NCBI RefSeq assembly: GCF_964355755.1
Contig: NC_092672.1
Location: 38,622,501 to 38,686,500 of the forward strand
Direction of reading: 5' to 3'
Source: Antedon mediterranea
Lineage: Eukaryota > Echinodermata > Crinoidea > Comatulida > Antedonidae
DNA length: 64,000 nucleotides
Shown: positions 1-64,000 of the stretch, piece by piece
Numbering within the stretch: the stretch's first letter is position 1
Layout of the letters: each line of letters opens with the position of its first letter
Translations under genes and position numbers: made by a program
Notes under the pieces: generated by a model
Database searches by the model: none
What the model was told of the DNA's origin: nothing
The model's input: the letters and a program-made list of their open reading frames with translations, nothing else

Positions 1-2557
1 GTATTATCTGGGCACTGGCACCCAACATTAGCAGAAAAACATTTTACACAGTGCCAAGATTTTTTTTATTGTGCATTTCTTCTTAATGCTATATTTCAGA
101 TTTTACCGTTCACACAACAACTTGATGTAGAAAACAACTTTAAATTTCTGGACATTTTTAATGACATTGCCGTTCATTTCTTTCCTGCTTCTTCCCTTCA
201 ACAGGCGCCCTCTATTACGTGGCAATCTGCAAAGGAGCCTAACTATTCCAACATAACAGATGCTGAAATAATTTTCAAGAAATCTTAATAAGTATGGCTG
301 CTAGGACTTTATCGTATACTTAAGTGGAGCAATAACCATTGAAAAGTGAATCAGGGAAGAGTTAAATTACATTGTAATGATTCAAGTGAATCAAGTCTTC
401 AAACTTCAAAAATAAATTATGCAATAGTGAATGTACAATGTCCATACTGAATACATTGAATCTGAAAATAATAAATGTGCCTGCAATGTATCACTGTTTT
501 TACACTCTACACATTTGTACGTCCTCCATCTTAATTTGTATGTCCTCCATCTTAATTTGTATTTTATGTTTGTTATGATGGAAATAAAGATCTTGATTGA
601 TTCTAACAATTTGTGCTGTATTTAAAACAATTCAAGGCAACAGATAGTTTAAAAGTGCTAACAATTTAGAGTACCTACATTGAATTATATATATTGAATA
701 AATAATATTAATACTGTAGTCAGCCGAGTCCAAGAGGACCCTCTACCATCCATGTCATTTACATGAATTTGTTTATCAATAAACTCGACTTGAATTTAGT
801 AATTCTACATCCAACAGACGACACATTTCTTTTTTAAAGCAGAAAGAACTTGTTTAGATGTGATCGTCAAATACCACACACAAATGTTAAGCCATGCATG
901 CCTAAAGAGGTCTAAAGCTAAGCCCTCCTAGCTGCTAGCTAGGAGCTCAAACAGAACATACCTTCTGATTTCCGAGTTTGCCAGTATCTATTGCATGATA
1001 ATAACCTTCTATAAGTTAATATTTGGAGACTGTCATCCCTTCACTTTCTATATAAACTATTCAAAAAAATCATTAAAATGAAAATTATATTTCCAGTGCG
1101 CGTGAATCGTGCTCCGTTAGACAATCGAGAATGCATTCAACTTTTTTAGTCATCTGCAACTTCACAAAATCTCAGTTCACTGATTGGTTAAATCTTTAGA
1201 AATCCAACACACGTCAGACATAGAGATGGACTCTGCTGGGAGGAAACAGATTGGAAAAGAAGTTGAACAGCGCCCCCAGCCCCGAGTGCCAATATAACAA
1301 CATTTCAACATTTAAACTTAATACAGTACACACGAATACAATGTGGAATTTGGAACTTTAATTTTTTAATTAAATCATACAAATTCAGATCACCTCACAA
1401 ATTATAAAACCTGCCTTTATTTTTTTTTTTAAAGAATAAAAACAATGCAATATATATTATGTTATTATATTATTTTAAGCTGATAACAATAAGCATTATT
1501 GTCTCAATTTTAAGTTATACCTTTTTAGTTACAGTATGTTTTCTGTTTTAAACTGACCAACTATGATATGAAGAACAAAAAATAAAAGATTTTAACTCAC
1601 AACATTACAAACCAACTGCAGTAAATGTTTCTCAATTAAAATAGTATTTGCATAGCACCTTCTAAAACACAAAAGAGCTCACTTTTAAAAATCTAAGGTA
1701 AATAAAATTGCGTTTTCATAATGCAAAACATTCTAATACAGATGAACAACCAAATATTGAATCTCGATTTCTCTTTTTATGAGTTTGAATTATTCACTAT
1801 TTTTAGTTGGGTCTGTTGACATTATGGTATCTGTGAATTAAAAAAAAAAAAAAAAAACAGATTTCTACTCACAATTGATAACAATACACCCTGGTATAAA
1901 TACAGGCTTATACATAGTTATGTCTATAGGATTGCATTTGCCTATTTCATAACAAAATAATAATTTCAGTTTTTCTAAATAGTTGCAATAAATAAATGTT
2001 GGCGGAATAATATATACTTCCCATAGGGAAGAGATTGACGTTCCTATGGAAACACAGACAGTACCAGTTATGTTCTCAAACAGTTCCAGACACAAATCTC
2101 ATGCTTCCCATGGTCTGTATTTACAAAATGTTTTTTTTTCCCTAAAAAAATGTTACGATCTAGTTTAGTACTTGCTCTCGTACTAAAACTTAAAATGTCG
2201 TAATTAAACAAAAACCGATTATTGTATGTTAAATAACTTACACAACAGTCTTATTGCAATATGCCCATTAGTAACCTCAAACATATACTGCCATAGCAAA
2301 ACGACTCACATCAAACAAGTTACATTGGATTTGAGGTATTTTCATTATTATAAGGTGGTTAATTTTACCACAAAACTTTGTTGCTTGAGGTATTAGACTT
2401 TAATATTGATTTAAATACAAAGAAATTAAGCAAACAATTATGTTTTATATAGCAGTATATATTTAAGATAATTAATATTCAGATTTGATGAATATTCATG
2501 AGTTGGTAATTAGTACCTATGAATATTCACGAGTTGGTAATGAATATTAATGTTTTG
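1..2557. other. Intergenic stretch downstream of the phosphorylase kinase gene
   Basis: I can support no gene here. It is AT-rich with poly-A/poly-T runs (1417-1432, 1841-1857). A short direct duplication lies at about 518-560 (a 'gtcctccatcttaatttgta' unit). The stretch at 575-600 (aataaagatcttgattgatt) resembles the 3' tail of a retrotransposon but is too short to classify. A 76-codon minus-strand open frame at 1865-2095 runs into a GTGAGT splice-donor-like sequence and could be an unassigned exon; I recognise no domain in it. The 3' UTR of the kinase gene presumably lies just left of 2558. Confidence 0.5.
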
Positions 2558-5500
2558 TTATGAGGTTTCCTCAGAGACTGTTTCATGTAGAACAGAATGA
2601 TGGCCATAGTAATCACTAAGATGCCTTGTACCCTTCCATGAATCTGAATTTGCTCGCAACTCCATTCTAGGTGTGGTCTCAAACAAAGCGGCACGGTTCT
2701 GTTCTTCGCCCTTCTTCACCCAGTGTCCATAAATGTGGAACGCACACCCGTCTAAAACTTTCCGTACCATTTTAACACCGTAAGGGTTTGCCTTTGCTGA
2801 ATTTAAATTTACTGGCCGTTGTGAGTTTAATTTTTGTAACTTGCAGACACTTCTTACAGTAATTATTGCAGCCTGAAATAAAATAAATTTGGTTTTAAAA
2901 TAGATTTAAAATGCTTTACGATATTTTGAATATTCCCAAATATTGCTGTCGGTCAGCGTCCATTCTGTCAACCATTGGGTCATATAGTATCCATCTTCTG
3001 ATGGACTTCCGTTCCTTCCTATCCTGGATACAGTATTTATATTCAACAGTAACTGTATATTTATTGATATCCAAATTTAAGTTTGATTCACTGATTGATG
3101 TTTCCAATATTTAATTTTAAATTTCAACTTTTATTATTATTATTGTTTACCTTAAATTTCCTACGAGCCATAAAGAACTCGTCTGCCTGTTTGACCTCAA
3201 AGTGGAAGAAAGGGTGGTTAATTGCCTCCTCTGCTGTGTACCTCTCTTTAGGATTCACTACTAATAATTTAGATATCTGTCAAAATGGAAAAAAACAAAC
3301 AAATTGTTATATGTCGGAGAACCAATATTCATAGGTCACATATTAAGAAAAAAATTATAATACAATAATTACCAATTCTTTTGGTGCTTGAGATATATCA
3401 TCCCATTCTGGACTTCCAAACTTATATCTGCCATCCATTATCGAACGGAGTAGAACCATCTTTTTACGATGCCAGAAAGGTGGAAGGCCAACTAATCTGT
3501 GTAAAGATCATACATAGAATCTAGTACACAATGAACTCTACTATAAAATAAACTAGTTACCTGTACACGTTTATTAAGAATTAAATATGCCCAATTGATA
3601 GTAGACTATTTATATACGATTTGATTGTGAATTGTCATAGGAGGTGACACTATTATATTAATCATGGATAATGTCATTCAACTTTGACCTCTACCACATC
3701 CTCCTTTGGACACAGTGGTGTTATTTAATGCACTGTTTCATCTATATTCTTATAATTAAATCTTAATGCTTATTTATTTGCTAAAATGTTTTTAAACAAA
3801 GTATGTCACTAATTTTAATTTGTCGGCAGATTGGATGTTATATGTATACATTATTTAGAATGGTTATCAAAAATAAGGCTACGCCTACAGATTTATACAA
3901 CATGTCATACCTACCAAACTCTTTGATAAGCTTTCCACTAAAAGTTGGTGTCAAGCAACCAGTAGACTCCAAGGTCATAATAAATTTACTTTATATTAAA
4001 TGTGTATACTGTAATTATTTTATTTATTATAGTCATTTTTATTTTTATAACAAGGATGTAACATTAACTATGATGATTTATTTTATCCATAAACTGAAAG
4101 TCATCCTTACTTACTACCTTAAGCTCTGTCTACAATATTAAACTAGTTTGATGTGTGATATGCCCAAATATGGTAGTGATATGCTCAAACATAGTAGTGA
4201 TATGACATTATCATGTCTATATATGGAAACATCACATTTTGTTGTCACATAAAGTTTGATAGTGTAGACAGAGCTTTAGTTTTCCACTGGTTTATAATTT
4301 ATGAACTCTATACATTGAAACCAAATGAAATTATTTTCTCATTCTTACCTGTCAATTTTACTTAATAACTAAATTTTATTTGGTTAATTAAAGAAAACTG
4401 CCAGGTTGAAAGTACTAGTAAATAGAAATGAATACAAGAAATGGTCTAAAATAATATTAGGGTATATGGTTAATACTTACAATGTATACATAATAACACC
4501 ACATGCCCAAAGGTCGACCTCAAAGCTATAACCTTTGACTTTATCGACTTTCATGTTGCACTTTAAAACCTCTGGTGCTAAGTAACCTGGTGTGCCACAC
4601 AAATCTTGTTAAAATGAAAAGTTTCAGTTTAATAAGACAATTTTTATTATTAAATATGGTAGACAATCCAATACACAAAATAATAGGCTATTAGCTACAC
4701 TATACAAAGACATTTTAATCTTTCTTATCTTATTAATTTTTACTGTTAAACTTAATTTTTAGTTCATACTTAAATTAAGAATAAGCAAACCTGTTAAGAG
4801 CTTCCCGTCTTGAACTTGAGCAGCAAAACCAAAGTCTGATATTTTAATGTTTAGATTTTCATCAAGGAGAATGTTTTCAGGCTGATAAAACACAAATATC
4901 AATTTTAGAAATTAGTCTTTACCCACTATGTACAAGATCAAAATGAATGGAAAGTAAATATGTGGAAGAAAGTTGACTACAAAACACTGATGATCATAAA
5001 CTTATTTCAAATAAAAACATAAGAATGTAACAAACATCCAAGATCACAGTTTGGAGGACCAAGTATATGCAAAAGAAAAAACAACAAATACAAAACACTT
5101 GTAAATAAAAGCAAGTGTTTTTTTCAGACAAAATGTGAGTAGTCCTAACTATTCTATTGTTTAATTGCTTTACCTTTAAATCACGATGGACTATTCCATG
5201 ACTAATGTGAGTAATCTTAACTATTCTATTGCTTACTTTACCTTTAAATCACGATGGACTATTCCATGACTAATGTGAGTAATCTTAACTATTCTATTGC
5301 TTACTTTACCTTTAAATCATGATGGACTATTCCATGACTAATGTGAGAAATCTTAACTATTCTATTCCTTACTTTACCTTTAAATCACGATGGACTATTC
5401 CATGACTAATGTGAGTAATCTTAACTATTCTATTGCTTACTTTACCTTTAAATCATGATGAACTATTCCATGACTAATGTGAGTAATCTTAACTATTCTA

Positions 5501-8500
5501 TTGCTTACTTTACCTTTAAATCACGATGGACTATTCCATGACTAATGTGAGTAATCTTAACTATTCTATTGCTTACTTTACCTTTAAATCACGATGGACT
5601 ATTCCATGACTAATGTGAGTAATCTTAACTATTCTATTGCTTACTTTACCTTTAAATCACGATGGACTATTCCATGACTAATGTGAGTAATCTTAACTAT
5701 TCTATTGCTTACTTTACCTTTAAATCACGATGGACTATTCCATGACTAATGTGAGTAATCTTAACTATTCTATTGCTTACTTTACCTTTAAATCACGATG
5801 AACTATTCCATGACTAATGTGAGTAATCTTAACTATTCTATTGCTTACTTTACCTTTAAATCACGATGGACTATTCCATGACTAATGTGAGTAATCTTAA
5901 CTATTCTATTGCTTACTTTACCTTTAAATCATGATGGACTATTCCATGACTAATGTGAGTAATCTTAACTATTCTATTGCTTACTTTACCTTTAAATCAC
6001 GATGAACTATTCCATGACTAATGTGAGTAATCTTAACTATTCTATTGCTTACTTTACCTTTAAATCACGATGGACTATTCCATGACTAATGTGAGTAATC
6101 TTAACTATTCTATTGCTTACTTTACCTTTAAATCACGATGAACTATTCCATGACTAATGTGAGTAATCTTAACTATTCTATTGCTTACTTTACCTTTAAA
6201 TCATGATGGACTATTCCATGACTAATGTGAGAAATCTTAACTATTCTATTGCTTACTTTACCTTTAAATCACGATGAACTATTCCATGACTAATGTGAGT
6301 AATCTTAACTATTCTATTGCTTACTTTACCTTTAAATCACGATGGACTATTCCATGACTAATGTGAGTAATCTTAACTATTCTATTGCTTACTTTACCTT
6401 TAAATCACGATGGACTATTCCATGACTAATGTGAGTAATCTTAACTATTCTATTGCTTACTTTACCTTTAAATCACGATGGACTATTCCATGACTAATGT
6501 GAGTAATCTTAACTATTCTATTGCTTACTTTACCTTTAAATCACGATGGACTATTCCATGACTAATGTGAGTAATCTTAACTATTCTATTGCTTACTTTA
6601 CCTTTAAATCACAATGAACTATTCCATGACTAATGTGAGTAATCTTAACTATTCTATTGCTTACTTTACCTTTAAATCATGATGGACTATTCCATGACTA
6701 ATGTGAGTAATCTTAACTATTCTATTGCTTACTTTACCTTTAAATCACGATGAACTATTCCATGACTAATGTGAGTAATCTTAACTATTCTATTGCTTAC
6801 TTTACCTTTAAATCACGATGGACTATTCCATGACTAATGTGAGTAATCTTAACTATTCTATTGCTTACTTTACCTTTAAATCACGATGGACTATTCCATG
6901 ACTAATGTGAGTAATCTTAACTATTCTATTCCTTACTTTACCTTTAAATCACGATGGACTATTCCATGACTAATGTGAGTAATCTTAACTATTCTATTGC
7001 TTACTTTACCTTTAAATCACGATGGACTATTCCATGACTAATGTGAGTAATCTTAACTATTCTATTGCTTACTTTACCTTTAAATCACGATGGACTATTC
7101 CATGACTAATGTGAGTAATCTTAACTATTCTATTGCTTACTTTACCTTTAAATCACGATGGACTATTCCATGACTAATGTGAGTAATCTTTACTATTCTA
7201 TTGCTTACTTTACCTTTAAATCATGATGGACTATTCCATGACTAATGTGAGAAATCTTAACTATTCTATTCCTTACTTTACCTTTAAATCACGATGGACT
7301 ATTCCATGACTAATGTGAGTAATCTTTACTATTCTATTGCTTACTTTACCTTTAAATCATGATGGACTATTCCATGACTAATGTGAGTAATCTTAACTAT
7401 TCTATTGCTTACTTTACCTTTAAATCATGATGGACTATTCCATGACTAATGTGAGTAATCTTAACTATTCTATTGCTTACTTTACCTTTAAATCACGATG
7501 GACTATTCCATGACTAATGTGAGTAATCTTAACTATTCTATTGCTTACTTTACCTTTAAATCACGATGGACTATTCCATGACTAATGTGAGTAATCTTAA
7601 CTATTCTATTGCTTACTTTACCTTTAAATCACGATGGACTATTCCATGACTATGTATATATTGCACGGCTTCTAGTATCTGCTTCATTAAATTTCTATGG
7701 AAGAAGAAAAAATAAACTGTACTTCTTAAAATATATTAATTTATTTATTAATTAAATATTTTATTACAGTATGAGCACAATTTAAAGCTCTGTCTACACT
7801 ATCAAACTTTATGTGACAAACAAAATGATGATGTCATATTACTACCATATTTGGGCACATCACACTTTTTTTTTGTCAAACTAGCAAACAGACAAAGCAT
7901 ACAATGATGACTCTTGCTTTATGCTATACTGTAACACGTACTGTATTTTTTATTTTAAATAGATACGATAATGTATTGTTCTTTTACCTAGTTTTTTTCT
8001 CTGATAATGCAACAACTTTAGTAAGATAATCAAAAAGTTCACCACCAGTACATCTGGAAAAAAAGTAATATTATAAATGAGCCAAACACATAAGATACTG
8101 TGAGTAATCTATATAATGATTCATGATATATTAATAGCTGGACTAATATTAACAATACTAGAATAAGTCAACAATATTGTCCGGATTTGGGTAGGCTTCT
8201 AATATCAGTATGGGTTTTTTTTTATAAAAACTATTTTATTATGTAAAACTATGTGGTAACTGTATTGATAATTGCTTTTAAAAATTACTGAGATGAGTCA
8301 TACGCAGGGTCATAGGTTGTTTCAAATTTGCATCTGAAATGTTGTCACTTTAGTGTCAACATCACTCTCTTTCACATAATGTTGCACTTCCACACCCTTG
8401 TTAAACAGAAAGCCATAAAGAGTTGGTACTTAGTTGGTACTTACAATTCAAAAACCAGGAAGAAATATGTTGGAGATTCAATAAAATCATTTAACAAGAC

Positions 8501-9510
8501 TGAAACAAAACCAAACAATCATAAATATCAATACTTATTTTGTATTACTTAAACACAGCACATGAGTCAAATACATTATTTTTTACTATTCATCAATTAT
8601 TGGGTGACCTGGTAAGGTCAAGACATAACTTTGCATCGATGTTTTAAAAAATAGATCCAAAAACGACCAGGGTAATAATATGTACAGTGCTTAAGCTCTG
8701 TCTACACTATCAAACTTTATGTAACAAAAAAATATGCCCATATATGGACACATGTCATATCACTACCATATTTGGGAATATCACTACTGTACTATATTTA
8801 GGCACATCATAATTTTGTTGTCAAACTAGTTTGATAGTGTAGACAGATCGTTTAAGGGTTTCACAAATCCAGAATATTAATATTATTATTTGTGTACAGT
8901 GCTTACCAATGTGATGATGACCAGATAATTTTCTTAAAATTGCAACTTCGTTTCTGTACTCTATTTTGAGTTCTTCAATTCCAATCTCATCAACATTTTC
9001 AGAGACAACGTCGATAATTTTGACAGCAAATTCTGTCTGCGAGTCTTTCTCAATGCATCGTCTTACAGTACTGCTGATACCGCTAATAAACAAAAGAAAT
9101 TGTTTTTAAATTTGGGGAATTTGAAATGTTTGTTTTTTATTGAATAATAACATGTACAATTTTCTAACCATTAATAATTAATAAAAAATAAAAAAGTTTA
9201 TTGTGGTTGAAATACAAAAATAACTCTCCAAATAGTACTAGGACTCTCTGAAAACCGGAAACTCTCCCAAAATCAGACTTTTTCTTGAGGAGTAAAAGGT
9301 TCCAAATTAATTCATAAACACATTCCAAATATCAGACTTGACTGCTTCTTTTAACTGTATAGATGATGCACAGTTTATTTAGGTGGTTAAAAGATACAAA
9401 ATATTTTCTTACCGGCCTAGGATTTGCTTTGGTACATATTTAGAGTAGAGAACAGATCCATACGCTACTAATGAAAGGTCATCATCTGTTTCATCGGTTC
9501 CAATTGCCAT
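2558..9510 (-). CDS. PHKG: Phosphorylase b kinase gamma catalytic subunit (10 coding exons)
   Basis: Serine/threonine kinase that phosphorylates and activates glycogen phosphorylase as the catalytic subunit of the phosphorylase kinase holoenzyme (family knowledge). Coding exons in transcript order: 9510-9413, 9082-8907, 8499-8445, 8053-7988, 7694-7622, 4881-4791, 4604-4481, 3496-3373, 3276-3151, 2872-2558. All junctions are AG/GT, phases agree, and the 1248 bases give about 415 aa, close to vertebrate PHKG1/2. Visible motifs are the glycine loop [17 protein letters not shown] with the ATP lysine, GELFDYLT, the catalytic loop [25 protein letters not shown] and [12 protein letters not shown]. 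The C-terminal 104 residues sit on one exon and correspond to the regulatory, calmodulin-binding tail of the family. The end of the HRDLK exon and its splice donor are repeated 37 times in the following intron. One gene copy cannot be assigned to PHKG1 or PHKG2. Confidence 0.95.
4121..4276. mobile_element. CArG-box MITE, copy 1
   Basis: Short inverted-repeat element with ends AAGCTCTGTCTACA and TGTAGACAGAGCTT. It lies in a PHKG intron. A perfect CC(A/T)6GG box (CCAAATATGG) is at 4164-4173. There is no coding capacity. It belongs to a family with about 14 copies in this window. Confidence 0.85.
5132..7652 (-). repeat. 68-bp minisatellite, 37 copies of a PHKG exon end plus its splice donor
   Basis: The unit recurs at an exact 68-bp spacing: the same word starts at 5181 and at 7629, 2448 bases or 36 periods apart. 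Read on the gene strand, each unit holds the last bases of the coding exon 7694-7622 (codons H-G-I-V-H-R-D-L-K) followed by the GTAAAG splice donor and about 34 bases of intron. The true exon is the rightmost unit, and 36 further copies lie in the intron. Variants are few: a synonymous change in the valine codon, CGT to CAT in the arginine codon (a CpG decay change), and single-base changes in the intronic part. Homology starts just upstream of AGTCATGG, so each copy also has an AG directly before the exon-like piece. The left edge (5132-5175) is degenerate. Confidence 0.97.
7785..7900. mobile_element. CArG-box MITE, copy 2 (right end degraded)
   Basis: Left end AAGCTCTGTCTACACTATC is intact and the right end is degenerate. 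It contains CCATATTTGG. It lies in a PHKG intron between the minisatellite exon and the next exon upstream. Confidence 0.75.
8693..8852. mobile_element. CArG-box MITE, copy 3
   Basis: Both ends are recognisable (AAGCTCTGTCTACACTATC and its inverse), with internal CCATATATGG and CCATATTTGG boxes. It lies in a PHKG intron about 50 bases from an exon. Confidence 0.85.
9222..9340. repeat. Dispersed repeat (family also at 54034-54260)
   Basis: Contains the words actctctgaaaaccgg, aaactctcccaaaa and cagactttttcttgag, which recur in the same order at 54034-54260. I recognise no coding sequence or terminal repeat, and the class is unknown. Confidence 0.6.
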
Positions 9511-10312
9511 ATTTGGAGTTTCAATTTTAAATTATATCAAATCTTCAATATGGCCAAGATTACACTTTTTTTATTCATCTTTTTTTATAGTAAATGCATG
9601 ATGCTTTGCTTCTTTTAGAAGACAGATTCAGATATCTTAAACAGAAATAATATTATAACATTATGTTAACACTGACATTCGGAAAACAGTAAGGATGACT
9701 AACCTACCTACTCCCCCTCCCACTTTCTTGTTCTTTTTATCTTAATTTCAGATAGAAATATGACTTTTTGATGATCATAATAAATAATATGTTTTATTAG
9801 TTTAGTCTAGCCTGCTGTTATTTTTGTTCTCATCTTTTATAATAGATCTAAATTTTGAGAGAATTAATGTACAGTTATAGCTACAGCAAGCTTAGGCCCC
9901 AGTATTAGCTTACTATTGTCCTCACTCAGCTCACCAGTCCGGCGACTTTTGAGCGTGAGAATGCCTGAGAATAAAATGCACGCCTCCTCACTCTAGTTTT
10001 AGGCCTAGCCTAGACTTTACACCACAGAGTCAATATAATTGTTGGAATTTATAACCACGTCTTTCATTTACGTTATTAATTTGACATATATATTTACACG
10101 CTATTTGTTATTCCTACATGTAGGCCTAGTTGTCAAAAATTAAAGGTAAACAAAAGTCACGAGTTTACATGTCATTTACAAACCTTTTTCATGGATCACA
10201 TACGTCCGTACCTACGACGTCACATAATTACACGAAAAGGGGGCGTTGTCCAAACGTTTTGAACTGTGTGATTGGATACGACGACCGAGCAGTATTAGGC
10301 TCATTGTAATCT
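9511..10312. promoter_or_regulatory. PHKG 5' region and probable promoter
   Basis: No coding sequence is seen. The region upstream of the PHKG start should hold the 5' UTR, possibly further non-coding exons, and the promoter. An ATTGG (inverted CCAAT) word at 10271-10275 lies in a locally CpG-richer stretch (10190-10330), which suits a core promoter. No TATA box stands out. Confidence 0.35.
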
Positions 10313-12070
10313 TTACGGTGGCCCACAACTGTCACGCACACTATAACACAGAATCACACAATTAAAGAAGGAATTACACAATTAAAGAAGGAATCACACA
10401 ATTAAAGAAGAAATCGCACAATTAAAGAAGAAATCGCATATAAACAAAAGAAAGCATGAAAATATAAAACGAAATGCACAAATAAAGAAGAGCTAAGCAC
10501 AATTAAAGAAGTCCGCAACAAATTCGAAAGCTCCTCGCACAATTAAAGAAGTCCGCAACAAATTCGAAAGCTCCTCGCACAATTAAAGAAGTCCGCAACA
10601 AATTCGAAAGCTACTCGCACAATTAAAGAAGTCCGCAACAAATTAAAGTACAGTAGTCCGTATGGAACGCCATCGCTGCCTCCGGCAGCAAACTTAATTC
10701 TATTCGGCTCTTTTACTATTACGTTCGGCTCTTTTAGCATTCGGCGCATTTCTATTCGGCCCATTTACCATTACGTTCGGCTCTTTCAGCATTCGGCGCA
10801 TTTCTATTTGGCCTATTTACCATTACGTTCGGCTCTTTCAGCATTCGGCGCATTTCTATTTGGCCCATTTACCATTACGTTCGGATCTTTCTGTATTGAT
10901 TTGGCCCTTTTTTATTCGGCTCTTTCTGCATTACGTTCGGCTCTTATTGATTTGGCCCTTTTTTATACGGCGCAATTAAATTCTAACCTTTTACATGCGG
11001 TCAAATGGAAGAAAATCAACGGCTGGAAATGAGTCTATGAAAAGTTTACAAAACAAATAGATGCAGCATGTAGAGTGTTTGGTTGGTTGAATTAAATGAA
11101 TTTGAAAGCTATTTCAATATGACTAATCATGTTATTGACATGATTAATGTGTTAGAGAAGTTGCAATTGTCCCACCTTATTGACCATTTTGAGAGAGAAA
11201 AGGTTGATTTATGGCATAGGCTAGCTAGGCCTAGCCTAGTGTCAGCCTAACATTTAATAATAATAATTTACCCTTTCTCGCTCAAAATTTGTTAAAAGAT
11301 GAATTAATTTTAGGTTATTCAACACATCTTTAATCGGTTGGCTACTCATGGTTGGCGCCATGATGATGAAATGTTTGTAAACTTTTCATAGAATCATTTC
11401 CAGTCGTTGATTTTCTTCCATTTGACCCCATGTCAAAGGTTAGATTTTAATTGCGCCATATAAAAAAATGCCGATTTAAAAAGAGCCCAACGTAATGCAG
11501 AAAGAGCCGAATATAAAAGGGCCGAATCAAAAAGAGCCGAACGCAATGTTAAATGGGCCGAATAAAAAAGAGCCGAATGCTGAAAGAGCCGAACGTAATG
11601 GTAAATGGGCCAAATAGAAATGCGCCGAATGCTGAAAGAGCCGAACGTAATGGTAAATGGGCCGAATAGCGCCGAATGGTAAAAGAGCCGAACGTAATAG
11701 AATTAAAGCTTGCTGCCGGAGGCAGCGATGGCGTTCCATACGGACTACTGTACTTTAATTGTGCGAGGAACATTCGAATTTGTTGCGGACTTCTTTAATT
11801 GTGCGAGGAGCTTTTGATTTTGTTGCGAACTTCTTTAATTGTGCGAGGAGCTTTCGAATTTGTTGCGGACTTCTTTAATTAATTGTGCTTAGCTCTTCTT
11901 TAATTGCGCGTTTCTTTATTTGTGCATTTCGTTTTATATTTTCATGCTTTCTTTTGTTTATATGCGATTCCTTCTTTAATTGTGTGATTTCTTCTTTAAT
12001 TGTGTGATTCCTTCTTTAATTGTGTGAATATGATTTATATAGTGTGCGTGACAGTTGTGGGCCACCGTAA
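10313..12070. mobile_element. Foldback DNA transposon, 1.76 kb, about 0.7-kb inverted arms
   Basis: The ends are TTACGGTGGCCCACAACTGT and its exact inverse, flanked by a 4-bp direct repeat ATCT (10309-10312 and 12071-12074). The left arm (10313 to about 11060) and right arm (about 11370 to 12070) are inverted copies. The outer part is made of short direct repeats around 'acaattaaagaag', then repeats containing 'gtccgcaacaaattcgaaag', then repeats of 'cattacgttcggctctttc' type. A central loop of about 310 bases is not symmetric. No transposase is visible, and the open frames inside are products of the internal repeats. The superfamily cannot be assigned from the sequence alone. Confidence 0.9.
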
Positions 12071-12673
12071 ATCTTAGGTCGTGTTTATACAACACCCTAA
12101 ATTTGAACACGGCTTTAATTTTTAGCGTGTTGTTCGGACCGAGGTCAACCCACCTATACTAGAAATCACGATACCGTGTTATACCGGAAGTTTCATCACC
12201 ACACAGTGCATGCTAGGATAAAAGGTCAAATCGTTGATCGCTTGAATTGGCTGGGTTGGTGACTACTTCTTCGCATGCAGCTAAAGTAAAATGACGTCAC
12301 GTTAAAGTGGGTCGTCACAGAGTATCATGCATATGAAGCAAACTTGCTGAGCGTGTTTTCCACCACGCGCGACGCGAGATTTATCGAAACTCCTGAGCCA
12401 TCGACTGACGATCATGTTTTTAACAATTAAAATCACGGCATATACAACAAAATATAATTTTTTTCACTGCTGAGGATAATAAATAATATATTTAATTTTA
12501 ACATAACAGGAAAGCCTAGATACTTCCTTCCAGTGCGAATAAAAAATAACAATAATGTACAGTATCATTAGTACATTATGTATTTTCAGATGTTGCAAGA
12601 CATGAGATCCGAAATAGGCTAGGCCCTAGGCCTAGTGGCAGCGCAGTGCATACCTAGCTGCTAGGGTGGGTGG

Positions 12674-14282
12674 CAGTGGTGGCGCCAGGATTTCCCCGAC
12701 GGGGGGGCCGAATTCCCCGACAGGGGGGCCGAATTCCCCCACGGGGGGCCGTACGCGCGAAAGCGGGGGTGGGTTTGGGAGGGGTATTCCCCCTCCCGAG
12801 CCTCAGAAAATTTTGAAAAAATAGATGCTTACACACTGTTTAATGGGCTAGAGCAACTGTTTCCATTTACATTTAATAACAATGTCACATAATAATGTAA
12901 ATTTAAATAAATCTTTCCTAAATACTCTAATTAATACGGATCTTTTTCGACGAACTAATAATAAACTTTGATCCAAAAATGCCTCGATAGTGCATGTGTT
13001 TAGTGTACGACTGTGCTTTGGTGGTCTGTATACAATGATGATTGCCGTAATCGCCGTGTCTATAACACAAATCAATAAAATGCCGTTTTTTCGGCCGTGT
13101 ACATAGAACAAGACATTTCATGTTTATGTTATGCCTATGAAATAATAATAAAAGAACATCATGTTTATCGTTTTTTTTATCGTTTATACTGCATACCATT
13201 ATATAAAAAACCTTCATACGCGAGAAAAAAGTTCACGATATTACACTCTACTCTGTACAGGGGTGTAAATATACAGGTCCACGCTAACGCTTGCACACGG
13301 ACCAGGGCGGAAAATGGTGTATTTTTGGAGAGTGATGACGTCAGCATTCACACGAAGAGCGATCTAAGACAACGTGATGCTGGTAGTGGGAGTGCATGTG
13401 TTTTGAAAATAACTCAGTTGTGGGTATTTTCCGAAGATTTTAAATTGCGTTTTCTTTTTAAACTCTTGAATTCATAAATAGTTCTTTCACTATGTAGGCC
13501 TATTTACACAACTATAGCTCTAGCCTACTCTTCTTAATTAAAAGAGTCAAGTGCGCCGAATCCGCGTCTAGCGACGGTCACGGGTTTGTTGCATCTTTTT
13601 TTTCCCTTTAGAAGTAAGCCACCCTATTCACCCACCTACCCTAGATCGAGATTTATGCGCGAAAAGAAACGTGACCAGACCCTGTTTTATGGTTCGGGCC
13701 AACCGCTTCCTTTTCCCAATCGAACCCCCACCCAAACCCCTTTAATCGACAGCGAACATATACGCAAGGGTTATTGGTAAATTGAAACAATTCGTAAACT
13801 CAACCGTGAGAACATAACTCGTACCTTTATCCCTGTATGAACGTACGTCGATGCGTAGTTGCAAATGAATTTTCGATTTTCGCCTGGAATCTGAAAAATA
13901 CATATTTTGGTCCCTGGATGTAATATGATACAGCCCAGATATGTCGACGCGTATACCGCAGTGAGTGAAAGATTCGTACAAACAGACACCGCCAGACAAA
14001 TGCGTACCACATATACTGTTTACTTCGCTGTCAGTATATCGTACGTACGTCAAAAATGGAATGCCGCAGTTACTTAAAATATATAGTAGTACACTTAATA
14101 TTGTTTTATTTTTTACCAGAAAAGAAATGATCATATTTTTCTCCCCGACAAATATGGCCAATACTCCCCGACGGGGGGGGCCAGCTTTCCCCGACGGGGG
14201 GGGGGGGGGGGGGGGGGCCCTGGCCCCCCCCCCCCGACCCCCCCCCCCCCCCCCCCCCCCCCCCCCGCTGGCGCCACCACTG
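12674..14282. mobile_element. hAT-like non-autonomous element with 8-bp target duplication
   Basis: It starts CAGTGGTGGCGCCAGG and ends with the inverse TGGCGCCACCACTG. It is flanked by the 8-bp direct repeat GTGGGTGG (12666-12673 and 14283-14290). CAGTGG ends plus an 8-bp duplication are the hAT signature. Subterminal blocks of CCCCGACGGGGG occur at both ends (12696-12760 and 14163-14260); the right one expands into long G and C runs, probably a source of sequencing uncertainty. Open frames inside (such as 13097-13477) show no transposase or dimerisation-domain motif, so I regard it as non-autonomous. Confidence 0.88.
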
Positions 14283-14951
14283 GTGGGTGGGAAGTGAAGT
14301 GTAGTTAGCCGTGGCATCGTGCAGATGTACACTATGCCACGCGGTAACGATGAAGGAGGATATGGCCTGATAGTGTGTAGTGTACTAATAAACTACTACT
14401 CAAATATACTGTATTTTAGGCCGCTAGTGAGTAGATAGTATCATAGAAAATCTTTCTAGGCATAGGCATCTAAGCCAAATGGGTCAAATAAACAACTATA
14501 TTTAATCTGCTTCTTTGTTATCAGGAACAATATCGGAATAATTTTATTTTCCGTACCACCACCGATCGCACCATCATTTATCACTGAAAACATTTTGTAA
14601 AATCAAAGATTGTATAGCGCCGCTCCGCGCTTATTTGACGACAGGCTTTAACGTGACGTCATTTTACTTTAGCTGCATGCGAAGAAGTAGTCACCGCTCC
14701 GGTGGTCCGATGTATTCGCGCGGTTTTTACCATTTTCATTATTGTATTCGTTCACGTTTGCATTGTTGTTTATTTTGTTCTCGGTTCATTTAAATTAATA
14801 AAAGTTATTTTAAGGGTTTCATTGTTTCATCTATACACTATGGAAGAAGATGCCATTTTTGCGATGTTATTTTTTATTCTGTTTGGAGTGGGAAACGATA
14901 GAGGCCTACTACCACTACGAGTTGGCCTCCGGCCCCACTAGGCTAGCTAGG

Positions 14952-15128
14952 CGTAAAGCCTGGTTCCCACTAGAACGTAACACAAGCGTTTTAACCAATG
15001 ACAAGCGAAGTTATAGACAGTTAGCAATCACAAGCGAATAAAGCATCGATTGTGATTGGTGGTCAATTCACTTGCGTTGCGTTACGTCTTTGTGTTGCGT
15101 CGCTAGTGCGTGGGAACCACGCTTAAGA
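14952..15128. mobile_element. Small MITE, family B, copy 1
   Basis: The ends are AAGCCTGGTTCCCACTAG and CTAGTGCGTGGGAACCACGC, with TAA next to both. The internal words 'caatgacaagcga' and 'aatcacaagcg' are shared with copies at 17272-17436 and 21236-21372. It sits inside the Harbinger-like element, so it inserted later or came with it. Confidence 0.8.
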
Positions 15129-15545
15129 CGTGGTAGGAGGATGATTGCTGGCAGCGAAGCAGCAATAAATGGGCCCAATCTTGTTGCAACGTCGCATGAC
15201 ATGATTGATATTACGACCTGTTTTAACGAGAGGTCAAAATATACCCTGAGGACACTTCCAACACGGTAACGGCGACCGGGAATCCACCAAATTTTAGGAT
15301 TCAGCCAAGTAGCCTTTTTTGCAATTAAAATCTCATTACACGGAATCTCTTTGTTGTTATACAACACACTTCTCGTAGGCGTGTAGAATATGCGTGTAAT
15401 AGCGTGTTGTATAAACGCGCCCTTACACTCAGTATGTAAATGTATACTATTATAGGCCTCTAAAGATGGGATGATGTACTGTAGGGCCTATCAGTTTCAT
15501 GTCATACGCTGATTTCCATCCTCCGGTTAAAAAAAAATTGCTGCC

Positions 15546-15695
15546 ACTGTACGTACGACTTATTATCTCGTACGTACGAGATAATATAACACGTACGTAC
15601 GAGATAATAACACGTACAGTACGAGATAATAAGTCGTACGTACGTACAAGATAATAACGCGTACGTACGAGATATCTAAGTCGTACGTACGAGTT
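15546..15695. repeat. Self-complementary CGTACG/GAGATAATA tandem repeat
   Basis: Five or six imperfect units of about 25 bases, each built of a palindromic gtacgtac core plus 'gagataata' or its complement 'tattatctc'. Units face both ways, so the whole stretch can fold on itself. No gene is seen. Confidence 0.8.
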
Positions 15696-16221
15696 GTGGA
15701 GGCTTTTTTTTTACACATGTCCCCAATGGGGCTTCGTAGAATAGGATATGGATCGTAAAAAATATTGTTTATAAACCGCATTTTATAAAAACACATAATA
15801 AAAATAAAGCCAGAAGTAAGTTATTTTGTTTATAAACAAAATCATTATTTTTGCCAAAAGTAGGCTTAAATTCGAAGTTTTAATTTATTTTTATGTTTTG
15901 GGGCACAATGCTGCTTTAAATTATCACATACATACTTATTTCTCAACTTTATATCTATAATTTCAACCATGAAACACATATACCAGTATGAATAAAAAAA
16001 TGTTGTTTTCACAATATCACATATATTAAATATCATTTCTGTACGAGTTTTTTCCACATAAGTAAAACGGCACTTGACACAATAACGTTTAAAAACATTT
16101 TGTTTTCTTTAAATCAATTATGAAGTTAATAGTTTACACATTCATAGTAGACCTATTCCTGGAAAGTTTACGGTAATATGGTATTTTAATTAAATAAAGA
16201 CACTGTGCCTATGTGCCTATC
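15696..16221. other. Intergenic stretch, no feature recognised
   Basis: AT-rich sequence between the transposon block and the Link-domain gene. It presumably holds the 3' UTR of that minus-strand gene. I see no repeat, RNA or coding signal. Confidence 0.5.
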
Positions 16222-19200
16222 TTAAGGTGGAACATAACAAAATCCATCGTATCCTTCTGCTATTATAGGATCGGATACAGGGACCCCTAATGCAGTCATC
16301 GTAGAAGGCTTATATCTACAATTTGCCACTTTTCCATTCGCAATCCAACCCTGGAGATATCCGTATGATAGCCTGCATTGTTTGCTTCCACTAATTCAGA
16401 AGATGTGGCGAGTCTGCCTCCAATCTCAGCACATTTATCGTCAGCTTCAGTGAAAGTTGTTAGTGAGCTCGCAATAAGTCCTCTAATAGCAACGATCCTA
16501 TATACAGTAAACGGATATTGATCAGCATCTACATCTAGTAAGGAACAAAATGCACTGATCTTTGTTTCTCCTGCATGATGCTCAGAAATTCTAAATCTGG
16601 TACCAACCAAGATATTTTCCCAACACGGACCTGTATGAAAAAAGCAACAGTTTCCAAACATTCCTTTAGTAAACCAAGCCCGTCTACATTGTTTAAATCC
16701 TGTTAAAGTGGCGTTGTAAACCTCCATTGGCAGGGCTAGATGTCCTCCAAACTCACTCTGACATCGATTCTCTGCGTCTGTGTAGATGTAACCATTGGCA
16801 ACATCGTACCTCAAATTAAGAATTTTCCAGTCGGAATGGTAGTCTTTAACTTCGGGTGGAAGGTTCGAGTAGAAATAGCAATAGAAGCAAGGAAACACTG
16901 CGCTACGGTCTGGATATATGTTACAACGTGTAGCTGGTTCCTCGAGTACACACATATTTTCATCATTGGAGAAGGTCACCTCTCCACTTATCAACCAGCA
17001 GTTATCACAGCTTGTTGCATTTTCTCCATATTTCACGATTGCCGTCACTAGTTGTTCGTAAGACGCCAAAGAACCTTTAAGACGTTGACATTCCTTGGTC
17101 GCTTGTTCGTAATTGACGTCAAGGGACATTTTGGAAAACATGCCATCTTGTATCTGCAACAACAACATATATAGAATGGTCATTTCGGGGTCAATGAGCA
17201 TCGAACTTATTAGAATTACGTTTTGAACAATTACATTCCTAGTTAGCCTATACGCTAACAAAGTATCCTAAAGCTTGTTCCCACTAGCGACGCAGCGCAA
17301 GAACGCAACGTAAGTGATTGTACAAATCACAAGCGATGAATTATTCGAACCATCGCTTGTCATTAGTCAACTCCTCGCGTTACGCGAACGTCAAGCTTGC
17401 GCTTTGCGACTCTAGTAGTGGAAACCACGCTCTAGAATAGTACTCACTGAAATTTCGTAATCTCGTGTCGGTTCTGATACGTCATCACTCTCAATATCCT
17501 GGGTTGTCTGACATACTATTTTCCCGCCAATTCTAATATGACTACACTTTTCAAATCCTATTCTCAGACACGCATGCGCACATCGAATTCGATACAGTTT
17601 AATGCTGTACGTAGCTTCTCCAGACATTGTCCGTATTCTAAATAACTCCGACTTTAATCCCGGTGTTCGAGCTGAAAAAAGGAAAACAAAAATAAAGTAA
17701 TAACTACCAAAAACATAATACGCCATTTTGTATCTTTCGGTGAAAACCCCAACAAAATGATGGTCTTTGGCGTTGTTAGATCATTTTTTAGACCCACTTT
17801 TTAACTTTTAAATTTTATCTTAAGCTCTGTCCACACTATCAATCTTTATGAGGATTAAAATGAATATTATTAGTGACAGTACAATGGCCTATTAAGAAAA
17901 TTGTTTTTAAAACATTTTGATAGTTAACCGAAAATGTCAATAGGAGATACATTTTGCATACATGCAAACCAAAATCCACCTTTATTATTCAATTATCCAT
18001 CCAATTCTCAACTTTAGTTCTGTTATTTTTAATTATATTTCGAAAACTTAGTCTACGCGCATTCAGCGTCTGCATAACCGTTTTTTACGCTACATCAGCC
18101 ACAACCAGAATCCTGATTTTCATTTCCATGTCCGATCTCCTGAGTCCCGTAGAACCTTTTTTGATCTTGTTTATTTTTTGTATAAATGTGTCAATTCTTT
18201 GTTTGACTGTAACTTAGTTAGTAATTTTTATCTTAGAGTCGCCGTCTTAGAAGAAATCCTACTTTCCATATTCCTTTTAGTAGAGTAAATGTTTTAAAAA
18301 ATGGTTTTAGTAGATTAAGTCAAACTTAAAATTCTTTTACTTTAAGAAACCCTGAGTTAGATATCTTAGTAATAATTTCCGTAAGTTTCGTAACATTGTT
18401 AGTAGTTTGGTTTAATGTATTTTATTGTATATGTTTGTGTTTGTCTGTGTTCCCTCCTGTAAGTGGTGAACCATGAGTTCACTGTTGGTTGGGAAATGAA
18501 TAAATAAAATAAATAAAAATTAAAAATAAATTGGCGAATAAGTAAAAATTTAAAATATTATAAATTATGCTCTGTCTACACTATCGAACTAGTTTGACAA
18601 AAAATGTGATGTGCCCATGGGCATGATTATGCCATATCACGACCATGTTTGAACATATCACTACCATATTTGGGCACATCGCACTTTTTTTGTAATAATA
18701 ATTACTTCCAATGTTTTCATATTGACATTTTCGGTTAACTATCAAAATGATTCAAAAACAATTTTATTGTAATGTCACGTCGTAGACCTAATAACTATTC
18801 TTTTTAACCAAAAAAACTGATAATGATCGGGCTATTTTCATCCCAAAGATTTTTAATAGGCCATTGTACTGTCACGTCGTAGACCTAATAATTATTCATT
18901 TTAACCAAAAGCACTGAAACTGATAATGATCGGCCTATGTTTACTCTAAAAAAAATTATTCCAAAACATTTTTTAATAGGCCATTGTAATGTCACGTAGA
19001 CCAAATAACTTTCTTTTGTGGATTTTTACTTTTATGTTAAACCAAGACAACGAAAAGGAATAAAATTACCTTCGTGACGTTTCGCCGACAATCTGTCAGC
19101 TGCTTCAGACTAATGCCTGGGTTGGAATGGTCTGGTTTTTTAAACGTCACGAAGGTAATTTTATTCCTTTTCGTTGTCTTGGTTTAACATAAAAGTAAAA

Positions 19201-19472
19201 ATCCACAAAAATATTATTTGGAACCAGATGAATTTATTCAATGTAATCAAATAACTTTCATTAAAACAAAAATTAATCAAAAATATGTTGACTGTAATGT
19301 CACGTAGACCTAATAATTATTCTTTTTGATCCAAAACACTGACACTGAAATACATTCCAAGAAATATTTCGAAACTGGTGGCGAGAAAGTCAAACTACTT
19401 GTCATGTGACGTCTTACCTTTTGTCGTCAGACAGAAAGACATGACAAGTAATAATATCACAACTCCTGTCAT
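16222..19472 (-). CDS. Secreted protein with PAN-like segment and three Link modules; frameshift in the last
   Basis: Three coding exons: 19472-19418 (signal peptide, MTGVVILLLVMSFCLTT), 17671-17448, and 17153-16222. Splice sites are good and the first two exons total 279 bases, phase 0. The second exon encodes a cysteine pattern (CAHACLRIGFEKC then VC) like PAN/apple domains. The third carries three Link-type modules, recognised from DGMFSKMS/YEQATKECQRLKGSLAS, FGGHLALPMEVYNA and TFTEADDKCAEIGGRLATS. Link modules bind hyaluronan or related glycans outside the cell in characterised proteins. In the third module the frame ends early at about 16294. One base change of frame near 16353-16362 restores QGWIANGKVANC and GFCYVPP to a stop at 16222, and the 932-base exon is one base short of a full frame. 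So the gene is either recently broken or carries a sequence error. A 5' UTR exon may end at the donor near 20450. About 403 aa if the frame is continuous. Confidence 0.8.
17272..17436. mobile_element. Small MITE, family B, copy 2
   Basis: The ends resemble AAGCTTGTTCCCACTAG and AGTAGTGGAAACCACGCT. The internal 'catcgcttgtcatt' and 'aatcacaagcgatg' match the copies at 14952 and 21236. It fills most of the intron between exons 2 and 3 of the Link-domain gene, ending about 12 bases from exon 2. Confidence 0.8.
17822..17855. mobile_element. CArG-box MITE, left-end fragment (copy 4)
   Basis: Only the left terminal part, AAGCTCTGTCCACACTATC, is retained. It lies in the first intron of the Link-domain gene, next to an inverted repeat (17895-17947 against 18715-18770) that brackets a LINE tail. 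Confidence 0.6.
17955..18540 (+). mobile_element. 5'-truncated non-LTR retrotransposon (LINE) 3' end
   Basis: The plus strand, allowing for decay, reads RRTFFDLVYFLYKCVNS, a segment typical of the region after the reverse transcriptase domain in CR1/L2/Jockey-type LINE ORF2 (family knowledge). A non-coding tail follows, ending in repeats of aaataaaataaataaaaat near 18500-18530, the usual LINE 3' end. No intact frame remains. It sits in the first intron of the Link-domain gene on the opposite strand. Confidence 0.65.
18568..18695. mobile_element. CArG-box MITE, copy 5 (right end lost)
   Basis: Left end GCTCTGTCTACACTATCGAA is present. Internal CCATATTTGG is retained and the right terminal repeat is missing. 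It directly follows the LINE tail. Confidence 0.7.
18765..19345. repeat. Tandem repeat of about 90-120 bp split by a Penelope-like insertion
   Basis: Units contain 'aatgtcacgtcgtagaccta' (or a close form) followed by 'ataattatt' and 'actgataatgatcgg'. They start near 18770, 18868, 18986 and 19293. The last unit is separated from the others by the Penelope-like insertion at 19014-19213. Confidence 0.7.
19014..19213. mobile_element. Minimal Penelope-like element: two pLTR ends fused head to head
   Basis: A left arm of about 120 bases (minus orientation) is followed directly by an inverted arm (plus orientation). Both match the terminal parts of the larger Penelope-like element at 29683-31523. 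The words 'aaaccaagacaacgaaaag' and 'aaggtaattttattcc' mark the arms. Flanking sequence 'caaataactttc' is present on both sides (about 19003 and 19249), consistent with a target duplication. No coding part remains. Confidence 0.85.
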
Positions 19473-20188
19473 GATATTCCCAACAGTGATGTTCCTAAAA
19501 GAAAGAAAATGTTTTGTTTAGCTTCTCTACATACAAGATCAATTTTATCTTTCAAATTCATATCGTATAATACTAAAGCATTTCTGATTTCTTTATTTTA
19601 CTCTTTACTATTTCCATTCACAAATATCATAAGCATACATAATAATCATTATAAACAGAAGAATGAAAAACTTAAAGAATTAAAAATTTCTTCAAACGTT
19701 CATGGAGAAAATCAAATTCGATTCGATCTTTTTATTTCTAATATTAATGAGAATAAAGTGGTGTTTACGCCACTAAAGAGGACTAAAATGTATTTCTGTC
19801 TTCTGATATGGTTACCTCGGAAAGGTACATCACGTACGATTAGATGATCGTACACATCTTTCTTGTATATATATATATGTTTATTGTTACTTAATTATCA
19901 TATTCATTTTGTGTGGAAAACCAATAAAAACAAACAAACACTTGTGAAAACATTAATTGATGGTTATGGAATAATTTACCTATTAATATAATGTGCGTAT
20001 AGCTCCAAGTGTACAATGTTTAAACATTGTTAAAAAGTTTTCTTTTCCCTAAGGAATAATTTAGATTTGTCCTTGTAAACTAAACTCAAAACTCATCTCT
20101 TCAGAGAAGCATAATCACACGCTACTACTTGCACAGATCTTGGAAAACACAGCGCTTTGAAACCTTTGTCTCTTGCGCTTTATAAATG

Positions 20189-20224
<36 letters not shown>

Positions 20225-21235
20225 CTGCTCTAATTAATTTGCAGCGCTTGATCTTTTTTTTGGAAAAGCGCTTTATAAATCTGTATAGTATGTCTACATT
20301 TAATTCAATCCGTAAATGTTATATTATATTTCTCTAGACACAATTAACATAGACTCGTCATGGATCCGTGAATATTTTTTTTATACTTAACTACGAACAA
20401 TTGCTCTGGTTTAAGAGCATCTGAAACTCTAAATAAAAAAAAACTCACCTCTCTCGTCGTCTGTTCTTAAAATACACCAAATATTGAAGTAACCTAAATT
20501 AATGTTTACCTCCTCCTGGAATGAATCTTGAAACTATATCTCTATCTCCAAGTAAATGAGACTGATTGGTTCATCATAGATAGATGTCTCTGTTTGCCTA
20601 AAATTTAGCCAATTAAAGACATCCAATTATTATCGAATAGTGTGCTACGTTTACCTTGATGGTACTGTATGATATTGTTATGTTGCCTAATACAACAGAC
20701 TCGCATTCAGCTAAGTCATCGATTGATGTAACTGGCTACATAGCGACCTGGTTCCAGCGATTATAATTAACAAGCTGAAATTTTAGAACTTATAAACTGA
20801 AGTACCATTTATATACACGAAAATAACAATAGATCTGATAGAGAATAACATAACGTTTTAAGTTGGCCTATTTAATATATTGTGTTTATTGTGGAATTCT
20901 ATCTCATATATTAACTTTTGTTATAATAATTACGTTTTTTCATTTTTTATCACAAATTTGACTAACCTGGCACTTTAAATTTAAAGTTAACATAATTTAT
21001 TTTTATTCTTTTTCTTACTTCTTACTAATGAAGAATAATCATGTGGAAACCACTCTATTATGTAAAGCATTAATGATTTTCAATGTGCTCTTAGCTCATA
21101 AAAGGAAATGGGAGATGATTTTCTAAAGAGCTATTACTGTGTATTAAGTCAAGTGTGCCGTTATCATTCACTAAATACCAGGAGCCTGTAATTATTGATT
21201 CAATAATAGGCGGCCTAATAACAATTATCTTCCTG

Positions 21236-21372
21236 TTCGATTCCTACAAGAGACGCAACACAACATAAGCGCAACGTATGTGATGTGTCCAATCACAAGC
21301 AATGGATTATTTGAAATGTCGCTTGTCATTGGTCAACTCGAACGTTTGTCTAGTGAAAACCAGACGCTTTAT
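21236..21372. mobile_element. Small MITE, family B, copy 3 (ends eroded)
   Basis: Shares 'aatcacaagcaatg', 'cgcttgtcattggtcaactc' and the terminal 'ctagtgaaaaccag' with the copies at 14952 and 17272. The left end is partly lost. Confidence 0.7.
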
Positions 21373-21609
21373 TACGCCATCGTCTTCATCACAATAATTG
21401 CCATCATCATTATCATCGTCATTGTCATATATAATCATTCTCTTCCTCATTCTCATTAATAAAGATTCCATCTTTATGTCAGTTGATGCTTAATTAATTT
21501 ACCGGCCAATCTGACATCGTGGACCAATTACCAATAACTTATTATTAATTTTGATATTCAATTTTCAGGTACAAACACCAACATGGGTGGTAACCAACGT
21601 ATCCAGGTA

Positions 21610-21897
21610 AATTACTATTATTATTCTTTTTTTTAATTATTCAATTTTAGGCAAATTGCCAAGGATAACCACAAGTGAACTCAATCACTGTCCTTCTCTC
21701 AAAGGTGGCTCTCCTGTTCCCACGACAAACATATATACAAGATGCTCTACATAAACAAAGACTTATTACAAGTCTTTGAGAGTGGGGTTGCAAATTGTCA
21801 TGAGAAAAAATCCTGACATATTATGACAGGACTTGAACCAAGGACCCTTAGATTGGTAACCAAGCATCATAACCACCAAAACACTAAGCCTATAATC
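21610..21897 (-). mobile_element. tRNA-derived SINE
   Basis: On the minus strand a tRNA-like head (21897 leftwards) has a pol III B-box GGTTCAAGTCC, preceded by an A-box-like 'ttagtgttttggtggtta'. A non-tRNA body follows, then a simple A/T-rich tail (attattatt) near 21610. This layout is that of a tRNA-derived SINE. It is not a functional tRNA because no acceptor stem pairing is visible. Confidence 0.7.
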
Positions 21898-22247
21898 TAC
21901 CGTAACAGTTGCATCAATTAGTTAAATCAAAATGACAGTACCAAGTTAAGTTGCATTGTTATTGTAGGCAGCAATCAGTATAAAAAATAAATGCAGGTTA
22001 AAGACTATGATGATATTCTTTATATATTTATTCAATATTAAAACAAGTGGCACCAGTATTTACAATATTAGATTAATATAGTTTCTGCGTTTATATTGTT
22101 AATTCCTCTTCTTGCTTTTTTTTATATGATTTGTATATGGATGTACTATCCGAAATAAAGAAATTAATGAATGAATGAATAGGCCTAACTTTTAAATGCT
22201 GATATATAGTTCCTTTTAACAGAGTAACATGTGCACATGATGCCTGT

Positions 22248-25200
22248 TCAATCAAAGTGTGGTGGCCATGAACGTGATAGCTCCTCATGCTTTGATTCTG
22301 GTAACCATTCTTTTAAGGCTGCAATTAAATCTACAACAAATGGAAATATAATTGTTAAACATTATTAGCTATTTTCAGTAAATTTTTTATATAATGACTA
22401 GCAATGTTTTTCAGTGACCTTTACCCTCTTGTATATAAAAGGAAGCAAGTAAAGTTAGTTGTCTTTGAATAATAGTATGTTTATTATATTGTTAATGTTT
22501 CTCTACTGAACTACTTTGGAAATCAATGCTTTAGCACTGAAAGTGTCATTCAGTATAAAGACATAATAAATAAATTCTTATTTTATATCAAACTACTCAG
22601 TTTGAAGGTATTTACACCACATACGAAAGAATACAAAAGCCTAAATAGAATAAATGAATAATAACAACATGTGTCACCGAACGAAACTGTAACATGTTAT
22701 TACAACATTATTCTAATTGAAACCAAAGTAACAAAATGTGTCACTGAGTGAAACTGTAACATGTTATTACAACATTATTCTAATTGAAACCAAAGTAACA
22801 ACATGTGTCACTGAGTAAAACTGTAACATGTTATTACAACATTATTCTAATTGAAACCAAAGTAACAACATGTGTCACTGAGTGAAACTGTAACATGTTA
22901 TTACAACATTATTCTAATTGAAACCAAAGTAACAACATGTGTCACTGAGTGAAACTGTAACATGTTATTACAACATTATTCTAATTGAAACCAAAGTAAC
23001 AACATGTGTCACTGAGTAAAACTGTAACATGTTATTACAACATTATACTAATTGAAATCAAAATAACAACATGTGTCACTGAGTGAAACTGTAACATGTT
23101 ATTACAACATTATTCTAATTGAAACCAAAGTAACAACATGTGTCACTGAGTGAAACTGTAACATGTTATTACAACATTATTCTAATTGAAACCAAAGTAA
23201 CAACATGTGTCACTGAGTGAAACTGTAACATGTTATTACAACATTATTCTAATTGAAACCAAAGTAACAACATGTGTCACTGAGTAAAACTGTAACATGT
23301 TATTACAACATTATACTAATTGAAATCAAAATAACAACATGTGTCACTGAGTGAAACTGTAACATGTTATTACAACATTATTCTAATTGAAACCAAAGTA
23401 CACATGTTAAGACTTACAATGGTTATTTTCTTGACATGCTTGTATTAGTGTGTCTTTAGAGTCTACTCTCTTAATAGCTAAAGTATTTAGCATTGTTTGC
23501 GTTCTTGGCTGTAACCTATAAAAAACATAAATTGCTGTTAGTTATATCATTCATATAGAACTCTTTAATGTTATTGTTGTAACATGATCCTTTACAAGAG
23601 ATTTCAGAAATAATGGATACAGAAATGAGGCATAACTGCGTTCTTAGTTCCAATTGTATAATGACATTGTTCTTGCTGTTACACTTACAATTCTTGTCTC
23701 AAATTTCAAGGCTGAGAAGATTACAATTGCTAAGATGGAAATGACCTTTAATGTACTGAGTACAATATAAATATCTTAAGACACAGTAGAATAGAGTTTT
23801 ACATTAGTATATGATAAGTACATTACAGTTAGAAGGAAAATGGCAAAATTAGCACTGTGGTCATGTTACAAGAGTTGTCAAAATAATATAGATTATCTGA
23901 TAAAACCCCTAGAAAGTAGGAAGCCTTTTGCCTGAGTACAATATTAATATTCTAAGACACAGTAGAATAGAGTTTTACATTAGTACAGTAGGAACAACAA
24001 ACTACTTACTTGGCCCAAGTCTTAATCATAGTACTTGGAGGTGATAGTAAGCAAGAAGTGTACTTCTTAAGTTCAGAAAAAACCTAAATTATATATAAAA
24101 TAGTAAATATATTAATGTAAAATGTTTAATGCTTTTTATTAACCAATTATATTGAAACCCTGTTAATTAAAAAATCATTTATACATAATAAATGTATGTG
24201 ATCTTTTTCTTCTTCTGGTATCATGTCTGGTTGCAAACATTGATGCCCTTAGTTCTCTGATGCAGTTTAAATGAAATTGTTGTTGGTAAGCTGAGTGTTA
24301 TTGACTAATTTAAATGTTTTCATTTTAAAATCTACAATTAATGTCAGAATGAAGTACTGCTAGTATTTCATATATTTGTTTATTATACTTGCATACATTT
24401 TATAAATACAATTGAAAACTCACCTGGCCTTCCAAAAGAAAGCGAGCAAACCATTTGAATCTATCAGGTGATGGTGGAAATTCCAGCTCTTGGCTTGGAA
24501 GCTGCCATGCATTGCGTCCTTCAAAATATTCAAGATACTTATAATTTGAAAACATTTAATAAAAAGTAATACAACAATAGTCAACACATAGTTATACCTT
24601 TTAAAAACAAATTTTAATAAATAAATTACCAAATGTTGCAGTCCTGTGACATCGGACTGTGCCAGTGATTGGATCGTATCTTGGAGATGGTTTTTCTTGA
24701 GGTTTGGAGAAAGTGCAGAGTTGGGGTAGCAGCATTGCTAGCCAGCCTGGTTCAATAGCTATCACACCTGAAATATATGTAGATATTAAGTGAATCATTT
24801 ATATACATGATTCTGTTAGCATAATAAAATATAAAAAAATGATTTAGAGGTCAGATCAGGAATCTCTATGGAAACAGCTTTGATGACCTACATACCATGA
24901 CCATGCAGAACACTCAAGAAAACTTGAAATACTTTTATTTGATATGCTAGAAATCATTGCAGAAACAAGAAAATATGTTTGACTGCAAAATAAAATGCAT
25001 TCTGGGAAGTTTTTGTTCATAACACATATTCTACTCTTTCATGTATGAAATGCATTCTGGGTAAGATTGTAGAATTCATAACAATATACAACAAGTACAT
25101 AAACCTTTCATGAAATGCATTCTGGGAAGACATTGCAATGTACATATTCTAACCTTTCATGTATGGCTTTGTTGTTTCAATTATTTCCTGGTAAACTAGA

Positions 25201-28200
25201 AACTCTGGCAATTTACTAAACAGAACAGAATCGGGGTGAATGAAAATAGCACCCTCTATGCCAACGCACTGATAAGCATTTTTAGCTTCACGTTCTTGTG
25301 AATCAGGCATAAGTCTGTAAAGATGAAAACATTATTTTATGCAAAACAGTTTTTTTTTAAAGCAACTTCATTTTGGTGAAACAGAAAAGTAAAAATTCTA
25401 AAAAACTTACCTGGCTACATGGTTGCCAAGTCCTGATAATACAATTTCACGTAACATTTTTACCTATAAATAAAATAAAAATTAATAGAATAATTATTAA
25501 TAAAATACCAATCCTAGCTCTGGCTACACTATCAAGATAGTTGGAAAAAAAGTGTCTAAATATGGTAGTAATATTCCCAAATATGGTAGTGATATGACAT
25601 CATCATGTCCATATATGGGCACATCACATTTTTTGTCATATAAAGTTAGATAGTGTTTATAATTTGAAAGGATAGAAAAAAATTAAAAATAAATTGCTCA
25701 CCTGCAGGTCAGTTGGTGGGTTCATCTTAGGGTCAACAAATACACCACATTCAGGATTCACAGCATTAACTATACACAAAAATAGATTGAAATGACTTCC
25801 ATTGTTTCTTTACTGTACATTGTACATTAATATAGACATTACTTTTATATAATGCTTACCTGCATTAGTGAGAAGTCTTCTTAGTTTGCGTATCTCTACC
25901 ATAGCCTTATGTCTTAATCCATGTGCTAAACAGAAACCTTCTGTACAGCCCGAGTATTCAGTAGCTCCAACTGCACCCAACAACACCATTAGGTCACCAA
26001 ATTCAGCTGAAGATCCCTGAAAATAGCAATTGTAAATTTATCAGTGAAATGAACAATGGCCCTAAATGGAATTTATGTAAAAAAAATGCACACAGAATGA
26101 GATGTGCAATCTTTTGGCTTTGTACTGTATGTGTGTGATTTATTAAATTTAAATATATTTACCTTGCCTGCCCAAATCTGTTTATACTTTGATATTTTAG
26201 CTCTTTTTACTTTCAATGCCTCATTCTAGAAAAAAAAGAGAAAAAAAAGATTAGTCTTAACTACTCCCTGGCCTTAGTCTAGCTTAATTCAAACGCGTTA
26301 AATCATGTGTTTAACAAATAACTTACTCCATCTCTGCTTTCTCTCTGCCCTATATTTTGTTCAAATATTTCCTGAAACAGGAAGAAAAATGATACTATAA
26401 TAGAATGTTTAAATATCAGAAAGTTAACCAAAATATATAAATGTTCAGTAACTCAAATGTAATTTAACATGCACTCCTTACCCTAACAGTTAGGCCAGCT
26501 ACAAGAGCTATTATGTATGGTAGACAACCCTGCTGTTGGCCTAGTGAGATCATCTTGGCATAGCATGGAGCAACAGGGAAGGCAGCCATTGCCTTACCAA
26601 GTGGGGTTATCTTGCTTGTAAATGTTTCTGGGAATGTAAAAAAAAAACGGTTTCTTTGTAATGTATAAATAAAAAATGCAGACTAGTAACATACTTATAC
26701 TCATTTGATTTGTGGACATTTGTAATTTAAACTCACAAATCAGATAAACGTATGTTTTATAGGTTTTACAGTTAATTTACAAAATGCAAAACGAATTTAC
26801 CTGTTTTTGTGTCTCTGAACCGAATTGGTTTTTCTGGCTGAGTGAGGGCGCCAAGTAATATCAGATGTCGTTCAGCCGTCTTAAAAACAAGAATTTCAAT
26901 AGTGTGGAATAATGGAAATGAATATCCATAAAGTAGTAGTAAGTATAAAATAATTAATCTATTACGAATAATATGAAATTGCTTACCATCATGGATTCCA
27001 ACTCTGGCGGTGTAGGGAACGGAAAATTAACAACCTTATCTATCCCCATATCCTGTAATAGTAATCAATATACATTTCACAAACATTTTTATTTTATGGG
27101 AATTATTATTAATCTAAACAAAAAGAGAGAATAATATGCTGATTTTTGTAGAATCGATTGAATATGTATCAAGTGACTTACCTTCATTTGAAGAATAAGA
27201 TCATCCACTGGCTTTCGTGTGATCTCTGGTGAATCAAACTTTTCAAAGTCACTGTTAAAAACCGCTGATGAATACAGCCTAGAATAAACAACAAGAAAAA
27301 GGATTTTTCATCAAAATATATAGTTTTAATTTTAGTATGATGGTGCAGGTACATAAAAAGAGGATGAACACGTCTTACCTATAGCAATGCCCTGGTTCAG
27401 TTCTTCCTGCTCGACCTGACCTTTGATCAGCTGATGCTTTAGAAGTCCAGGTGATTTTGAATGATGACACACCAGTCACATTGTCATAGTAACGTTTTTT
27501 AACCTAAAATATACAGATTGTAAAAAGTCAATAATTACTGTTTTAGTGTGGAAACCTAATTGATTACACTGGTAAAGTAGTTGGCATATACTGTAGATAA
27601 GTTTATTGCAAAATTAGATTGGTTTAAACAAAGTTTCACTTACCCTTCCGGTGTCTACAACATATTTTACACCAGGAATGGTGAGTGAGGTTTCAGAGAC
27701 ATTGGTTGAGATAACACAAAGTCTAGTTCCTTCAGGGGCTGGCATGAACACCTTAGCTTGCTTTTGAGAGTGTAACAATGAGTACATAGGGAGCACATAC
27801 AAGGGGATTTCATCCTCAATTGATGGGTCCAATGCATCTTCCTAGAACAAATAAAAGACACTCTCATTCTTCAATTGACAAAAGCTCTGACTACACTATC
27901 AAACTTTATGTGACAAAAAAATATGATGTGCCCATATATGTTGATTTCCTGTCAAACTAGTTTTATAGTGTAGACAGAACTTTACAAATGGAGTATCATA
28001 AGCTTAAATAAATATTCCTTCAAGCTTTGAGTGGTATTGATGAGCTTACAAATTCATCATTATCAGATTCTTCACCACTTTCATTGCCGTCGTCATGGGC
28101 AACACCTTCATCAATTTCTTCACTTTTTTCCTCCTCAACCTCTTCTTCTTCATATGGCTGTGTTGAATAACTAGAGATTAACAAAGTAGAAAATGTATAT

Positions 28201-31200
28201 ATCTAAAAGAAAACTTATTCATTTCGTTTATTTATTTGACCTACATAAAATCAATATATTTAAAAAAGACAAAAAAACAAAAGCAACAAAGAGATGAAAA
28301 CATGCTGGGCAGGGCAGCTTAAACAAAATACATCGCTGTAACTCAAATGAGTCAGCTACCCCTCAAATTATTTTTTAAAACTTTTATTAAAATTTGTCAA
28401 TAAACTTTTTCCAATTGTCCAGGTAATGATAGCTATTTGATACTGGTCAATTGAAGGATCCTATTTATAAAATGAAATTGTGTACTATTGAACATTTTGT
28501 ACTGCTAACCTTAAGAAATACTAAAGATTAAATAACTATTTATTGATCATACTCACCTATCCAAATTTATGTGAGGTAATTTAGTTTTCTTAAATTGGAT
28601 ATCTTTTTTATTTTCAAGTTCTTCGTCTTCACCTGATGAGACATCTATAAAAAAACGTTACTGTTCCTTCACTTATGTATCATAACCCACTTAAAAACAT
28701 TAAATCATTTAACGTATATATATTTGTAGATTTATAAATCGATCAATATATTTACCTTTTTTTCTTCGTTTAAATTTGTTTAGTTCATATCGTGCCTTTA
28801 ATTTTCTACAAAGTGTGTTGACCTCTCCTTGCCCTGTCACAAATACCAGAATTCCACCAGGGGGTAAGGTTCGATGTATCTTCAAAATCTGGAAAACAAA
28901 ACAACAACCCAACAAGCTTTAAAAACAAACATTAAAAGTAGCTGAATGAAATGTATCTTTTGTGTTTCAGTATTGTGATGGTGACAAAATAAATACACTC
29001 AACTCAGTATCACTATACTTGATACAGGTAGGCCTATTCCCTGTACTTAGACTACAATCAGACCCAAAGGCTAATGTTTCTATGTATGTTAATTTTTAAT
29101 AACTGAAGTAAGGACTAAGGAGTACGCTCACCTTACGATATGCTTCAGCTACATAATTTTCCAGGGGTGTTTTCTTGTTAAAATGAATTGTAACTGGAAA
29201 CTGCCTTGAATCAATCTAAAAATATTTGAGAAAAAAGTAAATGCTACAATTACAAATCATATTCATTACTTCTTATATGATCAAATATTTTTATGATACA
29301 TTTAATAAAAAGAAGTAATATATTTGGGATAGTTGGAAGTCTTTCTATCATATATGTTTGTAAAGCTCTGTCTACACTATCAAACTTGACAAAAAAAGTG
29401 TGATCTGGCCAAATATGGTAGTGATATCCATATATGGGCACATCACATAAAGTTTGATAGTGGAGACAGAGCTTTCGTCAATAAAACTAAACTTGTGTCA
29501 TTAACCTTTATAACTGGAGGTGGTATCTTGAACAGAGATCTGTTTTCTGTAAAATCTTCAACCCTCAATGTTGCTGACATAACAATTAATTTTAGTGGAC
29601 ATTCTTTCTGCAATTTTAAAACACAAAGCACAATGGACAGATGTAACAAGTGCACAGCAATACAAAAATGTTTTTGTATGTATTACATTGAATAAATTCA
29701 TCTGGTTCCAAATAATATTTTTGTGGATTTTTACTTTTATGTTAAACCAAGACAACGAAAAGGAATAAAATTACCTTCGTGACGTTTCGCCGACAATCTG
29801 TCAGCTGCTTCAGACTAATGCCTGGGTTGGAATGGTCTGGTTTTTTGTAAGTGACGCTGAACAGCGCCACCAGCCGTCTGGTTGGTATTGACGGTAGAGC
29901 GTCTCCGCTGGCCGCCCTCCTGCTTCAACTTTTTCCAGCAAACTATCATATGTATGTGGGAGGTCATACCCACCAATGTCTCTGTTGATATTATGTGGTC
30001 TTTTTCTTATGCAGATAGATTCTTTTATTTTTCTTTTGTCTGTCTGTGCTTCTTTTTCAATAACTCTCGCATTCCAATTTGGAATATGGTCATTCCCTAT
30101 AGCGTGGTCAGTTATGGCTGACTTATGTAAAACCTTGGACGAAGAATTTCTATTAGCACGTGTTCTAACTACTTGGTTGTGTGTTGATACGTCTTTTTTA
30201 TGTTCCCCAATTCTTGTATTCAGTGCCCTTCCGGTCTCTCCTATATATACTTTCTCACAGTTTAGACAGTTCACTTCATATATAACCCCGCACATGTCTT
30301 CCGTTTTTATTCTATCTTTTGGGTGGACCAGTCCATTCTTTAATTTATTACTTGGAATGAAGAAAGTGTTCACTTTGTGCTTAGCAAAAGTGCGTCGAAT
30401 TCCGTGTATGTATGGGATACCTATGTGAGCTTTCATCTTCTCCATTTCCTTTCTTTGGCGTTCTTCTGGTTTGTTTTTTGACTTTTGTTCTTTTCTCTTG
30501 TTTACGACTCTGTCTACTGACCATTTTGGATAGTTACAAATTTTCAATGCTTTTCTAATGTGTTCCAACTCATGTTTTTTATCTTTCTCTTCACTAACAA
30601 TTGTGTCTGCTCTATTCACTAACGTGTTAACCACGCTTAGTTTGTGTTCTAAGGGATGATTAGAGTGGAAGTCCAAGTATTGGTTGGTGTGAGTTGGTTT
30701 TCGGTATACCTTGGTAGCGAGTGTTCCATCTTGTTTAATCGTGATAATCATGTCCAAGAATGGTATTTGTTTCTCTGACATTATTTCTGTGGTAAACTTG
30801 ATGTTGCCCGACGGGTCAATGCTATCAAGATGGCGATTGAGGGGGAGAGGTGCATCTTTATGGACAATGGCAAAAACATCTTCATTCCAAGTAATAAATT
30901 AAAGAATGGACTGGTCCACCCAAAAGATAGAATAAAAACGGAAGACATGTGCGGGGTTATATACGAAGTGAACTGTCTAAACTGTGAGAAAGTATATATA
31001 GGAGAGACCGGAAGGGCACTGAATACAAGAATTGGGGAACATAAAAAAGACGTATCAACACACAACCAAGTAGTTAGAACACGTGCTAATAGAAATTCTT
31101 CGTCCAAGGTTTTACATAAGTCAGCCATAACTGACCACGCTATAGGGAATGACCATATTCCAAATTGGAATGCGAGAGTTATTGAAAAAGAAGCACAGAC

Positions 31201-33832
31201 AGACAAAAGAAAAATAAAAGAATCTATCTGCATAAAAAAAAGACCACATAATATCAACAGAGACATTGGTGGGTATGACCTCCCACATACATATGATAGT
31301 TTGCTGGAAAAAGTTGAAGCAGGAGGGGGCCAGCGGAGACGCTCTACCGTCAATACCAACCAGACGGCTGGTGGCGCTGTTCAGCGTCACTTACAAAAAA
31401 CCAGACCATTCCAACCCAGGCATTAGTCTGAAGCAGCTGACAGATTGTCGGCGAAACGTCACGAAGGTAATTTTATTCCTTTTCGTTGTCTTGGTTTAAC
31501 ATAAAAGTAAAAATCCACAAAAATTTTTGTATGTACTTTTGTAATCTATATTTATAATTTATCTTTAAAATTTACCTTGGTTCTCAATGGAACAATCCTA
31601 GATAACAGACCAATTAGAATGTCTGTATAAACACTGCGTTCATGGGCTTCATCTATGATTATTGCTGAGTATTTAGTGAGAAGAAAATCCTACAAAAAGA
31701 AAGCAGAAACATAGATAATATATACAGTTGTGCCACTATAATGAATGACTTATATTAATTATTGATAAACTACCTTTTGAATTTCTTTTAACAGAACACC
31801 ATCTGTCATAAATTTCATTTCAGTTGCTTCAGTAACAGTTCCTTCATATCGAATTTGATAAGAAATCTTTCTAGAAAGACAAGAATTGAATTCTACATTA
31901 GTTAACAAATATAATAGCTTTGCTGTGTAATACACTTTGTCAAAAATATATCTTTAATTTGCATATGGTCAGTTGCTGTATATAAATTAGAGGTAAATTA
32001 CTTTTTTCCAAGGCCCATTTCCTTGCCCACTCTCTGAGACATGTTAACAGCTGCAACTCTTCTGGGCTCTGTTACACCAATCATTCCTTTCCTAAAAAAA
32101 AACAACAAAATACATGAAAGTGTGCATCAAGTATTGTTACAAAGATAGTATAGAACCCCTATAAAGAGAAACTGCCAGGACTCAACAAATAATAAGGGTG
32201 TCCATTGAATAGGGGTGTCCATTGAATAGGATGTTCACGGAATAGGGGATGTCCATTGAAAATGTGTGTCAATTGAATAGGGGTGTCCCAAAGAAGGTAT
32301 TCTATTGTGTACATGAAAATAAGCCTTACTTGGCAAAAGCAGCTTCATAGAGAAACTGTGGGACTTGAGTAGTCTTTCCGCTGCCTGTCTCACCACAAAT
32401 GATAACTACAGGGTTCTCAATGACAGCTTCCATGATCACCTGTTCCTCTGCCAAGATTGGAAGGGCTAAGCGTGCCTCCTGTAATAATCAACATGTACAT
32501 TTCATTCATATTTTCTTGAACATGGTTTATAAGTTTATTTTATTGACTCTCACCGTACGTTACAGTATTGTCATAAAACACAGAAAAAAACCAAAATATC
32601 TTGAACATGGAAAGGTAATTAATAACATTATTACTCTCCATTCCATCCATTTCCCATCTTGTTATCTAATAGCATTATTCATTGTTGATTTACTAATAGA
32701 TTTATAATATAAACAATGAGACCTGGATTTGTTGTGATCTTTTTACAGGAACAAAAACGGTAGGTTCATGTTTTGTGCTTGATGTTTTTACAATCATATC
32801 TTTAGTTGTTTCTTTTGCACTTGTTTTCTTTCCTTCTTCATGTGCTTTTTCCTGTTTATTTATCTGTTCATTTATTGTTTCTTTTTGATCATTATTCTCC
32901 AGTTTATCTCCAGTTATTTCTTTAGATGTATTACAGTATTTAGTTTGCGGTTCGTCTAATTCTGAATCACTCTCTGACTCGCTTGATTCTTCTGAGTATG
33001 TTTCCGCTTTCTTTGCCTGATCTTCACTTGACCATTTTCGTTTATTTGCTCCTTTGACACTGTTTATACATAATACACTGCTTCTTTTTACCTGGACATT
33101 TGTATCTCTGAAACACATAGAAATTAATTTGAAAAATGTATTTTCGATTATACATAATATAAAAGCCAGAATAGAAATATAAGTACTACAAAGTGACCCT
33201 AGAAGAGAGAATGGCTTTTGTGTTTAAAAAATAGGGGTGCGGTCAGGATGGGTGCGGTCAGGATGGGTGTGGTCGGGATGGGTGTGGTCGGGATAGGGTG
33301 TGTCTCAAAAGTCTACTGTACTTTTAATAATAATGCTTAATTTCTGCTGCCAACCTTTTAGTGACTTTTTGTCCAAGATGAGCAGTTGAGGCGAACAAGG
33401 CCATCTCTTCAGGTGAGGCTTGGTACTCTGCCAGTGATGCCAACACATCATTTCTCTGTGAATTAAATATAATTTTACAATTTTCATCAATATTATAATT
33501 TATAATATTAAAGTTAAATAGATAGAAAGCTAAACAATCCCATGTACCTTTTCCTTTTTTGCCTTTCGTTGTAACACCTTTTCTAGAATTTTTCGTTTCT
33601 TCTTGCTAAGTTTCTTCGACACAATCTTATCTTTAAATTTTTTGTGATCTGTTTTGGTCTTTTTTGAAGGTAGAACAAGGGGGTTACTTGCATCACAACC
33701 ACCGCCCTGATACCCTGATGTTGTCTGTACGTCGTTGATATTAACTTTTACATTGCTGCGGGCCTTTGAACTTGTTGTGTCATCGACAATCTGTCTAGCT
33801 TTGCTGTTAAATCTAGCTTTCGCTCGTCCCAT
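22248..33832 (-). CDS. DHX37: DEAH-box RNA helicase DHX37/Dhr1 (29 exons)
   Basis: Nucleolar helicase that in yeast (Dhr1) releases U3 snoRNA from pre-18S rRNA in the small-subunit processome (family knowledge). Exons in transcript order: 33832-33548, 33455-33355, 33107-32723, 32478-32330, 32091-32002, 31870-31774, 31689-31576, 29607-29506, 29215-29132, 28888-28756, 28644-28557, 28170-28050, 27841-27644, 27503-27379, 27278-27182, 27052-26987, 26879-26801, 26627-26482, 26371-26327, 26225-26163, 26016-25860, 25769-25702, 25463-25411, 25314-25154, 24767-24630, 24518-24424, 24083-24010, 23515-23418, 22330-22248. Phases all agree; total about 1164 aa (human 1157). Helicase motifs are [43 protein letters not shown] and QRSGRAGR. 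The N terminus is basic ([13 protein letters not shown]), exons 3 and 12 are acidic, and the C-terminal DHX37 domain is present. The exon 2 donor (GTTGGC) is the weakest junction. A Penelope-like element lies in intron 7. Confidence 0.97.
22664..23402. repeat. 67-bp minisatellite, about 11 copies, in the last DHX37 intron
   Basis: The unit contains 'acatgtgtcactgagtg', 'aactgtaacatgttatta' and 'attctaattgaaaccaaag' and repeats with a 67-bp period. Copies are nearly identical. The array ends about 15 bases beyond the splice donor of exon 23515-23418 (intron side), so it nearly touches the exon but does not contain it. Confidence 0.95.
24985..25165 (-). repeat. Degenerate triplication following a DHX37 splice donor
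   Basis: Three imperfect units of about 55-70 bases each carry 'aaatgcattctgggaag' or a close form, and each ends in a form of ctttcatg(tatg). The right-hand one includes the real end of exon 25314-25154 and its GTTAG donor. The two on the left are intronic copies of the exon end, one with the donor bases retained and one with them changed. Confidence 0.6.
25515..25662. mobile_element. CArG-box MITE, copy 6
   Basis: Left end AGCTCTGGCTACACTATC is slightly diverged and the right end 'taaagttagatagtg' is incomplete. Internal CCAAATATGG and CCATATATGG are intact. It lies in a DHX37 intron. Confidence 0.75.
27882..27983. mobile_element. CArG-box MITE, copy 7 (internally shortened)
   Basis: Both ends are present (AAGCTCTGACTACACTATC and TAGTGTAGACAGAACTTT). 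The middle is shortened and retains only CCATATATG. It lies in a DHX37 intron 41 bases from exon 27841-27644. Confidence 0.75.
29363..29474. mobile_element. CArG-box MITE, copy 8
   Basis: Both terminal repeats are present. Perfect boxes CCAAATATGG (29409-29418) and CCATATATGG (29428-29437) are intact. It ends about 30 bases from DHX37 exon 29607-29506, on the intron side. Confidence 0.85.
29683..31523. mobile_element. Penelope-like element: two 5'-truncated copies head to head, with GIY-YIG endonuclease
   Basis: A minus copy (30890 down to 29683) encodes the end of the reverse transcriptase ([19 protein letters not shown]) and a GIY-YIG endonuclease (GVIYEVNC then [18 protein letters not shown]). 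An inverted plus copy (about 30880 to 31523) encodes the same endonuclease. Reverse transcriptase plus GIY-YIG defines endonuclease-containing Penelope-like elements. The arms are nearly identical inverted repeats of about 640 bases and end in the same pLTR. A 12-bp direct repeat, tttttgtatgta, flanks the whole (29671-29682 and 31524-31535), so the pair inserted as one event. Both copies are 5'-truncated and lack most of the reverse transcriptase, so neither is autonomous. It lies in DHX37 intron 7 and lengthens it by 1.85 kb. Confidence 0.92.
32195..32300. repeat. Short degenerate repeat 'ggtgtccattgaatag'
   Basis: Four or five imperfect units of 16-28 bases lie in a DHX37 intron between exons 32478-32330 and 32091-32002. 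Confidence 0.6.
33232..33300. repeat. Short tandem repeat 'gggtgcggtcaggat'
   Basis: About four units of 15-16 bases (gggtgcggtcaggat then gggtgtggtcgggat) in DHX37 intron 2, starting about 55 bases beyond the exon 2 donor. Confidence 0.8.
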
Positions 33833-35084
33833 GTTATTATAAATATTAATCCTAATCCTATAATAATATATAAATATAATCAATTAAAGTAAAATATCAT
33901 TCTTGACTTGACATTTCAACATGAAAAGATTCATTAAACGGAATCAATCATTTATAGTAATTGATGTACAGAAAAAAAAATTAAATTATGTCAATCAATA
34001 CGTGTACACTAACAAAAAAAGGTTAACTTGGCTAGGCTAAAGCCTCAACTCATGGACCTCAAGAAGTTGCTCAGCTCACAGCCGTAGCGGTCCTGATCCA
34101 GCAGCAGGATTGTTTGATTTACAATGTGGGAGGAAGGTTGTGTGGCCTATCTAGGCCCTAGGTAGCCTACCGAACGGTAGCTTTCTTCTTTTCAGTTTAT
34201 TTTGTGGGTTTTTTTTGACAACATTTCTGAGATGAATTATAAATTTACTTTCAGCAATTTTTCTGTGTATCTATTACACTAGATTAAAAATTATTACCTT
34301 ATAAACGTGACACAACAATAAATAACACGTGTTTCATCTTGCAAAAATAAACATTGTGCAATCGTTTCCCCTATGTATAATGGACGAGTCTAAAATGATA
34401 ATTTCTGATTGGTCGCAACGAAACTATCCCATAATTCATAACTAAACAGGAACTGTTTTTTGAAACCGCCAGCAGCCTAGCTCTCTTCTGTTATTGTGTA
34501 GGTAGGCCTAGGCCTAGCATTAACTACTAGAAAGAACCTGTTTTAACTTTTACATCTTTTAAATTATTAAAGGTTATCATATTGTTTAATGATTGACAAA
34601 TATCTAGTTAAGTTAGTATGAGAAGTGGCCTAACTAGGTGAAATAATAGCTAGCGTACTCGACTCCTTTTGTTGGTTGGACGGTCGGTGGTCGCCCCCTC
34701 GCTCGCCCTGGTTGGCTGCTGTGTCTCAGCAGAATACAGACTAGGCCTAGGCTAGTGTTTCTGTATGTTGTGTGAGTGTATACTACTACCTGTCCGTGTT
34801 GGAAGTGTGTGTTACTACTACTAACTAGTACTACCTGGCCTTAAAGTTGTATTATACGTACCATTTGGAGGTGACTGAATTTGTAAAATTGTACTGTGTA
34901 TTTGAAGAGTGATACAGTAAATTATATTCCTCTCTATAGGCCATTTTTTTAAAAAAAGCATTAATTTTAGTTAGGTGTAGACTATCCAATTACTAGGCCT
35001 TTAATGACATAGTAATTGTAGACAAACACAGCAATGACATTAAATAAAGTGTGTATTTCTTTTTCAGGTTTGTGAAGAATAAAC
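33833..35084. promoter_or_regulatory. Shared divergent promoter region, DHX37 and PRR14-like gene
   Basis: About 1.25 kb separates the two start codons, which face away from each other. An inverted CCAAT word (GATTGGTCGC) lies near 34408. A CpG-richer stretch runs through 34650-34730. A good acceptor (ttctttttcag) at 35067 precedes the plus-strand start codon by 17 bases, so that gene has at least one upstream non-coding exon within this region. No TATA box stands out. Confidence 0.45.
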
Positions 35085-38000
35085 ATGATGAGTGAAATAT
35101 TAAAAACTGAGGATGATTGTCAAGAAGATGATGCTAAAGAGAACAATTTCAGTAACGCTGTTTTTACTCCTTTCAAGCAAAAGTCTGCTAGAAGAAACTT
35201 GGGTGTTTTCGCAACCCCTACGGCTTACTATCAAGGACTGCTCACAGACTTTGGATCTGTATACAAACAGAAAGGACGCTCAGTATTTAGCAAATCTGTT
35301 AATGTAAGGAATGTCAACAAAAGCACAGAAGGACATCTGTCTGGGGATGTAATATGTTCTGAAGCTTTGGTTAATGAGAGTAAAGAAACTATACATACAA
35401 CTAATGATAGTAACAGCTTTAACCAATCAATATCTGATTTATCAAAGCAAACTGACTTGGAAACACAAGACAATTTAATCAACGTAATTGCCTTAGGAAA
35501 GACTAAAGAAATCGTTGACAACGATATTTATGATGTTAAAGATAATATTGAAGGTAATCATTCATTTGAGAAGAAAGAGGATAGTTCAGTTCAATCTGTT
35601 GATAAATTTTCTGAAGTTTTTGTTGAAAACAAAAAAACTGGACAAATATTCAATTTATCAAAGCAAACTGAGTTCTATGAAATGCAAGATAAATTCAACG
35701 TCAACGATATAGTTGCATTAGAAAATACTAAAGAAATTGTCAAAGATAGCAATGATGTTGAAGATTCTTTTGGAAAGAAAGATGAAAGTTCAGTTCAATC
35801 TTTTGAATTTTCTGAAGTTTTTGTTGAAAGCAAGGAAACTGCTCAGAATGAATCAATCTCCAATTTCTCAAAGCAAACTGAGTCTTATGAAATACAAGAT
35901 AAATTTAACGATGTAGTTGCATTAGAAAATACTAAAGAAATTGTCAAAGATAGCAATGATGTTGAAGATTCTTTTAGAGAGAAAAATGAAAGTTCAGTTC
36001 AATCTGTTGATGAAGTTTTTTTTAATGAAAATGAAGAAACTGGACAGAAAGCAGACTTTCCTGATACTAATGACAACTTGAGTCAATCTATCTCTAATTT
36101 ATCAAATCAAGCTGAAAAACAAGATGTTACGACCTTAGAAAAGTCTACAGAAATCGTCAATGATGGAAATAATTGTAAAGATAATGAGACAAAAGATGAA
36201 AGTTCACAAAATACTGTAGATAGTGGTTTATTTAGCCTTTCTAGTAGTTCAGATATAAATGAAAACGTAGAATGCAACACCAATGATATTCTGCCTCTCG
36301 TGAAACAGACCACACCGTATGTCCAAGATGATATTTGTTCATTGTCGAGAGATCTGTCGGATTCAAAGACTGAGGATAATAGTCAAGTTCTTTCAAAAGA
36401 TCTTTCCTTGAATTTACCTGAATGTAAGAATATAAAACATGATCTTGAATCAGAATGTGACAATTTTACCTGTATCCTTCAGAAAGAGAAGTTGGATAAA
36501 TTTCCAGCGTCAAGTGTTGTAATGTGCACCGAGTTTATTGATTCTACTCCACACATAAGCCAGGAAGTAAAGCTGGACAATGAACTTAACACAAATCCTG
36601 ACAAATTGCCTGGGCCTGAATCTAACAATGATTTGCCAGAAAGTCTAACAACATCTAATTGTGATATCCTATCAACTCAGGAACTGAAAATGACAGATGA
36701 CATAGACCATGAAATATTACAATTATTTCAGGATACTGACTTGTTTAATGAAAAGCCAGAAAAAAAGAAAAGAAAAGACGCTTCAAAAAGAGCAAGAAGG
36801 AAATCGGTGCGACTTCAATTAAGAGCAATAAATTTACAATCCCAAGACAACTGCATGTTGGACAAACTTGAACAAATACATGAACTAGATCCAGTTACTG
36901 AAGGAAACTCTTTAAGCAAGAACAATGATACTTGCAAAAGACAAACTAGTTCTGATTTTCCATCTGTTGAAAAAGAAAGTCTTCCTCAACCTCCACTAAA
37001 TACCAATGAGGAACTAATACATTTAGTTGATGACATAAATGATGATAAACTCAATCCCCCTAAGAAAAAAGTTGGTAGACCTAAAGGGAGTAGAAACAAA
37101 AAAAGAAGAAACGTAACAATTAAGAAAAAAGTAAATACAATTCAGAATTCTAGTGTGGAATTTAACTTTGATTCCAAAGTCTTAATGGATCCTTTTTCTC
37201 AAGGAACTTGTTTACCTTCTGACAATCCAGTAGAAAGTCAGACATCAGTAGATGATGATGACAACTTTGATGGATTAGATGACTTTGACATTTTTAAAGA
37301 AATCGTAGAACCGGGCCCAAAAGAAAAACGAACCAAGAGAAGAGAGCAAGAGGATGGACGAAAGAGAGAAAGAAGAAGATCGGCACGAATAGCTGGAATT
37401 CCAGCTATTGATACTTTGCTCTCCTTGAATAAAAGTGACAAAGATGCAAATTCTGATTCAAGTATGCGAAAAATAAGAAAAATTAAAAGAACAAGTTTTG
37501 GAAAGCCTTTAATAATGTTAAATATGTTTGGATCGATGCAAGACGATGATTCCTTTGAATCAATGGAACAAGAAACAGAGAATTATGAACAGATAGAGTT
37601 TGCTACACCTGAGCCTCCTACTCCTCAAGAAATAATCACAAATTCAATATCCTGTGAGCCTCTTTCTCCAGAATCATTGCATAGTGTTGAAGTAAAAAAA
37701 GATTTGCTTGATATTTGCGAAGAATCATGTCCTTCTGAAACACCAATTTCTGAGGATGTTTTTATTTGTGAGATTGAATCAACAAACCTGCAAACAGATT
37801 TATTATGTAATGAACTTGTGAACAACACTGAACCAAATGTATCGCTGGCAGAACCTGTTACTGCCTGTGATGTTGCTACTACTAATGATTTACTGATGCC
37901 AGATGACACAAGTCAAGTCCAACCAATAAAGCGTCAGTCTTCCCGGCGTAAACAAGTGATTCACCCTGTTCTTAAACCAAAGAAGAAGAAAGAAAGTGTG

Positions 38001-38309
38001 GAAATCCCGATGACTAGTTTAGACATAGAACAGATGTATATAAACAGGGGATACTGTTGTAAATTAACTAAACCTTGTCTTCTTGAAACAATCTTTGAAG
38101 CAGAGAAAAATGAAGACCTAGTTATCAAGTTTGGAAAAAGAAAAATAAACCGTAAAATGACTTTCCAGTCTCCCTGGTTACCAAGAAAGCGAAATACCAA
38201 AAAGAAAGGCAAACGACTAATTGGTAAAACTAGAAACTTTAAGATATCCGATGAGATACTTGTTGAACGACTCAACAACATTCTGTCTGATCTCAACTCA
38301 TTTGATTAG
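35085..38309 (+). CDS. PRR14/PRR14L-like nuclear protein with Tantalus-like domain (single coding exon)
   Basis: 1074 aa in one open frame. The C-terminal region (residues about 970-1045) carries MTSLDIEQMYINRGY, then LETIFEAEK, then a basic block ending PWLPRKR. This is the order I know from the Tantalus-like domain of vertebrate PRR14 and PRR14L. PRR14 tethers HP1-marked heterochromatin to the nuclear lamina; the function here is inference. Other features: a conserved-looking N-terminal patch FTPFKQKSARRNLGVF (residues 27-42), an AT-hook-like KKVGRPKGSRNKK near residue 663, basic clusters RRKSVRLQ and RRRSARIAG, and long acidic, Ser/Thr-rich low-complexity stretches. Residues about 107-330 are imperfect internal repeats around LSKQT, TKEIVKDSNDVED and ESSVQS. 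Two ATGs are adjacent (35085 and 35088) and I take the first. An intron lies just before the start codon. Confidence 0.85.
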   Translation: MMSEILKTEDDCQEDDAKENNFSNAVFTPFKQKSARRNLGVFATPTAYYQGLLTDFGSVYKQKGRSVFSKSVNVRNVNKSTEGHLSGDVICSEALVNESKETIHTTNDSNSFNQSISDLSKQTDLETQDNLINVIALGKTKEIVDNDIYDVKDNIEGNHSFEKKEDSSVQSVDKFSEVFVENKKTGQIFNLSKQTEFYEMQDKFNVNDIVALENTKEIVKDSNDVEDSFGKKDESSVQSFEFSEVFVESKETAQNESISNFSKQTESYEIQDKFNDVVALENTKEIVKDSNDVEDSFREKNESSVQSVDEVFFNENEETGQKADFPDTNDNLSQSISNLSNQAEKQDVTTLEKSTEIVNDGNNCKDNETKDESSQNTVDSGLFSLSSSSDINENVECNTNDILPLVKQTTPYVQDDICSLSRDLSDSKTEDNSQVLSKDLSLNLPECKNIKHDLESECDNFTCILQKEKLDKFPASSVVMCTEFIDSTPHISQEVKLDNELNTNPDKLPGPESNNDLPESLTTSNCDILSTQELKMTDDIDHEILQLFQDTDLFNEKPEKKKRKDASKRARRKSVRLQLRAINLQSQDNCMLDKLEQIHELDPVTEGNSLSKNNDTCKRQTSSDFPSVEKESLPQPPLNTNEELIHLVDDINDDKLNPPKKKVGRPKGSRNKKRRNVTIKKKVNTIQNSSVEFNFDSKVLMDPFSQGTCLPSDNPVESQTSVDDDDNFDGLDDFDIFKEIVEPGPKEKRTKRREQEDGRKRERRRSARIAGIPAIDTLLSLNKSDKDANSDSSMRKIRKIKRTSFGKPLIMLNMFGSMQDDDSFESMEQETENYEQIEFATPEPPTPQEIITNSISCEPLSPESLHSVEVKKDLLDICEESCPSETPISEDVFICEIESTNLQTDLLCNELVNNTEPNVSLAEPVTACDVATTNDLLMPDDTSQVQPIKRQSSRRKQVIHPVLKPKKKKESVEIPMTSLDIEQMYINRGYCCKLTKPCLLETIFEAEKNEDLVIKFGKRKINRKMTFQSPWLPRKRNTKKKGKRLIGKTRNFKISDEILVERLNNILSDLNSFD
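35404..36055 (+). repeat. Internal coding repeats of the PRR14-like gene
   Basis: Three to four in-frame imperfect repeats of about 70-75 codons. They share the segments SxLSKQTE, ALENTKEIV, DSNDVEDSF, ESSVQS and SEVFVExKxTxQ. The middle copies are closer to each other than to the outer ones, which suggests recent unequal exchange. Confidence 0.8.
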
Positions 38310-38386
38310 TAATGTCAATTGCAATCTGCTGTTTACAGTGTTGTTTTTAAAATATTTGTTTGATTTTTTTCTATTCTCTATCATTA

Positions 38387-38540
38387 AAGTTCTGTCTACA
38401 CTACCAATGTGACAAAAAAAATGTTATGTGCCCATATATGGACATAATGATGTCATATCACTTCCATATTTGGGTATATCACTACCATATTTGGGCACAT
38501 CATACTTTTTTTGTCATAACTAAGTTGATAGTGTAGACAA
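38387..38540. mobile_element. CArG-box MITE, copy 9
   Basis: Ends AAGTTCTGTCTACACTACC and GATAGTGTAGACA. Three perfect CC(A/T)6GG boxes: 38432-38441, 38464-38473 and 38485-38494. It lies about 75 bases after the stop codon of the PRR14-like gene, so it may be in its 3' UTR. Confidence 0.85.
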
Positions 38541-38637
38541 TTAACAAAAAAAGTAGTACAACTCCAAAAGATAATCAAAATGTTATCATTTGAAACAGAA
38601 TTTTTTTAAACACATTAAAGGTATCAGAAAATGTGTA

Positions 38638-38752
38638 AAGCTCTGTTTACACTATGGTAGTACCTGTATATATGGTAGTGATATGCCCAAATATGGTAGT
38701 GATATCATCATTTTTTTTTTACACATTAAGTCTGATAGTGTAGACAGAGCTA
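38638..38752. mobile_element. CArG-box MITE, copy 10
   Basis: Ends AAGCTCTGTTTACACTATG and TGATAGTGTAGACAGAGCT, with an internal CCAAATATGG box. It lies 100 bases from copy 9. Confidence 0.85.
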
Positions 38753-39633
38753 AGTTAAACCACTAAATTTTCTATGACCTTGGTATATGAGGGTATGATG
38801 TAGGTGGTGCTAGTAAATAAAATACAGCGTGTATTCACAAAAGATTCTATTCTATATTCTCCAAAATATTCCTTTCAATTTACAATGTATGTCCTGTTTT
38901 TCCTGGTTTTTTCTCTATTAATGTTGATTTTATAAATATTTAAAGTTTTAATTAATAATTAGAAATGTTTTTGTATTTTGTTTTTTAATGAAAATGTATG
39001 TTAATTACTTAATAGTACTGTAAATATATTTGGTATGCAGATTATTATTTTATCCAAAATTGGTTTATTATACAGCCCTCGGCCTCGAATAAATGTGTTT
39101 AGTACTAAAGTAGGACTACTTTGTTTTGTGATTATTTTTGGTGATATGCTCAGCTTTGGGTATGGCTTGTGTATGAAGACATCATGTTATGACTGGCAAA
39201 CTAATAATACACTTGAAAATGTAATCAATGTAAAATTGGTTAGTGAGTTGATCAAATCGAAAAAAAATACTGTTGAAAATACAGTACTTACGCGTACTTA
39301 CTTCTCTGCAGTATTTTTGATAGAGCGCCCTCATTTTACCTGCTCGTTGTTTTGATGTTTGGTGGGCCACAAGCCGTTGTTTTTTGTGTGCGGAATTTAG
39401 GTAAGAATAAAATTACTTTCATGATGATAATACATTATTTTTTATTAAACATGCGTGTTTTTATAGCCGCCACATTTAAGACCACGTTGAATTATACAGT
39501 AAGCCTCTATAACGATACTTACTAGCCTAGATCATCAGTGTAGTAGATAGGCATAAATAGGCCTAGGCTAGGCCCTCTAGCTAGGCCTAGTATAACTTAA
39601 GTAGGAGGCGCGGCGCGAGGAGGGTGTCTGATC

Positions 39634-40318
39634 ATTTCGGCCGCCGGTTATATGGAATTGCCAAATTCATGAAACGCCAAAAAAGACAAAATATGTATTG
39701 TTTATTTCGGCCGCCAGAATTGTAATTATTCTTGAATATGTATGACACGCCATGTGTGTTAAAATGCTATTTTTATTTACTAAACACTGTATTATTAAGC
39801 CGAATCGGCGGTCTTCAATTCTAGAAACAGCAGCAATATTTATGTCTTAATTTATGGCGTGCACTTTGCCATCACTACAGTGAATATTAATGATATTTTT
39901 TTAATAAGAAGAAGGAGGTTTTTTTTATATTCATAAATAAACACATTTTTACAAAGCACGCACATCTTCAGGACCTGTAAAATAAAAATAAACATTTAAT
40001 CAATATTCATTTTGATCAAAATATTCAGATGGTAAAATACCGTAATAAAACTTTAAATCTACGGCAAAAAAAATGTATTTAGCCCATTGCACAACTGATC
40101 TCTGGTTTAAATGACCATAGTTCTCTGTGGCGTTCCATAGACTTGGTAAAGTTATTTTTTTTCACTGTAGTACTGTAAAGTTATTTCTGGCTATTTCAAT
40201 TTGGTGCGCCATACCTGGCGGCCGAAATGATCATGCTATATTTTGTCCTTTTTGGAGTTTCATGAATTTGATCGTTCCATAACCGGCGGCCGAAATGATT
40301 GGCGGCCGAAATGCGCTG
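39634..40318. mobile_element. Inverted-repeat element with TTTCGGCCGCC ends, about 0.7 kb
   Basis: The left arm at 39634-39720 (atcatttcggccgccggtta ... ttcatgaaac) is repeated inverted at 40205-40318. The right end carries two ggcggccgaaatgat blocks and an extra one inside at about 40220. The middle is AT-rich with no coding content. Arms of about 90 bases are diverged by single bases and one short insertion. It looks like a non-autonomous DNA element; I found no clear target duplication. Confidence 0.7.
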
Positions 40319-40636
40319 TGACCCCAAGGAGGAGGGAGAATCACCATCATCCACAAATAAATAATTTGGGATAAGGCTTCGGTCGCACAATTTAGTAAGC
40401 GCGACCGAAGGAGAAGAAAAGATGTCTTTCATCAAAGTTTAGAGGTCTACTATTCCATTTTATACAAATATAGGCCATTTAATTTTATTATTGATTTTGA
40501 TGATAAATGCAAACTATTGTTATAATTCATTCACATTGTTAACTTAATATTATTAAATCATTATTTTTATAGAATTCTGTCTGATTCTTTTGATTTGTCA
40601 TGATCGAAGGACCTAGTATCATCAAAACTAAAGACA

Positions 40637-43600
40637 ATGACCTCAAATGTGACGTTGTGGGTAAAATCAGACCCATTCACTTTTGGAACACTTCAAGTAT
40701 CACCACATCCAAAACTTTCTCTACATGTAAGTAAGAGAAGAGGTATTCATGTGACTTATTTAATGTAGGCAACATTAAAAATAAAACAAAACATGAAAAA
40801 AATAAAACTTCAAATAGGCCATTTCAAAGTTTATAATAAAGTTAATCACTCCTGTAAAAAAAAAATTATATTTTCAATTAAGACAAATTAAAATCCTTAA
40901 ACATAAAATAGAATACTATAATTTACTCAAAATAAAAAAAAAATCTTTATTTTTTTGTAGTATCTAAAGAAAATAGCAAGCTATGTGAAGACTAAGGGGG
41001 ATGCAGGATACCCTAGGATAAGTTTTCCAGTATGGAAGCACATAGCATGTAATAAGCTGACAATGGCTGAAGATCTAGCCTGGATGTAAGTATTGCTACT
41101 GAAGCACATAGCATGTAATAAGCTGACAATGGCTGAAGATCTAGCCTGGATGTAAGTATTGCTACTGAAGCACATAGCATGTAATAAGCTGACAATGGCT
41201 GAAGATCTAGCCTGGATGTAAGTATTGCTACTGAAGCACATAGCATGTAATAAGCTGACAATGGCTGAAGATCTAGCCTGGATGTAAGTATTGCTACTGA
41301 AGCACATAGCATGTAATAAGCTGACAATGGCTGAAGATCTAGCCTGGATGTAAGTATTGCTACTGAAGCACATAGCATGTAATAAGCTGACAATGGCTGA
41401 AGATCTAGCCTGGATGTAAGTATTGCTACTGAAGCACATAGCATGTAATAAGCTGAAAATGACTGAAGATCTAGCCTGGATGTAAGTATTGCCGATAAGT
41501 ACAAAAAACCAAGACTTTACAAATCATTAAAATGCAGGAAACACAAAGAGTTATTGACGTCTCCCAGACCAGTCTCCCTATTATTATATATTTAGTATAT
41601 ATGGGGTTATAAAGGCATTGGCCTAAACTTTTCACTTACATCAAGTATCAAGTGAGTAGGTAGCCTTCCGCTACTTTTTCTGTCTAAGCTAAAAGCTTGG
41701 CTTTGTAGAAAAGTCGGTATTCAGTCCATAACTTTGTGTTTTTTAAGGTATTTTGAAGGCTATGATTTATTGAGTCACTATGAACCTGAAGAAAGGCTTC
41801 AGCAAGCAGAAGCCTACACAAATTGTAAAACTACCAAAGAACAAGGTAACATTTTGTTCATTAAATTAAATTGTGCATTGTAGTAGTGCAACCTACCTTT
41901 TTTTGCTGATTTTAATTACACATACAGACTACAGTATGTTGTGACTAGTGCCTTGTAAGCACATTTGAGTTTTGAGTTTTTTTATTATGCAATCAAAGGC
42001 AATTAAAATACTGTAAATAAATATAAAACTTAAATAGAAAAACATTTGCGCAAATTTAGTGGATTTGTGTGCAATATAAATTTGCTTATTTACATATTTT
42101 TGGCACAATCCATTCTTTTGTGAATTTCATGTTTATTATTAATGTTATTACTGTATTTGACACTAGATTCACTGCGAAACAAAACATCAGTAGATACGTT
42201 GCAATTCCTGCTCTACCTGTTCATCCAACAAGTTCACAAGATATCTTTAAGATCCTCATTGATGACTGGTGAGGAGTATCCTTCTCAATAATGTCATAGG
42301 TATTTTATAATGCAGTCTAGGTCCCACATTGGAAGCATGAGCATCTATATGGCATGATGCATTGTGGAAATTGCATCACCAACACGTTTTTAACCTTTAA
42401 CTAAAACTAGAGAGCCTATTTGTAAACTGTACTGTATACCCAAAACAATCAGAAATTTCAACTTTAACGAAAGATCGGAGGTCACACAAAATATTACTCT
42501 CATGATTATTGGAAGACTTGTGAGGTCTTGTAATTCACTATCTATCTATCTATATTTCCATAACAATTTATTTTAGGTGGCCAACACGAGCAAGATCACC
42601 TGATTTGTCTGGTAAAACATCGTCTACATCAAAGGTATTCACTTTCAATCAATTCTTATAAACACCAACATTGTTAAGGCTTCTTTTATAAAATGAAATA
42701 AAAGATCTTACAGACATTTCACTATAATAAATTAACTATATTGTAATTTAACAGGTTTGATCAAAGCTTATTCATTGTAAAAAGTGTCGACATTGTACTT
42801 GAATAATGTGTTTCCCATTTTCTTTGTTTGTTTGTTTCCTTCATCTTCCTGGGTAGATAAGCACACAGGTAAAGTGAACTCCCTTTGTTGTTTAATCATT
42901 TCCATGCAGTTTACATTAAGCATGCTTATTCAAAGAATTCCTATCAATGAATAACACACTTTTTTGATTCAGATTTGTTTATCCATACTTAAAAACTATT
43001 CCATCCTCTTGATGTCTCTTGCATGATTATTTATTACTAAATTAATTCTAACTCAATTTTTGTCTTTCTGGTGGTAAGAAAAATGTTTTTGATTTAATTT
43101 ATTTCTTGTTGATTTGTATGTTTCAACACACATATAGAGTAATACTGTAGTACATAAGCATACAGGATATTTATCTTTGCTTGTGGTATTTGTTATACCA
43201 GTTTCAAACTAACTGGACTGAGCATGAACATCTATTTGTGTTCAAATCATGAGTTCAAATCCTGTCTTGACACCAGAATATCTCAGCCTAACTAACAAGC
43301 CCAATCCAAAATACTTAGACATAGCATCTTATGATCTTAAGAGACTTCTCCTGTTAGGACATTTTTTATCTACAATTCTTTGCCAAGTACAGTACATACT
43401 GTATTATTTTTTTTTTCTTTCTTTCATTCTTTTATTCAATTTTTCACACTTCAAAAATAATACAAGTTATGTGAAACAATGATAACAGGTATCATAGTAA
43501 TAAACAATAAGGTAATCAAACTAATTAAAAAAAATATATAGAGATACTTGTACTTTAAAAAAACAAAACAAAGAAGTGTGAACGGAGGTCAAATAAGTAT

Positions 43601-46600
43601 GATACTTTAAGCTTGACCCCCTAACAAGACTGCAGGTTACGGTACATGACAAAAAACATTTTTAAAGAAATACATTTTTACTTCTGTTTCAATTTATTTT
43701 GCAGCATTATACACATTTAATAACATGATTTATATTATTTTTTATCTTTCTTTCTTAACAAAGTGATATTAAATTTGTATTGAATTATCACAATATAATT
43801 TATTTTGTTAATTACATTTTGAGTTAAATATGAAACCTTTTTAATAATACAACATTATTAATATTTCCTATCAAGTAGCTGAGTGTCATCATTCAAAGCT
43901 TCTATGAAACAATAGAATTGTAGTTCTGTCAATAAAAATAATGTATTCTGCATTTTGATAGATAGACTACCAAAGGAATATTTGATATAATGAATGACTC
44001 CATCTTAAGCTCTGTCTACACCATCAAACTTTATGTGACAACAAAATGTGATGTGTCCATATATGTATATACACATTTTTTTTGTCATCTAGTTTAATAG
44101 TGCAGACAGAGCTTAAAGTTATGTACAAATCACTCATCATATGAATGAATGAATCCATCTTAGGTTATGTGTACTTAGTTATGTACTTAAATCACGCATG
44201 TATACTCTTGTATTGTAGGGTCTTGATGAAAACACTTGCTTAACGTTCATACTTAACAATCTCAATGACCTCATGATTCTTCTAACAGATACAGGTATGT
44301 TTATTTGATAGTGAATTAAATACTCTAAACATGGAGTTGTAAAACTCCCTGCTCTAATAGGCAAATCCAAAAGGCCATGTAACCCCCCAGTCTTTAAACA
44401 GTGATTGGGTTCGCTTGTGACAATCCTGGCTTTTTGTTTCATTATATATTTTTATGTATTCTGTTGTAATTGTAATGAGCCGATATTGAATAAATCAAAA
44501 AATCAAATCAAACCCCCTAAGTACAATTACTAAGTACAAAGTGCTAAAATCAGTATACTTTATCATTGCAGTAACTTATAGTGGTACAACCAATGACGTT
44601 TTATTAACAATAGAATCAATACAAGCACTGGGATTGCTTATATCTGGGTCCACTGATGGCTGCAAGTAAGTTAGTACTTAAAATATCAAAACACTTGTCT
44701 GGTTTGAGGCTGTAAGTAAATTTATCCATGTATGGAAATAGACTTTTAGGATGTTCCCTCATCCTCTTTAATGCAAAGCTTTAAGATCATCACAAATGTC
44801 TTGATGTTTAATTAGTATCTTGTCATCTAATGATGCAATGATACTGATATTAATTATAAGATCATCACAAATGTCTTGATGTTTAATTAGTATCTTGTCA
44901 TCTAATGATGCAATGATACTGATATTAATTATAAGATCATCACAAATGTCTTGATGTTTAATTAGTATCTTGTCATCTAATGATGCAATGATACTGATAT
45001 TAATTATAAGATCATCACAAATGTCTTGATGTTTAATTAGTATCTTGTCATCTAATGATGCAATGATACTGAAATTAATTGTAAGATCATTACAAATGTC
45101 TTGATGTTTTATTAGTATCTTGTCATCTAATGATGCAATGATACTGATATTAATTATAAGATCATCACAAATGTCTTGATGTTTAATTAGTATCTTGTCA
45201 TCTCATGATGCAATGATACTGATATTAATTATAAGATCATCACAAATGTCTTGATGTTTAATTAGTATCTTGTCATCTAATGCAATGATACTGATATTAA
45301 TTATAAGATCATCACAAATGTCTTGATGTTTTATTAGTATCTTTTCATCTAATGATGCAATGATACTGATATTAATTATAAGATCATCACAAATGTCTTG
45401 ATGTTTAATTAGTATCTTGTCATCTAATGATGCAATGATACTGATATTAATTATAAGATCATCACAAATGTCTTGATGTTTAATTAGTATCTTGTCATCT
45501 AATGATGCAATGATACTGATATTAATTATAAGATCATCACAAATGTCTTGATGTTTAATTAGTATCTTGTCATCTAATGATGCAATGATACTGATATTAA
45601 TTATAAGATCATCACTAATGTCTTGATGTTTAATTAGTATCTTGTCATCTAATGATGCAATGATACTGATATTAATTATAAGATCATCACAAATGTCTTG
45701 ATGTTTAATTAGTATCTTGTCATCTAATGATGCAATGATACTGATATTAATTATAAGATCATCACAAATGTCTAATGTCTTGATGTTTAATTAGTATCTT
45801 GTCATCTAATGATGCAATGATACTGAAATTAATTATAAGATCATCACAAATGTCTTGATGTTTAATTAGTATCTTGTCATCTAATGATACAATGATACTG
45901 ATATTAATTATAAGATCATCACAAATGTCTTGATGTTTAATTAGTATCTTGTCATCTAATGATGCGATGATACTGATATTAATTATAAGATCATCACAAA
46001 TGTGTTGATGTTTAATTAGTATCTTATCATCTAATGATTCAATGATACTGGTATTAATTATAAGATCATCACAAATGTCTGGATGTTTAATTAGTATCTT
46101 GTCATCTCATGATGCAATGATACTGATATTAATTATAAGATCATCACAAATGTGTTGATGTTTAATTAGTATCTTGTCATCTAATGATGCAATGATACTG
46201 ATATTAATTATAAGATCATCACAAATGTCTTGATGTTTAATTAGTATCTTGTCATCTAATGATGCAATGATACTGATATTAATTATAAGATCATCACAAA
46301 TGTCTTGATGTTTTATTAGTATCTTTTCATCTAATGATGCAATGATACTGATATTAATTATAAGATCATCACAAATGTCTTGATGTTTAATTAGTATCTT
46401 GTCATCTAATGATGCAATGATACTGATATTAATTATAAGATCATCACAAATGTCTTGATGTTTAATTAGTATCTTGTCATCTAATGATGCAATGATACTG
46501 ATATTAATTATAAGATCATCACAAATGTCTTGATGTTTTATTAGTATCTTGTCATCTAATGATGCAATGATACTGATATTAATTATAAGATCATCACAAA

Positions 46601-49600
46601 TGTCTTGATGTTTAATTAGTATCTTGTCATCTAATGATGCAATGATTGTTTATATTAATTTTCTTTTCATATTTTCTTAAGAACAATTCAATCTCTTGAT
46701 GAGATAACTATGCAGCAACAAGTTCAAGTTAAATGTGGCTACTCAAAGGTACGTAAATTTCCTTTTCAATCTCTATATAATATTTTGACTCATACATACT
46801 GATACATTATTGTATGCGAAAGGGAAAAAACAGTGAGCCTTCCCAATTTATATTGTAACAATTATATATTATGTATCTTCTTGGTCAAAATAAATGTGAA
46901 TATGAATGAATGTATGTATTCTACTCCTACAATTTGAATTATTTGTTAATCATACCGTTTTCAGATTTCTAAAACATTTTCATTTCGTGCATTTGAATCA
47001 TGGTTACGGTCCAACTTGGCTGATAATCCATTTGGTGTTGGTAACTGTATAACATCTGGACGGAGACTATCATGGCCAACCACAGGTACCATTTTAAGTC
47101 AATATTTTTATTTTATATTTTTTTTAAAGACAGATAAATTCAAAACTTCCCAGTCATGCTGAAAGATGCTGAAAGATAATTTATTTATTGTTAATGCATT
47201 TCAATTTGCTTTCTATGTAGTTTCGCTGCTAATAATACATTTAAAAAAAAGATATTAATTACATACTTCACTTCTTTCAAATGAGTTGTAATGTAAGCAG
47301 AAATTACATCAGATCATCACCTAGTTAATTTCCCTCGTGGAAGATTCAGGAGGAAACAAACCCAAGTATCATTTCTTTCACAAAGGATTAGAAGATTCAC
47401 TTTTTCACGAGTGATTACATGTTGGAATAGTCTGCCAACCGAAGTTGTCATCTCTGAAACCATCAACACATTTAAATTTGTTGTAGAGATTAAAAAGGCA
47501 CACACCAACTAAACTTGCGTTGAGCGTGCTTTCACAAGTTGGGTTGAGGGGTGTTATGTTTAAGCAAGTTGGGTTGAGGGGTGTTATGTTTAAGCAAGTT
47601 GTTTATTTCTTTCAGGGTGTGATTCAGAAGGCAAGACAGAGAGTGGATCAAAACGTGGTAGAGTTGCCACAAATGCACATTTTACCACTAGAGAGTAAGT
47701 GAGCACATTTAATACATCTTGTTAATAGTTTTTATTATGTATAAGCATCACCTAAATATTTTGACATTTTCTTTTCAGTCAAAAGCTAATTATTATCTCT
47801 CAAGTTTGTAAGCAAACATTAGCAAAGGTAGGAAGAAAGAGAAAACTAATATGTTTTGTAAATTGCTTAGTTATTGTAGATACAGACACAAGAAATCGCC
47901 ATAGTTAATCTAACACATATTCAATGTTAACCCTAGTAAAAATAGTGTGATGGAATTCTTATTCTTCATTGTAGATGTCAACTACATTGACTGATTCAAG
48001 GGTCAAAGTTCATCGTTGTCACTATGCATTCATGTATTTATTATCACCATTAAGGTAAATGCAATCGACATTCAAAGAAACTTTATATATCTACTTTTTA
48101 ATAATTATATAGTTATGGTTGGTTTGTTTAAGCTGATTCTTTGGTGTATTTTTATACAGTGGTCATTTTTTGAGAGGCTGTAAACTAAACTGGTTTTTTT
48201 TTTTATATGCTGTTTAAAGACAAAGAGATTAACTCAAAACTTTCTAGTCAAACTGAAAGATAATTTTTATCTATAATAGTTTTGGGTTTTTTCATCTAGA
48301 TATGTTAGTATTGAAAAGTGTCGTCATTCCACCATTGTTCTTGGACCTGTTGCTACCACTGTTCATGTGACCTCTTGTGAAGATCTCACTATCATTACAC
48401 CGTGTAGGAGATTCAGTATCAGGTAACATTTTAACACCCGATTCCCAGTGCTATATCTCCACATACTATCTATTACTGAAGTATCATACAAATATTTGGT
48501 AATACAGCATCTCATTCACATGCTGCTCTATTTACTATGATGAGCAGCATTGATTCTATCATTGTGTTTGCATTGAACCAAACAAAGGAACATGAAATGT
48601 AAAGCTTTGTCTACACTATCAAACTTTATGTGACAAACAAATGTGATGTGCCCATACGGACATGATGTCATATCACTACCATATTTGGGCATGTCACTAC
48701 CACATTTGGGCATGTCACTACCACATTTGGGCACACATTTTGTCAAACTAGTTTAATAGTGTAGACAGAGCTTTAGAATTATGGAAATATATGCCTAATC
48801 AAGCAACATCTACAACTTATTGATTGATTTAAAATGCTGTCTCATTTCCAATTTGTGTTTTGGGAAATCCCTTTTTTCTATTATGATATCATTTCCTTTG
48901 TACGTTTCAGTGGCTCCACATTATGTACTGTGCACCTTCTGACACCAACTAGACCTCTCATACTCGGAGGCAATGACAGTATTACTCTAGCACCTTATCA
49001 CACACACTACCCCATGCTACAAGACCACATGGCTAAGTCTGGCATCGCAGGCTTACCGAATCTATGGAATAACCCACTGTGTGTTGGTAGGTTATTCTAA
49101 TTATTAAATATTTATTCCTTCGTTTTCTCCACATAATTTGTTTTCATTTAAATGTACTGTACTGTTAAACTTTTATTTTCAAGCAAAATGATTGTTTGGC
49201 AAATGTGAATGTGACGCCATGTTTACCAATACAGTAATCCACATGATAAACAAGCTCTTTTTAAGATGTAACTACAGTATGGTTGCAATGATGGCTTCCA
49301 TTTTAAGATGTAACTACAGTATGGTTGCAATGATGGCTTCCATTTTAAGATGTAACTACAGTATGGTTGCAATGATGGCTTCCATTTTAAGATGTAACTA
49401 CAGTATGGTTGCAATGATGGCTTCCATTTTTTTCCTCTTTTATTTTCTAATAATGTTTGTTAATCCTCCACCAGGTCTTGATCATCAAGAGTCCTTTCCT
49501 GTTTATTCATTCCTACCTCCTCAAGATTTCTTCATGTTTGTCATTCCATTTGAGTTAGAAGGCGACACAAAGGTAAACAAAAAATAATTCTAAATCTCAT

Positions 49601-50886
49601 TTTAATAACTTATACAGTACGCTAGATTTTAATAATTGAAACTCTATGCTATGTAACTACCACAGAATTTTTAACAGCTGTATTTTGTGACAACACCAGA
49701 AAATGATTACTGTAAATCAGACTTTAGAGTGGTTTACAGTATTAATACTTTAATGTATTTAGAATGGTGTACAGTATTAATACTGTAATGACAGTATTGA
49801 TACTGTAGTGTATTTAGAATGGTGTACAGTATTAATACTGTAATGACAGTATTGATACTGTAGTGTATTTAGAATGGTGTACAGTATTAATACTGTAATG
49901 ACAGTATTGATACTGTAGTGTATTTAGAATGGTGTACAGTATTAATACTGTAATGACAGTATTGATACTGTAGTGTATTTAGAATGGTGTACAGTATTAA
50001 TACTGTAATGACAGTATTGATACTGTAGTGTATTTAGAATGGTGTACAGTATTAATACTGTAGTGTATTTAGAATGGTGTACAGTATTAATACTGTAATG
50101 ACAGTATTGATACTGTAGTGTATTTAGAATGGTGTACAGTATTAATACTGTAATGACAGTATTGATACTGTAGTGTATTTAGAATGGTGTACAGTATTAA
50201 TACTGTAATGACAGTATTGATACTGTAGTGTATTTAGAATGGTGTACAGTATTAATACTGTAATGACAGTATTGATACTGTAGTGTATTTAGAATGGTGT
50301 ACAGTATTAATACTGTAATGTATTTTTAGGAGCTTCCTTGGAGTTTACCGTCTGAATATGAAGAGGGTTTATTGACAAGACAAAAACAGATAAAGAACTG
50401 GCAAAAGACTGTCAAAGATGCTAAGTTGAATCCAGCTCAGAAGCAGCAATTCCAGACATTGGTAGAGAGTAGGTTTCAGGTACGTTTATGAAATGTTTAT
50501 TTTGCACTGACTTCGGCAAATTTAAGTGCACAATAGGGTTTATACTTAGTTATCATCACTTAAAATGATGTAAATACAAAGATGCAGGAGTTTATCAATT
50601 AGTTCCATTAACTCCTCTGCCTCACATTGCCATTTTTCTATAAGATAAGATTTATAAAGAGCACATATCCACAAAGTGCTCAAGTCGCTTCTGAAAACCA
50701 TAAAAAATACTAACTTTGAAACTAAAACAGCAAATTTTAAAAAAACCTGAATAGTATAGTATATATATATATATATTCTCATAAATATTTCTACTGTATC
50801 TTTGTTGATAGGCATGGCTTGTAGAATCTGGACATAAGAAACAAGTGGATGGTCTTGTACCAGTGCCTTCATCTCCTACAAAATGA
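40637..50886 (+). CDS. TBCCD1: TBCC domain-containing protein 1 (17 exons)
   Basis: Centrosome- and Golgi-positioning protein related to tubulin cofactor C and RP2 (family knowledge). Exons: 40637-40726, 40961-41085, 41748-41845, 42167-42275, 42577-42634, 44219-44294, 44572-44665, 46682-46748, 46965-47085, 47616-47694, 47779-47827, 47975-48054, 48300-48422, 48911-49086, 49475-49572, 50330-50479, 50812-50886. Phases agree throughout; about 555 aa (human 557). Recognisable stretches are LWVKSDPFTFGTLQVSPHP, KISLRSSL, GEEW, FRAFESWLRSNL, IEKCRHSTIVLGPV in the C-CAP/TBCC beta-helix, and HTHYPMLQDHMAKSG. The start is the ATG giving this conserved N terminus; an upstream ATG at 40600 is out of frame. 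Exon 2's end and splice donor are repeated 7 times. A possible 12-base microexon lies at 42857-42868. Confidence 0.97.
41034..41491 (+). repeat. 66-bp minisatellite, 7 copies of TBCCD1 exon 2 end plus splice donor
   Basis: The first unit is the real end of exon 2 (codons from W-K-H-I-A-C to D-L-A-W) with the donor GTAAGTATTG. Six further copies follow at an exact 66-bp spacing (starts 41038, 41104, 41170, 41236, 41302, 41368, 41434). Copies 1-6 are almost identical and the last has two changes. Each copy keeps the donor, and each later copy also has an AG just before the exon-like part (tactgaag). Confidence 0.97.
44007..44116. mobile_element. CArG-box MITE, copy 11
   Basis: Both terminal repeats are present (AAGCTCTGTCTACACCATC and GCAGACAGAGCTTA). 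The internal part is shortened and keeps only ccatatatg. It lies in a TBCCD1 intron about 100 bases before exon 44219-44294. Confidence 0.8.
44778..46650. repeat. 75-bp minisatellite, about 25 copies, in a TBCCD1 intron
   Basis: The unit contains 'tcatctaatgatgcaatg', 'actgatattaattataag', 'atcatcacaaatgtcttg' and 'atgtttaattagtatcttg'. The period is 75 bp with rare 3- to 6-base length variants (about 45280 and 45770). It ends about 31 bases before the acceptor of exon 46682-46748 and contains no exon sequence. Confidence 0.97.
47290..47515 (+). mobile_element. LINE ORF2 C-terminal fragment
   Basis: A plus-strand frame reads NFPRGRFRRKQTQVSF, then CWNSLPTEVV, ETINTFKF and a stop near 47512. 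The W-N-S-L-P motif followed by a short helix is typical of the very end of CR1/RTE-like ORF2 (family knowledge). It is heavily 5'-truncated, in a TBCCD1 intron. Confidence 0.7.
47524..47602. repeat. Two-copy tandem duplication near a TBCCD1 acceptor
   Basis: 'caagttgggttgaggggtg' plus 'ttatgtttaag' occurs twice (about 35-bp period) with a partial third copy, ending about 15 bases before the acceptor of exon 47616-47694. Confidence 0.85.
48602..48773. mobile_element. CArG-box MITE, copy 12
   Basis: Ends AAGCTTTGTCTACACTATC and TAGTGTAGACAGAGCTTT. Contains CCATATTTGG at 48679-48688 and a duplicated 'ggcatgtcactaccacattt' segment that lengthens this copy. It lies in a TBCCD1 intron. Confidence 0.85.
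49258..49428. repeat. 42-bp minisatellite, 4 copies
   Basis: The unit is 'ttttaagatgtaactacag' followed by 'tatggttgcaatgatggc' and 'ttcca'. It ends about 45 bases before the acceptor of TBCCD1 exon 49475-49572. Confidence 0.95.
49735..50325. repeat. 55-bp minisatellite, about 11 copies, abutting a TBCCD1 acceptor
   Basis: The unit is 'tgtatttagaatggtgtac' plus 'agtattaatactgtaatg' plus 'acagtattgatactgtag', with internal palindromes (agtattaatact). One unit is shortened at about 50045-50080. The last partial unit runs into 'tgtatttttag', the acceptor of exon 50330-50479, so the array supplies the sequence around the branch site of that exon. Confidence 0.96.
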
Positions 50887-52489
50887 ATGCAACAAAACAG
50901 GCTGATGTGATGATGATGCTGAAGACTAGCAGCTTAGCCATGCATAATGTTTCATTTCAGTTGATAACTTTCATCAGTGTTCAGGGGTCACCTGGTGTCG
51001 CATCTGATCATAGCTGAGCCCTCTGAGAACAATCTTTGACTGAAGATGTCACCCTGTATAAATGAATAAAGAGTTGTAATACTGTAGTTGTTTCTCAATA
51101 ACTATCTGTAGCATAAATAAATTATTTACCTCCAATTCATGTTTAAAAAACTGCTAACAAAAATAACCCTTGATTTATTTAAGTGCAATTATTAGCCAAA
51201 CATTCCATTTTCAGTGATGTTTAAGGTTAAGCTTTTTTGTTTCTATTATTTGGGATCCATTTGTGTTTTGCCAGTACTGTACAATTGGATACATTTATCT
51301 GTTGATTGTAGACCTAGTATGTTATTGGATGCAGGTACTTATTGTGAAGGGTTGGTGTAATACCAACTTGTTTTTTTGTTAGTTTTAGAATTTAAATGTA
51401 ATTTATTAACAAAAACAAATTCATACATACATTAATTAAAGTTTAAACAAAATGTTGAAAGGATTCTGAATATTATTTATATATTATATTATTACTATAT
51501 TACATTATTGGAATCCACTAATTTATGCTTTGTTATGTTCAATTAACATTTAAATGTGCAATTAATTTGAATTCAATTACCATCTGTATTATTTACACAT
51601 TATTGTAATTAAAGGATGGATGCTGTGTGGGTAGGTTTATATTAAAGATATCTTTGGTGAGTTTCTTTTTTTTAACGATCAAATATTATTCTATTTTTAG
51701 AATCTTTAAAAGCATTTCTTTTTAAGATGAATTTCAAGTGGCTTCTTAAGTGTGTCACATTAAACACTTTCCTTTTTATATAGAAATTACTTCCTTGTTT
51801 TATTTCTTGTATTTAATTTTCACCAAAACAAAGACTGATATTCTGTAGAAATTTGCTTTAAACTTTATTTAATATTTCCAACAGAATATGTACATTTTAC
51901 AAATGGTGGAATGTTTTCCAACTATGAGTTTACAAAATAAAACAGACCTAAAACATATATTTTACACTACTGTATAACTTAAAGAACATAATATAACTTA
52001 GAAATAATAAAAACATTCAGTATTTGTATTAAAAAACATTCCTTCATTTTCTGCAGCATTTATAAAAAAAAATCAAGTATACATTACTATATATGTTTGT
52101 GTACCTATTAAATCTTATTTTTTTATCTGTTGGAAAATAAAGAAAATGGCAATTGACCTAGCTAAGCATTGGTATACATTGTCAAGGTCTACACGTAGGC
52201 TTAAATGACAATTTAAAGCGGACTAAAATACCTGTACGGTTTAATATAACCCATTGGGCTAATAGAAAACAATTTGAGCCCGTAGGCCTATTATTCCGAG
52301 TATTGGCTTACTTTTTAATATATATGGTGGAGAATACATTACACTGTATATAGGTTTTAGAATTGTCTAAATACTGTATGTACATTGAAGCTTATTTGTT
52401 TTCTTGTCAAATGCTACTTTTGATAAGTACTGTACTGTTATAGATGCCTAGAAGTTACAAAAATATATAACACTACATATGCTTTTGTT

Positions 52490-52636
52490 AGGCCCTGTCT
52501 ACACTATCAAACTACTGTAGTTTGACGAAAAATTGTGATGTGCCCAAATATGGCAGTGATATGACATCATCATGTCCATATATGGGCACATCACATGTTG
52601 TTGTCACATAAAGTTTGACAGTGTAGACCAGGGTTT
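52490..52636. mobile_element. CArG-box MITE, copy 13
   Basis: Ends GGCCCTGTCTACACTATC and AGTGTAGACCAGGGTT, a variant terminus in which both ends share the AGCTC to GCCC change. Boxes CCAAATATGG (52544-52553) and CCATATATGG (52576-52585) are intact. Confidence 0.85.
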
Positions 52637-52794
52637 ATACTGTGGCTCCGTTTTCATGAAGCTATAAAATTGGAATATATATTTATAGCTCCATGATCTG
52701 TCCTATCCAGTAAAACAAATCACATTCAATATTTGTGCTCAACAAAGAATCCGATTAATAATTAATGTATGATTGTTTGTTGAGTATTTGCTTA

Positions 52795-52909
52795 AAGCTC
52801 TGTCTACACTATCAAATATATATGGTAGGCCCAAATATGGTAGTGATATGACATCATCATGTCCATATACGGGCACATCACATAAAGTTTGATAGTGAAG
52901 ACAGAGCTT
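52795..52909. mobile_element. CArG-box MITE, copy 14
   Basis: Ends AAGCTCTGTCTACACTATC and GATAGTGAAGACAGAGCTTT, with CCAAATATGG at 52831-52840. It lies 160 bases from copy 13, possibly in the SPNS1 3' UTR. Confidence 0.85.
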
Positions 52910-53084
52910 TATGTTTGAAAACATCCATAAAATGGAATACTGTACGTTAATTAGCAAGTATTCAGTAAGTCCATCAAACAATGTACAATAAGTGTATATT
53001 ATTTAAAGACACAGTTATGAATACAATTCTTGACAATCTCGGCTATAAATCCTGCTAAATGCACATGCAGTCATGGTGCTCTCA

Positions 53085-56000
53085 TCAATCGCTATCGGAC
53101 TCGTATTGGTTGTCTTCCACTGGGACGTCTACAGGAACAATAAGGCTTCCATTCGTGGATTTATCAATGCCGGTAACTGTGTCACCTGTGGAAAAGAATA
53201 TTGTATTTGTCGGATAAATCATGTATAATATCACCAAAATTACAAGTGAGAATCAATTTCATAAGGAATTTAATTTGATTGATTCTCATCCATAATATTT
53301 CAATTTTATTCAGAACTTGAATCAAAGTACACTAAACATATATTTTGAATGAATGGGATGCACAACTTGGCAGGTCCCTTTCACATTTCCACAAAAACAA
53401 GTTTTTTTTTCCAAACCTGTAACAATCTTGACTATTCGAAGCTTGTCTTGTTCAATAAACAATGCGTTTGCTAAGAAAGCACCTCCTCCTAACACTGTGA
53501 TAAATGTTGTGATATACAACGCATATTGAAGTGAGTAGAAGTTGTTGTAATCCTCTGACAGATCCATGTGGTGGCGTATACCATCTGATATCTAAATGTA
53601 TTTCACACAAATAATAGTCAAATATTGGACGTAAACCATCTGATATCTAAATGTACATAATTTCTATGTATATTTTATATGCAAATGACAATAAATGGAA
53701 GTAATTTTCCATTGATGAATGAAAAATGTATTGACAAAAATAATAGTCATATATCAGATTGCAATTACTGTTGTTATAAACAGGCAATTTTTAACAAAAT
53801 ACTTTCATTTGCTTAAAAAAGACACATTACAAAACGACAACAAAGACTGAAATGAATTTATACAAAAACATACAAAATTGAATACGGTACACTATAATTT
53901 TTTTTAAATAATCAAAATCCAATACAAATTACAATTGAATAGAGATTAATAAAAATAATTATTACCAATTAACATATTTTTTTTTAATTATTAAAAACCA
54001 ATAAAAATAAAATTTACATTAAAATTGAATTGAGAGTACCATCAACTCTCCCAATACTATTCTCTCTGAAAACCGTAAACTCTCCCAATACCAGACTCTC
54101 TGACAACTTTAAACTCTCCCAAAACCAGACTTTTCTTGAGGGTACAAAGGTCCCAAAGTCATTTTTACCATTAAAACGCATTCTGAATACCAAACTTTCC
54201 AGAAAACCAGATATTACGTCAGCCCAAAGGTGTCCGGTATTGGGAGAGCTGACTGTATATATATACTTACAGCACCAATAATCCATGGACTCAACGCATC
54301 TCCTAATGCATGACCCATCAACATCTGTAGAGCTGAGGCTGTAGCTCTTCTTGTTGGTAGCACCACATACTACAGAATCAAGACAAGACAGATTTAAGAT
54401 CAGTTGCACACTATTGGTAGACTGCATACAAAGTATTAATTGTACATAAAATATTAATATACTTTTTTGCCTAGGATAGAATGCTAAGAGGTTGTTTAAC
54501 TATTTACTTTATCAATTAATCTTATGCAATTTGAAAAGAAATTGAAAATTGAAATATTTACGATGTGTTTTACTTACCAAAAGTATGTCTGGAACTAAAG
54601 CCCAATTTAAAAACAGCAGAATCTCAGCTATTAGAATTAATCCCTACAAATTCACAAAGATTGTAACCATAAAAAAATGTACTGTATATTACTATCACAG
54701 TTAGTTTGTATGAAAACTAAATTATATTCCATTTTTTTTCACTTTTAATCATTCCATGGGCCTTCAGAAAGATAATACTGAAAGCCAACACTTGTATAAC
54801 TACTGTGTATATTACTATCACAGCTAGTTTGTATCACTTTTAATCATTCCATAGGCCTTCAGAAAGATAATACAGAAAGTCAACACTTGTATAACTAATG
54901 TGTATATTACTATCACAGCTAGTTTGTATCACTCTTAATCATTCCATAGGCCTTCAGTACTTTTGTGTTTCACAATAAACACATTCGAAATGAACCAAAT
55001 AATGTATGTGTATATTAAAATAAAGACAGATTTGACATACCCATGCAGCATAATCAAGGATAGGTGCTAACATCAATCCAAGGTACAAAAACGGCGCCCC
55101 CACAATCAGACCAATAGCACAAACCAATGGGTCGGCTCTGGGGTTATATTTACGATACCACTGAGCACCTACAGTTCCTATGATTACTCCGACAAATCCA
55201 GATATACAGGTGATTCCACCAAATAGAAAATCAACACTGGAATATAAAGTGGAATACAACTGAATTATAATATCAATGTTCTACCTACCTGGATCTACCT
55301 GGAGTTAGACACATTAATGCTTCTGTGCCCCTCTTGACCATATTCTTCTTAGATTCATATGAGCTGTATTTTAACGGAAGGTTAGACCAGAGCTTTTTTG
55401 TGTGGTTTTAAATTGGTTTAGATTTTGAGATTCAATAACATTTTTTGGCAAAGACTTCCAACAATTTTAAAATAGTTAGAGTTGATTGATATCTTTACTT
55501 TCAAATCTGTATATGCAAAATGATACTTACTTCTTTGTATCTTTACCCTGAATCTTATACGCATATTTGATTGCATTCGGTGCCCACAATGACAAAGCAC
55601 CAACAACCCACGCAACAGACACGAACCCTAAGGATGACCACATCCAACTACGACTGAAAATAAAATAACAAGTACTTGGTGGTAAAATAACAAAATAAAA
55701 AAAAGTGCAGGCCTAATTACAAAAACAATTGAGCACTTCATTTTAACAGTACTTTTCTTTATCAGTAGACTTCATTTGCATTCAAGTCATCTAAGTAGTT
55801 ACTTACTTTCTTTTAAGTGCTTTTAAATCATCTAGATAACTCGTATTCCAAAAGTTTCTATTGTTGGACTCAGCTTGTCCTCTGCGTGGCTCCCTGATGC
55901 ACAGGATAACAGCAATAACACTAACCACCCCAAGAAAAGGTGTAACCTAGAAAACAAAACTATTTATCAGACATTTCACTTTCCCTACTTATGTTATTAC

Positions 56001-58472
56001 TCGCTTGATGTTAATGGGGTAGGTTAACAAGCTAAATACCTTATATGACTCTTTTCTTCTTTTTCAAAACTATACATTACTGTTATTAGCTACACATTTT
56101 AAATATCTCTTTGGCCAAAAAAATTAACATTTCTAATATCGGTTGCATTTATCTTGCTATACAATTTAAACTTTTAAAATAACAGAGACTTCATACTCTA
56201 AAGGCAGCTTGCCACATGCCAAAAAGGTCAGCTATTCCACTACCAGCAATGTATCCCAACCCACTGTAAAGAAAATAAAAAATTGTTATAGATATAATAT
56301 AATAGTGATTAACGGCAGAACATTTCCACCTAATCTCTTTTATTCATCTCATTAAAACTATACACATAAGAAAAAGAAGTAAAAAAGAAGATGAAAGGGG
56401 CCTCCAAGATAACTATTATAATTGTGATAGCCCACTAAAAACTAGTTACATTATTAGATAATAAATAAATAAAAAGCCTGTATAGACGAATATACCATGA
56501 TATTTGTTACTACTGCCATGTTTTATTCATTTTTTGCAATGTTTGTATTTGTTGCTTTTGTATTTTACCCGTTGGTGGTGGTGTGCTGTTTTTTGTATTT
56601 TACCCGTTGGTGTTGTGCTGTTTTTTGTATTTTACCCGTTGGTGTTGTGCTGTTTTTTGTATTTTACCCGTTGGTGTTGTGCTGTTTTTTGTATTTTACC
56701 CGATGGTGTTGTGCTGTTTTTTGTATTTTACCCGTTGGTGTTGTGCTGTTTTTTGTATTTTACCCCTTGGTGTTGTGCTGTTTTTTGTATTTTACCCGTT
56801 GGTGTTGTGCTGTTTTTTGTATTTTACCCGTTGGTGTTGTGCTGTTTTTTGTATTTTACCCGTTGGTGTTGTGCTGTTTTTTGTATTTTACCCGTTGGTG
56901 TTGTGCTGTTTTTTGTATTTTACCCGTTGGTGTTGTGCTGTTTTTTGTATTTTACCTGTTGGTGTTGTGCTGTTTTTTGTATTTTACCCGTTGGTGTTGT
57001 GCTGTTTTTTATATTTTACCCATTTCATCATATTTTAATGTTTTATATACGTGACAAGCAGAGTTCTTGATGGAATAAAATAATTGAATAGAATAGGATC
57101 AGCAGTGGACGCGCATTGTTAACCATTCTCTATTCTTAGCATGGTGAGATTCATAAGTGCTTCCACAGTACCTTCCCACAGGAATAGCAAAATAAAACAA
57201 CATTAACATTTGTGTTCTTCTGTTTCCAGTAAATAAATCAGCTATAATTGTTGAAGCAACTGTTGTATAACTTGCTTCACCAACACCGACCACTGCACGC
57301 ATGAACAAGAATAAAGAATATTTCTAGAAGGGAATCACAAACATTCACAAATTAAATTTCATTAGTTTAAAAATCAAAGCATTTTAAAACAGTTAAAAAA
57401 AACAGGACTGTAAATTAATTGATATAAAACGATTTAAAATGTAGATGATTGGTTAAAGACTTTTCTATTACTCCAGAAATTGTGATATATGCCACGGGTG
57501 GGTCTCAGATGAGTAGGCCTGTAACTCATACTATTGTGATATATGCCACGGGTGGGTCTCAGATGAGTAGGCCTGTAACTCATACTATTGTGATATATGC
57601 CACGGGTGGGTCTCAGATGAGTAGGCCTGTAACTCATACTATTGTGATATATGCCACGGGTGGGTCTCAGATGAGTAGGCCTGTAACTCATACTATATTA
57701 ATAGATAATTCTTACATCACTTGGTACAAAGGATCCAGCGAGGGTTGACCCTGACCACACACATATTCCAAAAATTAATATCATCTTTCTTGAATAACGG
57801 TCGCCAAGGTAACCAAAAACAGGTGAAGTGACCATGTAACCAACTATGAAGACGGTCTGCAGTAAACCACTCTCAGAATTCACATTACTTTTATCCAATT
57901 TAAAAAATTCTTGTATTTCTGGCAGATTGGCTGAAAAAACAATAAACCTAAAATATTTACTATTGTGAGTGCCTTTTCATATTTGTATATATAGGCCTAG
58001 GCCTACCTACCTATATTTTATAATATATTTATAATAAATAATTTATATTAGGCCTAGGCTAGGCCTAGGCCTAGGCCTAGGCTATAATTAAATTAAATAT
58101 TATAAATTAATAAAACACACATTCTAGGTTAAGGTTATATTGGCCTAGGCTAAATAAAAAGATAAACAAATCACCTGCTATCGTATATCTATCCATGTAA
58201 TTCAGAAGGTTTATAGCAAATAGGATAACCACTGTAATGTAGGCCCTAGTCATAGATATCGGAGGGGGCTCACGGTACACTGCTTCAGCAGAACTTTGCC
58301 GCGATGAGCCATTATCACTTTCTCTTTCCTCGTCTGGAGGCTGGGCCTGGCGGTTAACATTGACCATATTACCAGGGCGCGACACAAAAGGTTCTGTTTC
58401 CTCCATAATTTCAATATACTCTCCTAAACGAGTTGATGTCGACGAATTGGTTTCAGCATATCTGTCGTTCAT
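53085..58472 (-). CDS. SPNS1: Spinster homolog 1, MFS lysosomal transporter (11 exons)
   Basis: Multi-pass lysosomal/late-endosomal transporter; vertebrate SPNS1 exports lysophospholipids from lysosomes (family knowledge). Exons in transcript order: 58472-58175, 57930-57716, 57323-57172, 56263-56197, 55946-55807, 55653-55531, 55236-55041, 54643-54578, 54369-54271, 53591-53417, 53185-53085. Phases agree; about 543 aa (human 528). A cytosolic acidic N terminus precedes TM1 ([22 protein letters not shown]). MFS motif A is [11 protein letters not shown], followed by [20 protein letters not shown] and [14 protein letters not shown], which are diagnostic of Spinster proteins. The C-terminal tail is short and acidic (YESDSD). 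SPNS1 is preferred over SPNS2/3 on overall resemblance, but an invertebrate single Spinster may be co-orthologous to all three. Confidence 0.95.
54034..54260. repeat. Dispersed repeat, second copy of the 9222-9340 family
   Basis: Shares 'ctctctgaaaaccgtaaac', 'tctcccaaaaccagac' and 'cttgagg' with 9222-9340, with the core phrase occurring three times in a row. It ends about 10 bases from SPNS1 exon 54369-54271. Confidence 0.65.
54700..54957. repeat. Imperfect tandem triplication in an SPNS1 intron
   Basis: About 2.5 units of 80-100 bases containing 'agtttgtatcacttttaatc', 'attccataggccttcag' and 'gtgtatattactatcaca'. Confidence 0.8.
56555..57020. repeat. 32-bp minisatellite, about 14 copies, in an SPNS1 intron
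   Basis: The unit is 'ttggtgttgtgctgtttttt' plus 'gtattttacccg'. The period is 32 bp with few variants. All three plus-strand frames stay open through it, giving hydrophobic pseudo-proteins that I do not regard as genes. Confidence 0.96.
57476..57697. repeat. 54-bp minisatellite, 4 copies, beside an SPNS1 splice donor
   Basis: The unit is 'tattgtgatatatgccacg' plus 'ggtgggtctcagatgag' plus 'taggcctgtaactcatac'. Copies are identical. It ends 18 bases from the donor of exon 57930-57716, on the intron side. Confidence 0.96.
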
Positions 58473-58620
58473 AAGTAGTTAATTTGAGATCTCGTGATCT
58501 GCTGGTGATGTTTGTTCTCTCTTCCTCCTCCTCTCTCTCGTCGATCATCCATCGACTCGATCGCCGCGCGACGAAATTTCCAAAAAACAAGAATCACAAT
58601 AAATAGCGCTCTCTATAATT
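58473..58620. promoter_or_regulatory. SPNS1 5' UTR and probable promoter
   Basis: A CpG-containing stretch (58545-58575) lies directly upstream of the SPNS1 start codon. A purine/pyrimidine-biased tract (ctctcttcctcctcctctctc) at 58514-58535 suits a TATA-less housekeeping promoter. Confidence 0.4.
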
Positions 58621-58937
58621 GTTGTATGTATACATGCCATGCAACTTTGTTTTTTTTTTTTAATGGTCCACTTGTTTAGGCCTGACATATACAACCCTCA
58701 GAATATCTCTATTTCAAAATAAATTAAAAAAAAAAAATTATTTTCCATTAAAAAAAAAAATCCGTAGAGGTTCAAACCCGGCCAATCTAGAGCTGAGAGC
58801 TCACAAACCTGAGCATTGCCCGTTCCACCACAAAGTAGTACATGACTGAACACCTGATAATAGTCTATTTATACGTGTATACTATTACATAATTCACCAT
58901 TACGTCATAAATATCATATTAACCTTGTTAAAACCAA

Positions 58938-59170
58938 AATGACCAGTTAGCTCAGGGTTCGACCAGCGTGGGTTCGAGTCCCACTCTGATCGGTGGAATA
59001 GAGTTAAGGCTATGCGAGCCACTGTGTTTGGGGTTCACAGATCATACGTCCCCCTTTCCACCACACACCATGAGGCGACAACATCAATGCATCTGGTGAT
59101 GTGCTGGAAACGACCCCAAAAGGCTGTGGCAGGGCCTTAGTGCTGAGGCAGGGAGGGCACATTTAACATC
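58938..59170 (+). mobile_element. tRNA-derived SINE
   Basis: The tRNA-like head has an A-box-like 'agttagctcaggg' and a perfect pol III B-box GGTTCGAGTCC near 58971-58981. A unique body with 'gaggcgacaacatcaatgc' and 'ctgaggcagggagggcac' follows, with a T-rich end near 59170. The spacing lacks a full cloverleaf, so this is not a working tRNA. Confidence 0.75.
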
Positions 59171-60029
59171 TTTTTTTTTATTTAGTTTTTTTTTCAACCT
59201 GTATTCGATCTCGTAAATTGTATGTTTGCCGCCCTCAATTTTAAAAGAAATTGAATTTATATTTTATCGCAGGTGTTCGAAACGGTTTGGTATGCAGTGG
59301 GAAATATGGTAATGTTAGTCATTCGCGGTCAACACGCCACACTGATAAAAATTTTGATTGTGTTAATCAATGTTGCAACATTGGTAGCGAAATGTCCAAT
59401 TCATGCCTATTGTATTGTAATAATATATATTATGAATAAACGTTTATGGTAGTATGGTCCCAGAATAAACATGTTTTAAACAGATACCGTAGTTTGTCTC
59501 CGATGGTTTTTGTCACGGGGTTAATTGCGACGTGTAATAAGATCAAATATAGAACATTGCAAAAATTTCTTGACCAATTTCGAAGCTTAGACTAATTCCA
59601 CCGCCGGGCTAGGCCTTTAGGCATATACGAAGTCGAGTTTTTGAAGTAAAACAACCCACATAAAATGTTGAAGTCGCATCTGGATGTTGAAATTTTAACA
59701 TTATCATAATTATCATAGGTGATTATGTATAGTAATAAATATAAGTATAAGTGAAATTCTGGACTCTATTTTCAATATTAGTTCTGCGCCAACCATGTAG
59801 GGCTAGTACTGAAGACTTAATATTTAATTTCATATTTCAATGAATAATAGGTGCACTTTCCGGGGACACTAAATAAGTATTTATCTTAGACAAACACAAG
59901 TTATTAAAATCACTGATATAGCTTGAAACTAATTTTTCTTTGCATTACGGATGGAGTAACCGATTATTGAACATTATAAAAATATGAAATATTTTTGAAT
60001 CCAGAATCTTTTTTGTTATGTGGCTATTT

Positions 60030-60690
60030 CGCTGTGCTCCCACCACTGGCGCCAAATTGGATCCACTGGAGCACAGTGTATTAACATACGAAAATATGTT
60101 GAAACTTAATTGGGTCCACTGGAGCATAGTGTATTAACATACGAAAAGATATTAAAATTCAGTGACTTATTTCTATTTTATTGAGAGATTGAAACTTAAG
60201 TGACTTTATTTCTATTTTATATCACTGGCTCCAAATTGGGTCGATTGGAGCACAGTATTAACATACGAAAATATATTAAAATTAAGTGACTTTATTTCTA
60301 TATAACTGTGCTCCACTGGCGCCAATGGTCTTGAGCACAGTGTATTAACAAACAAAAAGATTGAAACTTAAATGACTTTATTTCTATTTTATATCACTGT
60401 GTTCCCCAGGTGCCAAATTGTGTCCACTTCATTAGCACATACGAAAAGATATTAAAATTTAGTGACTTTATTTCCATTTCATATCACACTGTGCTCCACT
60501 GGCACCAAATTGGGTCCACTTGAGCACAGTGTATTAACATATGAAACGATATAAAAAATAGTGACTTATTTCTATTTTATAAACTGTGCTACCCTGGTGC
60601 TAAATTGGGTCCACTTCTAGTGACTTATTTCTATTTTATAAACTGTGCTACCCTGGTGCTAAATTGGGCCCACTTGAGCAGTTACGGTAC
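60030..60690. repeat. Degenerate satellite-like field
   Basis: Seven or eight diverged units of about 70-110 bases. They contain 'ctgtgctccactggcgcc', 'aaattgggtccactggagc', 'acagtgtattaacatacg' and 'gtgacttatttctatttta'. Each has internal complementarity (gagcacagt against actgtgctc). Confidence 0.7.
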
Positions 60691-61539
60691 CGTAGTATAC
60701 TATTTCTATTATTGAAGTTAATAAAGGAAATGGCGCTCCGTAGAAAAAAAGTAGAGAATGCTCCAGTCAGCGAAATATATATTTTTTTTAATTGAAAGAA
60801 AATTATAATAACAATTTAAAAGACATACCAGACTAAAACTTTTGTTTAGGGCTGCCTTGTTATTATGCAGTATTTTAATACCCTTAGTAGCCCCGGTGAC
60901 AATTGTAGTATATAGATATAGTGTATAGATTTGATTGAGCCATAATAATGCATTTATAATTCAATTGAAAAAGGAATACGAATACGAATAGTGTGCGACT
61001 AATGTACACGGCTAAGAAGTACAAAATGTAGAGCATTGCATTCTAATAATCAATTTATAATTTGTGCGCGTACGTGTGTGTTTTACCCGATTTTTGTGGA
61101 AAATATTTTTTTGATTTGATCAGTTCAAAAGTAGAAAGATATAGAGACCTTGTAAAAAGGTGGAGTGAAAAAAAAAATTTAAAATAAAAATGGTATATCA
61201 AATGAGTATAGGTAATTTTTGTTTTTATTCAACTTCAGATGTTTATTGTCGCGCTTAGTAAATGTTTTAAAATGTTCTGCTGGGAAGTCCTCACCATGTT
61301 TGGACTACCTATCTACTAAAAAAAAAGCCTACTTGCTTTTAGCAGAATTTGACTGTTGTATTTTTCCATTTTAAGAGAAATTCATGTGTTTACGTCGTGA
61401 TTTCTGTTACATATTTATTTATGTAAATTTTAACTAAATATTATATCTGATATCCATGCCTAGTGTAGTGTTAGCTGAGGTTTAAAATGATTACAGTATT
61501 TCCAAAAACTAATTAATGAACGAGGATGGGCAATCCCTG

Positions 61540-61830
61540 TCAAATCGCGCATGCGCTGTACACTTCATGTTTTTGTGAGGATTTTGTTGGCATTTTTCGA
61601 TGGGTGTGGGGTTGAAAATCAAGCATTATTGTTCTATATTCTTATATTTAAGATGAACTAGTGTAAAGGTTAGTTGTTGTAAGTGTAAATTGAATACATT
61701 ATGTTATTTTAAGCGTTATTGAATGTTGAAAATTCCGGGAGGCGACCAGCGTTTACGACCACTTCCGTTTGGTCGATCCTCGTCGGCTGACGCGAAGAGA
61801 TCGTGTGTTGTGAGTGAGTATTGTGCAGAA
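61540..61830 (+). promoter_or_regulatory. Candidate promoter and non-coding first exon
   Basis: A perfect NRF1-type palindrome (cgcGCATGCGCtg) lies at about 61547-61556. An ETS-type ACTTCCG follows at about 61761-61767, in a locally CpG-rich stretch. A GTGAGT donor follows at about 61812. This combination is common in TATA-less animal promoters (general knowledge). It could start a plus-strand gene whose coding exons lie right of the window. I see no coding exon here. Confidence 0.35.
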
Positions 61831-64000
61831 ACCAACCTGTTTTTCTTTATCATCTGGTCTTGGTTGGGCCTACACGAGTTGGTTTCAATTTAAAATTAAA
61901 ATGAAATGTTGTATTTGCAGCATGTGTGATTTAACGTGCAATATATGTTGAATACATTTATTGAAATAACAGAAATTGCTCTTTTTTTCCAAAGTTTTTT
62001 ATGGAATGTATTGCAGGGAATTGTTTGTTAAAATAATGAATAATTGAAATCAAAACAATAAAACAAAAATCCATTTCAGTACGTGCTCAGTATATTTCAT
62101 ATTATATTGTTGGCGGTAGTTGGGTTTTTATTTGTAGAGTACAATTTATGGATTTGTAATGAACTACAGTTAATTATTTATTTAATCTATAATAAATTAA
62201 AACCAACACCATCGGCCCATCCATGCAGTTATTATTGTCATTATTTGATGATGATGAATGATTCAAGAATTCAATTCAATAATAAATTTTATTAGTAGGG
62301 CCTGGAGCCTCTGTTATATATTTAATTATATACTGTATTTTTATTCTATTCTTTTTTTTTTGTGATATGGAATACTGATTTTCAAAAACCATCTTGGCGA
62401 GATGACAAACTATATAACCCATAGCATTTTGCATGAGATTTTTGGGGGTTGTTCAGTAATTTAGTAAAGACAACTTTTGGATTTCCAGGGGTTGTACAAG
62501 ACAACTTTTGGATTTCCAGGGGTTGTACAAGACAACTTTTGGATTTCCAGGGGTTGTACAAGACAACTTTTGGATTTCCAGGGGTTGTGTACAAGACAAC
62601 TTTTGGATTTCCAGGGGTTGTACAAGACAATTTTTTACTGGGAAAATGTTCTTAAAGGATCCATATCACCCTATGAATTTAAAAAATAATAATTTGTGAC
62701 CTAAAGAAATTGAAAACAAAAATATGAAATCTGGCTCCTTGCCAAAAAAAGTTACTTGTTAAAGTATTTATAGTATTTAACACTATATAATGCAGATTTT
62801 GATTTTGATGATTTTTAGATCTGACCCTTGAATCTTTTAGGAAATCATATGAAACATGCTATGGTGGGGGTAACCATGACAATTGTGTATTTGGCTTGAT
62901 TTAATCACTTTTTATTTATTGACCATATTTATGTGAGAAAGAGACAATTTAAAGTGAAACTTAAGTGAACAAACGATACCCAAAAATGAATTACTTTTCT
63001 TATTTTTAATTTATTTAACATGCCAACGATGGCACTCACAAAACAAAAACCATTTTTAATGTCTTCTGGAGTTTCAGACCAACCAAATTTTGGAAATACT
63101 GAAACCTTTCTTCACTATGACAGCTTCCTAGTATACTACACTAGTAAAGAGCTATCAAAAAGAGCTTATCATAATAATAGTTTATTGGTTGTGTACTTTT
63201 GTATTTTTACATTACTAAACAAAAAGATAGTCACAGTCACACAGCACATTTGAAATACTGGAAAATCACATAGAATTGAATGGTATAGTGTTATATAGCT
63301 TTACTTGCAAGTTAGGAGTCCTTCTATAAATACACTAATATAATATGATGTTCCAATGGAGTTCAATATTATACCAGCACTTGCATTATATGGAATACTA
63401 TTGATGACTCATCAAGCTAGACCTACAGTAGTTTAGGGTACAATACATTGTTTAGGACAAGGCTACACATTTCTCAATCAAAAGCATTTAGTCTGTTGTT
63501 CTAATAGTCATGTTGCTGGTCCCTTCATTTTAAACAATTAGGAGACTGCAAGATGTAGATGTACTTGTTTTATAACCTGTACAGTAGACAGTAGTATTCA
63601 ATTCACTTTTATTTCAGAACAAAGTCCATATCATAACAAATAACAATATTCAATAAATAGATAAAAAAAAAAAATCTATACCACATGTCGAACAAATTAA
63701 GGTAATATTTGGCAGCTTTTCATAATTAATTTCTCTGTAAGTACAGTAGTGTAATTAATGTGACAAGATACAGTATAGGCACTGGGGAACCTCCTTTCAC
63801 ATTGATTTTTTTTATTTATTGTTATTCACACTCACAGTTGGTATGCAGATTTTTAACAACATTGGTGATTGTTTTTCTATCTATTTTCAGTCTTTATTAC
63901 CATGAAATTACTGTAATACAGTTAGTTACCCGTAGAATTTTAATTGTTTACTGTTGAAATATGTGTAAATATTGTCAAACTGTGTTCCAAGTAATGTTAC
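61831..64000. other. Right-hand stretch, no gene recognised
   Basis: AT-rich sequence with one minisatellite (62460-62635). Short open frames show no domain. If the candidate promoter at 61540-61830 is real, this would be its first intron. Confidence 0.4.
62460..62635. repeat. 31-bp minisatellite, about 5.5 copies
   Basis: The unit is 'gacaacttttggatttccag' plus 'gggttgtacaa'. One unit has a 2-base insertion (gggttgtgtacaa). Open frames on both strands follow the repeat and are not genes. Confidence 0.95.

Follow-up and report, generated by a model that had tools for sequence, protein, structure and literature searches.

A 37-copy minisatellite spanning an exon end and its 5' splice site in a PHKG gene of the crinoid Antedon mediterranea

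Results

Anatomy of the exon-end array in the PHKG gene

The window is the whole stretch of 64,000 nucleotides that was analysed (C3, or NC_092672.1, positions 38622501-38686500 of 38956436); its features are listed in Table 1. When the exon at 7694-7622, joined with its neighbouring exons, is used as a phmmer query against the PDB, the best match is the PHKG testis/liver kinase (2y7j, E=7e-55), and other PHKG chains come next. From within the last codons of this exon into the intron, TRF finds, in this 64-kb window of one assembly, a tandem array at 5132-7652 with a period of 68 bp, 37.0 copies, a match of 97% and a score of 4817, which is by far beyond chance.

In the orientation of the transcript, which is the minus strand, copies 1 to 36 occupy 7651 to 5204 and keep an exact register throughout. 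Copy 1 opens with the last 30 nt of the exon that encodes HGIVHRDLK, and the other 36 copies of the unit are intronic. This is in agreement with a preliminary description of this DNA, in which the true exon end was proposed to be the first of 37 copies at an exact 68-bp spacing, followed by 36 donor copies in the intron; the spacing is exact for copies 1 to 36, and copy 37 is diverged beyond its first 36 nt, with an apparent short indel. Such a diverged distal copy is as expected for the edge of an array, as array edges typically escape homogenisation. The donor AAG/GTAAAG is found in 37 of 37 copies, and the AG that had been described directly before the exon-like stretch of 28 nt is seen in each copy. 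In the region of the donor (7611-7624) there is in every unit a second, overlapping donor-like word, GTAAGC, located 5 nt past the true GT, which gives the array roughly two donor-like sites per copy. When the 354-Mb genome (an assembly of 18 contigs) is searched with the 68-mer, 37 hits are obtained, all at the PHKG locus, with no match elsewhere.

Table 1. Features of the window, numbered from its first nucleotide; a slash marks an exon-intron boundary.
Feature	Position	Strand	Basis
True PHKG exon, 73 nt	7622-7694	-	Sequence; phmmer versus PDB 2y7j; Pkinase in Pfam scan
Acceptor of the true PHKG exon, ...TTCTTCCATAG	7695-7705	-	Sequence
Copy 1: 30 nt of true exon end and donor AAG/GTAAAG; 38 intronic nt in all	7584-7651	-	Sequence
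Copies 2-36, wholly intronic, exact 68-bp register	5204-7583	-	TRF and copy alignment
Copy 37, at the distal edge; intact over its first 36 nt, including exon-like part and donor	5136-5203	-	Sequence
PHKG intron, 2740 bp; ~292 bp with the array collapsed to one unit	4882-7621	-	Sequence
Next PHKG exon, continues PENILLD	4790-4881	-	Sequence; Pfam scan; phmmer
Another exon-end array, 66 bp x 7, with a real exon end, ...EDLAW AT/GTAAGT, as its first copy	41035-41492	+	Sequence
67 bp x 11, starts ~10 nt inside the intron after the donor at 23417, DHX37-like gene; without exon	22662-23407	-	TRF and sequence
75 bp x 25, fills most of intron 44666-46681, TBCC-domain gene; without exon overlap	44782-46646	+	TRF and sequence
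42 bp x 4, inside intron 49087-49474, TBCC-domain gene	49259-49430	+	TRF and sequence
55-bp array, ends ~4 nt before the acceptor AG of intron 49573-50329; edge of 3' splice site, without exon	49736-50325	+	TRF and sequence
54 bp x 4, starts ~19 nt after the donor, MFS transporter gene; without exon overlap	57479-57696	-	TRF and sequence

Variation among the copies

In the 36 full copies six sites vary, with 24 variant cells in total. Of these cells, 7 are due to the silent valine change (GTC to GTT), and 9 concern the arginine codon of the HRD motif (CGT to CAT in eight, CGT to TGT in one); the remaining 8 are at three intronic sites. The earlier statement that the variation is mostly the silent valine change and CpG decay in the arginine codon is therefore a fair one, for a total of only six sites. 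The number of exact consensus copies, 19, and the presence of only nine distinct sequences also agree with the proposal that the array was homogenised recently. When nearer copies are compared with distant ones, no consistent trend of similarity with distance is found in the PHKG array. All six variable sites lie outside the donor nonamer, for which the chance is ~(59/68)^6 = 0.43, and the intactness of the donors is thus no evidence of selection.

Predicted consequences of splicing at later copies

As read from the sequence only, continuation past the first donor adds V and K before a stop, three codons on. The 28-nt pseudo-exon (AG/TCATGG...TTTAAAG/GT), whose length is not a multiple of three, reads in the same frame as SWNSPS followed by a stop. 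The use of a later donor or copy had been described as frame-breaking, and the outcome is in fact an immediate stop. As both readings hit a stop, any later copy, if used, would truncate the kinase in the catalytic loop, which predicts that the first donor is in use nearly always. The predicted RNA fold of the junction between exon and array is no better than that of shuffled sequences (z=+1.3).

Other exon-end arrays

The PHKG array is not the only exon-end array in this genome. In the same window, the unit of the 66-bp array comprises 51 nt of exon and 15 nt of intron, the donor included, and the exon that follows the array continues in frame (AW-MYFEGYDLL). A match to the TBCC family is obtained for the downstream part of the gene; considering their order and strand, both parts probably form one gene, such that the array belongs to a TBCC-domain gene. 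Further cases were obtained from contig C1, using a restricted motif search of this one contig, in which three spaced GGTAAGT words were required. Two of the seven GGTAAGT arrays on C1 are at true exon ends, being those of DHX8 (37 bp, ~23 copies, 29 nt of exon per unit; PDB match of 7e-46) and of eIF3L (29 bp, 3 nt of exon per unit), and a recognisable exon end is absent under the other five. At a locus of C1 (L070, C1:7682700-7686300), a 20-bp x 28 array starts ~35 nt past a donor-like site, and this site comes after an open, putatively lipoxygenase-like exon.

Placement of the arrays relative to donors

The window is rich in minisatellites, with 11 arrays of period at least 25 and at least 4 copies, which cover 12% of its length. 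For a unit of length p in an intron of collapsed length I, the probability that a random unit crosses the donor is (p-1)/(I+p-1). This was applied to the seven arrayed introns of the window with mapped donors, which have units of 42-75 bp and collapse to ~220-290 bp, the length of the DHX37 intron being assumed as 260. By random placement 1.35 donor crossings are expected and 2 are observed (P(2 or more)=0.40). Since the collapsed introns are short, it is unsurprising that some arrays start shortly after a donor or end just before an acceptor. Spaced GGTAAGT triples give 1451 hits genome-wide versus 2510 for the reversed word, and on C1 the GGTAAGT arrays number 7 and those of the reversed motif at least 14. 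Both tests are small, that of the introns having a sample of seven and that of the motif using one control motif, with the arrays counted on one contig. With the crossings at chance level, and with GGTAAGT not enriched, no process favouring donors is needed, and the idea of an amplification process that favours exon ends finds no support in these counts.

Discussion

Comparison with known systems

The PHKG array appears, from its sequence, to match the 'mirages' of amphioxus (the term was coined in cephalochordates), which are minisatellites spanning an exon-intron boundary, as described for Adh3 and the globins BflGb6 and BflGb9, with PGBD5 and troponin C as further comparisons (PMC3087553, PMC3902484); it would then be of a known but little-studied kind. 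Like a mirage, it is a head-to-tail minisatellite (68 bp x 37, 97% match), its unit lies across a genuine boundary of exon and intron, where the edge copy is the true exon, and the splice signals are repeated in the units (37 of 37 donors). In both systems the tandem units combine an exon end with a splice site, AG and GT signals lie within the repeats, and the interior is homogenised and an edge copy diverged. The difference is in size and regularity, as the BflGb6 mirage has 3-6 copies of ~150-160 bp, whereas the PHKG array has 37 copies, in a 68-bp register. Length instability is reported for the amphioxus mirages (PMC3087553, PMC3902484), and in the globin and Adh3 mirages regular splicing is intact (PMC3087553).

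The array also has features in common with the model in which an intron is gained when an AGGT-bearing segment is duplicated in tandem, as described for vertebrate ATP2A1 and potato RdRp (PMC4974935). In both there is a tandem duplication of an AGGT segment at a splice site, and the repeats could in principle supply new splice sites. The PHKG intron differs in having its own, separate acceptor (4882-4883), which lies past the array by ~250 bp. The sequence gives no sign of a new intron, and this reading was rejected.

Introners are dispersed intron-generating elements. The PHKG array resembles them in that its intronic units are numerous, alike and equipped with splice signals; its unit is tandem and the 68-mer is found at one locus only, so it is not an introner.

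Origin of the array

It is probable (at roughly 0.82) that the array is an intronic minisatellite whose founding duplication straddled the PHKG donor by chance and which was then subject to ordinary turnover, the first donor being used and the array being neutral. The founding tandem duplication would have happened at a small PHKG intron, across its 5' splice site, and the array would then have been expanded and homogenised by ordinary repeat turnover, such as slippage or unequal exchange. The original exon and donor remain first in the transcript, such that the duplication merely adds intron and the protein is unchanged provided that splicing uses the first donor. This explanation is favoured by the single-locus unit, the near-identical copies, the diverged edge copy and the minisatellite-rich window. 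Purely neutral donors would be expected to be slowly lost, and all 37 being intact is a point against neutrality, which with P ~0.43 says little. Of the earlier suggestion of a neutral by-product of amplification favouring exon ends, it is thus the neutral by-product that is retained, and not the preference for exon ends.

A mutational process aimed at exon ends, for example a duplication linked to transcription or splicing by which donors are preferentially amplified, could explain why one window has two donor-crossing arrays, with others that begin ~10 and ~19 nt past a donor, and why C1 has two further cases. Such a process is nevertheless unlikely, as small collapsed introns would by themselves yield about this number of crossings (1.35 expected, 2 observed) and such short distances, GGTAAGT arrays are outnumbered by those with the reversed motif, and five of the seven on C1 lie off any recognisable exon end. 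The array might instead act as a splicing control element or decoy, in which 37 donors would compete for U1 and splicing would now and then take a later donor or a 28-nt pseudo-exon, the resulting mRNA with a premature stop lowering PHKG output. The identity of all 37 donors fits with this, as does the fact that the VK-stop and SWNSPS-stop outcomes would be NMD-type products. Similar arrays in unrelated genes (TBCC-domain, DHX8 and eIF3L), the chance-like placement, the comparable amphioxus arrays without disturbed splicing (PMC3087553) and the RNA fold, which is not special, all argue against it, and a controlling role seems quite unlikely. The more specific proposal of a selected splicing throttle, in which the length of the array would tune the VK-stop share of PHKG mRNA and a change in copy number would provide heritable, adjustable expression, is very improbable.

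It is also conceivable that mis-assembly has inflated a few true copies, as assemblies are known to fail at tandem arrays, and the draft genome of amphioxus had one of the mirages mis-assembled (PMC3087553). The window has no gap (no N), the variants are irregularly spread along the array without a simple periodic block copy, and the contig is chromosome-sized (38.96 Mb), which makes an artefact highly unlikely.

Significance of the PHKG array

Seen as an intronic minisatellite, the PHKG array exemplifies the exon-boundary minisatellite in a large and clean form. One acceptor is followed by 37 identical 5' splice sites, such that the locus presents a natural competition between multiple donors. 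Each later donor choice would show itself by a premature stop, and the locus could thus be used to measure the reliability with which the first donor is preferred in living tissue. It also illustrates that, within one genome, the exon ends of several conserved genes can enter minisatellite turnover. The nine array copies with a mutated arginine codon adjoin the true HRD codon, and the catalytic loop could in principle be damaged by gene conversion from the array.

Additional observations

Other repeats are seen near the PHKG array. The regions 10351-10945 and 11479-12046 have 20/40/52-bp repeat sets that are mutual reverse complements, like the arms of a large inverted-repeat element. Several copies of a MITE-like interspersed element, which is short and has inverted ends (AAGCTCTGTCTACACTATCAAACTTT...), are found at 4124-4290, 7785-7890 and 8690-8855. 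The GC content of the window is mostly 28-41%. Searches for COX1 and for the GFP family give no match, the control of the GFP search being silent as well.

The 30 kinase loci considered have 5 arrays in 112 kb and, being mostly single-exon, are of no use for the boundary test; in two of them, both on contig C10 (L045 and L051), a 105-bp tandem array lies beside a single-exon kinase. TTAGGG-type telomere repeats are present at the start of C3. Between 19.6 and 25.1 Mb of the same contig, ~20 very similar-scoring myosin-head matches (profile scores of 342-408) are spread over 5.5 Mb, which suggests that a myosin gene has undergone a large expansion on C3.
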